Below, one piece after another: positions 1 to 55,066 of a stretch of 55,066 bases of DNA. Source of the DNA: an uncultured Anaerovibrio sp. (GTDB lineage: Bacteria > Bacillota > Negativicutes > Selenomonadales > Selenomonadaceae); assembly GCA_902786545.1 (NCBI GenBank), contig CADACU010000014.1, forward strand, positions 1 to 55,066. Direction: 5' to 3'. A model generated the notes under the pieces. That model made no database searches, had not been told where the DNA came from, and was given only the letters and a program-made list of their open reading frames with translations. The translations under genes and the position numbers were made by a program. The stretch's first letter is position 1. Every line of letters starts with the position of its first letter.

Positions 1-40
1 AAGAAAAGGCTTCCGAAATCTCGGAAGCCTTTATTTTCAA
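1..40 (-). terminator. Intrinsic terminator of the tRNA-Leu gene
   Basis: A perfect 9-bp stem (8-16 with 21-29) closes a 4-nt loop. Read on the minus strand it is followed by a T-rich run (TTTTCTT, complement of 1-7). It lies directly downstream of the minus-strand tRNA and is its likely transcript end. Confidence 0.85.
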
Positions 41-41
41 G

Positions 42-128
42 TGGTGCCGAAGGCCGGACTCGAACCGGCACGTATTTGCATACGGCAGATTTTGAGTCTG
101 CTGCGTCTGCCAATTCCGCCACTTCGGC
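42..128 (-). tRNA. tRNA-Leu (anticodon CAA)
   Basis: Read on the minus strand, the acceptor stem GCCGAAG (122-128) pairs with CTTCGGC (46-52), followed by discriminator A and an encoded CCA (42-44). The anticodon stem is GCAGA/TCTGC around the loop CTCAAAA, giving anticodon CAA (92-94) for UUG codons. The long variable arm and the T-arm motif GGTTCGAGTCC are those of a class II leucine tRNA, and the length of 87 nt fits. UUG is also used as start codon by several genes here, although initiation uses fMet-tRNA. Confidence 0.95.
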
Positions 129-226
129 ACATTTATTGCACAACCGTGCTGTGCAACAGTGATATATTACCATTTAATAATCCCCTTGTCAACTACTTTT
201 GTTAACTGCAACGGAAAGGTTAAGTC

Positions 227-255
227 TTGTTATTCCACAATGTTTGTGCTATCAT
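227..255 (+). promoter_or_regulatory. Probable sigma-70 promoter of the panS operon
   Basis: TTGTTA (227-232) is separated by 17 bp from TATCAT (250-255), which has a TG one base upstream (extended -10). Transcription would start near 262 and leave a leader of about 220 nt before panS. Nothing else was recognised between the tRNA and this site. Confidence 0.55.
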
Positions 256-261
256 TGTCCA

Positions 262-482
262 CAGACAAGGGATGGCATCCGTGATGGAGCCATACTCTAT
301 AAATTATTCAATTCAATAAAATACTTTTTCGCTTAGATCCTTGTGACTGAGACGGATGATGCCGATAGCTTTATGAGCTTGCGGTTATTGTGTTTATGTG
401 CCTCGTTATCTCCAGGGATAAGGAGGCTTTTATATTGATAATTTTTGGGTCCCTTGGTCAAATTTCTTAGGGAGGTGCTTTT
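262..482 (+). promoter_or_regulatory. Long panS leader with terminator-like hairpin
   Basis: This gene-free leader carries an 11-bp stem with one mismatch (400-410 with 417-427), a 6-nt loop and a following TTTTATATT. It therefore looks like a weak intrinsic terminator or attenuator inside the transcript. The panS ribosome binding site (GGGAGGTG, 470-477) follows about 45 nt later. No known riboswitch class was recognised. Confidence 0.4.
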
Positions 483-1442
483 TTGAAAGCAGTAAAAGGA
501 GCTTGCGATTTTCTGGTAAGCAATATGAGTTTGATGGTGTTTCTTATTGGTGTATTTGCCGTGTGGCAGCCAGAGGCGTTGACTTGGGTTGGGCCACATA
601 TTCCCCTGCTTTTGGGAATCATTATGTTTGGTATGGGGATGACCCTGACGGTGGATGATTTTAAAAATATTCTCCGTAATCCAAAGGGGATATTTATTGG
701 CGTGTTTGCCCAGTTCCTTATCATGCCGGCGGTGGCTTTTGGGCTGGTAAAGGCCTTTGCCCTGCCACCGGAGATTGCTATTGGCGTTATTTTGGTGGGA
801 ACCTGTCCAGGGGGCACTGCTTCCAATGTAATTGCCTTTTTGGCAAGAGGTGATGTAGCCTTGTCCGTGTCTATGTCTGCTACCTCAACCCTGCTGGCCC
901 CATTGGTTACTCCAATCTTGACTTATTTGCTGGCTGATGCGGTTATTGATGTGTCGGTTTCAGCTATGATGATGTCTATTGTAAAAATGGTCTTGCTGCC
1001 AGTTCTGTTGGGCTTGGCTGTACATCATTTCTTTGATGACTTTTCCCGTAAAATCAATCCGTTTATGCCGGTGCTTTCCGCTGTAACGGTGGTTCTGACG
1101 GTTGGTGGTGTGGTTTCTCTTAGCGCAGCAAAGCTTTTGGATGTGGGCCTTTTGATGTTTGCTGTGGTTATCTGCCACAACAGTTTTGGCCTTTTGCTGG
1201 GTTATCTTTTGGCCAAGGCCTTCCGACTGGATGAAACCAAAAGCCGCACGGTATCCATTGAGGTTGGGATGCAGAATTCCGGTATGGCGGCTTCGCTGGC
1301 TGTAATGTATTTTGACCCGGTGGCCGCCATTCCTGGGGCAATTTTCAGCGTGTGGCACAATGTATCAGGGGCGATTTTGGCAAATTTTTTCGCAAAGCAC
1401 AGTGAGGCGGATGAGGCTGACTCTGTGCCGGAATTAGCATAA
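483..1442 (+). CDS. panS: PanS-like bile acid:sodium symporter family transporter
   Basis: This 319-residue polytopic membrane protein belongs to the BASS (SBF) family, with about ten hydrophobic segments. The region around residues 100-112 (VGTCPGGTASNVIAFLARGD) is the family's conserved crossover stretch. It starts with TTG at 483 behind GGGAGGTG (470-477). PanS of Salmonella, a member of this family, imports pantoate and ketopantoate. Its position 14 bp upstream of panC makes the same substrate the best guess here, inferred from context rather than proven by sequence. A generic sodium-coupled organic-anion carrier is the alternative. Expression is probably driven by the 227-255 promoter through the long leader. 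Confidence 0.8.
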   Translation: MKAVKGACDFLVSNMSLMVFLIGVFAVWQPEALTWVGPHIPLLLGIIMFGMGMTLTVDDFKNILRNPKGIFIGVFAQFLIMPAVAFGLVKAFALPPEIAIGVILVGTCPGGTASNVIAFLARGDVALSVSMSATSTLLAPLVTPILTYLLADAVIDVSVSAMMMSIVKMVLLPVLLGLAVHHFFDDFSRKINPFMPVLSAVTVVLTVGGVVSLSAAKLLDVGLLMFAVVICHNSFGLLLGYLLAKAFRLDETKSRTVSIEVGMQNSGMAASLAVMYFDPVAAIPGAIFSVWHNVSGAILANFFAKHSEADEADSVPELA

Positions 1443-1456
1443 GTAGGGGAAGAAAA

Positions 1457-2305
1457 ATGAAAGTATTAAGAACACAGGACGAAATCAAGAATTTTGCATT
1501 GGCACAGAAACAGGCCGGTAAAACTATTGGTCTGGTGCCAACTATGGGAGCGTTGCATGAGGGTCATTTGACCCTTATGCGGGAGGCCAAGAAAAATACT
1601 GATGTGGTAATTGCCTCAGTATTTGTCAACCCGGTGCAGTTTGGTCCAAATGAAGATTTTGATGCGTACCCTCGCCAGTTTGAGCAGGATTGTGCCAAGC
1701 TGGAAGGTGTTGGCGTAGATGCGGTGTTCCATCCGGAGCCAAGTGAAATGTATCCGGAAGGATTTTGCACTTATGTAAATGTGGAGGGAGAATTTACCAA
1801 AAAGCTGTGCGGAGGCCAGCGACCGGGACATTTTCGCGGAGTGGCTACGGTAGTTACCAAATTGATAAATCTTGCCCGGGCAGATAAGGCCTTTTTCGGG
1901 CAGAAGGATGCTCAACAGGTCTGTGTTATCAGACGGTTTGTGGAGGATTTGGCCATACCGGTGGAAATCCATATGGTGCCAATAGTCCGTGAGGAGAATG
2001 GCTTGGCCAGAAGCTCCCGTAATGCATACTTGTCTCCTCAGGAAAAGGAAGCGGCATTGGTGCTGTCCCGCAGTCTGAATTTGGCCGCTACAGCCTTTAA
2101 AAAGGGGACTGTCCAGGTTGAGACCCTAAAGCAGATCATAAAGGATGAAATAAATAAGGAACCGTTGGCGGTCATTGATTATGTGGAGATATATTCCTTC
2201 CCGGCCCTGGCGGAGATCGAAACAGCCCAAGCTGGCGATATTATGGCCATTGCGGTGAAAATCGGAAAAACCAGACTTATTGACAATGTGATTTTGGAGG
2301 GCTAA
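1457..2305 (+). CDS. panC: Pantothenate synthetase (pantoate--beta-alanine ligase)
   Basis: PanC joins pantoate and beta-alanine with ATP to give pantothenate in the cytoplasm. The 282 residues are full family length. Visible signatures are [10 protein letters not shown] near residue 28 (ATP-binding HxGH-like motif), [13 protein letters not shown] near residue 55, the FGQKDAQQ motif near 150 and the ARSSRN loop near 187. The ATG start has AGGGGAAG upstream. It lies between panS and panD, with only 4 bp to panD, so the three genes form one operon and PanD supplies the beta-alanine used here. No panB or panE for making pantoate is in the window. Confidence 0.97.
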
Positions 2306-2309
2306 GAAG

Positions 2310-2699
2310 ATGATGCTTAATATGCTTAAAGCCAAACTGCACTGTGCTACTGTGACCCAGGCTAATCTGAAATATATGGGCAGTATCACTATTGACTCGG
2401 ATTTGATGAAGGCCGCCGGGATTTATGAAAACGAACGGGTACAGGTGGTCAACAACAATAATGGTGCCCGATTGGAGACCTATGTTATTCCGGGAGAACC
2501 GGGATCGGGCGTGATTTGTTTGAACGGATCTGCTGCCCGCTGGGCCCAGCCGGGGGATGTGGTCATTATTATGGCTTATGCCTTTATGGAGGAAAACGAG
2601 GCAGTACAGTATAAGCCCCGGGTGGTAATGCTGGATGGGGACAACAAGGTTAAGGAAATAAGAAATTACGAGTGCCACGGAGAAATTTACGAAAACTAG
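2310..2699 (+). CDS. panD: Aspartate 1-decarboxylase proenzyme
   Basis: PanD makes beta-alanine from L-aspartate and is a pyruvoyl enzyme that self-cleaves at a Gly-Ser bond. The sequence shows YMGSIT with Gly24-Ser25, the same position as in the E. coli enzyme, so Ser25 would become the pyruvoyl group. The conserved NGSAAR stretch lies near residue 72. The 129-residue length is normal. A second ATG lies four codons in (MMLNML); the first is used because it gives the canonical cleavage position. It is the last gene of panS-panC-panD, and no clear intrinsic terminator follows. Confidence 0.96.
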
Positions 2700-2758
2700 T
2701 AATGGGGCATATGAAATTTTGACATGCGCTTTTCCCAGTCTAAAGCAGGATTTTTAGG

Positions 2759-2767
2759 TGTTATGAT
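2759..2767 (+). promoter_or_regulatory. Candidate extended -10 promoter for the response regulator
   Basis: TG-T-TATGAT (2759-2767) is an extended -10 element in the 140-bp gap after panD. No good -35 is present, which extended -10 promoters tolerate. The start codon at 2840 lies about 70 nt downstream. Confidence 0.35.
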
Positions 2768-2839
2768 AGAATAATGCTCTTATAGGTTTTTTGTGTGTAA
2801 GTGAATAAAATTGATTTATAGATTAGGGGGCGCATAGAT

Positions 2840-3586
2840 ATGGAATGGGATTTAAGTATTGTCCTGGTTGTATATAAATATAGTGTGGTAGCAAAGGCTA
2901 TTGAGCGAAAACTGGCTGAATGTGGTTATAATGTTGTGGTGGTTGCCGAAGATTATGGCAGATTGAAGGACATGGCGGATACGGCCCTGTTATTTATCAT
3001 CTACCTGCCTGGTGACATCGCTGATGACCAGAAAGAGGTTGAAACGCTGGATTTTATACAGGAACAGATTTGGAATAGCGGTACCAATATGATGCTGATT
3101 GGAGAAAAGAAGGACCGGCCTTGGCTGATACAACATAATGTACGGGTGGATTCCATGGTTTGGCTGGACCGGCCAGTGAAGATGAATGAATTGGAGCAGT
3201 CGGTGCTTAGTGCGATTCATGGCAAGGGGAAGAAGAAAATCCTTGTAGTTGATGATGATCCATCCTTTGCCCGAATGATCAAGGAATGGATGAAGGATGA
3301 TTATCAGATTTACAGTGTTACATCTGGGATGAAGGCCATTACCTTTTTGCTGCAAACCCCGGTTGACCTTATTTTGCTTGATTATGAGATGCCGGTTGTG
3401 GATGGACCACAGGTTTTCCAAATGCTGCGTCAGGAACCGGCTACCAGGAATATCCCAGTGATTTTTCTGACAGGAGTAGGTACCCGGGAAGGCGTAGAGC
3501 GGGTTATGGCATTGAAGCCAGATGGTTATGTATTGAAATCTACCACCAAGAGCAAGCTGCTGGAAAGCTTGCGTGAAAAGCTGTAA
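2840..3586 (+). CDS. Response regulator, two receiver-like domains and no output domain
   Basis: This 248-residue protein has a C-terminal receiver domain (about 132-248). It shows the acidic cluster VVDDDPS near 136, phosphoacceptor Asp181 in LILLDYEMP, the switch Thr in FLTG and a Lys in YVLKS. Residues 1-125 have a similar alpha/beta spacing (LVVYKYSVVAKAIERKL, LDFIQEQIW, VWLDRPVKMNEL) but lack a clear acidic pocket, so they look like a degenerate pseudo-receiver. There is no DNA-binding or enzymatic domain, so it probably acts by protein interaction or phosphorelay. The hybrid kinase 146 bp downstream is a natural partner, by inference. The start is ATG 2840 behind TAGGGGG. Confidence 0.8.
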   Translation: MEWDLSIVLVVYKYSVVAKAIERKLAECGYNVVVVAEDYGRLKDMADTALLFIIYLPGDIADDQKEVETLDFIQEQIWNSGTNMMLIGEKKDRPWLIQHNVRVDSMVWLDRPVKMNELEQSVLSAIHGKGKKKILVVDDDPSFARMIKEWMKDDYQIYSVTSGMKAITFLLQTPVDLILLDYEMPVVDGPQVFQMLRQEPATRNIPVIFLTGVGTREGVERVMALKPDGYVLKSTTKSKLLESLREKL

Positions 3587-3650
3587 GATGACATTTGTTC
3601 AGTGGTGGTTTATGTGCCTATTTAATTTAGCCGAATAAATCCAGTGCTTT

Positions 3651-3696
3651 ACGGGTGCTTGACTCCCACCTTAGCGGAAGGAGCCTTAGCACCCGT
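3651..3696 (+). other. Long hairpin in the leader of the hybrid kinase gene
   Basis: Nine-base arms ACGGGTGCT (3651-3659) and AGCACCCGT (3688-3696) are perfectly complementary, and an inner CTCC/GGAG pair (3663-3666 with 3680-3683) extends the fold. No T-run follows, so it is not a standard terminator. It ends 36 nt before the start codon at 3733. No known riboswitch class was recognised. Confidence 0.45.
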
Positions 3697-3732
3697 TAGT
3701 GTGGGGTGAAATAGTAGAGAGGAGCATTCTCT

Positions 3733-6261
3733 ATGTGGTATTTAGCTTTAATTGCTTTGCTGGCGATAATGATTCTGTTAATAGTCAATTATGACATTAT
3801 GTTTAACAGCAGCAAAGGCTATAATATTCCGGCCAGAAAAATCTACAAGCAGTTTTTATATGCCGTTATGGCCTATTATATTTCCGATATGCTATGGGGA
3901 GTTCTTTATGAGCTCCATCTTACTACGCTGCTCATTGCAAATGTGGTGCTATACTACATAGTTATGGCGTCCGGCATATTGAACTGGACCAGGTATGTGG
4001 TAGCTTATCTGGCTGATGATAATATTTACAGCCGGCTCCTTACTTGGTCTGGGCGTATTTTTTTCGTGGGCATTGCTGTGGCATCGATTGCCAGCATCTT
4101 TACCCCGGTTTTGTTCTGGTTTGATGAGGCTGGGGAATATCATGCCTGCCCGGCTCGATACGGGCAGCTTATTTTCCAAATAGTGATGTTCCTGCTGTCA
4201 TCTGCCTATACCTTTAATGCAACTCTCAGATTAAAAGGAGCCATTAAAAGGCGTCATTGGGCTATTTGCCTCTTTGGGTTGGTTGTCGCGGTGTCCCTTA
4301 TCCTTCAGCTTGAGTTCCTCTTCGTACCGATGTATACCATTGGCTATATGCTGGGCACTTGCTTGTTGCATACCTTTGTGGTCAGTGAACGGGTGGAGGA
4401 ATATCGAAGGGCGTCGCTGGATTCCCTGCGCCGGGAAAAGGAGGCTGCTGAACAGGCATCCCATGCCAAGAGCGAGTTCCTTTCCAATATGTCCCATGAA
4501 ATTCGTACCCCAATCAATGCGGTTCTTGGTATGAACGAGCTGATTTTACGGGAATGTGAGGATGATAACATCCTTTCCTATGCGGAAAATGTTCGAAGTG
4601 CCAGCAATACCCTGTTGGGGTTGATTAACGATATCTTGGACTTTTCCAAGATTGAGGCCGGGAAAATCGATATTATACCGGTGGAGTACGACCTGTCCTC
4701 CACGCTTAACGATATGGTGGTAATGATTCACAATCGGGCGGATGATAAAGGTCTGGCTTTCAGTGTGGACTTTGACCAGAATGTACCAAAGCAGCTTTTT
4801 GGCGACGAGGTGCGGGTAAAGCAGGTCATTACCAACATTTTGACCAATGCCGTCAAATACACTGAAACAGGTGGTGTAACCTTTTCTGTGGGCTTTGACC
4901 GGTGTGAAGATGACGAAAACAGTATTATTCTCCATGTGAAGGTCCAGGATACGGGGATTGGTATTAAGCCGGAGGATATGGAAAAGCTGTTTTCCAAATT
5001 TGAGCGTATCGAGGAGAAACGCAATCGTAACATAGAAGGCACTGGTCTGGGTATGACCATCACCAAAAATCTGCTGGAAATGATGGGCACATCCCTGCAG
5101 GTGGAAAGTGTCTACGGGCAAGGCTCTACCTTCTTCTTCGATTTGCGTCAAAAGGTGGTCAAGTGGGAACCTTTGGGTGACTACAGGACCTCAGTTCATA
5201 TGCTTTTAAAGGAACATAAGAAGTATCGGGAAAAATTTACAGCACCGGAGGCCATGGTGTTGGTGGTGGATGATAACCCGATGAATCTTACGGTGTTTAA
5301 GAGTCTTTTGAAACGGACCAAGATGATAATTGATACCGCTGACAACGGGGAGGAAGCTCTTGCAATGACCCAGAGTCAGAAGTATGATCTTATTTTCCTG
5401 GATCATATGATGCCAGGCAAGGATGGTATCGAAACTCTGCATGAATTAAGGGCTCAGACGGGGGGCTCCAATGTGGATACCGTTGCTATATGTCTCACGG
5501 CCAACGCTATTTCAGGGGCCCGGGAACAGTACATCTCTGCCGGCTTTAACGATTATCTGACTAAGCCGGTACATCCTGGCAAGCTGGAGGATATGCTGAT
5601 AAACTATTTACCGCCGGATAAAATCCGTAAGTCCGTGGCAGTGGATGATAGTGCCGAAGAAGAGGAAGAACTGGAGGTTCCGGAAATATTGTTGCCGCTG
5701 AAGGACCAGGATTGGATTGATCTGGCCACGGGTATTAAGAACAGTGGCGATGTAGAGGCATATTTGCCATTGCTGAAAATTTTTTATGAATCCTTGGATG
5801 AGGATGCGGCGGTATTGGATGGCTTTTATAATGAGGAAAATATCCATGATTATACCATCAAGGTGCACGCAATGAAGAGTTCGGCCCGGATTGTTGGGGC
5901 GACGGGCTTTGCGGAGGAGGCCCAACTACTGGAAAATGCCGGTAAGGCGGGGGATGTGGACTATATCAAGGCGCATCATACTGCCTTTATAGATACTTAT
6001 AGAGGCTTTAAGGGACCGTTGACGGAAGTGTTTGCGGTAGACGAAGCGGACGAAGGCAAGCCGGAGGCCGATGCCGATTTGCTGGAAAGCGTTTATGAGG
6101 AAATCCGGGCCATGGCCGAGGAAAATGACTTTGATAGCATCAAAGATATTTTTGCGGAATTGGCGGATTACAAAATTCCGGCGTCGGACGCCGAACGGTG
6201 GCAACGACTGGTGGACGCTACGGAGCGTCAGGACAAGGAAGGTATTCTGCAGGAGCTGTAG
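3733..6261 (+). CDS. Hybrid sensor histidine kinase (TM-HisKA-HATPase-REC-Hpt)
   Basis: This 842-residue membrane kinase has about seven hydrophobic segments in residues 1-220 that form the sensor, then a short coiled coil (about 222-245). A HisKA domain follows with His255 in NMSHEIRTP. The HATPase domain has its N box near 375 (ITNILTNAVKYT) and G boxes DTGIGI and GTGLGM. The receiver domain carries Asp557 (LIFLDHMMPG), and a C-terminal Hpt domain carries His712 (KVHAMKSSAR). It therefore holds a complete His-Asp-His relay, and its phosphate could pass to an external receiver such as the regulator upstream. The signal is unknown, since no periplasmic sensory domain is seen. The ATG start follows GAGAGGAGC. 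Confidence 0.92.
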   Translation: MWYLALIALLAIMILLIVNYDIMFNSSKGYNIPARKIYKQFLYAVMAYYISDMLWGVLYELHLTTLLIANVVLYYIVMASGILNWTRYVVAYLADDNIYSRLLTWSGRIFFVGIAVASIASIFTPVLFWFDEAGEYHACPARYGQLIFQIVMFLLSSAYTFNATLRLKGAIKRRHWAICLFGLVVAVSLILQLEFLFVPMYTIGYMLGTCLLHTFVVSERVEEYRRASLDSLRREKEAAEQASHAKSEFLSNMSHEIRTPINAVLGMNELILRECEDDNILSYAENVRSASNTLLGLINDILDFSKIEAGKIDIIPVEYDLSSTLNDMVVMIHNRADDKGLAFSVDFDQNVPKQLFGDEVRVKQVITNILTNAVKYTETGGVTFSVGFDRCEDDENSIILHVKVQDTGIGIKPEDMEKLFSKFERIEEKRNRNIEGTGLGMTITKNLLEMMGTSLQVESVYGQGSTFFFDLRQKVVKWEPLGDYRTSVHMLLKEHKKYREKFTAPEAMVLVVDDNPMNLTVFKSLLKRTKMIIDTADNGEEALAMTQSQKYDLIFLDHMMPGKDGIETLHELRAQTGGSNVDTVAICLTANAISGAREQYISAGFNDYLTKPVHPGKLEDMLINYLPPDKIRKSVAVDDSAEEEEELEVPEILLPLKDQDWIDLATGIKNSGDVEAYLPLLKIFYESLDEDAAVLDGFYNEENIHDYTIKVHAMKSSARIVGATGFAEEAQLLENAGKAGDVDYIKAHHTAFIDTYRGFKGPLTEVFAVDEADEGKPEADADLLESVYEEIRAMAEENDFDSIKDIFAELADYKIPASDAERWQRLVDATERQDKEGILQEL

Positions 6262-6275
6262 AAATACACAATTAG

Positions 6276-6313
6276 AAAGGCGGGGAAAAGAGCTCACTCT
6301 TTTCCCCGCCTTT
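6276..6313. terminator. Bidirectional terminator between convergent genes
   Basis: A perfect 17-bp stem (6276-6292 with 6297-6313) closes a CTCA loop. It has A-tracts on one side and T-tracts on the other, so it can stop transcripts from the kinase gene and from the minus-strand AEC/lysA pair. Confidence 0.9.
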
Positions 6314-6334
6314 AGCGTTGCCATATATTTCGTT

Positions 6335-7279
6335 TTAAAATAGTGATAGCATTTTTCCGGCGAATATCCATCCCATCATAGTGAAGCAGGACAGGGCCGA
6401 AGTAGCTATGATACAGTTGCTGGCCAAAGCATAGTCACTGTCCATTTGCTGGGCCATGGTAAAGCCTACTACAGCACATGGTGAGGCAAAGATGGTTATC
6501 AGGCTGACCAGTTCTATGTTCCGATAGCCCATCCATACGGCAATCGGCAGGATTATAGCCGGAACAATTATCAGGCGCGCCATGGTACAAAGCGCAATGG
6601 ATAGCTTGTTGTGTAATACGGCGGACATATTAAAGGAGGCCCCCAACAGGATTAGGGCCAAAGGTGTGGTGGCACCAGCTATCTGATATACCGGTTTTAA
6701 AATGGATTCCGGTACATCAATCTGGCAGAGATTCAATATACTGCCTACTATGCAGCCCCAAATCATCGGATTTTGACAGATGCCAATAAGCACCGGCTTG
6801 AGCCGTATGGTGCATCCCCGGAAGGTTTCAAATACACATACCGCCAAGATGTTGTAGGTCGGAATGACCACAGTTATCAACATGGATGGTACGGCCAGAT
6901 TGTCACTGCCAAAAATGTTGGCGGCAACCGGCAGGCCAATGATGATAAAATTGCTACGGTAGATAGCGTGAATCATGGCCCCGCGCTGACGGTTATCTTT
7001 CACCAGAGGGCATATTATCATAGTTGCAAGGGCAACAATAGCTATTATGGCCACCAGACAAAAGACCATAAGCCGCGGCTGGAAGACGACATCAAAATCA
7101 GCCTTATACATATTTTCAAACAGGAGGCAGAAGAAAAAAATCTTGAATACCATTTTATTGATATGTTTGATTTCTTCCAGAGTCAGAAAATGCATCTTTT
7201 TGACCAAGAGTCCCACCAAAATAAGGATAGTGATGGGCAACACTGCCTCCACGGCAATAATAAAATTAGAATATATCAT
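6335..7279 (-). CDS. AEC (auxin efflux carrier) family transporter
   Basis: This is a 314-residue integral membrane protein with about ten hydrophobic segments and the AEC family pattern. Near the middle lie a QNPMIWG stretch and a PLALILLGASF motif. Family members carry malate, malonate, amino-acid derivatives or siderophores, so the substrate cannot be read from sequence. It starts 3 bp after the lysA stop codon, so the two genes are co-transcribed and may be translationally coupled. A substrate related to lysine or diaminopimelate is a reasonable inference but unproven. Confidence 0.85.
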   Translation of the reverse strand: MIYSNFIIAVEAVLPITILILVGLLVKKMHFLTLEEIKHINKMVFKIFFFCLLFENMYKADFDVVFQPRLMVFCLVAIIAIVALATMIICPLVKDNRQRGAMIHAIYRSNFIIIGLPVAANIFGSDNLAVPSMLITVVIPTYNILAVCVFETFRGCTIRLKPVLIGICQNPMIWGCIVGSILNLCQIDVPESILKPVYQIAGATTPLALILLGASFNMSAVLHNKLSIALCTMARLIIVPAIILPIAVWMGYRNIELVSLITIFASPCAVVGFTMAQQMDSDYALASNCIIATSALSCFTMMGWIFAGKMLSLF

Positions 7280-7282
7280 TTT

Positions 7283-8545
7283 TTATTTTATAAGTGACCC
7301 GGTAAAACCGGTGAGGGTAGCAAAATAATCATCAATGGTTTCGGCCCGGCGGATGAGCTCGACACTGCCATCCTCCCTTAACAGCAGTTCGGCACTGCGC
7401 AGCTTGCCGTTGTAGTTAAAGCCCATGGAGTGGCCGTGGGCCCCGGTGTCGTGGATTACAATCCGGTCACCCATATCAATCTTTGGCAGTTGCCGGTCAA
7501 TGGCAAATTTATCGTTGTTTTCGCACAAGGATCCGGTTACATCATAAACATGATCCTTTGGGGCATTCTCCTTGCCTATGACGGTGATATGATGATAAGC
7601 ACCGTACAGGGCTGGCCGCATCAGATTGGCCATACAAGAGTCCAGACCGATGTAATTTTTGTAGGTATGCTTTTCGTGGATAGCGGTGGAAACCAGATAT
7701 CCGTATGGCCCGGTGATGGCCCGGCCGGATTCGAAGCAGATGGCACAGTTGCCCAGACCAGCCGGCTCCATAATTTTTTGATAAAGCCGATGGATTCCTT
7801 CCCCAACTTCCTCCAGATTAACTTCCGCCTGATCTGGTTCGTAAGGAATGCCGATTCCACCGCCCAGATTAACAAACTCCAGGGTAATGCCCAGCTTTTC
7901 TTTGATTTCCTTGGCCAGGTTAAACATAATAGAGGCGGTAAGCTCAAAGCCTTCGGTTCTAAGCTCGTTGGAAATAACCATGCAATGGAGTCCAAACCGT
8001 TTTACACCCTTGCTTTGGGCTATTTTATAGGCCTCCAAAATCTGCTCATGGGTTAGTCCGTATTTGGCTTCCATTGGCTTGCCGATAATGTCATTGCCGG
8101 CAATCTGATTGCCGGGGTTGTATCGAAAGGACATAATCTTCGGCATACCGGCGTGTTTTTCCAGATATTCAATATGGGTAATATCATCCAGGTTAATGAT
8201 GGCACCTAGCTCAATCGCCTTTTGAAACTCGTCGGCTGGAGTATCGTTGGAGGTTAGCATTATTTTTTCACCGGTAATGCCGGCGGCTTCAGACAGCAGC
8301 AGCTCGGCCAGGGAACTGCAGTCTGCACCGGTGCCTTCCTCGGCTAAAAGCTGCATAAGACGGGGATTGGGCGTGGCCTTAACGGCAAAATATTCCCGGA
8401 ATTCCGGAGCCCAGCTGAAGGCCTTAAACAAACGGCGGATGTTGGCCCGTATGGCCTTTTCATCGTAGATGTGAAATGGCGTTGGATATGTTTTTATGAT
8501 TTCTTCCAGCTTTTCTTGGGAAATTGGGAAAGTTTTTTTGTTCAT
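7283..8545 (-). CDS. lysA: Diaminopimelate decarboxylase
   Basis: LysA converts meso-diaminopimelate to L-lysine with PLP. The 420-residue protein has the fold III N-terminal barrel with the PLP lysine Lys56 in YFAVKATPNP. It also has the glycine loop VNLGGGIGIPY, the phosphate-binding stretch CFESGRAI, and a C-terminal GSLCENNDKFA that corresponds to the substrate-binding Cys-Glu motif. The ATG at 8545 is chosen because AGGAGG lies 8 nt upstream; a TTG two codons earlier would be too close. Some Negativicutes have related lysine/ornithine decarboxylases, but the CEN-D motif favours the diaminopimelate enzyme. The AEC transporter follows in the same operon. Confidence 0.88.
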   Translation of the reverse strand: MNKKTFPISQEKLEEIIKTYPTPFHIYDEKAIRANIRRLFKAFSWAPEFREYFAVKATPNPRLMQLLAEEGTGADCSSLAELLLSEAAGITGEKIMLTSNDTPADEFQKAIELGAIINLDDITHIEYLEKHAGMPKIMSFRYNPGNQIAGNDIIGKPMEAKYGLTHEQILEAYKIAQSKGVKRFGLHCMVISNELRTEGFELTASIMFNLAKEIKEKLGITLEFVNLGGGIGIPYEPDQAEVNLEEVGEGIHRLYQKIMEPAGLGNCAICFESGRAITGPYGYLVSTAIHEKHTYKNYIGLDSCMANLMRPALYGAYHHITVIGKENAPKDHVYDVTGSLCENNDKFAIDRQLPKIDMGDRIVIHDTGAHGHSMGFNYNGKLRSAELLLREDGSVELIRRAETIDDYFATLTGFTGSLIK

Positions 8546-8578
8546 TTGCAAGGCCTCCTAAGTATTTTTCTATGAGAT

Positions 8579-8607
8579 ATTATAAAATGATATAGTAAAA
8601 GTGTCAA
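8579..8607 (-). promoter_or_regulatory. Consensus sigma-70 promoter of lysA
   Basis: On the minus strand TTGACA (8607-8602) is followed, after exactly 17 bp, by TATAAT (8584-8579). Both hexamers are perfect consensus. Transcription should begin near 8572, giving a short leader of about 27 nt. Confidence 0.9.
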
Positions 8608-8727
8608 ATATATAATATTTGTTATAGTAGACTGGTGGTGGATATGCTTTAAGGTATAGTGAAAATGTGTTAAAATAAGATGTTAATATCAAATTTACAG
8701 TAAATGATTACAGAAGGGAAAATAGAT

Positions 8728-9099
8728 ATGAAACGGCTTATTACCCTATTTAACCTTGTTCGCAAGGATGTGCTGGTTATCTTATTTGCCTTGATTAACA
8801 GTCGGACCCCGAAGGCGTTTCGGGTAGCCATAGTGGCTGTTTTGTTATACTTAGTCAGTCCGGTGGATATATTGCCGGATTATATTCCATTTGCCGGTTT
8901 GCTGGATGATATGGTGCTGGTGCCGTCTCTTCTGACCGCTATTCGTAAATCTTTGCCGGAGGAAGTAGTGGAGTCAGCGGAGAATAAGGCCGGCCGGTAC
9001 AGCAAATATTTGCCGATATTGGGCATTGCCGCCACCGTGCTGCTGGTGCTGTGGACCATAATTGTAATTGTAGGTGTTTATAAGTTGATTTTTTCTTGA
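8728..9099 (+). CDS. DUF1232 (YkvA-like) membrane protein
   Basis: This 123-residue protein carries the DUF1232 signature YLVSPVDILPDYIPFAGLLDD. In it a hydrophobic helix is followed by the conserved S/D-P-x-D-x-I-P-D motif. A second hydrophobic segment lies at the C terminus (about 97-121). The function of the family is unknown. The start is placed at ATG 8728 because AGAAGGGA sits just upstream; an in-frame ATG at 8704 has no such site. It lies 18 bp before topB and may be co-transcribed with it, but no functional link is evident. Confidence 0.82.
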   Translation: MKRLITLFNLVRKDVLVILFALINSRTPKAFRVAIVAVLLYLVSPVDILPDYIPFAGLLDDMVLVPSLLTAIRKSLPEEVVESAENKAGRYSKYLPILGIAATVLLVLWTIIVIVGVYKLIFS

Positions 9100-9117
9100 T
9101 TTAGTGAGGTTGTAGAA

Positions 9118-11580
9118 TTGCGGTTATATATAGCGGAAAAACCAAGTATGGGAGCGGAAATAGCCAAGTGCCTGCCGGGACCGGCCCGTCGGGGCGACGG
9201 ATTTGTGGAAACGGCCGGAGGGATTGTGACTTGGGTGTTTGGTCATATTTTGCGTCAGGCGGAGCCACAGGAATATGATGAAAAATATAAGAGCTGGCGG
9301 GCTGAGGATCTGCCGATTGTGCCCAGTCAGTGGAAACTGCTGGTGGATGATGATGCCATCAAGCAGTTCAATATAATAAAACGGCTTATTGAACAGGCTG
9401 ATGAACTGGTACATGCCGGGGACCCGGACCGGGAAGGCCAGCTGCTCATTGATGAGGTGTTGGATTATGTGGGCAATGTGAAACCGGTCAAGCGGATTTT
9501 GCTCAATGCGTTGGATGAAAAGAGCATCAAGGAAGCCAATAACTCCCTTAGAGAAAACAGTGAATTTTTTAATCTGAAGCAGTCAGCCTTGGCCCGAGCC
9601 CGGGCGGACTGGCTTATTGGCATGAACCTATCCCGGGCTTATACGCTGGCGGCACAGCGGGCTGGACATCGTAACCTGGTGCTGCCTATCGGTCGGGTGA
9701 AGACTCCGACTTTGGCTTTGGTTGTACGCCGCGAACGGGAGATTGGAAATTTTCATCCGGTGGATTATTACACCATAAAGGCGAAATTTCATCACGATAA
9801 GGGTGATTTTTTTGCCGTTTGGAACCCGAAGGATATCCAGGCGGGGCTTGATTCGGAAGGACGCCTTATCGATAAGGATATTGCTGATGCCAAGCTGGCG
9901 GAATTTTTGGACCAGCCACATAATGGTCTGATTTCCGATTATACCAAGACGAAAAAACAGGAGCAGCAACGGCTGCCATTTTCCCTGTCGTCATTGCAGG
10001 TGCTGGCTGGGAAACGGTTTGGCTATGACCCTCAGCAGGTTTTGGACACGGCCCAGAAATTATACGAGAAAAAGCTGACGACTTATCCCCGTTCTGATTG
10101 TGAGTATCTGCCAACCAACCAGTTTAAGGATAGCCAGGCTATTTTGAAAAATCTGCAGGCTTTTGGGGATAACAAATTGGCTAAGTGGAGTGCTGGGGCA
10201 GATCCTACTATAAAGAGCCGGGCCTGGAACGACAAGAAGATTTCGGCCCATCATGCTATTATTCCTACCCGGGTACCGGCCAGTGCTGATAAGCTGAGTC
10301 CTGTGGAACGGAATATTTATTTTCTGGTGGCTCAGGCGTTTATCGCGCAGTTCTATCCGGTGCATATCTACAATCAGACCAAGGTATTGATTGCATACAA
10401 GGATGAGCAGTTTTCGGCCAGTGGCCGGGTCGTAGTGGATATGGGCTGGAAGGAGCTTTATACGGCCCAAACTAAGGATAAGACGGAAGATAATTCAGAT
10501 AATCAGGACAATAATGAAGAGGATAGTGGCACTTTGCCGGCTATGAAGAAGAATGATCAGGTGGAATATGTGGAAGGGGAGCTGAGTCAGAAGGCTACCA
10601 AGCCACCTACCCGATTTACTCCAGCTTCGTTGCTGGCGGCCATGAAGGATATTCACAAATTCGTAAAGGACCCGGAAGCCAAGAAAAAGCTGAAGGATGT
10701 GTACGGTATTGGCACGGAGGCCACCCGGGCCACCATTATTGATGACCTTATTAAGCGAAAGTTTATGATTACCACCGGCAAAAAGAAATATCTTCAGCCG
10801 ACCCAGTCAGCCTATATGCTGATTGATGCCATGCCGGACGAGCTGTCTTACCCGGATTTTACAGCTATCTGGGAGGACCGGCTCCATTCTATGGCGGATG
10901 GGGATGGCTCTTTGGAGGACTTTATCACTCAGCAGGTGGAGTTTACTACATCCTTGTGTGGCAAGGCCTACGGGGCCCGGTTTCAGGTGGCGGCCACGGA
11001 TGAGTCTGGTCAGACCACCCATATCTGTCCGCGGTGTAAAAGCGGGGTGTTGATGAAGCGTCGAGGGAAAAATGGTGATTTTTGGGGGTGTTCGGCTTTT
11101 CCTAAATGCCGGATGACCTGTAATGATAAGGATGGTCAGCCAGATTTAGTGGAGGCGCAAAACCGCACCCGCAATTATGGAAATTCCAGCGGGACAAGGG
11201 CTGGGGCAGTTGGAAAAAAGAGTAATTTTGAGGCATCACCCTTTGGCAATCCATATATCAGTGAGGAGGAAATGCGGGAGTTTAACCAGCAATTCCAACT
11301 GATGGACAGCTTTAGTGCTGCATACTCCGGTGCAACATCGACCAATAATCACACGAAATTTGCCAACAAGGCCAATAAGCCGGCCGTATCGGCTGCACCC
11401 TTGGAGCATATGGGGGATAACTCAAAGGCGCTGACGCAGGATAAATATCTCTGTCCAAAGTGCCGGGAGGGTCATTTGCGGAAAATCAAGGGTCGAAACG
11501 GCGCCTTCTGGGGCTGCACCAACTATCCTCGGTGTACGGCTACCTTCGATGATGAGAAAAATATGCCCCTGATTAGCTAG
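9118..11580 (+). CDS. topB: DNA topoisomerase III (type IA)
   Basis: TopB is a type IA topoisomerase that decatenates and relaxes negatively supercoiled DNA through a 5'-phosphotyrosine. The 820-residue protein begins with a TOPRIM domain (YIAEKPSMG; Mg-binding HAGDPDREGQ near residue 100). The catalytic Tyr323 lies in TTYPRSDCEYLP. The C terminus carries two zinc ribbons: CPRC...CSAFPKC (about 639-665) and CPKC...CTNYPRC (about 780-806). An acidic Asn/Asp-rich insert lies near 455-475. The start is TTG 9118 behind GAGGT. Two zinc ribbons on a TopB-type core are common in Firmicutes. The next gene starts 12 bp on. Confidence 0.95.
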   Translation: MRLYIAEKPSMGAEIAKCLPGPARRGDGFVETAGGIVTWVFGHILRQAEPQEYDEKYKSWRAEDLPIVPSQWKLLVDDDAIKQFNIIKRLIEQADELVHAGDPDREGQLLIDEVLDYVGNVKPVKRILLNALDEKSIKEANNSLRENSEFFNLKQSALARARADWLIGMNLSRAYTLAAQRAGHRNLVLPIGRVKTPTLALVVRREREIGNFHPVDYYTIKAKFHHDKGDFFAVWNPKDIQAGLDSEGRLIDKDIADAKLAEFLDQPHNGLISDYTKTKKQEQQRLPFSLSSLQVLAGKRFGYDPQQVLDTAQKLYEKKLTTYPRSDCEYLPTNQFKDSQAILKNLQAFGDNKLAKWSAGADPTIKSRAWNDKKISAHHAIIPTRVPASADKLSPVERNIYFLVAQAFIAQFYPVHIYNQTKVLIAYKDEQFSASGRVVVDMGWKELYTAQTKDKTEDNSDNQDNNEEDSGTLPAMKKNDQVEYVEGELSQKATKPPTRFTPASLLAAMKDIHKFVKDPEAKKKLKDVYGIGTEATRATIIDDLIKRKFMITTGKKKYLQPTQSAYMLIDAMPDELSYPDFTAIWEDRLHSMADGDGSLEDFITQQVEFTTSLCGKAYGARFQVAATDESGQTTHICPRCKSGVLMKRRGKNGDFWGCSAFPKCRMTCNDKDGQPDLVEAQNRTRNYGNSSGTRAGAVGKKSNFEASPFGNPYISEEEMREFNQQFQLMDSFSAAYSGATSTNNHTKFANKANKPAVSAAPLEHMGDNSKALTQDKYLCPKCREGHLRKIKGRNGAFWGCTNYPRCTATFDDEKNMPLIS

Positions 11581-11592
11581 GAGGAAATTCAT

Positions 11593-12957
11593 TTGGATAT
11601 TACAGAAATAGTATTTAAGCTGGCTTTGATATTGCTGCTGGTGGCTCTGAACGGTTTTTTTGTGGCAGCGGAATTTGCCATTGTTAAAATGCGCCTTTCC
11701 CGACTGGATGCCATGATAAATTCCGGTATTCGTCATGCGGCTTATGCCAAAACACTGGTGGAGCATGTGGATGTATCTCTGTCTGTGACTCAGCTGGGTA
11801 TAACCTTGGCTTCTTTGGGCCTTGGTTGGTTGGGGGAGCCCACCGTGAGCAAAATTCTGATGCCTACCTTTGAGGTGATTGGCATTGGCGGTACATTGGC
11901 CACCACCTTGTCCTTTGTGATTTCCTTTGCCATAATCACGGCTATGCAGATTATTATCGGTGAGCTGATACCGAAGAATGTGGCTATTCAAAAGGTGGAG
12001 CGGGTCATGTTGGCCGTTTCCCTGCCACTGTTGTTTTTTCAGCGGATTATGTACCCATCGGTGTGGGTTTTGAATAAGGTGGCTGTTTGGGTAGCCGGCA
12101 TTTTTGGCATTGATATTTCCGGTAACAGTGCGGAAGTAGCCCATACTGAGGATGAGATACGCCGTCTGATGGAGGAAAGCCATCGTCAAGGCTACATCGA
12201 CAAGACCGAGCTGGATTTTGTGGATAATGTATTTGATTTTGCTGACCGTAATGTGCGGGAAATTATGATACCGCGTACGGATATGATTTGCCTCTATCTG
12301 GAGGACAGCTTTGAAGAAAATATCCAGGTGGCCATGGAGGAACGCCTGACCCGTTATCCGGTTTGTGGCGAGGACAAGGATGATATTGTAGGCTTTTTGC
12401 ACATCAAGGACTTGATGCAGTCTTTGTATAAAAGGCGGCGGCCGTTGCTTCGAAAGCTAATCCGTCATTCTTTGGTAGTACCGGAAACTATGAAAATCAG
12501 TACCTTATTGAAGATGATGCAACGGGACCGATCTCAGCTGGCCATTGTGGTGGATGAATATGGTGGGACTGCCGGAATGGTAACCATCGAAGATGTTATT
12601 GAGGAAATTGTGGGCGAAATTCAGGATGAGTTTGACCAGGAGCGTCCAGCCGTGGAACGGCGGTCTGAGCTGATTTATTCCATTGATGCCATGCTGCTTC
12701 TGGAAGAGGTCAGCGATATTTTCGAAATGGAAATCGAAGCGGATAACATTGATACTATCGGCGGTTGGCTGTACAACAACATTCAGTCCCCACCACAGAT
12801 TGGTATGAAAGGCTCCTGCGACAGTGTGGACTTCTTTGTGGAGGAAATGGACAATCTGCGAATTACCAGAATTTTAGTACAGCTGCAAAAGCCGTTGCAG
12901 GAGGAGCATCCTGAAATTGCTCTGCCGGAGGAACCGGAAATGAGAAATGAGGAATGA
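11593..12957 (+). CDS. CNNM/CorC-type protein (DUF21, CBS pair, CorC_HlyC)
   Basis: This 454-residue membrane protein has an N-terminal DUF21 domain (about 1-200; several hydrophobic helices, motif GELIPKNVAIQ). A CBS pair follows (about 215-340; REIMIPRTDM, and VVDEYGGTAGMVTIEDVIEEIVG), then a C-terminal CorC_HlyC domain. Such proteins are linked to magnesium/cobalt efflux; the old name hemolysin is misleading. The TTG start overlaps a strong AGGAGG that begins in the topB stop codon, so translation is coupled. The last residues (MRNEE) are encoded by a degenerate GAATTAGG-type repeat and may be a recent C-terminal extension. Confidence 0.88.
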   Translation: MDITEIVFKLALILLLVALNGFFVAAEFAIVKMRLSRLDAMINSGIRHAAYAKTLVEHVDVSLSVTQLGITLASLGLGWLGEPTVSKILMPTFEVIGIGGTLATTLSFVISFAIITAMQIIIGELIPKNVAIQKVERVMLAVSLPLLFFQRIMYPSVWVLNKVAVWVAGIFGIDISGNSAEVAHTEDEIRRLMEESHRQGYIDKTELDFVDNVFDFADRNVREIMIPRTDMICLYLEDSFEENIQVAMEERLTRYPVCGEDKDDIVGFLHIKDLMQSLYKRRRPLLRKLIRHSLVVPETMKISTLLKMMQRDRSQLAIVVDEYGGTAGMVTIEDVIEEIVGEIQDEFDQERPAVERRSELIYSIDAMLLLEEVSDIFEMEIEADNIDTIGGWLYNNIQSPPQIGMKGSCDSVDFFVEEMDNLRITRILVQLQKPLQEEHPEIALPEEPEMRNEE

Positions 12958-12996
12958 AGAATTAGGGATGCATAGTGATACTGGAGGAAAAGGTCT

Positions 12997-14901
12997 TTGG
13001 TTTTAACAGTGGAGGATCTGGGCAAGAGCTACGGCGAAAAAGTCTTGTTCAGTCATGTGAATTTAAATATAAACGATAATGATAAAATCGGTATTGTAGG
13101 GGTGAATGGTACAGGCAAATCCACCTTTTTGCGGACCGTAGCAGGAAAACTGACCGCTGATACCGGCCGTATGGTGGCTATGCGGAATTTGCGGATAAGC
13201 TTTTTGGAGCAGTCCAAGGATTTTGCCATGGAAAACACTGTGCTGATGGAGGTCTTCAAGGGGGACACCCCACTGATGCGTGCTTTGCGGGATTATGAGG
13301 CGGCCTTGGCCAAATCGGAATCCGGCGATGAGTCCGAGTGGGTTCAGCAGGCTTTGGTAGAAGCTTCCGCCCGGATTGACAGTGTTAACGGCTGGAGTAT
13401 GGAAAGTGAAGCCAAGACTATTTTGAACCATCTGGGACTGAGTGATTTTGCCGCCAAAGTAGGCAGCTTGTCGGCCGGACAGCAAAAGCGGATGGCATTG
13501 GCTACGGCCCTTATTCAGCCCTGTGATTTACTGATTTTGGACGAGCCTACCAACCATCTGGACAGTGAGACCATTGGCTGGCTGGAGGAATATCTGGCCA
13601 ATTGGAAAGGGGCTCTGTTGACCGTTACCCACGACCGTTACTTTTTGGATAGGGTTACCACCGGCATTTTGGAGTTTGACAAGGGACAGACTTATAATTA
13701 CGAGGGAAATTATTCCCAGTTTCTGGAACAAAAGGCGGCCCGGATTGAGCGGGAAGAAGCCGGCGAACGGAAACGGCAGAATTTTCTGCGAAATGAGTTG
13801 GCCTGGATTAGGCGGGGGGCTCAAGCCCGGTCGACTAAGCAGAAGGCTCGTATACAGCGCTATGAACAGGTGAGGGACCAAAAGGTTAATCTGGACCGTC
13901 CTCAGCTGGAAATCGGTTTGGCAGGCAGTCGTCTGGGACGAAAAATTATTGAATTGACCGATGTAACCTATAAATGGGAAGGAAAAACCTATTTTAAGAA
14001 TTTCACCTATACAGTGCTTAGAAATGATCGGATTGGTATTTTAGGTGGAAATGGCTCCGGCAAGTCCACTCTTTTAAATATCATTGCCGGCAAATTGGCT
14101 CCAACTGCTGGAACAGTGGATATTGGTCAAACGGTGAAAATAGGTTATTTTGCCCAAACTAATGTTGAGATGGACGGCCGTCTGCGGGCCAAGGAATACA
14201 TACAGGAGGCAGCTCATTATATTGAAATGGCTGATGGCACCAAGCTGTCAGCTGGGCAGTTGATGGAACGGTTTTTGTTTCCACCGAATTTGCAATGGAC
14301 GGAAATTGCCCGGCTCTCCGGCGGAGAAAAACGCCGGCTGTATCTTTTGCGGATTTTGATGGAATCCCCCAATGTGTTGCTTTTGGATGAACCAACCAAT
14401 GACTTGGATCTTGATACTATGGCGGTATTGGAAAATTTCATCGAAGATTTTAATGGAGCGATTATTTTTGTGTCCCACGACCGATTTTTTACGGACCGGA
14501 TGGCCAGAAAAGTATTCTATTTTGATGAATCAGGCCAGGTGCAGGAAATGATGGGGGGCTATTCCGACTATAAAGACAAAATGGCGGCTGAGGAAGCCAG
14601 CAGGATGACAGAACAGCGACGGTCGGTGAAGCCATCCGATAATGAACCGGTACATAAGCCTGTGAAGCGAATCAGCAAGGGCCTGACCTTTGGGGAAACC
14701 AAAGAATACGCTGAGATTGAAGCAGTGATTGCCAGTAAGGAAAGCGAGCTGAAGGTAGTGGAACTGCAGATGGAGCAAAACGCCACTGATTATGATCAAC
14801 TGCGGGAGCTGACGGCGGAACAGCAAAGATTAAGTGATGAATTGGAAAAGCTGATGGACCGGTGGGCCTATTTGGAAGAAAAAGCCGACGAGGGGAAATA
14901 A
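12997..14901 (+). CDS. ABC-F family ATPase (Uup/YdiF-like)
   Basis: This 634-residue soluble protein has two ABC ATPase domains and no membrane segments. Walker A motifs are GVNGTGKST (about 35) and GGNGSGKST (about 350). Signature motifs are LSAGQQKRM and LSGGEKRRL, with Walker B LLILDEPTNHLD and LLLDEPTNDLD. A charged C-terminal coiled coil (about 570-634) resembles Uup. ABC-F proteins act on the ribosome in translation or resistance; the exact role cannot be set here. The start is TTG 12997 after GGAGGAAA. It follows the CNNM gene with a 39-bp gap that carries a short GAATTAGG-type repeat. Confidence 0.9.
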   Translation: MVLTVEDLGKSYGEKVLFSHVNLNINDNDKIGIVGVNGTGKSTFLRTVAGKLTADTGRMVAMRNLRISFLEQSKDFAMENTVLMEVFKGDTPLMRALRDYEAALAKSESGDESEWVQQALVEASARIDSVNGWSMESEAKTILNHLGLSDFAAKVGSLSAGQQKRMALATALIQPCDLLILDEPTNHLDSETIGWLEEYLANWKGALLTVTHDRYFLDRVTTGILEFDKGQTYNYEGNYSQFLEQKAARIEREEAGERKRQNFLRNELAWIRRGAQARSTKQKARIQRYEQVRDQKVNLDRPQLEIGLAGSRLGRKIIELTDVTYKWEGKTYFKNFTYTVLRNDRIGILGGNGSGKSTLLNIIAGKLAPTAGTVDIGQTVKIGYFAQTNVEMDGRLRAKEYIQEAAHYIEMADGTKLSAGQLMERFLFPPNLQWTEIARLSGGEKRRLYLLRILMESPNVLLLDEPTNDLDLDTMAVLENFIEDFNGAIIFVSHDRFFTDRMARKVFYFDESGQVQEMMGGYSDYKDKMAAEEASRMTEQRRSVKPSDNEPVHKPVKRISKGLTFGETKEYAEIEAVIASKESELKVVELQMEQNATDYDQLRELTAEQQRLSDELEKLMDRWAYLEEKADEGK

Positions 14902-14937
14902 TGAGGAATTAGGAATTAAGAATTAGGAATTGGGAAG
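14902..14937 (+). repeat. GAATTAGGAATT-type degenerate intergenic repeat
   Basis: Three to four tandem units of GGAATTA / GAATTAG directly follow the ABC-F stop codon. Similar degenerate stretches occur after the CNNM gene (about 12939-12968) and after the VOC gene (about 15335-15369). All three are in the same orientation. Confidence 0.6.
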
Positions 14938-14968
14938 ATACAATGTCTAAAAAGGGGATTTGATATAC

Positions 14969-15334
14969 ATGAAATTTACGATGGCACACACCAGCCTGGC
15001 GGTGGAGAATTTGGATCGTTCCATGGCATTTTACGAAGCGGCACTGGGACTGAAATTTAAAAGCAGGAAAGAACTGCCCCATCTAACTTTGATTTATATG
15101 GTGGATGCCGAAGACTCCGGTTATGAGCTGGAGCTTACTTTGCGTAAAGGCCACAGCGGGGCCTATAATTTGGGCGATAATCCGGTGCATCTGTCCTTTT
15201 ATGTGGACGATTATGCCGATGCTTTGCAGCACCATCAGACTATGGGTTGTGTAGAGCGGGTAGTGGAGCCGGCTGGAATTCACTTTATCACCGATCCAGA
15301 TGGATATTCTATTGAAATAATGCCTAAAGGGTAA
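14969..15334 (+). CDS. Glyoxalase I-like VOC family protein
   Basis: This 121-residue protein has a glyoxalase/bleomycin-resistance (VOC) fold made of two beta-alpha-beta3 modules. The N terminus MAHTSLAVENLDRSMAFYE carries the metal-ligand His. Further candidate ligands are a Glu in ELELTLR, a His in NPVHLSFYVDD, and the terminal DPDGYSIEIMP with its conserved Glu. This pattern is closest to lactoylglutathione lyase (GloA), which detoxifies methylglyoxal, but other VOC enzymes are possible. The start is ATG 14969, 9 nt after AAGGGGAT; an in-frame TTG at 14960 lies too close to that site. Confidence 0.82.
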   Translation: MKFTMAHTSLAVENLDRSMAFYEAALGLKFKSRKELPHLTLIYMVDAEDSGYELELTLRKGHSGAYNLGDNPVHLSFYVDDYADALQHHQTMGCVERVVEPAGIHFITDPDGYSIEIMPKG

Positions 15335-15385
15335 TTGAGAATTAGTAATGATGAAGTAGAAATTCTTGATTAGTATGGGGGGCTA

Positions 15386-16660
15386 GTGGTGGATTTTAAC
15401 AAAACCTTATACAACGAAATAATGGAGACCCTTGTGGCCGACAAGGAATATATTACGGAAGCGGCCCGGGCGTTTCGGTGGGATATGGAGCAGGGTCTAA
15501 AAAACACGGAGTATTCTTCTTTGCAGATGCTGCCATCCTTCATTGGCTTGCCGAAAGGAACGGAAACGGGGGAGTTTCTCACCTTGGATTTTGGCGGGAC
15601 CAATGTGCGGGCCACAGTAATTCGCCTGCTGGGCAATGGTCGATATGAGCAGGTACGCCGGGCGGAAAAAACACTGGTGTGTGACGAATATAACCTGATT
15701 TGTGCCCAGGCAACCTGTGATGAGCTCTTTGACTTTTTGACCCGGATTATCGGTGAAGCCATTGCCGGGGATAAGGAAACTACCTATTTTCTGGGGCATA
15801 CCTTTTCCTTTGGGTCCCAGCAGTTGGACATAAATAAAGCCAGATTGATTAAATGGGCCAAGGAATTTGCCGTTCCCGGGGTGGAGGGGCAGGACATAAA
15901 TGCTCTGCTGATGAAAGCCTTGCAGAAAGCAGGTTATAGCAATGTTAAGCCGGTGGCCATTATCAACGATACAGTGGCCGTACAGCTGGCGGCGGCTTAC
16001 CGCTATCCTGATACGCAAATAGGCTCTATTTACGCCACAGGGCATAATACCTGCTATATGGAACGGATGCCTGATGTGGGCCGGCCGGCCTGTATTTTAA
16101 ATATGGAATCCGGCGGATTTGCCAAGCTAATACCTACTCAGTGGGATATTGAACTGGATAAGCGGTCAGAACAGCCGGGGCGGCAGCGGTTGGAAAAAAT
16201 GGTATCGGGGCGATATATGGGTATGTTGTTTAACCAGCTTCTGATGCAGCTTTTTTCGCTGGACAAATCCCCGAATCTATCTGCTGTGGATATGTCGGCC
16301 ATTATGGAAGATAAATCGGCTGTAATAACGCTGTTGCCAGATATTATCGGGGTAATGGATGATGATCTGACCGAAAAAGTGAAGAGTTTGGCGAAGGCCA
16401 TTACGGTTCGGTCGGCTCGGCTGGTGGCAGCTACCTGGGCCGGAACCTTGTGGCACCTGGCGGGAAATGACAAAATTCTTCCGCAGCATATTGCCGTTGA
16501 TGGTTCAGTATATCAGCATATGCCTTATGTGCAGGAAAATGTCCGGCGGGCCCTCTATGAAATATTAGGGGAAGATGCGGCAGCCATTGAACCGGTGCTG
16601 ATTAAGGATGGGTCCAGTGTCGGAGCGGCTATAGCGGCAGCCGTTGCAAGTAAGCTGTAA
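15386..16660 (+). CDS. Eukaryote-type hexokinase
   Basis: This predicted hexokinase (424 residues) phosphorylates glucose or other hexoses with ATP. It follows the eukaryotic hexokinase pattern rather than bacterial ROK or Glk. Phosphate-1 is FLTLDFGGTNVRA and the sugar-binding region is LGHTFSFGSQQ. WAKEF corresponds to the usual WTKGF, NDT carries the catalytic Asp, and ATGHNTCYME the substrate Asn. NMESGGF corresponds to NMEWGAF, MVSGRYMG to MISGMYLG, and VDGSVYQ and KDGSSVGAA match the C-terminal adenosine region. The start is GTG at 15386 or 15389 behind GGGGGG. It lies just before a type II NADH dehydrogenase gene and could feed glucose-6-phosphate to the glycogen and nucleotide-sugar genes. 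Confidence 0.88.
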   Translation: MVDFNKTLYNEIMETLVADKEYITEAARAFRWDMEQGLKNTEYSSLQMLPSFIGLPKGTETGEFLTLDFGGTNVRATVIRLLGNGRYEQVRRAEKTLVCDEYNLICAQATCDELFDFLTRIIGEAIAGDKETTYFLGHTFSFGSQQLDINKARLIKWAKEFAVPGVEGQDINALLMKALQKAGYSNVKPVAIINDTVAVQLAAAYRYPDTQIGSIYATGHNTCYMERMPDVGRPACILNMESGGFAKLIPTQWDIELDKRSEQPGRQRLEKMVSGRYMGMLFNQLLMQLFSLDKSPNLSAVDMSAIMEDKSAVITLLPDIIGVMDDDLTEKVKSLAKAITVRSARLVAATWAGTLWHLAGNDKILPQHIAVDGSVYQHMPYVQENVRRALYEILGEDAAAIEPVLIKDGSSVGAAIAAAVASKL

Positions 16661-16706
16661 TAGTGCTAAGATAGCCTATGTGTTTTTTGATACGGGGGAA
16701 TATATT

Positions 16707-17972
16707 TTGAGTGAAAAAATACCTCATGTAGTAATCATCGGAGCCGGATTTGGTGGTATGTCAACTGTTAAGGCACTGGCCGGCGCCAAGGTGAAAATAA
16801 CTGTGGTGGACCGAACCAATTATCATTTGTTTCAGCCATTGCTGTATCAGCTGTCCACGGCGGTATTGTCCACCGACGACATATCCTTCCCGGTTCGGGC
16901 CATGTTCCGTAAGGTGAAGAATATCGATTTGTTTATGGCCAAGGCCACGGGTATTGATGGGAAAAATAAAATACTTCATACTAATCACGGTGATATTTCC
17001 TATGATTATCTGGTGGTGGCGGCAGGAGCTACCAACAATTTCTTCGGTATGGAGAATGTAAAAAAATATTCTTATGGAATGAAGACTATCCAGGAAGCCC
17101 TGCACATCCGCAATCATGTCCTGCATATGTTCGAGCGGGCCAATAAGCAGCTGGACAGTGAAGAAGTGCGGCGACAGATGCTGACCTTTATTTGCGTAGG
17201 AGGAGGACCTACCGGGGTGGAAGAGGCGGGTGCCTTAGCGGAGCTGGTTGCAGTCCAGAAAAAGGATTATCAGTTTTTAAATTTTGACGAAGTCAGTATC
17301 AAACTTATCGAGGCGACGGACAAGGTGCTGCCGATGATGCCGGAAAAGCTTCGGAACTACACTTTGAAGGTGCTGAAGGAAAAAGGCGTAGAAGTGATAC
17401 TGAACACTGCGGTGGCGGATTGCAGCGAGGACGGATTGACCCTGAAGGATGGTACCTTTATTCCAAGCAAAACCGTCATTTGGGCGGCAGGAGTCCGGGC
17501 GCATACGGTGGCATCCACCATTGGGACGGAATGCGATAGGGCCGGACGGGTAGTTGTGGAAAAGACCTTGCAGGTCCCTGGCTACCCGGAGATTTTTGCC
17601 ATTGGGGATAATGCCCATTTCCTGCAGGATGGTCGACCGTTGGCGACAGTGGCTCCTGTGGCCAATCAGGAAGCCGTGGTGGCAGTGGAAAATATTAAGC
17701 GCCTGATTGCCGGCAAGACAGAGCTGAAGGAATTTGTCTACAAGGATTATGGCAGTATGGCCACCATCGGTCGCTGTGAAGCGGTAGTATCCTGGGGCTT
17801 TTTGCAGATTGGCGGCTTTTTCGCCTGGTGCATTTGGATGTTCCTGCATCTGCTACGCTTGGAAGGAACCCACGCTGATATTACCGTAGGTACCAAATGG
17901 TTGTGGAATTTCATTTCTGGGACCAGATTGGGCCGAATTATTACCAATATCAAATTTGATGAGGAAGAATAA
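16707..17972 (+). CDS. Type II NADH dehydrogenase (NDH-2)
   Basis: This 421-residue FAD protein passes electrons from NADH to quinone without pumping protons. It has an N-terminal FAD-binding Rossmann motif VVIIGAGFGGMS and an NADH-binding motif CVGGGPTGVEEAG near residue 165. Further on are the conserved FAIGDNAHF near 305 and a hydrophobic C-terminal stretch (GFFAWCIWMFLHLL) for membrane attachment. The start is taken at TTG 16707, preceded by GGGGGAA. Upstream in-frame codons overlap the hexokinase 3' end and lack a ribosome binding site, and the gap to hexokinase is then only 46 bp. A related FAD/NADH oxidoreductase is the alternative. Confidence 0.88.
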   Translation: MSEKIPHVVIIGAGFGGMSTVKALAGAKVKITVVDRTNYHLFQPLLYQLSTAVLSTDDISFPVRAMFRKVKNIDLFMAKATGIDGKNKILHTNHGDISYDYLVVAAGATNNFFGMENVKKYSYGMKTIQEALHIRNHVLHMFERANKQLDSEEVRRQMLTFICVGGGPTGVEEAGALAELVAVQKKDYQFLNFDEVSIKLIEATDKVLPMMPEKLRNYTLKVLKEKGVEVILNTAVADCSEDGLTLKDGTFIPSKTVIWAAGVRAHTVASTIGTECDRAGRVVVEKTLQVPGYPEIFAIGDNAHFLQDGRPLATVAPVANQEAVVAVENIKRLIAGKTELKEFVYKDYGSMATIGRCEAVVSWGFLQIGGFFAWCIWMFLHLLRLEGTHADITVGTKWLWNFISGTRLGRIITNIKFDEEE

Positions 17973-17989
17973 CTCTGGGAGAGATAAAG

Positions 17990-19240
17990 TTGAAATTTAT
18001 TTATAGATTTTTACCGGTGAGTCTGGCCATCTTAATGGTGCTGGGCAGCTGGCTGGTTTCTATGGGGCAGGCCGATGCCCGGACGATCAATAAAGTCAGA
18101 ATAAATTGGCCAATTATTGCCGGAGCGGTAAGCTATCGGCTGGAGATAATGAAAGCACCGGACAGCAGTCTGACCAATCGGGTGAAGGCGGTAAACCGCA
18201 TACCGGTCAACGGCTACGAGCTGAATACGGAGGATATGCCTGAGGCTGAACATTATTATTGGCGGGTGTGCCCCTTGGGCTACAATGGCAATGTGATAGG
18301 TGATTATACAGACATAAAGCCACTAAAAAATGAGGAACTAAATCCATCAATGCCCCGGGGCACGACGGAGTTTAACCGTATGGCCTATGTGCCGTTGTAT
18401 CCGGTGTTTTCCTGGATACCAGTAGCTGGCAGTGGTGGCTACGATGTCCATATCAGTCGGGAAAAGGCGGATTCGCCAGGGCAATATCAGGTGATCCGCA
18501 GCTTCCAAACCGACAGCAATGTGCTGTATGAGGATGGAGGATATACTTGGCCGGGTCGATATATGTGGCAGGTCCGGTCAGTTGATAAAAATGGCCAGCC
18601 CAATACGGAATGGTCTGAGCCGGACTATTTTACAGTAGAGAACCGGGTAAAGGTTGCGGCACTGGGGGATAGTATTACCCATGGCGGCGGTACCTGCAAC
18701 ACACCGCCAGGGTATGTTATTTATAGCTGGGAAACCTATTCCAAGGTGCCAATAAAAAATTTGGGGCATAGTGGCGACACTGTGCAGGATATGGCGGCCA
18801 GATTTGACAGAGATGTGGTATGCTTTAGCCCAAAGATTTTGGTGATTATGGGAGGCGTAAATAATTTCCGGGCCGGAGAATCAGGCTGGGATACCATTGC
18901 TGCTATGGAACAGATTTTGGCCGAATGTCAGCTTCATGACATCATACCGGTTTTTGCCACAGCTACACCAATAAATGCCGATCTTATGCAACATGTGGAA
19001 ACAGTTGAGGAACCGGTATGGAATTGGCAGGCTGAGCAGGAAATATTAAATCAGTGGATTATGAATCAACCGTATCATGTGGATGTTACCACCCCGTTGA
19101 AGGATGAATACGGACAGCTGAAGGAAAACTTCACTACCGATGGCTTGCATCCGGATCATGAAGGCAAGCGGATAATCGGTGAGATAATTGCCAATTATCT
19201 GTTGACCACTTTCCCGGAGTATGACTTGTTAAATAAATAG
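17990..19240 (+). CDS. Exported SGNH/GDSL hydrolase with beta-sandwich N-terminal region
   Basis: This 416-residue protein has a signal peptide (about 1-31, ending QADA) and so acts outside the cytoplasm. Residues about 35-215 look like two fibronectin-type or related beta modules (WPIIAGAVSYRLEI; FSWIPVAGSGGYDVHIS). The C-terminal part is an SGNH hydrolase: block I ALGDSITHGGG with the nucleophile Ser, block II GHSGDT, block III IMGGVNN, and block V DGLHPDHEGK with the catalytic Asp/His. It is probably an esterase or deacetylase acting on an envelope or dietary polysaccharide; the substrate is unknown. The start is TTG 17990 after GGGAGAG. Confidence 0.88.
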   Translation: MKFIYRFLPVSLAILMVLGSWLVSMGQADARTINKVRINWPIIAGAVSYRLEIMKAPDSSLTNRVKAVNRIPVNGYELNTEDMPEAEHYYWRVCPLGYNGNVIGDYTDIKPLKNEELNPSMPRGTTEFNRMAYVPLYPVFSWIPVAGSGGYDVHISREKADSPGQYQVIRSFQTDSNVLYEDGGYTWPGRYMWQVRSVDKNGQPNTEWSEPDYFTVENRVKVAALGDSITHGGGTCNTPPGYVIYSWETYSKVPIKNLGHSGDTVQDMAARFDRDVVCFSPKILVIMGGVNNFRAGESGWDTIAAMEQILAECQLHDIIPVFATATPINADLMQHVETVEEPVWNWQAEQEILNQWIMNQPYHVDVTTPLKDEYGQLKENFTTDGLHPDHEGKRIIGEIIANYLLTTFPEYDLLNK

Positions 19241-19253
19241 CATAGTAAAAAAT

Positions 19254-19290
19254 AAAGGACTGAGGCAGTTGCGCTTCAGTCCTTTTTGTA
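19254..19290. terminator. Terminator between convergent genes
   Basis: A 10-bp stem (19254-19263 with 19276-19285) is followed by a T-run on the plus strand and, on the other side, by a T-rich stretch for minus-strand transcripts. It serves the SGNH hydrolase gene and yigZ. Confidence 0.85.
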
Positions 19291-19292
19291 TG

Positions 19293-19931
19293 TTATGAAT
19301 TTTCGATTGGCACTTTCATAAATTCCGCTTCATCCACTGTGATGTGGCATTGACCGGCGGTAAGGTCGATGAGGGAGGCCTTGGCTGTATCCACATTCTG
19401 AGGCTCGATTAAAAGCCTTACTGTAACCCTGTCCGTGTAGTCGGTTCCACTGGTTCGGATGCTGTTATTGCGAACCCAGTTTTCGATGGTACCCAGCAAA
19501 GTATAATCCATTTCCGCCGATACCATACAAAAGGGCTTTACCTCCACCAGCGGTGATGCATCAAGCCCCAGTGAGGCGGCGTGATTATAGGCCCGTATCA
19601 GGCCACCGGCCCCCAGTTTTATGCCACCAAAGTAGCGGGTAACCACCACCACCACATTGGTGAGGCCATGCTGCTTGATGGCTTCCAAAATCGGATTACC
19701 AGCAGTACCCCCTGGTTCGCCGTCATCATTGGATTTTTGCTGACTGGCGTCATCCCCCAGTACCCAGGCTGAGCAATTGTGACGGGCGTCAAAATGCTTC
19801 TTTTTTATGCCTTGGACGAATTCCCGGGCGGCAGCTTCATCTGCCACAGGAGCTGTATAGGTATAAAATTTTGATTTTTGAATTTCATAAAAAGCTGTGC
19901 CGCATTCGGCAATAGTTTTATAGGCCTGCAT
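19293..19931 (-). CDS. yigZ: YigZ/IMPACT family protein (UPF0029)
   Basis: This 212-residue protein has an N-terminal UPF0029/IMPACT domain with the family signatures DARHNCSAW, NDDGEPGGTAGNPIL and TRYFGGIKLGAGGLIRAY. A C-terminal DUF1949-like ferredoxin-fold region follows. The eukaryotic relative IMPACT acts in translational control; the bacterial role is not settled. The ATG at 19931 overlaps the stop codon of the upstream minus-strand gene (TGATG) and has GGAGGTGG just upstream, so the two are coupled. Confidence 0.92.
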   Translation of the reverse strand: MQAYKTIAECGTAFYEIQKSKFYTYTAPVADEAAAREFVQGIKKKHFDARHNCSAWVLGDDASQQKSNDDGEPGGTAGNPILEAIKQHGLTNVVVVVTRYFGGIKLGAGGLIRAYNHAASLGLDASPLVEVKPFCMVSAEMDYTLLGTIENWVRNNSIRTSGTDYTDRVTVRLLIEPQNVDTAKASLIDLTAGQCHITVDEAEFMKVPIENS

Positions 19932-20587
19932 CAATCCACCTCCGGTATGGTGAGGTTATCCCGCAGGGTGGTGATTTCCCGAGCGGTAAACAGCATATCC
20001 GGTGCATTAAGCAATCTGGCATCATTCAGGGCCTGTACCTGCTGGTCGTGGTTGTTGAAAATGGTCTTATCCGGATCGGCTGCTGCTTTGGTAGCACGGA
20101 TGGTTTTCAGCTGCGCATCGGAATAGGACTTGGTTTTTTCCAGCATGGAGGCTGTCAAATCATAATTATTATCATCAAGGCTTATAGGGGGCATCATCTG
20201 AAAAATTTCCTTGTGAAGACCGACGACATCAGTTTCCAGAGTGGACAACTGCTGATGGGCTTCGTTGAGAGAAATCCGTTCATATTTAAAATCAGTCAGT
20301 ATACGATGATATAACACCCAATAATAATCCACATTTTCCAGTTTCTTTTTATAAATGGTATACCACTCGCCAAAGGCCTGCTGTTGGGCTGTAATATGGC
20401 GGATGGTGGATTCGTCCGGCTCAGTATAGGTGCTGGTGTTGACCAGGTAGGTGTAGCCAAGAATGGATATGGCTGTTACCAGGGACAGACAAAAGGCACC
20501 AAAGACCAGCCGGCTTTTTATATTTCGTTCCAGTACAAGAACTGTGAGTACAAATACGACCACAGCACTGATAATTAGTAAAATCAT
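19931..20587 (-). CDS. Unknown two-TM membrane protein with periplasmic helical domain
   Basis: No family was recognised. The 218-residue product starts with a strong hydrophobic helix (MILLIISAVVVFVLTVLVL) and has a second at about 27-47 (LVFGAFCLSLVTAISILGY). A hydrophilic, helix-rich domain of about 165 residues follows. The start is uncertain: ATG 20587 lies 13 nt after GGAAGG, while an in-frame TTG at 20608 has no ribosome binding site. It is translationally coupled to yigZ, but no functional link can be claimed. Confidence 0.7.
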   Translation of the reverse strand: MILLIISAVVVFVLTVLVLERNIKSRLVFGAFCLSLVTAISILGYTYLVNTSTYTEPDESTIRHITAQQQAFGEWYTIYKKKLENVDYYWVLYHRILTDFKYERISLNEAHQQLSTLETDVVGLHKEIFQMMPPISLDDNNYDLTASMLEKTKSYSDAQLKTIRATKAAADPDKTIFNNHDQQVQALNDARLLNAPDMLFTAREITTLRDNLTIPEVD

Positions 20588-20712
20588 GGCAATACTTAAA
20601 CCTTCCAATTAGTTTTATACAGATGTATTCTATCATTTTTTTTCAGTTTTTCCTAAGGAAAATTTCATATAAAGGCTGTATAATTGTGATGTAAGTATTG
20701 GAGGTGTATGTA

Positions 20713-22425
20713 TTGCGAAAAGGAGATATGGCCAGAAATGTCTGGCGGATGATGCGCTCCTATTGGAAGTCGGAGGAAAAATGGTGGGCCAGGGGAATGC
20801 TTGGTGTCATTATTTTTCTTAGCTTGGGGCAGGTCTATATGCTGGTTTTGCTGAACCAGTGGTACAACGATTTTTACAACGCACTGCAAAATTATGATTT
20901 TTCATTGTTTTGGCCCCTCATCGGGCAGTTTATGCTGGTGGCCTTTGTGTATATCATAATGGCAGTATATGCGGTGTATTTGCGGCAAATGCTCCAGATA
21001 AAATGGCGAACCTGGATGACCCGACAGTATCTGAGGAGTTGGATGGCCAAGCAGGTTTATTATAAGCTGCAGGTTTTAAAGTCTGATATGGATAACCCAG
21101 ACCAGCGAATTTCGGAGGATATTGATGCATTCATCAATTTGACCCTTACCTTGTTCCTGGGCTTCCTAAAGCAGTTGACCACCCTGCTGGCTTTTGTGGC
21201 CGTGCTGTGGAATTTGTCCGGCATTCTGGAAATACCGTTTGGGGAAACTGTAGTATCGGTACCAGGATATATGGTATTTATGTGTCTGATTTATTCCATT
21301 GTGGGTACTTGGCTGGCCCATAAGGTGGGATATAAGCTGATTGGTCTTAACTACGATCAGCAGCGCTTTGAGGCTGATTTCCGTTTCAATATGGTTCGGG
21401 TTCGGGAAAACAGTGAAAGCATTGCATTTTATCGGGGGGAACAGCCGGAAACCGATGGCTTTGAGGACCGGTTTAAGATGGTAATCAATAATTTCTGGGG
21501 ACTGATGAAGCGGACCAAGCTGCTGAATTTCTATATTAACGGTTATAGTCAGCTGGCAGTAATTTTTCCGGTATTGATGGCTGCGCCAAAATATTTTGCC
21601 GGAGAAATGCAGCTGGGTGGATTTATGCAGACGCTTAGTGCCTTTGGTCGGGTGCAGGATGCTTTGAGCTATTTTGTAGACGCCTACGATTCCATCGCAA
21701 AATATGTAGCAGTTATCCGCCGTCTTAGCGGCTTTACCCAGCATATGGAGGAAGTGGATGCGTTGGAGTCCAAGTTCAGGCGGATGAACAACGAAGCTGA
21801 TGCTTTGGCATTGTCTGACATTGAGATAGACTTGCCAGAGGGGCATAAACTGATTGAAGGGTTGAATTTAACGGTAAATCCGGGGGAATATCTGCTGGTT
21901 TCCGGTAAATCGGGAGCGGGTAAGAGTACACTGTTGCGGGCTTTGGCCGAGCTTTGGCCATATGGCAGCGGTCAGATTGCCATGCCGGATGACTGGCGGG
22001 TTATGTTTTTGCCGCAGCGGCCTTATTTGCCGTTAGGTACACTGCGTCAGGCAATTTATTATCCTCAGTCAGTACCTGAAAATGATGAAACGGATATTGC
22101 GGCTCTTTTAGATGAATTTGGCCTGTCCACTCTGCGGGATAAGTTGGATGAGGTGGATGACTGGAGCCGGATTTTATCATTGGGCGAACAGCAGCGCATT
22201 GCTTTTATCCGAATTTTGCTCTTTAAACCCCAGCTGGCCTTTTTGGATGAATCAACTTCAGCTATGGACGAGGAGCTGGAGGCCAGATCCTATGACAAAT
22301 TAAAGGAAGAATTTCCGGATATGGCGGTAGTCAGTGTAGGACACCGTTCCAGTATCCTTCAGCGTCACAATGTCATCCTTCGGCTGATTGACAACGGGGC
22401 CTGGATGATTGAAAGGAAAGATTGA
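20713..22425 (+). CDS. SbmA/BacA/YddA-like ABC transporter (fused permease-ATPase)
   Basis: This 570-residue half-transporter has an N-terminal six-helix membrane domain (about 1-330) of the SbmA/BacA-like ABC type. The motif DNPDQRISEDIDAF is diagnostic of the ABCD/YddA group. The C-terminal ATPase has Walker A GKSGAGKST, the Q-loop LPQRPYLP, a weak signature LSLGEQQR and Walker B LAFLDESTSAMD. Relatives carry peptides, acyl-CoA or vitamin B12, so the substrate is open. The start is TTG 20713, 6 nt after GGAGGTG. A small membrane protein gene overlaps its promoter-proximal 3' context with essentially no gap. Confidence 0.88.
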   Translation: MRKGDMARNVWRMMRSYWKSEEKWWARGMLGVIIFLSLGQVYMLVLLNQWYNDFYNALQNYDFSLFWPLIGQFMLVAFVYIIMAVYAVYLRQMLQIKWRTWMTRQYLRSWMAKQVYYKLQVLKSDMDNPDQRISEDIDAFINLTLTLFLGFLKQLTTLLAFVAVLWNLSGILEIPFGETVVSVPGYMVFMCLIYSIVGTWLAHKVGYKLIGLNYDQQRFEADFRFNMVRVRENSESIAFYRGEQPETDGFEDRFKMVINNFWGLMKRTKLLNFYINGYSQLAVIFPVLMAAPKYFAGEMQLGGFMQTLSAFGRVQDALSYFVDAYDSIAKYVAVIRRLSGFTQHMEEVDALESKFRRMNNEADALALSDIEIDLPEGHKLIEGLNLTVNPGEYLLVSGKSGAGKSTLLRALAELWPYGSGQIAMPDDWRVMFLPQRPYLPLGTLRQAIYYPQSVPENDETDIAALLDEFGLSTLRDKLDEVDDWSRILSLGEQQRIAFIRILLFKPQLAFLDESTSAMDEELEARSYDKLKEEFPDMAVVSVGHRSSILQRHNVILRLIDNGAWMIERKD

Positions 22426-22426
22426 T

Positions 22427-22714
22427 ATGCCAGGTTTTAGATACAAGGGGACAATATACAAGGTATCTACGAAAAAGGAGGCCATATTTACCAACGGGGA
22501 AAAGGCAGGTATGGCCCTGTCCTTGGCCTTGTTTCTGTTTGGCCTGGCTGATGGGGATGTTCCCCTTTGTTTTTTTACCGCATCATTTTTGGTGTATGAA
22601 GCCCATATAGTGCTGAAAAAAGCCCGGGGGAATCAGGAATGGTTTTTGGCCAATGTCCTGAAAGGGATGAGTATTGCTATGTTTGTGGGATCGATAGCCA
22701 TGGTATTTGTTTGA
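22427..22714 (+). CDS. Small membrane protein of unknown function
   Basis: This 95-residue protein has two to three hydrophobic stretches (about 29-41, 45-58 and 77-95) and a basic N terminus. No family was recognised. The start is ATG 22427, after AAGGAAAG that lies inside the end of the ABC transporter gene; the transporter stop codon is next to this start. The tight coupling suggests it is expressed with the transporter and could be an accessory subunit, which is inference only. Confidence 0.65.
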   Translation: MPGFRYKGTIYKVSTKKEAIFTNGEKAGMALSLALFLFGLADGDVPLCFFTASFLVYEAHIVLKKARGNQEWFLANVLKGMSIAMFVGSIAMVFV

Positions 22715-22793
22715 AATTTTAATCCATAATTAAAAGTTATGAACAAGGTACTTTTGTCTCAAAATACTAAATTCCTTTTATTTTTCTATTTTT

Positions 22794-22822
22794 TTGAAGG
22801 ATTTTTATATATTTTATAGAAG
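22794..22822 (+). promoter_or_regulatory. Weak candidate promoter of the glycogen operon
   Basis: The 200-bp A/T-rich gap 22715-22914 precedes glgC and should hold the operon promoter. The best match is TTGAAG (22794-22799) with TATAGA (22815-22820) at a short 15-bp spacing. No operator or riboswitch was seen. Confidence 0.25.
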
Positions 22823-22914
22823 AATGTAAGACAACATACATTATGATATTTTATATTTAGTGGGTAGTATTAAAATCATACTGTTGCAATTCATAAAAAG
22901 AAGGGGTGAGTTTT

Positions 22915-24072
22915 ATGAGTAAGACAAAATGTGTGGCCATGATATTGGCTGGCGGGCAAGGCAGTCGGCTAGGGGCTTTAACTAAAAATATAGCTAAGCC
23001 AGCGGTACCATTCGGCGGAAAGTATCGGATAATTGATTTCCCACTTTCCAACTGCACCAATTCCGGGATTGAGAAGGTAGGGGTACTTACCCAATACCGG
23101 CCATTGGAGCTGCACTCATATTTGGGCACAGGTGATACCTGGGATTTGGACAAATCAGATGGTGGTGTGTTTATATTGCCACCGTATGCTCGGGACAAGG
23201 GGGCAGACTGGTATAAGGGGACTGCGGATGCCATCTACCAGAATTTGAATTTCATCGATATGGTGGATCCGGAGTATGTACTGGTACTGTCCGGTGACCA
23301 CATTTACACCATGGATTATGCCAAGATGCTGGCAGCCCATCGGGCCAATAAGGCCGATGTAACCATCGGTGTGTTTGAGGTGCCTTGGGAAGAGGCCCCA
23401 CGGTTCGGTATTTTGAATACTGACAAGAAGGATGGCCGCATTGTGGAATTCGAGGAAAAACCATCCAAGCCAAAGAGCAATTTGGCCTCCATGGGTATTT
23501 ACATTTTCAACCGGGAGTTCTTGGACAAGTATTTGAAGACTGATGCTTCTGATGAAACCTCCAGTCATGATTTTGGAAAAAATATTATTCCAAACATGCT
23601 GAAAAATCAGGCAAGAATATTCTCCTATAAATTCGAGGGTTATTGGAAGGATGTAGGAACCATTGAGAGCCTTTGGCAGGCTAATATGGACCTGTTGCAG
23701 GATGAGCCACCATTCTCCATTAACAGTTCCTGGAATATTTATTCCGCCAATCCATCATTACCGCCACATTTTGTGGGGGCAGATGCTGACATCAGCCGTT
23801 CCATGATCAATGAAGGGTCCATGGTTTTAGGCACTGTCAGTCATTCAGTTTTATCAGCTGGCGTAAAAGTTGGAAAAGGTGCGAAGGTTACCAACTCGGT
23901 TATTATGCCATTTGCCGTAATCGAAGACAATGCGGTGGTTGACCACGCTATAGTAGCGCAAAACAGTGTCATTTCCGCCAGTGCCCAAGTATTGGGTGAG
24001 CCGGGAGCGATTGCTGTGGTTCCTGAAGGAGAGACAGTAGAAGCTGCAGATAGTGGTCAGCAGGTAAGCTGA
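22915..24072 (+). CDS. glgC: Glucose-1-phosphate adenylyltransferase, catalytic subunit
   Basis: GlgC makes ADP-glucose from glucose-1-phosphate and ATP, the committed step of glycogen synthesis. The 385 residues have the nucleotidyltransferase loop [32 protein letters not shown], the GDHIY metal motif, the sugar-binding EEKP and a C-terminal left-handed beta-helix of hexapeptide repeats (about 285-370). The start is ATG 22915, after AAGGGGTGA. It heads the operon glgC-glgD-glgP-glgB-glgA. As in Bacilli, activity probably requires or is enhanced by GlgD, which is encoded 30 bp downstream. Confidence 0.97.
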
Positions 24073-24102
24073 TGTTAGATAATAGAAACGGAGCTGATTG
24101 TA

Positions 24103-25206
24103 TTGGGCAATATGATGGGGATAATTCAACTTGACGGTGCAAAAACTATGTTAAAGGAGCTGAGTGACCGTCGTCCGGCAGCAGCCTTGCCGATGGCTGG
24201 TCGTTATCGTCTGATGGATTTTGCGCTTTCGAGTATGGTAAATTCCGGTATCAGTCATGTGGGTGTACTGCTTTCCAACAAGGCAAGACCAGTGTTTGAC
24301 CACCTGCGTTCCGGTAAGGATTGGGATTTGGCCAGACATAGAGAGGGCCTTGTGTATTTGCCGAGTGATTTGGATGGACATCAGGTGCCAACCACCTTGG
24401 CTACTATTTACCACAATTTGGATTATATCAAGCACAGCAAGGCTGATTATGTGCTGCTGGCTCAGGCGGATACTGTGTATAATATCGATTTTCGGCCGGT
24501 GCTGCTGTTCCACCAGAATACCGGTGCTGACATAACTATGATTTATAGTCGGGCGAAGTCTGATTTGCCAGGGGATGCAGTGGCAATGAAAATAGCCGGT
24601 GATGGCTGTGTAAATGATATAGCAAAGCAGCTCACGGCGACCAAGGGGTCCAATGACTTTTTGGGGATTTATCTCATGGCCCGGGACACCTTTGTGAAGA
24701 TTGTTTCCATGGCCTTTGAGCGGGGCGGCAGTGATTTGTTGGTGGATGGCATTATCCGTCATATGAATGACTACAGCATCTATGCGTATGAGCATAAGGG
24801 CTTTGTGTCCAGAGTAAATTCCACTATGGCTTATTTCAATGCCAATAAGGAAATTTTGAACCATGAGGTATGGGACGAATTGTTTATGGGGGATAACCCA
24901 ATCCATACCAAGACCAAGGATGCGGCACCGGTGCAGTATAAGGAAAGCGCCCGGGTGACCAATTCATTGGTGGCCAATGGCTGTGAGATATATGGCGAAG
25001 TGGAGAACAGCGTTCTGTTCCGGGGGGTTAAGGTGGCTCCTGGGGTTAAGATACGGGATTGCATAATTATGGAGCAGTGTCAGATTGAAGAAAACGCGAT
25101 GCTGCGGGATGTGATTTGTGACAAGAATGTTATTATATCGGCGGACCAGTGGTTGAAGGGGTCTGAAAATTATCCTTTGGTAGTTGCTAAGGGAACTGTA
25201 ATCTAA
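24103..25206 (+). CDS. glgD: Glucose-1-phosphate adenylyltransferase, regulatory subunit
   Basis: GlgD is the non-catalytic partner of GlgC. The 367-residue protein keeps the domain plan (PMAGRYRLMDFALSSMVNSGI, C-terminal hexapeptide helix). The N-terminal GGxGxRL nucleotide loop is replaced by MGIIQLDGAKTML, and the metal motif region reads AQADTVY instead of SGDHIY. Such losses are typical of GlgD and argue for an allosteric or structural role. The start is TTG 24103 after CGGAG. The presence of glgD is characteristic of Firmicutes. Confidence 0.95.
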   Translation: MGNMMGIIQLDGAKTMLKELSDRRPAAALPMAGRYRLMDFALSSMVNSGISHVGVLLSNKARPVFDHLRSGKDWDLARHREGLVYLPSDLDGHQVPTTLATIYHNLDYIKHSKADYVLLAQADTVYNIDFRPVLLFHQNTGADITMIYSRAKSDLPGDAVAMKIAGDGCVNDIAKQLTATKGSNDFLGIYLMARDTFVKIVSMAFERGGSDLLVDGIIRHMNDYSIYAYEHKGFVSRVNSTMAYFNANKEILNHEVWDELFMGDNPIHTKTKDAAPVQYKESARVTNSLVANGCEIYGEVENSVLFRGVKVAPGVKIRDCIIMEQCQIEENAMLRDVICDKNVIISADQWLKGSENYPLVVAKGTVI

Positions 25207-25213
25207 AGCATTT

Positions 25214-25258
25214 ATCAAGCCACGGCAATGGGAGAGAATTTCATTTCTGTGGCTTGAT
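25214..25258 (+). terminator. Hairpin between glgD and glgP
   Basis: Ten-base arms (25214-25223 with 25249-25258) enclose a 25-nt loop and are followed by only a short TTT. It may be a partial terminator or mRNA processing/stability element that sets different levels for glgCD and glgPBA. Confidence 0.45.
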
Positions 25259-25308
25259 TTGGCATATTGCCAACATCGAAAAATGTCATTTAGTGTAGGA
25301 GTGATTTT

Positions 25309-27840
25309 ATGGCAGCTAAGAAAAAAGACGCGGGGCGTAATGCAGCTAAAAAGAAAAATGTTGGGCAGAATGTAGTTAAGAAAGACACGGGACACAAGGA
25401 CGAGGTTAAGGAAGAGCGAAACCTCAAGGAAGAATTGAAGTTCCGTTTTATCAATACTTCGAGAATTTTGTACGGCAGAGAGCTGTCTGAGCTGTCTGTA
25501 AATGAGTTATACAATACCATTGCCAATGTGGTAAAACAGTACACTACGGAAAATTGGATTAAAACAAACAAACAGTATGCTGTGGAAAACAAAAAGCAGA
25601 TTTATTATTTTTCCATAGAATTTTTGCTGGGCCGTTTGCTGAATACCAATCTTATCAATCTTGATTTGAAACATCCGTTGCAGGCTATGCTACAGGAGTT
25701 GGGGCTGAATATTGATGAAATATACAATGAGGAACCAGACGCTGGCTTAGGAAATGGTGGTCTGGGCCGTTTGGCTGCCTGCTTTATTGACTCCATGGCT
25801 TCTTTGGGCTTGCCGGCTCATGGCTGTGGTATGCGGTATCAGTATGGTTTGTTTGAACAGAAAATCATCAACGGTACCCAGATAGAAATTCCGGATAATT
25901 GGCTAAGGGATGGCTTTGCCTGGGAATTTAGAAAACCAAACAAAGCTGTTACCGTTCGGATAGGTGGTAACGCCTATATGAAGGAGGTTCCGGGAGAAGA
26001 TCGGCTGGAGCTGGTACACGAAAACTATGCCGAGGTTATGGCGGTTCCTTACGATGTACCGGTTATCGGTTATCTGAATAATACGGTTAATAACCTGCGC
26101 CTGTGGAATGCGGAAGTAAATCGTGATTTCTCCGATTATGCCACTCTGTCCCAGGAGCAGATTAACGAGCGGCAGGAGTATCGCCGCTGGGTAAATAAAA
26201 TAACTGAGTACCTTTATCCGGATGATCGGTCCTCAGATGGGCGACGCCTCCGTCTGATACAGGAGTATTTCTTTACTTCCGCAGGTATTCAGAGTATTTT
26301 GCGCCACTATCGGCTCACCCATGACAATTTCTATGGGTTGGAAGACAAGATCGGCATTCATATCAATGATACTCATCCGGCTACGGCAGTAGCTGAAATG
26401 ATGCGCATTCTGGTGGATGAGGAAGGCATGGAATGGGAAGATGCCTGGGATATTACCACGCACACCATGGCCTATACTAACCATACCATTTTGCCGGAAG
26501 CCTTGGAAAAATGGGATATTGACCTGTTTAAGGGCGTATTGCCGCGTCTGTATATGATTATTGAGGAAATCAATCGCCGTTTCCTGGAGGATGTACGGAA
26601 GAAGTACCCAGGGGATGAGGAACTGGTGCGGTCAGTATCAATTATCGAGAATGGGCAGGTTCATATGGCCCATCTGGCCATTGTGGGGTCTTACAGTGTA
26701 AACGGTGTGGCCAGAATTCACTCCGATATTTTGAAGAACAGCACCTTAAAGCAGTTCTATAAGCTTTTCCCGAAAAAATTCAACAACAAGACCAATGGTA
26801 TCACCCATCGCCGGTGGCTTATCAGTGCCAACAATGATTTGGCACACCTTATCGACAGCAAATTGACCCGTAAATGGCGGTTTGACTACAAGATGCTGGC
26901 GAAGCTGAATGACTTTGTCGATGACGCAAGCTTCCTGAAGGAACTGACCAAGATCAAGCGGGCCCGCAAGCGGGAACTGGCCCAGTATGTGTGGTCCCAT
27001 AACAAGATAAGGGTTAAGATTGATTCTATGTTTGATGTGCAGGTAAAGCGCATTCATTCCTACAAGCGGCAGCTGATGAATATTATGCATATTATGTATC
27101 AGTACCACCGCTTGAAGACTGACCCTAATTATGATATGCCGGTACCAGTGGCGTATTTCTTCGGTGGAAAGGCTGCACCGGGATATTATACTGCCAAGGA
27201 AACCATTCGCCTTATCAATGCTGTAGCGGATAAGATAAACAACGATGCTAGCATTGACGGCAAGATTAAGGTTGTATTTATTGAAAACTTCGGTGTTTCT
27301 CTGGGTGAAATGGTATATCCGGCTGCGGATGTCAGTGAACAGATTTCCACCGCCTCCAAGGAAGCCTCCGGTACTGGTAACATGAAGTTTATGATGAACG
27401 GTGCCATTACTTTGGGTACTCTGGACGGAGCCAACGTGGAAATTCACGAGCAGGTGGGGGATGATAACTGCGTTATCTTTGGCCTGCGGGCTGAAGAAGT
27501 CCTTGCTTATTATGAAAACGGCAACTATAGTGCCTGGGATGAATACAATACCAACGAGCGGGTTCGTACCGTTATGAATCAGCTGACTGATGGTACCTAT
27601 GGCAATTTCCAAACCCTGTTTGATTATCTCATTAACAGTAATGATGAGTTCTTCATTCTGAAGGATTTTGATGCATATATTGCAGCTCATGAAGAAATTG
27701 TCCGCCGTTATCAGGACAAGGATGCCTGGGCCCGGTCCATGGCTATGAATATTGCCAATTCTGGCATATTCTCCTCCGACCGTACTATTCAGGAGTACGC
27801 CGAGGATATTTGGGGAATCGAGCCAGTGGAGATAAAATAA
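25309..27840 (+). CDS. glgP: Glycogen phosphorylase with basic N-terminal extension
   Basis: GlgP releases glucose-1-phosphate from glycogen with phosphate and PLP. The 843 residues include the PLP Lys693 in ASGTGNMKFMMNGA and the early motif LGNGGLGRLAACF. The first ~35 residues are an unusual low-complexity Lys/Ala-rich stretch (AAKKKDAGRNAAKKKNVG) that is not part of the enzyme core, so the normal fold begins near residue 45. ATG 25309 follows GTAGGAGTG; a later start would leave the gene without a ribosome binding site, so the extension is likely real. It sits inside the biosynthetic operon, so synthesis and degradation are co-transcribed. Confidence 0.97.
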   Translation: MAAKKKDAGRNAAKKKNVGQNVVKKDTGHKDEVKEERNLKEELKFRFINTSRILYGRELSELSVNELYNTIANVVKQYTTENWIKTNKQYAVENKKQIYYFSIEFLLGRLLNTNLINLDLKHPLQAMLQELGLNIDEIYNEEPDAGLGNGGLGRLAACFIDSMASLGLPAHGCGMRYQYGLFEQKIINGTQIEIPDNWLRDGFAWEFRKPNKAVTVRIGGNAYMKEVPGEDRLELVHENYAEVMAVPYDVPVIGYLNNTVNNLRLWNAEVNRDFSDYATLSQEQINERQEYRRWVNKITEYLYPDDRSSDGRRLRLIQEYFFTSAGIQSILRHYRLTHDNFYGLEDKIGIHINDTHPATAVAEMMRILVDEEGMEWEDAWDITTHTMAYTNHTILPEALEKWDIDLFKGVLPRLYMIIEEINRRFLEDVRKKYPGDEELVRSVSIIENGQVHMAHLAIVGSYSVNGVARIHSDILKNSTLKQFYKLFPKKFNNKTNGITHRRWLISANNDLAHLIDSKLTRKWRFDYKMLAKLNDFVDDASFLKELTKIKRARKRELAQYVWSHNKIRVKIDSMFDVQVKRIHSYKRQLMNIMHIMYQYHRLKTDPNYDMPVPVAYFFGGKAAPGYYTAKETIRLINAVADKINNDASIDGKIKVVFIENFGVSLGEMVYPAADVSEQISTASKEASGTGNMKFMMNGAITLGTLDGANVEIHEQVGDDNCVIFGLRAEEVLAYYENGNYSAWDEYNTNERVRTVMNQLTDGTYGNFQTLFDYLINSNDEFFILKDFDAYIAAHEEIVRRYQDKDAWARSMAMNIANSGIFSSDRTIQEYAEDIWGIEPVEIK

Positions 27841-27868
27841 CTGGTGCTTGTATGGAAGGGGGTATTCA

Positions 27869-30151
27869 ATGAATACATCTGAACTTAGCGAGTTTGATTT
27901 ATTCCTGTTTCATCAGGGGACAAATTATCGCGCTTATGAAATGTTAGGTGCGCATATTATGACTCAGAATGGGAAGCAGGGCGTTCGGTTTACCGTATGG
28001 GCACCCCATGCCAAGGAGGTTTCTGTTGTTGGTGATTTTAACAACTGGGACACCCGGGTAAATAAAATGTCCAAGCTGGGGGATGGCGAGATTTGGAATT
28101 TGTTCATACCGGGATTGGGCGCCGGAACAGTTTACAAATATGCCATATTACCACAGCATGAAGGACCGCATATTATGAAGGCGGACCCGTACGGATTTTA
28201 TGCGGAGAAAAAGCCGGAAACGGCCTCCATTGTATATGATTTGAACAACTACAAATGGCAGGATAAAAAGTGGATTAAGTTCAAGGAGGATAACCCGTCT
28301 TACAGTCGGCCTATGCTGACCTATGAGGTTCATCTTGGCTCCTGGCGCCGGACTTTGGAGGGAGATTATTTATCGTACCGGGAAATGGCAGATCAGCTGG
28401 TGGATTATGTTAAGAGTATGAATTATACCCATATGGAGTTTATGCCTCTGTGTGAGCATCCATTTGATGGATCATGGGGCTATCAGGCCACCGGCTACTA
28501 TGCTGTTACCAGCCGTTATGGAACGCCGGATGATTTCTGTTATTTGGTTGACAAGGCTCATCAGGCTGGTATCGGTATTATTATGGACTGGGTACCGGGG
28601 CATTTCTGCAAGGATAACCAAGGCTTGCGGGATTTTGATGGTCAGAATTTATATGAGTCGGATAATATCCAGCGGGCCGATAATGCCGGCTGGGGAACTA
28701 TAAATTTTGATTATGGCCGCACTGAGGTACAAAGTTTTTTGATTTCCAATGCCCTGTTTTGGATGGAGCAGTATCATATTGATGGACTGCGGATAGATGC
28801 AGTGGCCAATATGCTTTATCTGAACTATGGTCGGCAGGACGGAGATTGGGTGCCGAACAAATACGGTGGCGATGGTAATCTGGAGGCCATTGATTTCCTC
28901 CATAAGCTGAACGAGGCCGTGTTTAAGTTCTATCCTCAAGCTTTGATGATTGCCGAGGAATCCACTTCCTGGCCGAATGTTTCCAAGCCAACCTATATGG
29001 GGGGCATGGGCTTCAACTACAAGTGGAATATGGGCTGGATGAACGATATTCTTCGTTATATCAGTCTTGATCCAATTTATCGTAAGTGGCACCATGATAA
29101 GCTGACCTTCTCCTTGATGTATGCCTTCAACGAGAATTTTGTATTGCCACTGTCCCACGACGAAGTGGTACATGGCAAGTGCTCCCTTATCAGCAAGATG
29201 CCGGGAGATTATTGGCAAAAATTTGCCGGCTTGCGGGCCTTCTTTGGTTATTGGATGGCTCATCCGGGCAAAAAGCTACTCTTTATGGGTGGTGAGTTTG
29301 GTCAGTTCATTGAGTGGAATTTTGACGACAGTCTGGATTGGCATCTGGTAGAGCAATATGAAAAGCATACCCAGATGCTGGAGTATTCCCGGGCCTTGAA
29401 CAAATTTTATGTTGATCACAAAGCCTTTTGGCAGGTTGATTTTGACTGGAACGGCTTTGAGTGGATTGATTGTGAAAATGCGGATGACAGTGTGGTGTCC
29501 TTTATTCGCAAGGACGAGGACGGGGACTTCATCATCGCTATCTGCAACTTTACACCGGAGGTTCGACAGGGGTATCGCTTTGGTGTACCGAAGGCCGGTG
29601 TCTATCGTGAAGTGTTCAACAGTGATGCAGGGGAATTTGGTGGCTCCAATGTTTTGAATGATTATGATATTGAGACAGAGGAGATGACCTGGCAGAATCG
29701 GCAGCACTCCATTCTGGTAACGGTACCGCCTTTGGCGACTATCTATCTGGAATATAAGGGGGAGAAAGAAGGGGAGTCTTCCCCCAGTAGCAAAGTGATC
29801 AAAAAGGTGGTTGCTGCCAAGACAAAAAAAACGGCAGATAAAGCTGAAGCAAAGTCTACGACTACTCGTGGCCGGAAAAAAGCCAGTGAGGTAAAGGAAA
29901 CCGAGGAAAAGCCAAAAACTACCCGTGGCCGGAAAAAAGCCAGCGAGGTTAAGGAGACCGAGGAAAAGCCCAAAACTACCCGTGGCCGGAAAAAAGCCAG
30001 TGAGGTAAAGGAAACCGAGGAAAAGCCAAAAGCTACCCGGACCCGAAAAACGGCCACCACAACTAAAACCACCACTAAGACCAATACTGCAAAGGCTGCC
30101 ACTAAATCTAAAACCACCAGAACTAACCGGGCGAAAAAAGCCGCGGAATAA
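27869..30151 (+). CDS. glgB: 1,4-alpha-glucan branching enzyme with Lys-rich repeat tail
   Basis: GlgB creates alpha-1,6 branches in glycogen. The 760-residue protein has an N-terminal CBM48 domain (FTVWAPHAKEVSVVGDFNNW), a GH13 barrel with nucleophile Asp310 (GLRIDAVANM), acid/base Glu363 (IAEES) and Asp431 (LSHDEVVHGK), and an all-beta C domain ending near residue 635. It then continues into a tail of about 120 residues, mainly Lys, Thr, Arg, Glu and Ala, with three exact-length 19-residue repeats of the type TTRGRKKASEVKETEEKPK. Such a tail is absent from ordinary GlgB. ATG 27869 is chosen because AAGGGGG lies 6 nt upstream; an in-frame codon at 27848 does not have such a site. Confidence 0.97.
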   Translation: MNTSELSEFDLFLFHQGTNYRAYEMLGAHIMTQNGKQGVRFTVWAPHAKEVSVVGDFNNWDTRVNKMSKLGDGEIWNLFIPGLGAGTVYKYAILPQHEGPHIMKADPYGFYAEKKPETASIVYDLNNYKWQDKKWIKFKEDNPSYSRPMLTYEVHLGSWRRTLEGDYLSYREMADQLVDYVKSMNYTHMEFMPLCEHPFDGSWGYQATGYYAVTSRYGTPDDFCYLVDKAHQAGIGIIMDWVPGHFCKDNQGLRDFDGQNLYESDNIQRADNAGWGTINFDYGRTEVQSFLISNALFWMEQYHIDGLRIDAVANMLYLNYGRQDGDWVPNKYGGDGNLEAIDFLHKLNEAVFKFYPQALMIAEESTSWPNVSKPTYMGGMGFNYKWNMGWMNDILRYISLDPIYRKWHHDKLTFSLMYAFNENFVLPLSHDEVVHGKCSLISKMPGDYWQKFAGLRAFFGYWMAHPGKKLLFMGGEFGQFIEWNFDDSLDWHLVEQYEKHTQMLEYSRALNKFYVDHKAFWQVDFDWNGFEWIDCENADDSVVSFIRKDEDGDFIIAICNFTPEVRQGYRFGVPKAGVYREVFNSDAGEFGGSNVLNDYDIETEEMTWQNRQHSILVTVPPLATIYLEYKGEKEGESSPSSKVIKKVVAAKTKKTADKAEAKSTTTRGRKKASEVKETEEKPKTTRGRKKASEVKETEEKPKTTRGRKKASEVKETEEKPKATRTRKTATTTKTTTKTNTAKAATKSKTTRTNRAKKAAE
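29861..30031 (+). repeat. Three 57-bp tandem repeats inside the glgB tail
   Basis: Units are 29861-29917, 29918-29974 and 29975-30031, each 19 codons, with a degenerate fourth start at 30032. They differ mainly at synonymous sites, for example AGTGAGGTAAAG against AGCGAGGTTAAG. That implies the protein repeat is under selection or that the array is young. Confidence 0.9.
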
Positions 30152-30219
30152 GTTGGTGTTCAACACATTAGAGGCTGCATAGGGCAGGAAAGTTTGTGTC
30201 CAAAGAGAGGTATAGATGT

Positions 30220-31653
30220 ATGAAAGTATTATATGTAGTTTCGGAAGCAGTACCATTTATTAAAACAGGAGGATTGGCGGATGTGGCCGGCTCTTTGCCT
30301 AAGGCTTTGGTGGCTGAGGGCATTGATGCCAGAGTGATATTGCCAAAATACAGTAATATTCCTGAGGAATATCGTAACCAGATGGAGCATGTGGCCGACA
30401 TTACTGTGCCAGTGTCCTGGCGACAGAAATATGCCGGTGTGGAAAAACTGGTATACGATGGCGTAACATATTACTTCGTGGACAACGAGGAATATTTCCG
30501 TCGGGATGGCATGTATGGCTATGGGGATGATGCGGAAAGATTTTCCTTCTTCTCCCGGGCAGTACTGAATCTGTTGCCGGCTATGGATTTCTGGCCGGAT
30601 GTAATCAACAGCAACGATTGGCATGCTGCGTTGGTTAATGTCTTTTTGAAGCTGGAGCATAACGGTGATGAGCGCTATGAAAACATCAAAACCGTCTTCT
30701 CCATTCATAATCTGAAATATCAGGGGATTTTTGACAAGAACATTATGGGGGATGTTCTCGGTCTTGACTGGCAATACTTTAACAATGGTGATTTGGAGTT
30801 CCATGATTGTGTGAACTTTATGAAGGGCGGCATTGTATATGCTGATATGATTACCACTGTAAGCCGTACCTATGCTGAGGAAATTCAGTACGAATTTTAT
30901 GGTGAGCAGATGGATGGCCTGCTCCGCAGTCGCCGGGATTCCTTGCGGGGCATTGTCAATGGTATCGATGTGGATGTTTATAATCCAGCCACGGATAAAT
31001 ATCTTTTTGAGAATTTTGATATTAACAGTCTGGCCAAGAAGCTGGAGAACAAGGTTCGTCTGCAGGAACAGCTGGGTTTGCCACAAGGTCGCAACATACC
31101 GCTGATTGGTATGGTTTCCCGGCTGGTAGAAGCCAAGGGCTTAAATCTTATCATCCGTATTATGGATGAGATTTTGACCCACGAGGAGTGTCAGTTTGTG
31201 CTCCTTGGAACCGGCGACAAGGTGTTTGAGGATTGGTTTAAGGATTTGCAATGGCGGTATCCTACCAAGGTTTCCACCAATATATATTTCTCCAATGAGT
31301 TGGCCCAGCGGATATACGGCAGCTCGGATATTTTCCTGATGCCATCCATTTATGAGCCATGTGGCATTGGTCAGATGATAGCCCTCAGATATGGTACAGT
31401 TCCGATTGTTCGGGAGACTGGCGGTCTGAAGGATACAGTAAAGGCCTATAATAAATATGAGGCTACTGGTAACGGTTATACATTTAGTGATATAAATGCC
31501 CATGATTTGATGTACACTATTAAGCGGGCGCTGACTGAGTATGAGTCCATTGGCTTGTGGTCGCAAATTCAGACCAATGCCATGAAGTCAGACTGCAGCT
31601 GGAAGAGATCTGCCAAGGAATACATTGATATGTACAATCAGCTGATTGGGTGA
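30220..31653 (+). CDS. glgA: Glycogen synthase (ADP-glucose, GT5)
   Basis: GlgA transfers glucose from ADP-glucose to the glycogen chain. The 477-residue GT-B protein has the N-terminal KTGGLADV motif with Lys15 for ADP-glucose. SNDWHAALV, the inter-domain region GMVSRLVEAKGLNLI and the C-terminal PSIYEPCGIGQMIALRYGT with the catalytic Glu are also present. The ATG at 30220 follows GAGAGGT; an upstream in-frame codon at 30196 lacks a site. It closes the operon, and a terminator lies 16 nt after its stop codon. Confidence 0.97.
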   Translation: MKVLYVVSEAVPFIKTGGLADVAGSLPKALVAEGIDARVILPKYSNIPEEYRNQMEHVADITVPVSWRQKYAGVEKLVYDGVTYYFVDNEEYFRRDGMYGYGDDAERFSFFSRAVLNLLPAMDFWPDVINSNDWHAALVNVFLKLEHNGDERYENIKTVFSIHNLKYQGIFDKNIMGDVLGLDWQYFNNGDLEFHDCVNFMKGGIVYADMITTVSRTYAEEIQYEFYGEQMDGLLRSRRDSLRGIVNGIDVDVYNPATDKYLFENFDINSLAKKLENKVRLQEQLGLPQGRNIPLIGMVSRLVEAKGLNLIIRIMDEILTHEECQFVLLGTGDKVFEDWFKDLQWRYPTKVSTNIYFSNELAQRIYGSSDIFLMPSIYEPCGIGQMIALRYGTVPIVRETGGLKDTVKAYNKYEATGNGYTFSDINAHDLMYTIKRALTEYESIGLWSQIQTNAMKSDCSWKRSAKEYIDMYNQLIG

Positions 31654-31668
31654 TTTGAACTTTAATAT

Positions 31669-31698
31669 GAAAAGGGGGACGGGTGTCCCCTTTTCTTA
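31669..31698 (+). terminator. Terminator of the glycogen operon
   Basis: An 11-bp G-rich stem with one bulged G (31669-31680 with 31685-31695) and a 4-nt loop ends in a T-rich run. It lies 16 nt after the glgA stop. Confidence 0.8.
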
Positions 31699-31725
31699 TA
31701 TCCAGCATTTTAGACGGGAGGTCAT

Positions 31726-34700
31726 GTGGCAGCCATGTTAAATGTTACCCACGATTCACAAAATGAATTTTATCGCAGCCCAATAGGTGCTGCCGAGGCC
31801 AAAAGCCAGGTGCTGCTGCGGCTGCGGTTTGATACGGATGAGCGGATAACCTCAGTCAAGGTTCGCCTGTGGCAGGACCGGGTGGGAGAATCTGTCCAGC
31901 CTATGGAGTCGGATTTGGAAGGAAAATACTATGAAGCCAGGGTGAAAATGCCAGATGATGGCACTTTGCTGTGGTATTATTTCATCATTACGGTGGATGG
32001 CCGTGATTATTTCTACTGCAACAACGATGAACGGCTAGGTGGCGTTGGTATAGTATGTGATGAACCACGGGCGTCTTATCAGATAACCGTCTATCGGCAG
32101 GGGGCCAAGACGCCGGATTGGTTTAAGCATGCCGTAATGTATCAGATTTTTCCGGACCGATTTTATCGCAAGGGTGATAAAATCATCGAAAAGCCAAATG
32201 CTATTTATCATGCCTCCTGGAAGGACAAGCCCCATTATTTTAAGGACCTGGATACGGGGGATATACTGGCTTATGATTTCTTTGGGGGGAATTTTGCCGG
32301 TATCAAAGAGAAGCTTCCTTACTTGAAGGATTTGGGCATTTCTGTAATCTATCTCAATCCAATTTTTTTGTCTGCCAGCAATCATCACTACGATACGGCG
32401 GATTATATGGAAACAGATCCGATTTTAGGTACAAAAGAAGAATTTAACGATTTGTGCCGGACGGCCAAAGAAATGGGAATCCGAATTATTTTGGACGGGG
32501 TATTCAGTCACACCGGCGCAGACAGCAAGTATTTCAATAAATTTGGCAACTTTGATTCAGTGGGGGCCTGCCAGTCCATGGAGTCGCCGTATTACAGCTG
32601 GTATAGCTTTATCGATTATCCAAATGTTTATGAAAGCTGGTGGGGATTCACCAATTTGCCGAATGTGAAGGAAGAAAATCCGGCCTATATGGATTTTATT
32701 ATCCATAACGAGAACAGTGTACTGCACCATTGGAATAAGCAGGGCATTAGTGGCTGGCGGCTGGATGTTATTGATGAGCTGCCGGAGCAGTTCAGTCAGG
32801 CCTTCTATAAGGAGCTGAAGAAGACCGACCCGGAGGCGGTCTTGATAGGCGAGGTGTGGGAGGATGCTTCCAATAAAAATGCCTATGGGATGAACCGGCA
32901 TTATCTGTGCGGTTATGAGATTGACTCTGCCATGAATTATCCATTCCGCAAAATTGTACTGGATTTTCTATTGGGACATACAGACGGGGGGCAGGTTTCC
33001 CGCTTCATTAACAGTTTGAAGGAAAATTATCCGGCCCAAAATTTCTATGCCATGATGAATTTGTTGGGGAGCCATGACCGGGAGCGGATTTTAACCCTGC
33101 TGGGAGAGGCACCGCCAACCAATGGTATGCCGGAGCGGGTCCAGGCCGAGTTCAAACTGGATGAAGACCATCTAAAATTAGGCAAGGCCCGTCTAAAGCA
33201 GGCGGTGGCCTGGCAGATGACCTTCCCGGGGGTTCCAAGTGTTTATTATGGCGATGAAATCAGTATGCAGGGCTATCGGGATCCATATTGCCGATGCCCG
33301 TATGATTGGGAAAATGGCGATGAGGATATGCGCCAGTGGTGCAAACAACTTATCAAGCTGCGCAATGACAACATCGTTCTGCAAACTGGCCAATTTATGC
33401 CGGTCTATGCCCAAGGTGATGTGTATGGCTATGTCCGCCTGATTGAAAATGGTCAGGATGTTTTTGGGCAAGCTGCCCCGAATGATGTGTTTATTATTTT
33501 GCTGAACCGGGGGCGGGAAAAGCAGGAAATATATGTCAATGTACGGGATTTGTGGTCCGGGTCTTTTATCGATGTGCTGCAAGATGGTAAAATTCTGCCG
33601 ATTGTTCGGGATGTAATCAAGGTGGAATTGCCAGCGCATGGGGTGGCTATTTATCGGGGTAATAAAGAACCCAACAAATATCCTCGCCAATGCGGTGTGC
33701 TGATGCATCCTACCAGCTTCCCATCACCGTACGGCGTGGGAGATTTTGGCCCGGCGGCTTACGAATTTGTGGACTTTTTGGCCAAGGCCAAGCAGAAGAT
33801 TTGGCAGATTTTACCGTTAACTCCGGTGGATAACTGCTATTCGCCGTATGCTTCGCCGTCGGCCTTTGCCGGAAACACCATGTTGATTTCACCGGAAAAG
33901 CTGGTGGAAATGGGATTGCTCAGCATAGAAGACATAGCTATGCCGGATAGGCCACCATTGAACAAAACCGATTATGAGCTGGCCAAGACGGTAAAACGGC
34001 GGCTGTTGACCAAGGCGGCCAACAACTTCTTTAGTCAGGCTGACCAACAGTTGATGGCGGGTTATCAGGCCTTTTGTCAGAAAGAAGCTTATTGGCTGGA
34101 TGAGTATGCCTTGTTTAGGGCCATTTCCGTCAAAAACAACGAGGCTGGTTGGGTGGACTGGGAGATTGATTTGAAGCACCGGACACCGGCGACTTTGGCC
34201 CAGGCCAGAGAAAATCTGCAGGCAGAAATTCGCCAGGAATGTTTTGAACAGTACATCTTTGATGTGCAATGGCAGCAGCTCAGGTCTTATGCCAATGACC
34301 AAGGCATACAGGTGCTGGGGGATATGCCAATATTTGTCTCCTTAAACAGTGCCGATGTGTGGGCAAATCAGCAGTTGTTTAAACTGGACCGGAACTGCAA
34401 GCCGTACAAGGTGGCTGGTGTACCGCCGGATTATTTCAGCAAAACCGGCCAGCTTTGGGGCAATCCACAATATAATTGGGAGGAAATGAAAGCTCAGAAT
34501 TATCATTGGTGGATTAGCCGTATGAAGCGCATGCTGGCCACAGTGGATATGGTTCGCATCGACCACTTCCGAGGTTTTGAGGCCTATTGGGAAGTGGACG
34601 GTGATGCGGAAACCGCCATTGACGGCGTGTGGAAAAAAGGACCGGGCAAGCCGTTTTTTGACAAGATAAAGACTGCCCTGGGGGATTTGCCGATAGTGGC

Positions 34701-35169
34701 CGAGGACTTGGGAATTATCACCGACGAAGTGGAGGCATTGCGGGAAAAATGTGGCTTCCCTGGGATGAAGGTCTTGCAGTTTGAGCTTCACTTCAATGAC
34801 CGCCAACGGGTGAATTATGTGGAGCCGGAAAATTCACTGGTATATACCGGCACTCACGATAATAACACCACAGTGGGCTGGCTGGATGAAGATGCCGATG
34901 TGGAAACCAGAGAAGCTGTCATCAATATGCTGGGACTGACTGATTGTACTGGTAAGGATATTTGTGAGGCGATGATTGAACGGGCGTATGCCTCCAAAGC
35001 TCGGATTGCCATTGTCCCAACCTGGGATATATTGGCCTTGGATGGCAATAATCGGATGAATTTGCCGGGTACTGCCGGAGGAAATTGGAGTTGGCGGATG
35101 CTGCCTGGGGCTTTAACTGCGGCTAAGGCCAACCAGCTGGCGGCATTGGTGGATAAATATAACCGTTAA
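31726..35169 (+). CDS. Fused GH13 alpha-amylase/pullulanase and GH77 4-alpha-glucanotransferase
   Basis: This 1147-residue fusion joins two glucan enzymes. The N-terminal part has a beta-sandwich module (about 1-130) and a GH13 barrel of the neopullulanase/cyclomaltodextrinase type. Its catalytic residues are Asp347 (GWRLDVIDE), Glu376 (IGEVWED) and Asp451 (LGSHDRER). From about residue 650 to the end is a MalQ-type GH77 domain with Asp946 (VRIDHFRGFEAYWE), Glu993 (VAEDLG) and Asp1045 (TGTHDNNTTVGW). Both active sites look intact. There is no signal peptide, so it works in the cytoplasm on maltodextrins from glycogen or uptake. The start is GTG 31726 behind GGGAGGT, or possibly ATG 31735. It follows the glycogen operon terminator and likely has its own promoter. 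Confidence 0.94.
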   Translation: MAAMLNVTHDSQNEFYRSPIGAAEAKSQVLLRLRFDTDERITSVKVRLWQDRVGESVQPMESDLEGKYYEARVKMPDDGTLLWYYFIITVDGRDYFYCNNDERLGGVGIVCDEPRASYQITVYRQGAKTPDWFKHAVMYQIFPDRFYRKGDKIIEKPNAIYHASWKDKPHYFKDLDTGDILAYDFFGGNFAGIKEKLPYLKDLGISVIYLNPIFLSASNHHYDTADYMETDPILGTKEEFNDLCRTAKEMGIRIILDGVFSHTGADSKYFNKFGNFDSVGACQSMESPYYSWYSFIDYPNVYESWWGFTNLPNVKEENPAYMDFIIHNENSVLHHWNKQGISGWRLDVIDELPEQFSQAFYKELKKTDPEAVLIGEVWEDASNKNAYGMNRHYLCGYEIDSAMNYPFRKIVLDFLLGHTDGGQVSRFINSLKENYPAQNFYAMMNLLGSHDRERILTLLGEAPPTNGMPERVQAEFKLDEDHLKLGKARLKQAVAWQMTFPGVPSVYYGDEISMQGYRDPYCRCPYDWENGDEDMRQWCKQLIKLRNDNIVLQTGQFMPVYAQGDVYGYVRLIENGQDVFGQAAPNDVFIILLNRGREKQEIYVNVRDLWSGSFIDVLQDGKILPIVRDVIKVELPAHGVAIYRGNKEPNKYPRQCGVLMHPTSFPSPYGVGDFGPAAYEFVDFLAKAKQKIWQILPLTPVDNCYSPYASPSAFAGNTMLISPEKLVEMGLLSIEDIAMPDRPPLNKTDYELAKTVKRRLLTKAANNFFSQADQQLMAGYQAFCQKEAYWLDEYALFRAISVKNNEAGWVDWEIDLKHRTPATLAQARENLQAEIRQECFEQYIFDVQWQQLRSYANDQGIQVLGDMPIFVSLNSADVWANQQLFKLDRNCKPYKVAGVPPDYFSKTGQLWGNPQYNWEEMKAQNYHWWISRMKRMLATVDMVRIDHFRGFEAYWEVDGDAETAIDGVWKKGPGKPFFDKIKTALGDLPIVAEDLGIITDEVEALREKCGFPGMKVLQFELHFNDRQRVNYVEPENSLVYTGTHDNNTTVGWLDEDADVETREAVINMLGLTDCTGKDICEAMIERAYASKARIAIVPTWDILALDGNNRMNLPGTAGGNWSWRMLPGALTAAKANQLAALVDKYNR

Positions 35170-35178
35170 TTATCAGTA

Positions 35179-35210
35179 GCCGGCCTTTTTCCCGGTGGAA
35201 AAAAGCCGGC
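35179..35210 (+). terminator. Hairpin after the GH13-GH77 gene
   Basis: A 14-bp stem (35179-35192 with 35197-35210) contains GCCGGC ends and an internal T5/A6 stretch. The outer T-run is lacking, so termination may be partial. Confidence 0.5.
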
Positions 35211-35283
35211 AACTAATGTATAATTACCATAAAGCTAATTGCTGGATTTCGAATTGATGTGTGTGTTGATGGGAGGGTTTGTA

Positions 35284-35652
35284 ATGAGGTTTTTCAAATG
35301 TGAACTCTGTGGCAATGTTATCACGGTTATCAAGGATGGCGGCGGCCCATTGGTATGCTGTGGCCAGGGAATGACTGAACTTATTCCGGGAACTACTGAT
35401 GCAGCCCAGGAAAAGCATGTACCGGCTGTTACGGTAGAAGGCAACAAGGTGACGGTTAAGGTGGGCAGTGTTGAACATCCGATGACTGATGCTCATTATA
35501 TTGAGTGGATTGCCATTGAAACCAACCAAGGCTGTCATATGAAAAAGCTCACGCCACAGGACAAGCCTGAGGCCCAGTTCCTTCTCGGTGAAGGTGAGAC
35601 TTTGGTAGCAACCTATGAGCATTGCAACCTGCATGGACTTTGGAAGGCTTAA
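35284..35652 (+). CDS. Desulfoferrodoxin / superoxide reductase
   Basis: This 122-residue, two-iron superoxide reductase reduces superoxide to peroxide without making oxygen, as expected in an anaerobe. The N-terminal desulforedoxin-like center uses Cys6, Cys9, Cys25 and Cys26. The catalytic center ligands are His45 (in EKHVP, with the active Glu43/Lys44), His65, His71, Cys114 and His117 (CNLHGLW). The start is ATG 35284, seven nt after GGGAGGG; an in-frame codon at 35239 would add 15 residues without a site. It is a single gene between two hairpins. The reductant is probably rubredoxin, not encoded here. Confidence 0.95.
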   Translation: MRFFKCELCGNVITVIKDGGGPLVCCGQGMTELIPGTTDAAQEKHVPAVTVEGNKVTVKVGSVEHPMTDAHYIEWIAIETNQGCHMKKLTPQDKPEAQFLLGEGETLVATYEHCNLHGLWKA

Positions 35653-35676
35653 CAATAAGATAGTTGGATAAAAAAC

Positions 35677-35717
35677 ATGAGCTGCAGATTTCACACCGAG
35701 ATTTGCAGCTCATTTTT
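35677..35717 (+). terminator. Terminator of the superoxide reductase gene
   Basis: Thirteen-base arms (35677-35689 with 35701-35713; one wobble pair) enclose an 11-nt loop and are followed by T5. Confidence 0.85.
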
Positions 35718-35728
35718 GAGGATGGAAA

Positions 35729-37408
35729 ATGGACAATAATTTGATGGATAAATATCATCTTTGGCAGAAATTGGCTGTGGATGATGGCGATGTGGCCAAC
35801 GAATTGATGAATATGACTCAGGCAGGTGTTGAGGATGCCTTTTATCGTGATTTGGCGTTTGGAACCGGTGGACTGCGGGGAGTCATCGGTGCCGGCACCA
35901 ACCGGATGAATGTTTACACCGTCGCCAAGGCTTCCCAAGGCTTGGCTGATTACCTGCGGAAAAAATATGCCAGCCCATCAGTGGTTATTGGCTATGACAG
36001 CCGGATAAAATCCGATGTGTTTGCCCAGGTCACAGCGGAAGTGCTTGCTGCCAATGATATAGCTGTACATATTTGGCCGCAGCTTATGCCGGTGCCAACG
36101 GTATCCTTTGCTACCCGTTATTTAAAGGCATCAGCCGGTGTTATGATAACGGCCAGTCATAATCCAGCCAAATACAACGGCTACAAGGTGTATGGTGCAG
36201 ACGGATGTCAGATTACTACAGCAGCGGCTGGGGAAATTCTGTCAGAAATCAACAAACTGGATATCTTTTCCGATGTAAAAAAAGAGTCCTTTGCGTCAGG
36301 GCTGCAGTCCGGGAAAATTTCTTATATAGCTGATAGGGTATATACGGCCTTTATTGATGCCGTGAAAAGCCAATCAGTGCTGGGGGATTTGGCTGTTGAT
36401 AAAAATGTGGCTATTTGCTATACCCCGTTAAATGGAGCTGGTTTAAAGCCGGTTATCCGGGCCCTTACAGAGGGGGGATATACCAATATTACGGTGGTGA
36501 AGGAGCAGGAGCAGCCGGATGGCAACTTCCCGACCTGTCCGTATCCGAATCCGGAAATTCAGGAAGCCATGACTCTGGGGATGGATTACGCCAAACAACA
36601 TAATGCTGATTTGCTGCTGGCCACTGACCCGGACTGCGATCGGGTGGGCATTGCTGTGAGAAATTCCCAAGGGGAATATGTGCTGCTTTCCGGCAATGAA
36701 ACGGGAATATTATTGCTGGATTATATTTGTGCCCGGCGGCAAGCATTGGGGATTATGCCAGCGGAGCCGGTGATGATAAAAACCATTGTTACCATGGATT
36801 TGGGGGAACGGATTGCCACCAAATATGGCGTGTCTACCCGCAATGTCCTTACCGGCTTTAAATTTATCGGTGAACAGATTGGCTTCATGGAGCAGGCTGG
36901 CAAAGCTGAAAATTATATTTTTGGCTTTGAGGAAAGCTATGGTTATCTCACTGGCAGCTATGTCCGGGACAAGGATGGAGTGGATGCGGCCTTTATGATT
37001 TGTGAGATGTTTGCTTATTATAAAAATCAAGGGATAAGCCTTATCGACCGGCTTAACGAGTTGTACAAGGAATACGGATATTCCCTTAATACGCTGCATT
37101 CCTATGAGTTCGATGGTGCAGCCGGGTTTGCGAAAATGCAGGATATAATGAAAAAGTTCCGACAGGGACTAGAGCACATTGGTGGAAAGCAAGTGCTTAA
37201 GGTACTGGATTATTCCACAGGACTGGATGGTTTGCCACAGGCGGATGTGTTAAAATATTTGTTGGAGGGAAATTCTTCTCTGGTGGTGCGTCCGTCCGGC
37301 ACGGAACCAAAGCTGAAAGCCTATATCAGCGTTTCAGCGGACAGTAAGGAACAGGCCATTGCTATCGAAGCTAAAATGGTCAACGAACTAAAAGCATATT
37401 TTAAGTAA
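35729..37408 (+). CDS. Alpha-D-phosphohexomutase (phosphoglucomutase/phosphomannomutase)
   Basis: This 559-residue enzyme interconverts hexose-6-phosphates and hexose-1-phosphates, linking glycolysis to glycogen, UDP-glucose, dTDP-rhamnose and, if it accepts mannose, GDP-mannose. It has the phosphoserine loop TASHNPAKYNGYK, the metal loop DPDCDRVG, the sugar loop FEESYGYL and the phosphate loop RPSGTEPKLK. The length and the GGLRG N terminus are closest to the PgcA/PGM-PMM type of Firmicutes. The start is ATG 35729 shortly after GAGGATGG. No separate phosphomannomutase is in the window. Confidence 0.93.
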   Translation: MDNNLMDKYHLWQKLAVDDGDVANELMNMTQAGVEDAFYRDLAFGTGGLRGVIGAGTNRMNVYTVAKASQGLADYLRKKYASPSVVIGYDSRIKSDVFAQVTAEVLAANDIAVHIWPQLMPVPTVSFATRYLKASAGVMITASHNPAKYNGYKVYGADGCQITTAAAGEILSEINKLDIFSDVKKESFASGLQSGKISYIADRVYTAFIDAVKSQSVLGDLAVDKNVAICYTPLNGAGLKPVIRALTEGGYTNITVVKEQEQPDGNFPTCPYPNPEIQEAMTLGMDYAKQHNADLLLATDPDCDRVGIAVRNSQGEYVLLSGNETGILLLDYICARRQALGIMPAEPVMIKTIVTMDLGERIATKYGVSTRNVLTGFKFIGEQIGFMEQAGKAENYIFGFEESYGYLTGSYVRDKDGVDAAFMICEMFAYYKNQGISLIDRLNELYKEYGYSLNTLHSYEFDGAAGFAKMQDIMKKFRQGLEHIGGKQVLKVLDYSTGLDGLPQADVLKYLLEGNSSLVVRPSGTEPKLKAYISVSADSKEQAIAIEAKMVNELKAYFK

Positions 37409-37412
37409 TGCA

Positions 37413-37725
37413 ACCCCCTCAGACTGCTATGCAGTCAGCTCCCCAGTGGGGAGCCAAGAAGTACAATGTGGGATAGTCGATATCATAACCACTTAACCTC
37501 GTCTCCCTTGGGGAGCCAAGATGTACATGTAGGATAGTCGATATCATGACCACTTAACCTCGTCGCCAGTGTGGAGCCAAGAAATACAATGTGGTATAGT
37601 CGATATCATAACCACTTAACCTCGTCGCCAGTGGGGAGCTAAGACGTACAATGTGGTATAGTCGATATCATAACCACTTAACCTCGTCTCCCCTGGGGGA
37701 GATGTCACGAAGTGACAGAGGGGGT
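37413..37725 (+). repeat. Family B palindromic repeat B1 enclosing four 62-bp tandem units
   Basis: The element starts ACCCCCTC (37413) and ends GAGGGGGT (37725), complementary ends. The left inner hairpin is GACTGC-TAT-GCAGTC, the right GTCAC-GAA-GTGAC. Between them are four tandem units of 61-62 bp beginning at 37448, 37510, 37571 and 37633 and sharing the core AGTCGATATCATAACC. It begins 4 nt after the phosphohexomutase stop codon and fills this 348-bp gap. Confidence 0.9.
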
Positions 37726-37756
37726 CCACCATAAAATTGTATAAGGAGATAACATT

Positions 37757-39070
37757 ATGAACATTATCCTGCTATCCGGCGGGTCCGGTACTCGGCTGTG
37801 GCCTCTGTCCAATGATATCCGGTCCAAGCAGTTTATTAAAATTTTCAAAAATGACAGCAATGAATACGAGTCCATGGTGCAGCGGGTTTATCGCCAGATT
37901 AAAACCGTGGACAAGGACGCTGTAGTGACTATTGCCACTTCCGCCAAGCAGGTTTCCGTTATAAAAAATCAGTTGGGCAAGGATGTGGGGGTATCCGTGG
38001 AGCCGTGTCGGCGGGATACCTTTCCAGCCATAGTATTGGCCAGTGCCTATCTGGCGGATATAAAAGGGGTCGACCCGAATGAGCCGGTGGTGGTTTGTCC
38101 GGTGGATCCCTATGTAGATGATAGTTACTTTGAAGCCCTGGCCCAGCTGAGTCAGCAGGCGGCCAAGGGGGAAGCCAATCTGGTTCTTATGGGCATTGAG
38201 CCAACTTATCCCAGTGAAAAATACGGGTACATTATTCCTACCTCCAAAGACACCACCAGTGAGGTAGCGACTTTCAAGGAAAAACCGGATGTGGAAACGG
38301 CCAAACAATATATCAGTCAGGGTGCCCTGTGGAATGGTGGGGTTTTTGCCTATAAGCTGGGCTATGTGTTGGACAAAGCCCATTCACTGATGGATTTCGA
38401 TGATTATCACGATCTGTATGCCAAGTACGCTGATCTTACCAAAATCAGCTTTGACTATGCGGTGGTAGAAAAGGAAGACAAAATTCAGGTGCAGCGCTAT
38501 GGCGGCGCATGGAAGGATGTCGGTACTTGGAATACCTTGACAGAGTCCATGGCAGAGCACATTGTTGGTAAAGGTGTTATGGATGAAAAATGCCAAAATG
38601 TGCATATTCTGAATGATACGAGTTTGCCGGTATTGGCTATGGGCTTGCATGATGTGGTGATTTCCGTTAGTCCGGATGGTGTTTTGGTGTCTGATAAGGA
38701 AGACTCCGGCTATATAAAACCCTTTGTGCAGGATATTCAGCAGCAGGTTATGTTTGCCGAAAAATCCTGGGGCAGCTATCGGGTGCTGGATGTGGACGAC
38801 TCCAGCCTGACCATTAAGGTGGAGCTGCAGGCCGGAAAAAATATGAATTATCACAACCATAAAAATCGGGATGAGGTCTGGGTGGTACTGTCCGGTACCG
38901 GTCGTACCGTAGTGGATGGTATGGAGCAGAAAATTCATCCCGGGGATGTGGTGACCATGGAGGCAGGGTGCCGTCATACTGTATTTGCTGATAGCGAGCT
39001 GAAGATGATTGAGGTGCAGCTGGGGCAGGAAATCAGTGTGGAGGATAAGGAGAAATTTGAGCTGGAATGA
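37757..39070 (+). CDS. manC: Mannose-1-phosphate guanylyltransferase with C-terminal cupin
   Basis: This 437-residue enzyme makes GDP-mannose from mannose-1-phosphate and GTP. The N-terminal nucleotidyltransferase has LLSGGSGTRLWPLS, and FKEKP and WNGGVFAYK in the sugar-binding part. Residues about 330-437 are a type II mannose-6-phosphate isomerase cupin (NYHNHKNRDEVWVVLSGTG, HPGDVV). The whole is thus of the bifunctional ManC/AlgA type. The start is ATG 37757 behind AAGGAGAT. Its stop codon overlaps the manA start (ATGA), so the two are coupled. Confidence 0.94.
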   Translation: MNIILLSGGSGTRLWPLSNDIRSKQFIKIFKNDSNEYESMVQRVYRQIKTVDKDAVVTIATSAKQVSVIKNQLGKDVGVSVEPCRRDTFPAIVLASAYLADIKGVDPNEPVVVCPVDPYVDDSYFEALAQLSQQAAKGEANLVLMGIEPTYPSEKYGYIIPTSKDTTSEVATFKEKPDVETAKQYISQGALWNGGVFAYKLGYVLDKAHSLMDFDDYHDLYAKYADLTKISFDYAVVEKEDKIQVQRYGGAWKDVGTWNTLTESMAEHIVGKGVMDEKCQNVHILNDTSLPVLAMGLHDVVISVSPDGVLVSDKEDSGYIKPFVQDIQQQVMFAEKSWGSYRVLDVDDSSLTIKVELQAGKNMNYHNHKNRDEVWVVLSGTGRTVVDGMEQKIHPGDVVTMEAGCRHTVFADSELKMIEVQLGQEISVEDKEKFELE

Positions 39071-40053
39071 GGAATAAACCATTTTTGCTGCGGCCTTCCG
39101 GCAAGGATTATATCTGGGGCGGACGCAGATTGAACGATGATTTTGCCAAAAACATAGATATGAATCCACTGGCCGAAACCTGGGAATGCTCCACCCATCC
39201 GGACGGGCCCAGTTATGCGGCCAGCGGGGAATATTCCGGTGAAAGCCTTACTCATATTCTGCACAAGCATCCGGAATATTTGGGGTCCCATCCTCGGACG
39301 CAAGGAGAATTGCCTATTCTGATTAAATTCATCGATGCCAAGCAGAATTTGTCGGTACAGGTTCATCCGGATGATGAATATGCCCGTCAGTATGAAGGGG
39401 GGCAGCTGGGCAAGACAGAGATGTGGTATGTCCTGGATGCCAAGCCGGATACCCAGCTGGTATATGGCCTGAACCACACTATGACAGCTGATAGCTTGCG
39501 CCGCAGTATAGAGAAGGGGACATTGGAACGACATCTGCAACGGGTACCCATCCAGCCGGATGATGTGTTTTACATAGAGGCTGGCACCATTCATGCCATT
39601 GGAGCCGGGGCTCTGGTGGCGGAAATCCAGGAAAATTCCAATCTGACTTATCGGCTTTATGATTACAACCGGGTGGACAAGACGGGAAAACAGCGGCCTT
39701 TGCACATTGACAAGGCTTTGGCGGTGGCCAACCTAAATAGTGCAGAACAGCCCCGGCAGCCCATCCGGTCCCTTAAATATAGGCAGGGCTGTGCTACGGA
39801 GCTGTTATGCCGGTGCAAGTATTTTGAAGTAAATCGAATGCTGATTAACACGGAGCGGGTAAAACAGCTGGTGGAATACCGGGCGGATGAAAATTCCTTC
39901 CGGGTTTTGTTGTGTACCAATGGCTGCGGGACGATTTTTATGGATGACGGGGAGTATATCAAGTTTTTCCGGGGAGACTGCATTTTCTTTCCAGCGGATT
40001 CCCAGGCAGTCTGTCTCCATGGCAAGGCCCAATTTCTCGATGTAAGGGGCTAA
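39067..40053 (+). CDS. manA: Class I mannose-6-phosphate isomerase
   Basis: ManA interconverts fructose-6-phosphate and mannose-6-phosphate and binds zinc. The 328-residue protein has YIWGGRRL, ETWECSTHP, KFIDAKQNLSVQVHPDD and KTEMWYVL with metal-ligand residues. The active-site stretch YIEAGTIHAIGAG and the motif IQENSNLTYRLYDYNRVD are also present. This is the short, Firmicute-type form. Overlap with manC by 4 nt shows one transcript and coupled translation. It seems redundant with the isomerase domain of ManC; one may serve mannose use and the other synthesis. Confidence 0.95.
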   Translation: MRNKPFLLRPSGKDYIWGGRRLNDDFAKNIDMNPLAETWECSTHPDGPSYAASGEYSGESLTHILHKHPEYLGSHPRTQGELPILIKFIDAKQNLSVQVHPDDEYARQYEGGQLGKTEMWYVLDAKPDTQLVYGLNHTMTADSLRRSIEKGTLERHLQRVPIQPDDVFYIEAGTIHAIGAGALVAEIQENSNLTYRLYDYNRVDKTGKQRPLHIDKALAVANLNSAEQPRQPIRSLKYRQGCATELLCRCKYFEVNRMLINTERVKQLVEYRADENSFRVLLCTNGCGTIFMDDGEYIKFFRGDCIFFPADSQAVCLHGKAQFLDVRG

Positions 40054-40062
40054 CATGACTAG

Positions 40063-40232
40063 GAATGCCCTGCGGCATATAAGACCTCATTCGTCAGCTG
40101 CGCTGACACCGACGGAGCTTTGCTCCTAGTGCCTGTAGGTGCTTCCCCAGAGGGGAAGGCAGGATTCAAGCCTTCTCCCTTGGAGAAGGTGGCACACGAA
40201 GTGTGACGGATGAGGTTTAACCCGAAGGGAAT
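40063..40232 (+). repeat. Family A palindromic repeat A1
   Basis: It starts GAATGCC-(C)TGC-GGCATATA and ends CCCGAAGGGAA. It contains CCTCATTCG near the left and CGGATGAGGT near the right, with inner hairpins TCAGC-TGC-GCTGA, GGAGC-TTT-GCTCC and CTTCCCCAGAGGGGAAG. It begins 9 nt after the manA stop codon. It is a more divergent member, and the right half reads GGCACACGAAGTGTGAC. Confidence 0.8.
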
Positions 40233-40277
40233 AGAAGGTTTTAATCGATATCTTAGCTGTTACTTATTTGCTAAAAA

Positions 40278-40286
40278 TGCTATAAT
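40278..40286 (+). promoter_or_regulatory. Extended -10 promoter for galU
   Basis: TGCTATAAT (40278-40286) is a perfect extended -10 box with a weak -35 (GTTACT, 16 bp upstream). It lies after repeat A1 and leaves a leader of about 220 nt. Confidence 0.6.
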
Positions 40287-40305
40287 ATAACGAGCTTTAA
40301 GATGT

Positions 40306-40453
40306 CCCCCACCTCTTTAGGTGGGGGGAAACAAACTACAACAGCTGGCGAGCATATCTCCCAGCTCGTTGCGACGCGAAGCTAGTCCTTTAGGGAAACG
40401 CTAATTGGAAGATTTTTCTTCTAAAGATAATTGGAAGATTTTTCTTCTAAAGA
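40306..40453 (+). promoter_or_regulatory. Structured galU leader with hairpin and 26-bp duplication
   Basis: A strong 9-bp stem CCCCCACCT/AGGTGGGGG (40306-40314 with 40319-40327) is followed by a fragment resembling part of repeat A2 (GCGACGCGAAG; CTAGTCCTTTAGGG). A perfect tandem duplication of 26 bp then follows (40402-40427 and 40428-40453). Each copy carries TCTTCTAAAGA, and the second runs on to TCTTCTAAAGAAGA. The galU start codon is 62 nt further on. No known riboswitch is recognised. Confidence 0.6.
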
Positions 40454-40514
40454 AGAAAAATTTGAACAATGGCGTTATAACGATATAAAACTTTTAGATA
40501 CTGGAGAGTATGCC

Positions 40515-41384
40515 ATGCGGAAAATAAAAAAAGCAGTTATACCGGCCGCTGGTTTCGGTACCAGATTTTTGCCGGCAACCAAGGCAACGCCGAAGGAAAT
40601 GCTGCCCATTGTTGACAAACCGACAATTCAATATATTGTCGAGGAAGCGCTGGCCAGCGGCATTGAGGAAATTCTTATTATCAGCGGACATGCCAAACGA
40701 GCCATTGAAGATCATTTTGACTCGGCCCCGGTGCTGGAGGCTATGCTGGCGGAAAAGCACAAGGACGATTTGCTGGCCATGGTGCGGGAAACCGCTGACA
40801 TAAACATTCATTATATTCGCCAAAAGTATATGCGAGGTCTGGGGGATGCCATTTTGTGCGCCCGGTCTTTTATGGGCAATGACCCATTTGCGGTGCTGTT
40901 AGGTGATGATGTGGTGTATAATCCGGATAAACCTGCTCTAAAGCAGCTTATTGATATTCACGACGCCTACGGTGGCAGTGTTCTTGGTTGCCAACTGGTA
41001 CCGGATGAAAGCATCAGCTCTTATGGGGTGGTAGCCGGTGAGGAAATAAATGGGGCCAACCTGTTAAAGGTAACGGATATGATTGAAAAACCGTCGGTGG
41101 AGGAAGCTCCCAGCAATATGGCGGTTTTGGGCCGGTATATTATTTCGGCATCAATTTTTGATATATTGGAGCAGACCCAGCCAGGCAAAGGTGGCGAAAT
41201 CCAGCTTACCGATGCACTGAAGGTGTTGGCTAAAAGCGAGCCGGTCTGGGCGTATAATTTTACCGGCAAACGCTATGATGTAGGTGATAAGCTGGGCTTT
41301 TTGCGGGCTACCGTGGAATTTGCCCTGCGCCGGGAGGATTTGGGCGAAGACTTCAGGGCTTATCTTAAAAATTTACAGTTGTAA
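40515..41384 (+). CDS. galU: UTP--glucose-1-phosphate uridylyltransferase
   Basis: GalU makes UDP-glucose from glucose-1-phosphate and UTP. The 289-residue protein has KAVIPAAGFGTRFLPATKA, PKEMLPIVDKPTIQYIVEEA, GLGDAILCA and GDDVVYNP, which are textbook for this family. Start: ATG 40515 after GGAGAG; in-frame codons from 40431 are preceded by repeat sequence and lack conservation. galE follows after 12 bp, so UDP-glucose and UDP-galactose are made from one transcript. Confidence 0.96.
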   Translation: MRKIKKAVIPAAGFGTRFLPATKATPKEMLPIVDKPTIQYIVEEALASGIEEILIISGHAKRAIEDHFDSAPVLEAMLAEKHKDDLLAMVRETADINIHYIRQKYMRGLGDAILCARSFMGNDPFAVLLGDDVVYNPDKPALKQLIDIHDAYGGSVLGCQLVPDESISSYGVVAGEEINGANLLKVTDMIEKPSVEEAPSNMAVLGRYIISASIFDILEQTQPGKGGEIQLTDALKVLAKSEPVWAYNFTGKRYDVGDKLGFLRATVEFALRREDLGEDFRAYLKNLQL

Positions 41385-41396
41385 GGAGTCGATATT

Positions 41397-42410
41397 ATGA
41401 AAATACTATTGGCAGGCGGAGCCGGATATATCGGCTCACATATAGCGTTGGCCCTGCTGGAAAATGGCCAGGATGTGGTGGTCATGGATAATTTTGACAA
41501 TAGTAGCCCGGAGGCCATAATGCGGGTGGAGGAAATGACCGGTCAGACCGTCAGCCTCTACGAAGCAGATGTAACCAATAAAAAGGTGACATTGGCAGTA
41601 TTTAAAAAGGAAAAGCCGGATTGTGTCATTCATTTGGCTGGTTTAAAGGCGGTGGGGGAGTCCATCGAGCAGCCGATTCGCTATTATCGGAACAACATTG
41701 ATACCACATTGACCTTGTTGGAATGTATGGCCAAGACTGGCTGTAAGAATATCGTATTTTCTTCTTCGGCCACAGTTTATGGCGAGGAAAATGCTGCACC
41801 GTGCCATGAAAAGATGCCGAAGGGTAAGTGCAGCAATCCATATGGCTGGACTAAGTCCATGATGGAGCAGATTTTACAGGATGCCTCCGTAGCGGATAAG
41901 GATATGAGTGTGGTTTTGTTACGGTATTTCAACCCGATTGGCGCCCACGAGTCAGGTCGGATTGGTGAAAATCCTCGGGGTATACCAAACAATCTGATGC
42001 CATATGTGACTCAGGTAGCCGTTGGTAAACGGGACAAGCTGACAATCTTTGGGGATGATTATGATACTCCGGATGGCACCTGTCTGCGGGATTATATCCA
42101 TATAATGGATTTAGCGGAGGGCCATTTGAAAGCAGTGGATTTCTGTGTGGAGAATAAAGGCACTGAGATTATCAATCTGGGTACCGGACAGCCATACAGC
42201 GTGCTGGATATTGTAAAAACCTTTGAAAAGGTGAATAATATACAGGTTCCATATGAGATTGGGCCACGCCGGGGTGGCGATTTGCCAGCGGTGTATGCAG
42301 ATGTGTCCAAGGCAGAAAAGGTACTGGGCTGGAAAGCTAAGCGGACCTTGGCGGATATGTGCCGTGACAGCTGGAACTGGCAAAAAAATAATCCGGAAGG
42401 ATATGAATAA
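41397..42410 (+). CDS. galE: UDP-glucose 4-epimerase
   Basis: GalE interconverts UDP-glucose and UDP-galactose with NAD. The 337-residue SDR protein has the glycine motif GGAGYIGSH, VVMDNFDNS, the Ser/Thr region FSSSATVYG, the catalytic YGWTKSM and the conserved RYFNPIGAH. The start is ATG 41397 after AAGGAGTCG. It is the second gene of galU-galE. Its stop codon is followed after 4 nt by repeat B2. Confidence 0.97.
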   Translation: MKILLAGGAGYIGSHIALALLENGQDVVVMDNFDNSSPEAIMRVEEMTGQTVSLYEADVTNKKVTLAVFKKEKPDCVIHLAGLKAVGESIEQPIRYYRNNIDTTLTLLECMAKTGCKNIVFSSSATVYGEENAAPCHEKMPKGKCSNPYGWTKSMMEQILQDASVADKDMSVVLLRYFNPIGAHESGRIGENPRGIPNNLMPYVTQVAVGKRDKLTIFGDDYDTPDGTCLRDYIHIMDLAEGHLKAVDFCVENKGTEIINLGTGQPYSVLDIVKTFEKVNNIQVPYEIGPRRGGDLPAVYADVSKAEKVLGWKAKRTLADMCRDSWNWQKNNPEGYE

Positions 42411-42414
42411 GAGG

Positions 42415-42566
42415 ACCCCCTCTGTCACTTCGTGACATCTCCCCAGTGGGGAGACAAGATATTGGGTGTTTATGACATCTCCCCAGTGGGGAGATAAGTT
42501 GAGCAGAGTTATTTAAAACTTCTTGCCTCCCTTGGGGGAGGTGGTTGCATAGCAATCGGAGGGGGT
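42415..42566 (+). repeat. Family B palindromic repeat B2
   Basis: It starts ACCCCCTC and ends GGAGGGGGT. The left hairpin is GTCAC-TTC-GTGAC and the right is GGTTGC-ATA-GCAATC. Inside, CTCCCCAGTGGGGAGA occurs twice. It begins 4 nt after the galE stop and fills the gap before ychF. Confidence 0.88.
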
Positions 42567-42615
42567 GACTCTGTTTGGCTAAAGTTTAATAATAACAATT
42601 AGGGAGAAATAAGAA

Positions 42616-43722
42616 TTGAGTAATTTAGAAGTAGGTATAGTAGGCTTGCCAAATGTGGGCAAGAGCACATTATTTAATGCAATCACCAAGGCGGGGGCTG
42701 AAGCGGCCAATTACCCGTTTTGTACCATTGAGCCAAATGTAGGTATTGTGGAGGTGCCGGACCAGCGTCTGCAGGTTCTGCACGAAATGTATGACTCCAA
42801 GAAAACTACGCCGGCGGCTTTTCGGTTTGTGGATATTGCCGGTCTGGTAAAAGGGGCGTCCAAGGGTGAGGGCTTGGGCAACAAGTTTTTGGAGCATATT
42901 CGTCAAGTGGATGCAGTGGCTCAGGTGGTTCGTTGCTTTGATGATGGGGATATTACTCATGTGGAAGGCTCCATTGATCCTATCCGTGATATTGAAATCA
43001 TTAACACTGAGCTCTGTCTGGCGGATTTGGAGGTGCTGGAGCGCCGTCTGCAGAAGGTAACCAAGCTGGCCAAGTCCGGGGCGAAGGAAGCCAAAGCGGA
43101 AATTCCTGTATTAGAAAAAATCAAGGCGGCACTGGACGAGGGCAAGACCGTCCGCAGTGTAGGTTTGACTGATGATGAACAGGAAATTATCAAGGAAATG
43201 AATTTCCTTACCCTAAAGCCAACTCTGTTTGTGGCCAATGTTAGCGAAGATGAGGTAACCACTGCTGACACGGATAATCCCCATGTACAACGGGTAAAGG
43301 AATATGCCAAAACCGAGGGGGCCGAAGTGGTGACTATTTCGGCCCGGGTGGAGTCGGAGATTGCTGAGCTGGATGAGGCGGAGGCCAAGGAGTTCCTAGC
43401 TGATATGGGCTTGCAGGAGTCAGGGTTGGAAAAGCTGATAAAGGCTGCCTTTGATTTGCTGGGCTTGATGACCTTCCTTACGGCTGGACCGGATGAATGC
43501 CGGGCTTGGACTATTGTCAAGGGGACCACGGCACCAAAAGCGGCCGGCAAAATACACTCCGATATTGAGCGGGGCTTTATCCGGGCTGAGATTGTGAATT
43601 ACGACGATTTGGTTGCGGCCGGTTCTACGGCGGCGGCCCGGGAAAAGGGACAGGTCCGTCTGGAAGGCAAGGACTACATTATGCAGGACGGCGATGTAAC
43701 CTATTTCCGCTTTAATGTTTAA
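42616..43722 (+). CDS. ychF: YchF/Ola1 family P-loop NTPase
   Basis: YchF is an Obg-related, ribosome-associated ATPase found nearly everywhere in life. The 368-residue protein has GIVGLPNVGKSTLFNAIT (P-loop), the switch II region VDIAGLVKGASKGEGLGNKFL with DIAG in place of DTAG, NV-SE in the nucleotide-specificity region (FVANVSED), a coiled-coil insert (about 125-165), and a C-terminal TGS-type domain ending DVTYFRFNV. The start is TTG 42616 after GGGAGAA. It is unrelated in function to the neighbouring sugar genes and is framed by repeats B2 and A2. Confidence 0.97.
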   Translation: MSNLEVGIVGLPNVGKSTLFNAITKAGAEAANYPFCTIEPNVGIVEVPDQRLQVLHEMYDSKKTTPAAFRFVDIAGLVKGASKGEGLGNKFLEHIRQVDAVAQVVRCFDDGDITHVEGSIDPIRDIEIINTELCLADLEVLERRLQKVTKLAKSGAKEAKAEIPVLEKIKAALDEGKTVRSVGLTDDEQEIIKEMNFLTLKPTLFVANVSEDEVTTADTDNPHVQRVKEYAKTEGAEVVTISARVESEIAELDEAEAKEFLADMGLQESGLEKLIKAAFDLLGLMTFLTAGPDECRAWTIVKGTTAPKAAGKIHSDIERGFIRAEIVNYDDLVAAGSTAAAREKGQVRLEGKDYIMQDGDVTYFRFNV

Positions 43723-43737
43723 TAGCCCGTTGGGATG

Positions 43738-43866
43738 TACCTCATCCGCCTAGTCCTTTAGGGCTTCGCGTCGCAAGCTCGGCACCTTCCCCATAGGGGG
43801 AGGCAAAAAAAGCCCTCCTCTCTGGGGAGGGTGCCCGAAGGGCGGGTGAGGTTTTACCCGAAGGGT
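43738..43866 (+). repeat. Family A palindromic repeat A2
   Basis: It starts ACCTCATCCGCC and ends CGGGTGAGGT-tttACCCGAAGGG. Inner hairpins are CTTCCCCATAGGGGGAG, CCTCCTCTCTGGGGAGGGTG and GCCCGAAGGGC. It lies 16 nt after the ychF stop codon. The usual GAATGCC left end is not well conserved. Confidence 0.8.
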
Positions 43867-43885
43867 ATTTAATAGGAGTTCGTTT

Positions 43886-44794
43886 ATGAAGGGTATTATT
43901 CTGGCGGGAGGGTCGGGCACCCGGCTCTATCCCCTTACCATGGTAACCTCCAAGCAGCTGTTACCGGTTTATGACAAGCCAATGATTTATTATCCCATGT
44001 CGGTGCTGATGCGGGCTGGCATTCGGGATATTCTTATTATTTCTACACCACAGGACACCCCGCGCTTCCAGTCCCTGTTAGGGGATGGCAGCCAGTTTGG
44101 GGTGCGGTTGTCCTATGCTGTACAGCCTAGCCCGGATGGCTTGGCGCAGGCCTTTATTATTGGTGAGGACTTTATTGGCAATGATACCGTAGCCATGGTG
44201 CTGGGGGATAATATCTTTGCCGGACACGGCCTTACCAAGCGCCTGTTAGCGGCGGTGAATAATGCGGAAACCGGCCGGGGAGCCACTGTATTTGGGTATT
44301 ATGTGGACGATCCGGAGCGGTTTGGTATTGTGGAATTTGACCAGCAGGGCAAGGCAGTATCCATTGAGGAAAAACCGACGAACCCAAAGAGCAATTACTG
44401 TGTTACGGGATTATATTTTTACGACAACAAGGTAGTGGACTATGCCAAGTCATTAACGCCAAGTGCTCGGGGAGAGCTGGAGATTACCGATTTAAATCGA
44501 ATTTATCTGTCCCGGGGAGCGCTGAATGTGGAGCTATTGGGACAGGGCTTCACTTGGCTGGACACCGGAACCCATGAATCTTTGGTGGATGCAACCAATT
44601 TCGTCAAGACGGTGGAAAGCCACCAGCATCGTAAGATTGCCTGTTTGGAGGAAATTGCTTATCTGAACGGGTGGATTACCAAAGAGGATGTGCTGAGGGT
44701 GTATGAAGTATTGAAGAAAAACCAGTATGGCCAATATCTCAAGGATGTCCTGGATGGAAAATATATTGATGTGACCCCCTCAGTCACTTCGTGA
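43886..44794 (+). CDS. rfbA: Glucose-1-phosphate thymidylyltransferase
   Basis: RfbA (RmlA) makes dTDP-glucose from glucose-1-phosphate and dTTP, the first step to dTDP-rhamnose. The 302-residue protein has [42 protein letters not shown] and [10 protein letters not shown]. Start: ATG 43886 after AGGAG. The last six residues (TPSVTS) and the stop codon are provided by repeat B3, which starts at codon 297; the original C terminus has evidently been replaced or extended. The core enzyme appears complete. Confidence 0.97.
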
Positions 44795-44920
44795 CAGCTC
44801 CCCTCAGGGGAGCCGAGTAGGGGTGCTATCATACTTGCCTCCCTAAGAGAGGCCGAGTAGGGGTTGGTGCTATCGATACTTGCCTCCCTTGGGGGAGGTG
44901 GTCGAAAGACCGGTGGGGGT
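44774..44920 (+). repeat. Family B palindromic repeat B3, overlapping the rfbA 3' end
   Basis: It starts ACCCCCTC within rfbA and ends GGTGGGGGT. The left hairpin is GTCAC-TTC-GTGAC, containing the rfbA stop TGA; the right is GGTC-GAAA-GACC. CTCCCCTCAGGGGAG lies inside, and a TAGGGGT(T)G-containing segment is partly duplicated in the middle. Confidence 0.88.
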
Positions 44921-44950
44921 AATTATACATAATAGATAAGAGGAATAAAT

Positions 44951-45928
44951 ATGACTATAATTGTTACCGGGGGAGCCGGGTTTATTGGCAGTAATTTTGT
45001 TTACTATATGCTAAAGACCCACCCTGATTACCGAATCGTTTGTCTGGACAAGCTGACCTATGCCGGAAACTTATCCACGCTGGAGCCAATAATGGATAAT
45101 CCCGCTTTTCGCTTTGTCAAGGCGGATATTTGTGATCGGGTGGCAGTGGATAAATTGTTTGAAGAAGAACATCCGGATATGGTGGTAAATTTTGCGGCGG
45201 AAAGTCATGTGGACCGGTCTATTGAGGATCCGGGGATTTTTTTGCAGACCAATATTATCGGTACCTCTGTGTTGATGGATGCTTGCCGAAAATATGGCAT
45301 AAAGCGGTATCATCAGGTGTCTACGGATGAGGTCTACGGGGACTTGCCGTTGGATAGGCCGGATTTGTTTTTCACGGAAGAAACCCCGATACATACCAGT
45401 TCACCATACAGCAGCTCCAAAGCGGGGGCTGATTTGCTGGTAATGGCGTATCACCGCACCTATGGATTGCCGGTGACCATTAGCCGGTGCAGCAACAACT
45501 ATGGACCGTACCATTTTCCGGAAAAGCTCATTCCATTGATGATTACCAATGCCTTGGCGGATAAGCCCCTGCCGGTGTACGGCGAAGGAGTTAATGTGCG
45601 GGATTGGCTCTATGTAGAAGACCATTGCCGGGCTATTGATTTGATTATTCATAAAAGTGCTGTGGGAGAGATTTACAATATCGGCGGGCACAATGAAATG
45701 CGTAACATTGATATTGTAAAGCTGATTTGCCAGGAGCTGGGTAAGCCGGAAAGCCTGATTACCTATGTGACGGACCGCAAGGGGCATGATATGCGGTATG
45801 CCATTGACCCAACGAAAATTCATCGGGATTTGGGCTGGTTGCCGGAGACGAAATTCGCCGATGGAATAAAGAAGACAATTAAGTGGTATTTGGACAATGA
45901 AGACTGGTGGAGGCCACTGCTGAAATGA
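44951..45928 (+). CDS. rfbB: dTDP-glucose 4,6-dehydratase
   Basis: RfbB (RmlB) converts dTDP-glucose to dTDP-4-keto-6-deoxyglucose with NAD. The 325-residue SDR protein has [34 protein letters not shown] with the catalytic Asp-Glu pair, and [12 protein letters not shown] (catalytic Tyr-x3-Lys). [18 protein letters not shown] is also present. The start is ATG 44951 behind AGAGGAA. The stop codon overlaps the rfbD start (ATGA), so rfbB and rfbD form a coupled pair. Confidence 0.97.
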
Positions 45929-46839
45929 AAATTTTAGTTACTGGGGTGGCGGGACAGCTGGGCCACGATGTAATAAACGAATTGCATAAACGGGGGCATA
46001 TCCCTGTCGGTTCGGACATTGCTCCGGCGTATACCGGTGAGCAGGACGGGGATGGTATCCAGACCATGGAATATGTGTCGTTGGATATTACTGATGGAGC
46101 GGCGGTGGAAAAGACTATTTCCGACTTACAGCCTGACGGAGTGGTGCACTGTGCGGCCTGGACGGCGGTGGATGCGGCCGAGGATGCCGACAAACAAGCC
46201 AAGGTATGGGCGGTAAATGTTACCGGTACGGAAAATATAGCTCAGGCCTGTCGACAGGCGGACTGCAAGCTGATTTATTTGAGTACGGACTATGTGTTCA
46301 GCGGCGAGGGGGATGCGCCTTGGCAGCCGGATTGCCAGGCGTATGCCCCATTGAATTACTATGGTGAAACCAAGCTGGCGGGGGAAAAAGCTGTCAGCCA
46401 GCTGCTGGATAAATATTTTATTGTACGGATTGCCTGGGTGTTTGGCAAAAACGGCAAGAATTTCATCAAGACTATGCTAAAGGTTGCCGAAAATCATGAT
46501 ATGGTACGGGTGGTGAACGACCAGATTGGCACCCCGACATATACCTTTGATTTGGCCCGGTTACTGGTGGATATGCTGGAAAGTGATAAATATGGTTATT
46601 ATCATGCCACCAACGAAGGGGGCTATATCAGCTGGTATGACTTCACCTGTGAGATTTATCGGCAGGCTGGCCTGTCTACTAAGGTGGTGCCGGTGACTAC
46701 GGCGGAGTACGGCTTAAGCAAGGCCAAGCGGCCGTTTAATAGCCGGCTGGATAAGGGAAAGCTGATTGAAAATGGGTTTGTGCTACTGCCAACCTGGCAG
46801 GATGCAGTAGGGCGGTATTTAAAAGAAATAGGAAGGTGA
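45925..46839 (+). CDS. rfbD: dTDP-4-dehydrorhamnose reductase
   Basis: RfbD (RmlD) reduces dTDP-4-keto-rhamnose to dTDP-L-rhamnose with NAD(P)H. The 304-residue SDR protein has [44 protein letters not shown] with the catalytic Tyr/Lys, and [13 protein letters not shown]. The ATG at 45925 overlaps the rfbB stop. Its own stop codon (46837-46839) is the first three bases of the left direct repeat of the DUF559 element. rfbC, which acts one step earlier in the pathway, lies beyond that element. Confidence 0.95.
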
Positions 46840-47119
46840 AGGAATGCCAGATGGCATATAGAACCTCATCCGGCACACTTCGTGTGCCACCTTCCCCAGA
46901 GGGGAAGGCGGGGAATAAAGCCCTCCCCTCTGGGGAGGGTGCCCGAAGGGCGGGTGAGGTTAACCCCGAAGGGAACTCTTTTGAAGGAATGCCTGACGAC
47001 ATATAGGACCTCATCCGCATCGCAGGCTCGGCACCTTCTCCATGGGAGAAGGCTGGTAACACTGCCCTCCCCTCTGGGGAGGGTGCCCGAAGGGCGGGTG
47101 AGGTTAACCCCGAAGGGAA
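46837..47119 (+). repeat. Left direct repeat of the DUF559 element (A units A3+A4)
   Basis: Two A units in tandem. The first has GGCACAC-TTC-GTGTGCC as inner hairpin, the second GCATCGCAGGCTCGG. Both have CTTC(C/T)CCA(G/T)(A/G)GG-type palindromes, GCCCTCCCCTCTGGGGAGGG, GCCCGAAGGGC and the end TTAACCCCGAAGGGAA. The terminal GAAGGGAA may also act as a distant ribosome binding site for the DUF559 gene. Confidence 0.9.
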
Positions 47120-47132
47120 GCAAGCTAGTTAT

Positions 47133-47504
47133 ATGGGAATAATAACCTATCGTGAAGATTTAAAACAAAAATCACAAATTTTGCGTAAAGAAATGACAAA
47201 AGAAGAACGGCATTTGTGGTATGATTTTCTCAGAACATACAGCCCGTCATTTCATCGTCAAAAGCCAATAGGTAATTATATTGCTGATTTTTATTGTGCA
47301 AGTGTGAAATTGATTGTTGAACTTGATGGTGGCCAGCATTATGAAGATAATAGTCTAAGGTATGATGAGAAACGGACTGAATATCTAAATATGCAGGGTA
47401 TTACAGTTTTAAGATTTACAAATACGGATATTTGGAAACATTTTTATGAAGTATGTACAGAAATAGACCGTGAGGTAAAGTTCATATTGGGAAAAGGCTA
47501 TTAA
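47133..47504 (+). CDS. DUF559 (Vsr-like PD-(D/E)XK) endonuclease-domain protein
   Basis: This 123-residue protein has the DUF559 pattern. KEERHLWYDFLR leads into FHRQKPIGNYIADFYC, then LIVELDGGQHY with the Glu and His of the nuclease core, YDEKRTEYLNMQGI, and VLRFTNTDIW. This is a PD-(D/E)XK-type fold related to very-short-patch repair nucleases; Asp in IADF and Glu in VELDG are the likely metal ligands. The function of the family is not established. The gene is A/T-rich against its neighbours, hinting at transfer. It has no close ribosome binding site except GAAGGGAAG about 12 nt upstream, in the repeat end. Both sides are family A repeats, which suggests that protein and repeats belong together. 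Confidence 0.85.
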   Translation: MGIITYREDLKQKSQILRKEMTKEERHLWYDFLRTYSPSFHRQKPIGNYIADFYCASVKLIVELDGGQHYEDNSLRYDEKRTEYLNMQGITVLRFTNTDIWKHFYEVCTEIDREVKFILGKGY

Positions 47505-47510
47505 GGTTTG

Positions 47511-47792
47511 TGAAGGAATGCCTGACGGCATATAGAACCTCATCCGGCACACTTCGTGTGCCACCTTCCCCAGAGGGGAAGGCAGGGAATAAAGCCCTCC
47601 CCTTTGGGGAGGGTGCCCGAAGGGCGGGTGAGGTCCAACCCGAAGGGAACTCTTTTGAAGGAATGCCTGCGGCATATAGAACATCATCCGCATCGCAGGC
47701 TCGGCACCTTCTCCATGGGAGAAGGCTGGTAACACTGCCCTCCCCTTTGGGGAGGGTGCCCGAAGGGCGGGTGAGGTTAAACCCGAAGGGAA
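47511..47792 (+). repeat. Right direct repeat of the DUF559 element (A units A5+A6)
   Basis: A copy of the left repeat with scattered substitutions. Both A units here share CCCTTTGGGG where both left units have CCCTCTGGGG, so units within a block resemble each other. A further degenerate A-end fragment (GGGGGAGGTCCAGCCCGAAAGG-like, about 47802-47824) follows before rfbC. Confidence 0.9.
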
Positions 47793-47858
47793 TTATATGT
47801 TCGGGGGAGGTCCAGCCCGAAAGGTGGATGTATTTTATTATCGTAGTAGGAGAATTAT

Positions 47859-48482
47859 ATGGGAAAAATTACAGTTGAAAAAGTGCCGATTGAGGGCCTA
47901 TATATTATTACTCCGGCAGTGTATGGTGATAGTCGGGGCTATTTCACCGAAACCTATAACCAGCAGGATATGATTGCCGCCGGACTGGATATGACCTTTG
48001 TGCAGGACAACGAAAGTATGAGCAGCAAGGGCGTCCTCCGGGGGCTGCACTTTCAAAAACAGCATCCTCAGGGAAAGCTGGTGCGGGTTATGGAAGGCCG
48101 GGTTTTCGATGTGGCAGTGGATTTGCGGCAAAATAGTCCCACCTTTGGCCAGTGGTTTGGTGCTGAGCTGTCCGAGGATAATCACAAGCAGTTTTATATT
48201 TCACCGGGCTTTGCCCACGGCTTTTTAGTGCTGTCGGAGCGGGCTAAGTTTGCCTACAAATGCACGGATTTTTATCATCCAGAGGATGAAGGGGGCCTGG
48301 CTTGGAATGATCCGGATATTGGTATTATCTGGCCGGAGCTGACAGGAGCCTATAACGGTACTCCCGCGGGGACCGGCTACCAACTGTTGGATGGTACGCC
48401 GCTAAATCTTAGTGAAAAAGATACGAAATGGACTGGTTTTAAAAAATCGTTTATATTTTTGGAAAAATTAAAAAATTATTAA
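47859..48482 (+). CDS. rfbC: dTDP-4-dehydrorhamnose 3,5-epimerase
   Basis: RfbC (RmlC) epimerises dTDP-4-keto-6-deoxyglucose at C3 and C5, between the RfbB and RfbD steps. The 207-residue cupin has DSRGYFTETYN, QDNESMSSKGVLRGLHFQ with the catalytic His, GRVFDVAVDLR, YISPGFAHGFLVLS and YKCTDFYHPEDEGG. The start is ATG 47859 after AGGAGAA. The C terminus (about 185-207, FKKSFIFLEKLKNY) runs slightly past the usual end. The gene is separated from rfbABD by the DUF559 element and may need its own promoter or read-through across the repeats. A terminator follows at 48591. Confidence 0.96.
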   Translation: MGKITVEKVPIEGLYIITPAVYGDSRGYFTETYNQQDMIAAGLDMTFVQDNESMSSKGVLRGLHFQKQHPQGKLVRVMEGRVFDVAVDLRQNSPTFGQWFGAELSEDNHKQFYISPGFAHGFLVLSERAKFAYKCTDFYHPEDEGGLAWNDPDIGIIWPELTGAYNGTPAGTGYQLLDGTPLNLSEKDTKWTGFKKSFIFLEKLKNY

Positions 48483-48590
48483 AAAATATAAATAGATGTC
48501 TCTTACAACTACTTCCAAAAAGTCCTACAAATAATAATCAATAATAAAAAAGAAAAAGAAAGAATTTGAAACAAAATTGTTGGAAAATTT

Positions 48591-48626
48591 AGGCTATTGT
48601 TACAATATTGTAACAATAGCCTTTTT
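48591..48626 (+). terminator. Terminator after rfbC
   Basis: A perfect 32-bp palindrome (48591-48622) forms a stem of up to 14-16 bp and is followed by T5. It lies 109 nt after the rfbC stop codon. It is the only standard terminator seen between 35.7 and 53 kb. Confidence 0.85.
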
Positions 48627-48669
48627 ATATAAAAAATAATTATTATTTAATAAATGACTTTAGTTGGGT

Positions 48670-48691
48670 AGTCCTACAAAGATGTAGGACT
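48670..48691 (+). other. Inverted repeat AGTCCTACA/TGTAGGACT
   Basis: Nine-base arms (48670-48678 and 48683-48691) with an AAGA loop. The left arm sequence AGTCCTACAAA also occurs alone at 48519-48529, on the other side of the terminator. It is followed 8 nt later by T8, so it might be a weak terminator, an operator or part of a small RNA. Confidence 0.45.
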
Positions 48692-48836
48692 GATGCTGAT
48701 TTTTTTTAATAATTATTTAATCTATACTAAAGGAAATATGGTGGATGATTAGTATGGGCTAAAAATATTTATCATACATCATGGAGAGTTAATGAGCTCA
48801 CAGTTAAATAAAAGGGAGGGAAGATTTTGAAATAAA

Positions 48837-49011
48837 CCTCATCTATCAGCCTAAGGCTTTTTGAATGCCTGACGACATATAGAACCTCATCCGCCTCGCG
48901 TAGCTCGGCACCTTCCCCAGAGGGGAAGGCAAGAAAAGCCCTCACCTATGGGGAGGGTGCCCGAAGGGCGGGTGAGATTCAACCCGAAGGGTAATGTCGG
49001 GTTAGATGAGG
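48837..49011 (+). repeat. Family A repeat A7 nested within outer inverted arms
   Basis: A core A unit runs from GAATGCCTGACGACATATA (48863) to CCCGAAGGG (about 48992). It is bracketed by CCTCATCTA (48837-48845) and TAGATGAGG (49003-49011), which are complementary and themselves look like A-unit ends. That suggests one A element inside another. Just upstream is GGGAGGGAAG followed by TTGAAATAA, an initiation signal with no gene. Confidence 0.8.
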
Positions 49012-49012
49012 C

Positions 49013-49040
49013 TTAAGTGGTAACACACAGGTCTTATACT
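49013..49040 (+). promoter_or_regulatory. Candidate promoter of the porin cluster
   Basis: TTAAGT (49013-49018) and TATACT (49035-49040) are 16 bp apart. The same TATACTAAA string is also found at 48723-48731, upstream of repeat A7. Apart from the features listed, 48483-49105 is A/T-rich gene-free sequence. Confidence 0.35.
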
Positions 49041-49105
49041 AAATTATTTTTTCGAGCTCAGAGAATAAACCGCAGGGGCGGTAAATTGTAAAATGGGGGA
49101 TGAAT

Positions 49106-50628
49106 ATGGCTAGTAAGATTAGCCGGCTCTCCAAGGCCATTGCCATTGCAATGCTTGGATTGAGCCTGTCAGGCGGCAACATGCCGGCTGTTCATGCCAG
49201 TGACGCTGACGCAGAGTTGGAACTATCAAGGAAGAAAAAACCAAGCTGAAAAAAGAGCCAAACAAGCTGACTCTGTCCGGTGATGCCCGGATAAAGTATG
49301 TTTATGACGGAAATGGTGCTAGATGGTATGAGCGTGGACGCATTGCCTTAAAGCACGATTTGAGTGAAAAGGTATCCGTGTATGCCCGGTGGGGATTGAT
49401 GAATGATAATGCATTGGGTACCTCAGAACATTTTGCCCATAAAATTAACACGTATATTCCGAATTCAACCTTAATACAAAAGATGTATCCGGATTTGCAG
49501 TCTACGGACGGCAGTTGGGTGTCTGATGCTAATTTACAGGTAAAGAAATTCCTGGGGGCTGACAAAATAACTATCGGCCGTTTTGGTCAGACCTTTGGTG
49601 CCACTGGTATGATGGGTGATGAGGATGCCTTTGGTGGCATTGATGGTGCAAAGCTGGATTGGAGCAGCAAGGTGGGTGCATTGACGATTGGCTTTGCCAA
49701 TTTTGGACCTCAGCAGACTGTTCCGGAATTAAACGTTGTTAACGCAACTGGTAATTCCGCTTATGCAAATGGCTTCGATGCTACTGGCGGGGTCGGTTAT
49801 AGCGAATTACAGCGCAAACCACTGGAAAAGGCGTTATTTGTAAGCGGTAAGGTTAATTTGGGACCGGCGGTAACTCTCCATGGTACGTGGATAAAGGAAA
49901 TGAATAATGGCCAAAGCAAGCTTATAGAGACTGGAAGTCCATATACACCATATTATTGGTACAATCCAAATGATTATGACATGCGTGGGATTGGTGTTAC
50001 TGTGCGAATAACGCCAAATCTTACCTTGCTTGGTGATTATGTGCTTAATGCCTGTGAACATTCATCGTACTTGACTGATGGCGCAACTGCGACTACTAAA
50101 TCAGCTTCTGCCGCTCCTACAAATGATCTTGTGGCGGATGCCAAGCAGCATTACAAGAGGTTTGATTTTGGTCGCCAGAAGTCGGAATATATCAGTTTGC
50201 GGTATAAGGAAGCCAAATGGGGGGACAAGGGTTCCTTTGGCATTAACCTGGATTGGCGGAATATAGACCCTGCGGCCAGAATGGATGCGTATTTTACCTA
50301 TACTAATAACACCACATCTAATTTAATATCCAATGATTATTATGTTGGTAGAAATTCTTTGTACAATACGTTATCTATTGCGGATGATATTTTGGTATCT
50401 GAGGGTGTTAGAGGGCCGGTTTTGGGCTTTAATTACATGATTACCAAGAATGTTAAGCTTAGCATTTTGCAGACATTTGCTGGTAAATATACTCACTACA
50501 ATTTGTTGGCTCCGCACAGTAGAACAAAAGAAGGAAAGGGTTACACCTATAATATAAGTGCGGATTTGGACCGGGTAACTGAAAAAGCAGATAATATGAC
50601 AGTTATTGCTTTAACGGCCAAATTCTAA
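49106..50628 (+). pseudogene. Porin-like outer-membrane protein 1, frameshifted after the signal peptide
   Basis: Reading from ATG 49106 (behind GGGGGATG) gives a signal peptide ending MPAVHA, a short stretch ELELSRKKKPS and a stop (49247-49249). The -1 frame carries on without a stop to 50628: TIKEEKTKLKKEPNKLTLSGDARIKY and so on, where only part is shown as key motifs. One missing base explains the break, either at GGAACT (49219-49224) or in the A6 run 49235-49240. The rest looks intact: about 460 residues of beta-barrel pattern, VGRFG-like IGRFGQTFGATG, GGIDGAKL and a final Phe (LTAKF). It is a recent pseudogene, a phase-variable gene or a sequencing error. Two intact paralogs follow. Confidence 0.8.
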
Positions 50629-50644
50629 GGGAGGGGGAAGAGAT

Positions 50645-52018
50645 ATGAAAAACAGTAAGAAATATATTGCTATGATGCTGAGTGCTGCCTTCTCCTTAAA
50701 TATTGCCGCCGTGGCCAGTGCGGCTCCAACGCCGGAGCAGTTGGACGCCCTGCGGGCCGAGATCAAAGAATTGCGGCAGGTGTTGAAGGTGGAAAAGGCC
50801 AAGCATAAATATCAGAAGGCCAAGGATGTGGAGCGGTCTAAGGAATGGAACGTCCACGGTGATATTAGGACCAAGTATGCCAAGGTGGATCATGAGGATG
50901 TATTTACCCAACGGTTTAGGGTATCTGTTGAGCATCCAGTGGGAGACACCATGCGGTTCAAGGGACGCTGGGCTGTTATGAATAATAACGAATACGGCCT
51001 GACCACGAGCCATTCTGATGCGTTGTTCAGACCAAATGGTGCGAATGTGTATTCTTATGCTTATCCGGATTATAAAGCAGCAGACAATAACTGGATTTCT
51101 GATGCCTATGTGGAAATGGATAGGGTGTTTGGATCGACCCTGACAGTGGGTCGTTTCGGCCATACCTTCGGTGCCACCGGCTTCTGGTCTGATGCGGAAG
51201 CCAGTGGCGGTATTGACGGTGTGAAGGCCAGCTTTGATCTAAGGGGTGGCAAGGACAATATTACCATTGGTTATGCCAACTTTGCCCCGACGCAGGAATA
51301 TCCTAAGTATGTAGGTGGTGCAACGACGGCCAAGGATTCCTACGATAAAAATGTAGTCGGTGGAGCTGCCCCGTACTATTTCAGTAAGGGAATCGGCGAT
51401 GCCCTGTTTATCACGGGCAAGCATCAGTTTGATGATAAGTCTACAGTTTATGCTTCTTGGCTCCATCAGTATAAGACGGCCAATAAGAATGCCCTTATGA
51501 CATCTGAATTGATGGGTACACCTATCTATGATGATAATCAGGATCCTCCAGTTTTGGTTAGTGGTCCTAACTTCCCGTGGGATGGTGCTAAGCATGATTT
51601 ATGGAGTATTGGCTTTAAGCATAAGTTTGGTGACACTGTTACCCTGCTGGGCGACTATATGCAGAACCGTTGCTTCAACGCCCATCAGGATGCGACCTAT
51701 ATCAGCCTGCGGTATAGGGGGGCTGATATCCAGCAGAAGGGTTCCTTTGGTCTGAATCTGGATTACAGCCGGGTTGGTTCGCCGTATAGCCGGAAGAATA
51801 GTGCCGGCACGGAATATTTCTCCATTTTGGCTGGAAACAAGCTGTCCAGTGATATGACTTTGGTAGCCGATAATATTAATGCCTTTGTCTTTGGTTTCCA
51901 GTGGGTACCAGGGAAGAATATCTTCATCGAAGGCAAGCAGTCCTTTAATACCAAGTTTACCGATACCGGGGACAAGGCGCCGGATTACACCTCCTTGTCC
52001 GTATCTACCAAGTTCTGA
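50645..52018 (+). CDS. Porin-like outer-membrane beta-barrel protein 2
   Basis: This 457-residue protein has a signal peptide (about 1-27, ending AAVASA), then a short coiled coil (LDALRAEIKELRQVLKVEK, about 32-62) and a beta-barrel with alternating hydrophobic strands. It ends in Phe (SVSTKF), the signature for insertion by the BAM machinery. Motifs shared with the paralogs are NVHGDIRTKY, VGRFGHTFGATGFWSDAEA and GGIDGVKA. No SLH domain is present, so it is not of the OmpM type. It is probably a general or substrate-specific porin. ATG 50645 follows GGGAGGGGGAAG. The gap to the previous gene is 16 bp, so it is part of one operon. Confidence 0.85.
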   Translation: MKNSKKYIAMMLSAAFSLNIAAVASAAPTPEQLDALRAEIKELRQVLKVEKAKHKYQKAKDVERSKEWNVHGDIRTKYAKVDHEDVFTQRFRVSVEHPVGDTMRFKGRWAVMNNNEYGLTTSHSDALFRPNGANVYSYAYPDYKAADNNWISDAYVEMDRVFGSTLTVGRFGHTFGATGFWSDAEASGGIDGVKASFDLRGGKDNITIGYANFAPTQEYPKYVGGATTAKDSYDKNVVGGAAPYYFSKGIGDALFITGKHQFDDKSTVYASWLHQYKTANKNALMTSELMGTPIYDDNQDPPVLVSGPNFPWDGAKHDLWSIGFKHKFGDTVTLLGDYMQNRCFNAHQDATYISLRYRGADIQQKGSFGLNLDYSRVGSPYSRKNSAGTEYFSILAGNKLSSDMTLVADNINAFVFGFQWVPGKNIFIEGKQSFNTKFTDTGDKAPDYTSLSVSTKF

Positions 52019-52050
52019 TAAGCAGTATAAAAGAAAGTGAAGTGAATGTA

Positions 52051-53307
52051 ATGAAAAAATATTTAGCAGCAGCAATGCTGGTTTCATTAAGTCTTGGATT
52101 CGCTGGCACTGCTTTGGCTGCCGAGTCTCAGGACGGAGAAGATATCCGGTTTCAGCAGCTGAAAGCAAGGGTGGAAGCCCTGCGGTCCCAGGTGGCTGAA
52201 GCAAAAAATGAAAATGTAAAAATCGAGAAGGAAAAGGATAAGTCCAATGTGGGCCGGAAGCTGAAGCTGTCCGGTGATGTGCGGGTAAAGGCTATCAATC
52301 AAAATATAGGCAAGCACACCACCATTACCGAGTCGGTACAGCTCATTGGTCACTACAGCTTTGACAAGGACTGGATGGTGGGGGCCAAATATGCCTTTAT
52401 GTCTGATAATAATATGGGTACCTCCACTCGTAATACTTCTTTGCCAAACTTTAGTTATGGTGACCAGCGGTATGATGACTACAATGCCGCTGACAACAAT
52501 GTACTGATGAATCTCTACGTGAAGAAGAACCATTTCCTGGGGGACAATTCCATCCAAGTGGGGCGCATGGGGCCAAGTATTTTGGCAACCCATTATTGGT
52601 CCGATGCCAATTCTTCCGGTTTCTATGATGGTGTCCGTTTGGCTTTTGGGCGTGAAGAAAATTGGGAAGTATGGTACGGCGATTGGGGAGCAGCTGATAC
52701 ATACGGTAAGTATTGGAATCATCCAACTAATGCCGCTAATAAAGTTTTCTTAGGCGATTCAAAGCATAAGTCACTAGAAAAGAACTTTATGATTTTAGGC
52801 AAGCATAAGCTTAGTCCTGTAACCACCGCCTATGGCTTCTTCTTGAACGAGTTGCAGGATAAAGCGGCTGGGGATGAAAACTACAAGATGCGGGGCCTGG
52901 GTTTCAGTACCCGTTACGGTGACTGGCGTCTGGCGGCCGACTTTACCAAGAACTACGCCAATGGAGCGGTGGGCCGGTTCTTCCGCCTGCGGTATAAGGG
53001 GTCTGACCGGGCCGTACCTGGTTCTTGGACCATTGGTCTTGACTATATCAAGCTTGAGCCAGGTAACCTGTATGCTTCTGCCCTTAACGGCGTAAACGAT
53101 GTAAGTATGGGTATTAAAGATAACATCGGTATTGATGGCTTTGTACTCTGGGGAGATTATATTCTCCGGCGGAATCTCCGGGTGGCTGCCTATCAGTCCA
53201 TTGGGCGTAAGGCAACGAATTATTGGGATGGTGGGTCCTATGGCACTTGGAAAAAGGGTGATTCGGCACCACAGTATTCCAGAATCCACCTAATTTGGAG
53301 CTTCTAA
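52051..53307 (+). CDS. Porin-like outer-membrane beta-barrel protein 3
   Basis: This 418-residue paralog has a signal peptide (MKKYLAAAMLVSLSLGFAG..ALA), a coiled coil (FQQLKARVEALRSQVAEAKNE, about 33-66), then LKLSGDVRVKA, VGRMGPSILATHYWSDANSSG and FYDGVRLAFG, and ends in Phe (HLIWSF). The start is taken at ATG 52051; a GTG three codons earlier is possible and the ribosome binding site is weak (AAGTGAAG). It lies 32 bp after porin 2. It is the most divergent of the three, so its substrate range may differ. Confidence 0.84.
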   Translation: MKKYLAAAMLVSLSLGFAGTALAAESQDGEDIRFQQLKARVEALRSQVAEAKNENVKIEKEKDKSNVGRKLKLSGDVRVKAINQNIGKHTTITESVQLIGHYSFDKDWMVGAKYAFMSDNNMGTSTRNTSLPNFSYGDQRYDDYNAADNNVLMNLYVKKNHFLGDNSIQVGRMGPSILATHYWSDANSSGFYDGVRLAFGREENWEVWYGDWGAADTYGKYWNHPTNAANKVFLGDSKHKSLEKNFMILGKHKLSPVTTAYGFFLNELQDKAAGDENYKMRGLGFSTRYGDWRLAADFTKNYANGAVGRFFRLRYKGSDRAVPGSWTIGLDYIKLEPGNLYASALNGVNDVSMGIKDNIGIDGFVLWGDYILRRNLRVAAYQSIGRKATNYWDGGSYGTWKKGDSAPQYSRIHLIWSF

Positions 53308-53345
53308 TCCCAAGATATTAAGTTTTGTATAGGAGGCATTGCCTT

Positions 53346-54365
53346 ATGGATAAAAAAATATGGCAGCAGGCCATCAGCCGCCGGAAGTTTTTGGGCTTGT
53401 CGGCAGGGGCGGTATCCGGCTTGATGTTCAGCAACCTTTTTCATCCGAAAAAGGTGGGCGCAGCACCCGGTGAAAAATATCATCGGTTCGTGGTACTGAC
53501 CGATGTACATTGCCCAAGTGAACGGGATCCGGAGAAGATTGCGGCTATTGAGGAAATAAATACCTGGTCCGATGTGGACCAGGTGGTGGTAACCGGTGAT
53601 GTGGTGCATGATATTGGCGACCAGGCGGAGCTGAATGCAGCATCGGCTGTTCTGGATCATATTAAGGCACCGCGGTATGTGCTTACCGGCAACCATGATT
53701 ATATGTATTCAGATTATACCAACCGGGGCGGGCATTTTCAGTGTGGTCCGGATGAGCGGGCTATGAAGCTGGAGCGGTTCAAAAAACAGTTCAAGATGAA
53801 CGCTCTGTATTTTTCCAAGGACTTGGGACCTTATCATCTGGTATATCTTTCTCCGGATGATTTGCACACTACCTACTTGACCTGTATGTCACCAGACCAG
53901 TTGGCCTGGTTGGAGGTAGATTTGAATGATAACAAGGATAAGCCAACCTTGGTATTCTTCCATGGTTCCTTGGAAGGGACTTGGGATAAGTACGGTATGG
54001 CTTGGCCAAACCACCCGGGCTTTATGGCTCAGCCAAAGGCCATGGTGCGAGATATTGTGGGGGATAACCCACAGATCATGGCTTGGATTTCCGGTCATCT
54101 CCATCTGGGGGTATTCAACGAGAGTAGTCGAGATCCAAATCTGTATACCTATGATGTAAACGGTGTTCCAAATATTCATAACCCGGCTACCTTGGGTACC
54201 GGCTATATGTACAGCAAGAGCCGGGATGGCTATAACAAGTATCCGGCTATTTGGACCAAGTCTTATTATTTGTATGATGACCGTATGGAAGTACGGACCT
54301 ATGACCACACCAACCATACTTTCTTGCCAGAGCTTGATGTGGCTATCAAGATTTACAAGAAGTAA
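53346..54365 (+). CDS. Tat-exported metallophosphoesterase
   Basis: This 339-residue calcineurin-like phosphoesterase has a twin-arginine signal (ISRRKFLGLSAGAVSG), so it is exported folded, with its metals in place. Metal-binding motifs are TDVHCP (in place of DxH), GDVVHD, GNHDYM, FFHGS and SGHLHLG. The start is ATG 53346, 8 nt after AGGAGG. It probably acts in the periplasm on a phosphoester, such as a nucleotide or phosphosugar, but the substrate is not readable. It follows the porins by 38 bp and precedes an exported SGNH hydrolase, which suggests a joint role in nutrient processing. Confidence 0.88.
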   Translation: MDKKIWQQAISRRKFLGLSAGAVSGLMFSNLFHPKKVGAAPGEKYHRFVVLTDVHCPSERDPEKIAAIEEINTWSDVDQVVVTGDVVHDIGDQAELNAASAVLDHIKAPRYVLTGNHDYMYSDYTNRGGHFQCGPDERAMKLERFKKQFKMNALYFSKDLGPYHLVYLSPDDLHTTYLTCMSPDQLAWLEVDLNDNKDKPTLVFFHGSLEGTWDKYGMAWPNHPGFMAQPKAMVRDIVGDNPQIMAWISGHLHLGVFNESSRDPNLYTYDVNGVPNIHNPATLGTGYMYSKSRDGYNKYPAIWTKSYYLYDDRMEVRTYDHTNHTFLPELDVAIKIYKK

Positions 54366-54373
54366 GGTGTGTG

Positions 54374-55066
54374 ATGAGTATGTTTAAGAAAATTTCTATA
54401 ATTTTGACGGTGTGCCTGTTGGTTTTGGGCACCTGTGCCTCTTGCTTTGCGTCCATGGGCGGTCCTGGGGAAAAAATCCGCATTATGTGCTATGGGGATT
54501 CCAATACCTGGGGCTTCACCCAGCGACCAGGAGTCAAGCGGTGGCCAAGTGATGTACGCTGGCCAGGGGTGCTGCAGAAGGAATTGGGCAAAGAGTATAC
54601 TATTATTGAAGAAGGTCTGTTGAATTTTAACGGCAGACCAACCTTGATGCCGCTTATCAAGAGCCATATTCCTCTTGATGTGGTGGTAATTATGCTGGGG
54701 ACTAATGATATCAAGGTGCGGTTCCATAAGACACCGGCAGAAGTTACGGCCAATGTGGAGAAATTGGTACAGATGATTAAGCTGAGCTGTGACCCGGAGA
54801 AGGAATGGTACGGCTACGGTGTACCAAAGATTTTGGTCATTGCTCCGGTACCGGTAATGGCTACCAAGAATTCTTTTGCGCCAAAGAATGCTGCTTCGCG
54901 GGAGCTGGGGCCTCTCTTTAAGGAGATGGCTGCCCGTAACGGAGTAGAATTCCTGGATGCCGGTGAATATATTAAGGTACCGGGAATGCCGGATGGGATT
55001 CATCTGACGGCTGAACAGCATCGAATTTTAGGTATGGCTGTGGCCGCCAAGATCAAGAGTATGGAT
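54374..55066 (+). CDS. Exported SGNH/GDSL hydrolase, 3' end outside the window
   Basis: The frame is open from ATG 54374 to the last base (231 codons), so the gene is incomplete. It starts with a signal peptide (MSMFKKISIILTVCLLVLGT.. then CASCFAS), which may have a weak lipobox. SGNH blocks are CYGDSNTWG with the nucleophile Ser, a GLLNFNGRPT stretch in block II position, VIMLGTNDIK (block III) and DGIHLTAEQHRILG with the catalytic Asp and His. The GDSN/LGTND pattern is close to arylesterase-type SGNH enzymes. AAGGTG precedes the start, and the gap to the phosphoesterase gene is 8 bp. Confidence 0.85.
   Translation, partial: MSMFKKISIILTVCLLVLGTCASCFASMGGPGEKIRIMCYGDSNTWGFTQRPGVKRWPSDVRWPGVLQKELGKEYTIIEEGLLNFNGRPTLMPLIKSHIPLDVVVIMLGTNDIKVRFHKTPAEVTANVEKLVQMIKLSCDPEKEWYGYGVPKILVIAPVPVMATKNSFAPKNAASRELGPLFKEMAARNGVEFLDAGEYIKVPGMPDGIHLTAEQHRILGMAVAAKIKSMD

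Follow-up and report, generated by a model that had tools for sequence, protein, structure and literature searches.

DUF559 nuclease genes framed by palindromic repeat doublets: a candidate selfish, REP-like element

The window analysed here, a 55,066-nucleotide contig from an uncultured Anaerovibrio sp., contains an intact DUF559 gene between two arrays of palindromic repeats, and the same pairing of gene and repeat is found in distant bacterial groups, which suggests one selfish, genome-spreading element. Gene and repeats are, in our judgement, probably the two halves of this REP-like element, which would spread through a nuclease cut followed by homing-like repair. Repeats of a definable anatomy accompany DUF559 genes across phyla; individual sites occur empty, with a doublet only or with units plus gene; repeat units and strong DUF559 genes occur together among genomes; and the gene is, to judge from substitution ratios, under purifying selection. 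We propose that DUF559 is the nuclease of a BoxC/PIT-like repeat, in a partnership like that of REP and RAYT but resting on a PD-(D/E)XK enzyme that would do the cutting. The features of the window are as follows.

45907..46839, + strand: rfbD (PF04321), left neighbour, start codon uncertain
46836..47119, + strand: left direct-repeat array (A1 doublet 46853-46975, A2 doublet 46997-47119)
46872..46908, + strand: single A unit; H1 GGCACACTTCGTGTGCC, then H2 arms CCTTCCCC / GGGGAAGG; third block CCTCATCC immediately 5'
46921..46951, - strand: inverted partner, within the A1 doublet, of unit 46872..46908
47133..47504, + strand: DUF559 (PF04480) Vsr-like nuclease gene, 123 aa, intact, framed by the two arrays
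47510..47792, + strand: right direct-repeat array (A1' doublet 47527-47649, A2' doublet 47670-47792)
47859..48482, + strand: rfbC (PF00908), right neighbour
43745..43872, + strand: solo A doublet, 5' of rfbA
48860..48996, + strand: solo A doublet, 3' of rfbC
40063..40232, strand not given: solo A-type doublet, diverged
44773..44817, + strand: family B unit, GACCCCCTCAGTCA..., laid out as family A; this type also lies 5' of the second DUF559 gene in the genome
42413..42459, + strand: family B unit
37414..37727, strand not given: family B array (one unit, then tandem copies with a 61-62 bp period, then an inverted unit)

The open reading frame between the arrays matches PF04480 over its full length (E 7.3e-31, 106.7 bits against a cut-off of 20.6, profile positions 2-108 of 109), and its product is related to PDB 3hrl (E 7.5e-20). 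The first-pass annotation had described two near-identical direct repeats around this gene, the whole interrupting the rhamnose genes, and both observations are borne out: the arrays, of 284 and 283 bp, are 95.4% identical over 284 alignment columns with a single gap opening, and rfbD ends at 46839 while rfbC begins at 47859. Its description of each array as two A units holds for the number, but the 'unit A' so defined is itself a doublet, composed of one unit plus one inverted unit. Each unit in the window consists of a C-rich outer block and two hairpins, one short (H1) and one C-rich/G-rich (H2). With RNA energy parameters, the A1 doublet is predicted to fold into one branched, cruciform-like structure of -79 kcal/mol in which the outer blocks pair together, and the A2 doublet into a less regular structure of -63 kcal/mol.

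A search for the core GTGCCCGAAGGGCGGGTGAG, allowing up to 2 mismatches, returned 7 copies in the 2.23 Mb genome, all of them exact and 6 within 5.2 kb at the window locus, and 0 matches with the reversed-sequence control; because of this clustering and the empty control, the A repeats are not attributed to chance. A broader unit core is present in 17 copies genome-wide (control 0). Where A units had been noted alone at three other places in the window, two are clear doublets (43745-43872 and 48860-48996) and the third (40063-40232) is diverged. Family-B rather than family-A repeats lie directly 5' of the genome's second DUF559 gene, which is on another contig (C15); the stretch of some 570 bases read 3' of this gene contains none. 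Within the family B array of the window, positions 37440-37712 consist of sequence in tandem with a period of 61-62 bp, flanked by two inverted family-B units.

The claim that DUF559 genes carry an excess of flanking units was examined in several sets of loci. PF04480 is found in 82 of the 151 genomes of the window's family; the family set comprised the 70 matches of at least 77 bits (the window's two included, weaker and mostly partial matches being dropped), of which 64 were usable for flank counts, the rest lying near a contig end or beside runs of N. Hairpins with a stem of at least 8 flank 40.6% of these 64 genes on both sides, compared with 2.7% of 367 control genes from the same loci, and 81% versus 26% on either side. 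For a strict C-rich hairpin (stem of at least 7, pyrimidine or purine content of the arms 85% or more, within 300 bp of the gene), the counts in the window's family are 59/64 DUF559 genes versus 81/354 controls on either side and 29/64 versus 11/354 on both.

Outside the family, the broad cross-phylum set comprised the best 80 of at least 570 confirmed DUF559 matches and is rich in Rhizobiales; by record title these 80 are mostly from Pseudomonadota, with Nitrospirota, Chloroflexota, Planctomycetota and relatives of cyanobacteria also represented. Among the 76 of these best 80 usable for flanks, such strict C-rich hairpins were found on either side of 65 DUF559 genes, compared with 37 of 326 controls (Fisher 1e-36), and on both sides of 28, compared with 1 of 326 (Fisher 1e-21). 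In addition, 9 of the 11 loci scored negative among these best 80 have a repeat with imperfect stems that is visible by eye, inspection finding none at two (L172 and L182). Like-for-like sampling, in which all sets were best-scoring matches (8 of 31 DUF559 loci and 6 of 60 control loci being too short), gave repeats on either side of 23/23 DUF559 genes, 0/27 GIY-YIG genes and 1/27 ParE genes, and on both sides of 10/23 DUF559 genes. C-rich palindromes were also visible by eye within about 450 bp at all 10 loci read of 44 plasmid-collection records (Neisseria, two Sinorhizobium, two Azospirillum, Sphingomonas, E. coli, Deinococcus, Pseudanabaena and Photobacterium), on one side only in three or more. 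The excess stands against same-locus controls and other small genes alike, with all repeat families counted. The outer block of the nearest upstream unit faces the gene in 31 of 46 and in 47 of 57 cases; on the downstream side neither orientation is preferred (36:30).

The repeats resemble a known class, the BoxC/PIT repeats, which were first described in the 1990s. The three-block layout is recognisable in the window units by inspection, and inverted pairs occur in both; the units of the window's family differ in having a hairpin as linker and in not fitting the published pattern. BoxC, PIT and the triplex motif are one and the same, and its TMECO form, for which inverted pairs are also on record, has been reported in 262 proteobacterial genomes (Holder et al., 2015; PMC4666352); the accessible text of that report gives it no tie to a gene class, no mobility genes nearby and no known function. 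The E. coli member of the DUF559 family is ycjD, which has an exact TMECO match on its 3' side. Allowing up to 3 substitutions, TMECO occurs in the broad set (the best 80 of at least 570 matches) at 1.19/kb within 400 bp of DUF559 and at 0.031/kb beyond 1.5 kb, a 38-fold difference; it is present within 400 bp at 36 of these best 80 loci, and at 0 of 69 loci in the window's family.

If the window gene had been inserted between rfbD and rfbC, as the first-pass annotation supposed, relatives should hold empty sites, and these were found within the genus as well as at other, rhizobial DUF559 sites. A search with the joined ends of rfbD and rfbC matched all 16 genomes of the genus, the window's own included, and 14 loci of these 16 genomes were compared (G105 left out). 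The two genes are adjacent and the site empty in three of the 14 (G063, G021 and G130), with 23-50 nt between the matched ends. In G123, which has the best flank identity to the window (81-85%) and a DUF559 gene elsewhere, the interval of 231 nt holds a single A doublet without a nuclease gene. Four further loci have different inserts of 115-310 nt in which no A unit is seen by eye, four have another gene order, and two lack one of the genes in the available stretch. As the site is empty or doublet-only in relatives, the window allele is an insertion of doublets plus DUF559. Both results that the first-pass annotation had named as counting against its reading, a lack of flanking excess and a lack of empty sites, were thus looked for in somewhat broader form, and neither was obtained.

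Comparable alleles are present in Mesorhizobium. At one site (L122), searched in 16 genomes, a 662 bp element is present in G152 and the site is empty in G159, G161 and G153, the remaining 12 of the 16 giving no joined match. At a second (L124), read in 13 genomes, DUF559 lies between units in five (the copy in G160 broken, as judged by eye), a gene-less doublet is present in three, remnants in one and other inserts in four. The rhizobial unit core is present in 15 of the 16 Mesorhizobium genomes in 7-70 copies each, counting both strands, and among the places listed are many +/- pairs 86-90 nt apart. Inverted ends were observed at the rhizobial elements; no target-site duplication was resolved and no target-site rule found. 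At site A (G006/G111) the whole flank matched only these two of 11 genomes, with no empty allele.

Gene and repeats are also shared between loci that otherwise differ. Two copies at different loci of one genome (L078 and L085) have in common 617 bp (89%) surrounding the gene, together with short stretches of repeat, and nothing else within 4 kb, and two copies in another genome (L064) share 534 bp (85%) and repeats; between genomes, L085/L091 and L081/L078 have only the gene plus repeats in common. L083 is a tandem DUF559 pair, and other pairs, such as L040/L041, represent one site. The DUF559 copies at L078, L085 and L091 (G006, G096) are adjoined, in places on both sides, by a short stretch, as if carried along, that resembles the 3'-terminal part of a restriction specificity gene. 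The pair L049/L055, 99% identical over 579 bp, was considered as a moved copy and rejected: homology extends into the wider flanks, at 97% over 3607 bp to one side and 86% over 1330 bp to the other, and the pair is therefore one site with rearranged repeats and not evidence of movement. At both L049 and L055 one of the hairpin units beside DUF559 carries a second repeat-like sequence inserted in its loop, and the unit so interrupted differs between the two genomes.

In E. coli, ycjD sits between sapF and fabI in all ycjD-bearing strains listed, a fixed position in which nothing points to recent movement; at least 80% of the query is present in 3333 of 5426 genomes, and the gene is truncated in STK78-E. 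Genomes lacking ycjD (e.g. ST648) were considered as a clean empty site and rejected, an RND/TetR locus being present there. The sapF-fabI interval (L116, L117) holds either ycjD or this RND/TetR cluster (eefRABCD), alternative contents that the accessible part of a 2026 paper also describes.

Unit number follows the gene among genomes. With genomes having only DUF559 matches below 77 bits scored as negative, the median number of unit cores is 16.5 in genomes with a strong DUF559 gene (n=48) and 0 in those without (n=103; Mann-Whitney 2e-11), and in permutations within genera the observed difference was reached by 0 of 5000. The link is not strict, since unit copies also occur in 44 of the 103 genomes that lack a strong DUF559 gene, and the searched unit pattern is missing from 5 of the 48 that have one. 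In one genus (g13), all 28 sampled genomes are without both the strong gene and the unit core. The suggested covariation of repeat sequence and DUF559 is found in part: flank similarity rises with DUF559 identity, and for pairs from different genera the Mantel value is 0.132, and none of 500 permutations gave more than 0.116. When labels are shuffled only within genus, however, the null values run up to 0.2225 (mean 0.139, s.d. 0.025), and the observed 0.211 falls below that maximum.

The protein itself is predicted to be a nuclease. In an alignment of 46 sequences, the window protein plus 45 of the broad set (the best 80 of at least 570), 12 residues are invariant, and these include the five active-site positions E25, D52, D65, H69 and D78, which by our own fit of the sequence match the published spacing in Vsr/VsrA. 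On this spacing the window protein is a predicted member of the Vsr/EDxHD nuclease superfamily. Compatible assignments appear in the accessible parts of the literature, where YcjD is a PD-(D/E)XK member whose profile finds Vsr (a 2005 paper) and one DUF559 gene is placed among the EDxHD homing endonucleases. Estimates of dN/dS, rough because dS is saturated in some pairs, are 0.05-0.23 in 12 of 14 pairs, the other two having no synonymous change, and point to purifying selection on the gene.

Taken as one element, gene and repeats would be organised as follows. A unit has three blocks: an outer block rich in pyrimidines, a linker, which in the window is a short hairpin and in many other units is TAA/CAA/CGGC-like, and lastly a C-rich/G-rich hairpin; the doublet of two inverted units would be the non-autonomous form, and a DUF559 gene between doublets or half-doublets the autonomous one. 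The DUF559 protein may recognise the folded or duplex unit and nick or cut at or beside it, whereupon repair from another copy, with conversion via the repeat arms, would put gene and doublets into the broken site. Such conversion would explain the repeat duplication on both sides of the window gene, and homing-like repair of this kind is probably how the element spreads. As an alternative last step, the nuclease might copy doublets directly at replication forks, as has been proposed for RAYTs and their repeats.

The likeness to REP/REPIN-RAYT systems is an analogy: in both, the repeats are intergenic palindromes that form inverted doublets, elsewhere also without a gene, and one enzyme gene is flanked by repeats, whereas the enzyme is a DUF559 nuclease here and a Y1/HUH transposase there. 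The window's genome (91.7% complete) gave 0 matches to the Y1 transposase of the RAYT family (PF01797), and the GTAG tag of REP/REPIN was not seen in the DUF559-linked repeats. A closer, RAYT-like route, in which DUF559 excises and inserts doublets as single-strand intermediates with no need of homologous repair, is possible and in our view unlikely. The 7-70 rhizobial core copies and the listed +/- pairs 86-90 nt apart would suit a defined unit moving in this way, as would the gene-less doublet of G123, given that relatives have an empty site there; DUF559, however, is of the hydrolytic PD-(D/E)XK type rather than an HUH transposase, the search for a target-site rule found none, and doublet or units plus gene at one and the same site is better suited to conversion.

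The repeats might instead be a passive hotspot, their structure making them break and recombine unaided, with DUF559 one among many accessory genes landing there. Genetic instability is reported to be raised at BoxC/TM loci in the accessible literature, one and the same rhizobial site is occupied by apparent other genes in G165, G163 and G159, the E. coli interval accommodates either ycjD or eefRABCD, and repeats have been shuffled at the fixed site L049/L055. A hotspot of this kind is nevertheless quite unlikely, in that other genes of the same loci, and the ParE and GIY-YIG genes, are flanked far less often, and within genera the number of units tracks the presence of DUF559. In the accessible account of an evolution experiment, segments with transposase and DUF559 genes are named as recombination hotspots.

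Very unlikely, in turn, is a caretaker role, in which a Vsr-like DUF559 repair nuclease would keep structured C-rich repeats in check and be linked to them for that reason. It has a precedent in Caulobacter VsrA, which contains a DUF559 domain, has the same five active-site positions by spacing, and is read in the accessible text as a mismatch-repair nuclease (PMC12907096); that text links VsrA to a cytosine methyltransferase whose gene lies elsewhere, and makes no mention of repeats near it. A caretaker acting in trans, however, has no need to sit between the repeats, nor to be found with them at different loci of one genome. That the repeats, hairpins in intergenic DNA, do no more than terminate transcription or stabilise the mRNA of an acquired gene is scarcely credible, as they often stand on both sides, gene-less doublets exist, and PIT elements are reported, in the accessible source, to have neither promoter nor terminator activity.

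Compared with the EDxHD homing endonucleases, which are of the I-Bth0305I type, the proposed selfish element has in common the Vsr-like nuclease family and site alleles with and without the gene, but its gene lies outside any intron or intein and is framed by structure-forming repeats. With the CGTC-tagged REPs it shares palindromic repeats without a known enzyme (Di Nocera et al., 2013; PMC3733652, accessible text). A link to these, prompted by CGTC..CCA at H1 of many units, was rejected: our own pattern for CGTC..CCA-tagged hairpins was found within 400 bp at 0 of 80 broad loci (the best 80 of at least 570) and 0 of 70 family loci.

Whether DUF559 proteins serve throughout the bacteria as dedicated enzymes of the BoxC/PIT/triplex-motif repeats, giving cross-phylum, nuclease-driven REP elements with a PD-(D/E)XK enzyme in place of a transposase, is in our assessment evenly balanced. 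If so, DUF559, a widespread family whose role is not settled (ycjD in E. coli), would gain a function and the BoxC repeats an origin in one step, the nuclease family would acquire a substrate, and the instability at BoxC motifs a testable cause. In the accessible passages on DUF559 in the open-access literature, to which our search was confined, no report of a link between DUF559 and repeats was found. E. coli K-12 carries both ycjD and BoxC, which opens the link to ordinary laboratory test.

Two further observations concern coding annotation in the window. Spurious open reading frames run across the repeats at 46882-47142 and 47510-47878, with PSPLGRVPEGRV-like peptides, and other genomes may carry such misannotations. 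At 29846-30056 there are three 97-nt copies with a spacing of 57 nt, which look like a Lys/Arg-rich repeated coding motif.
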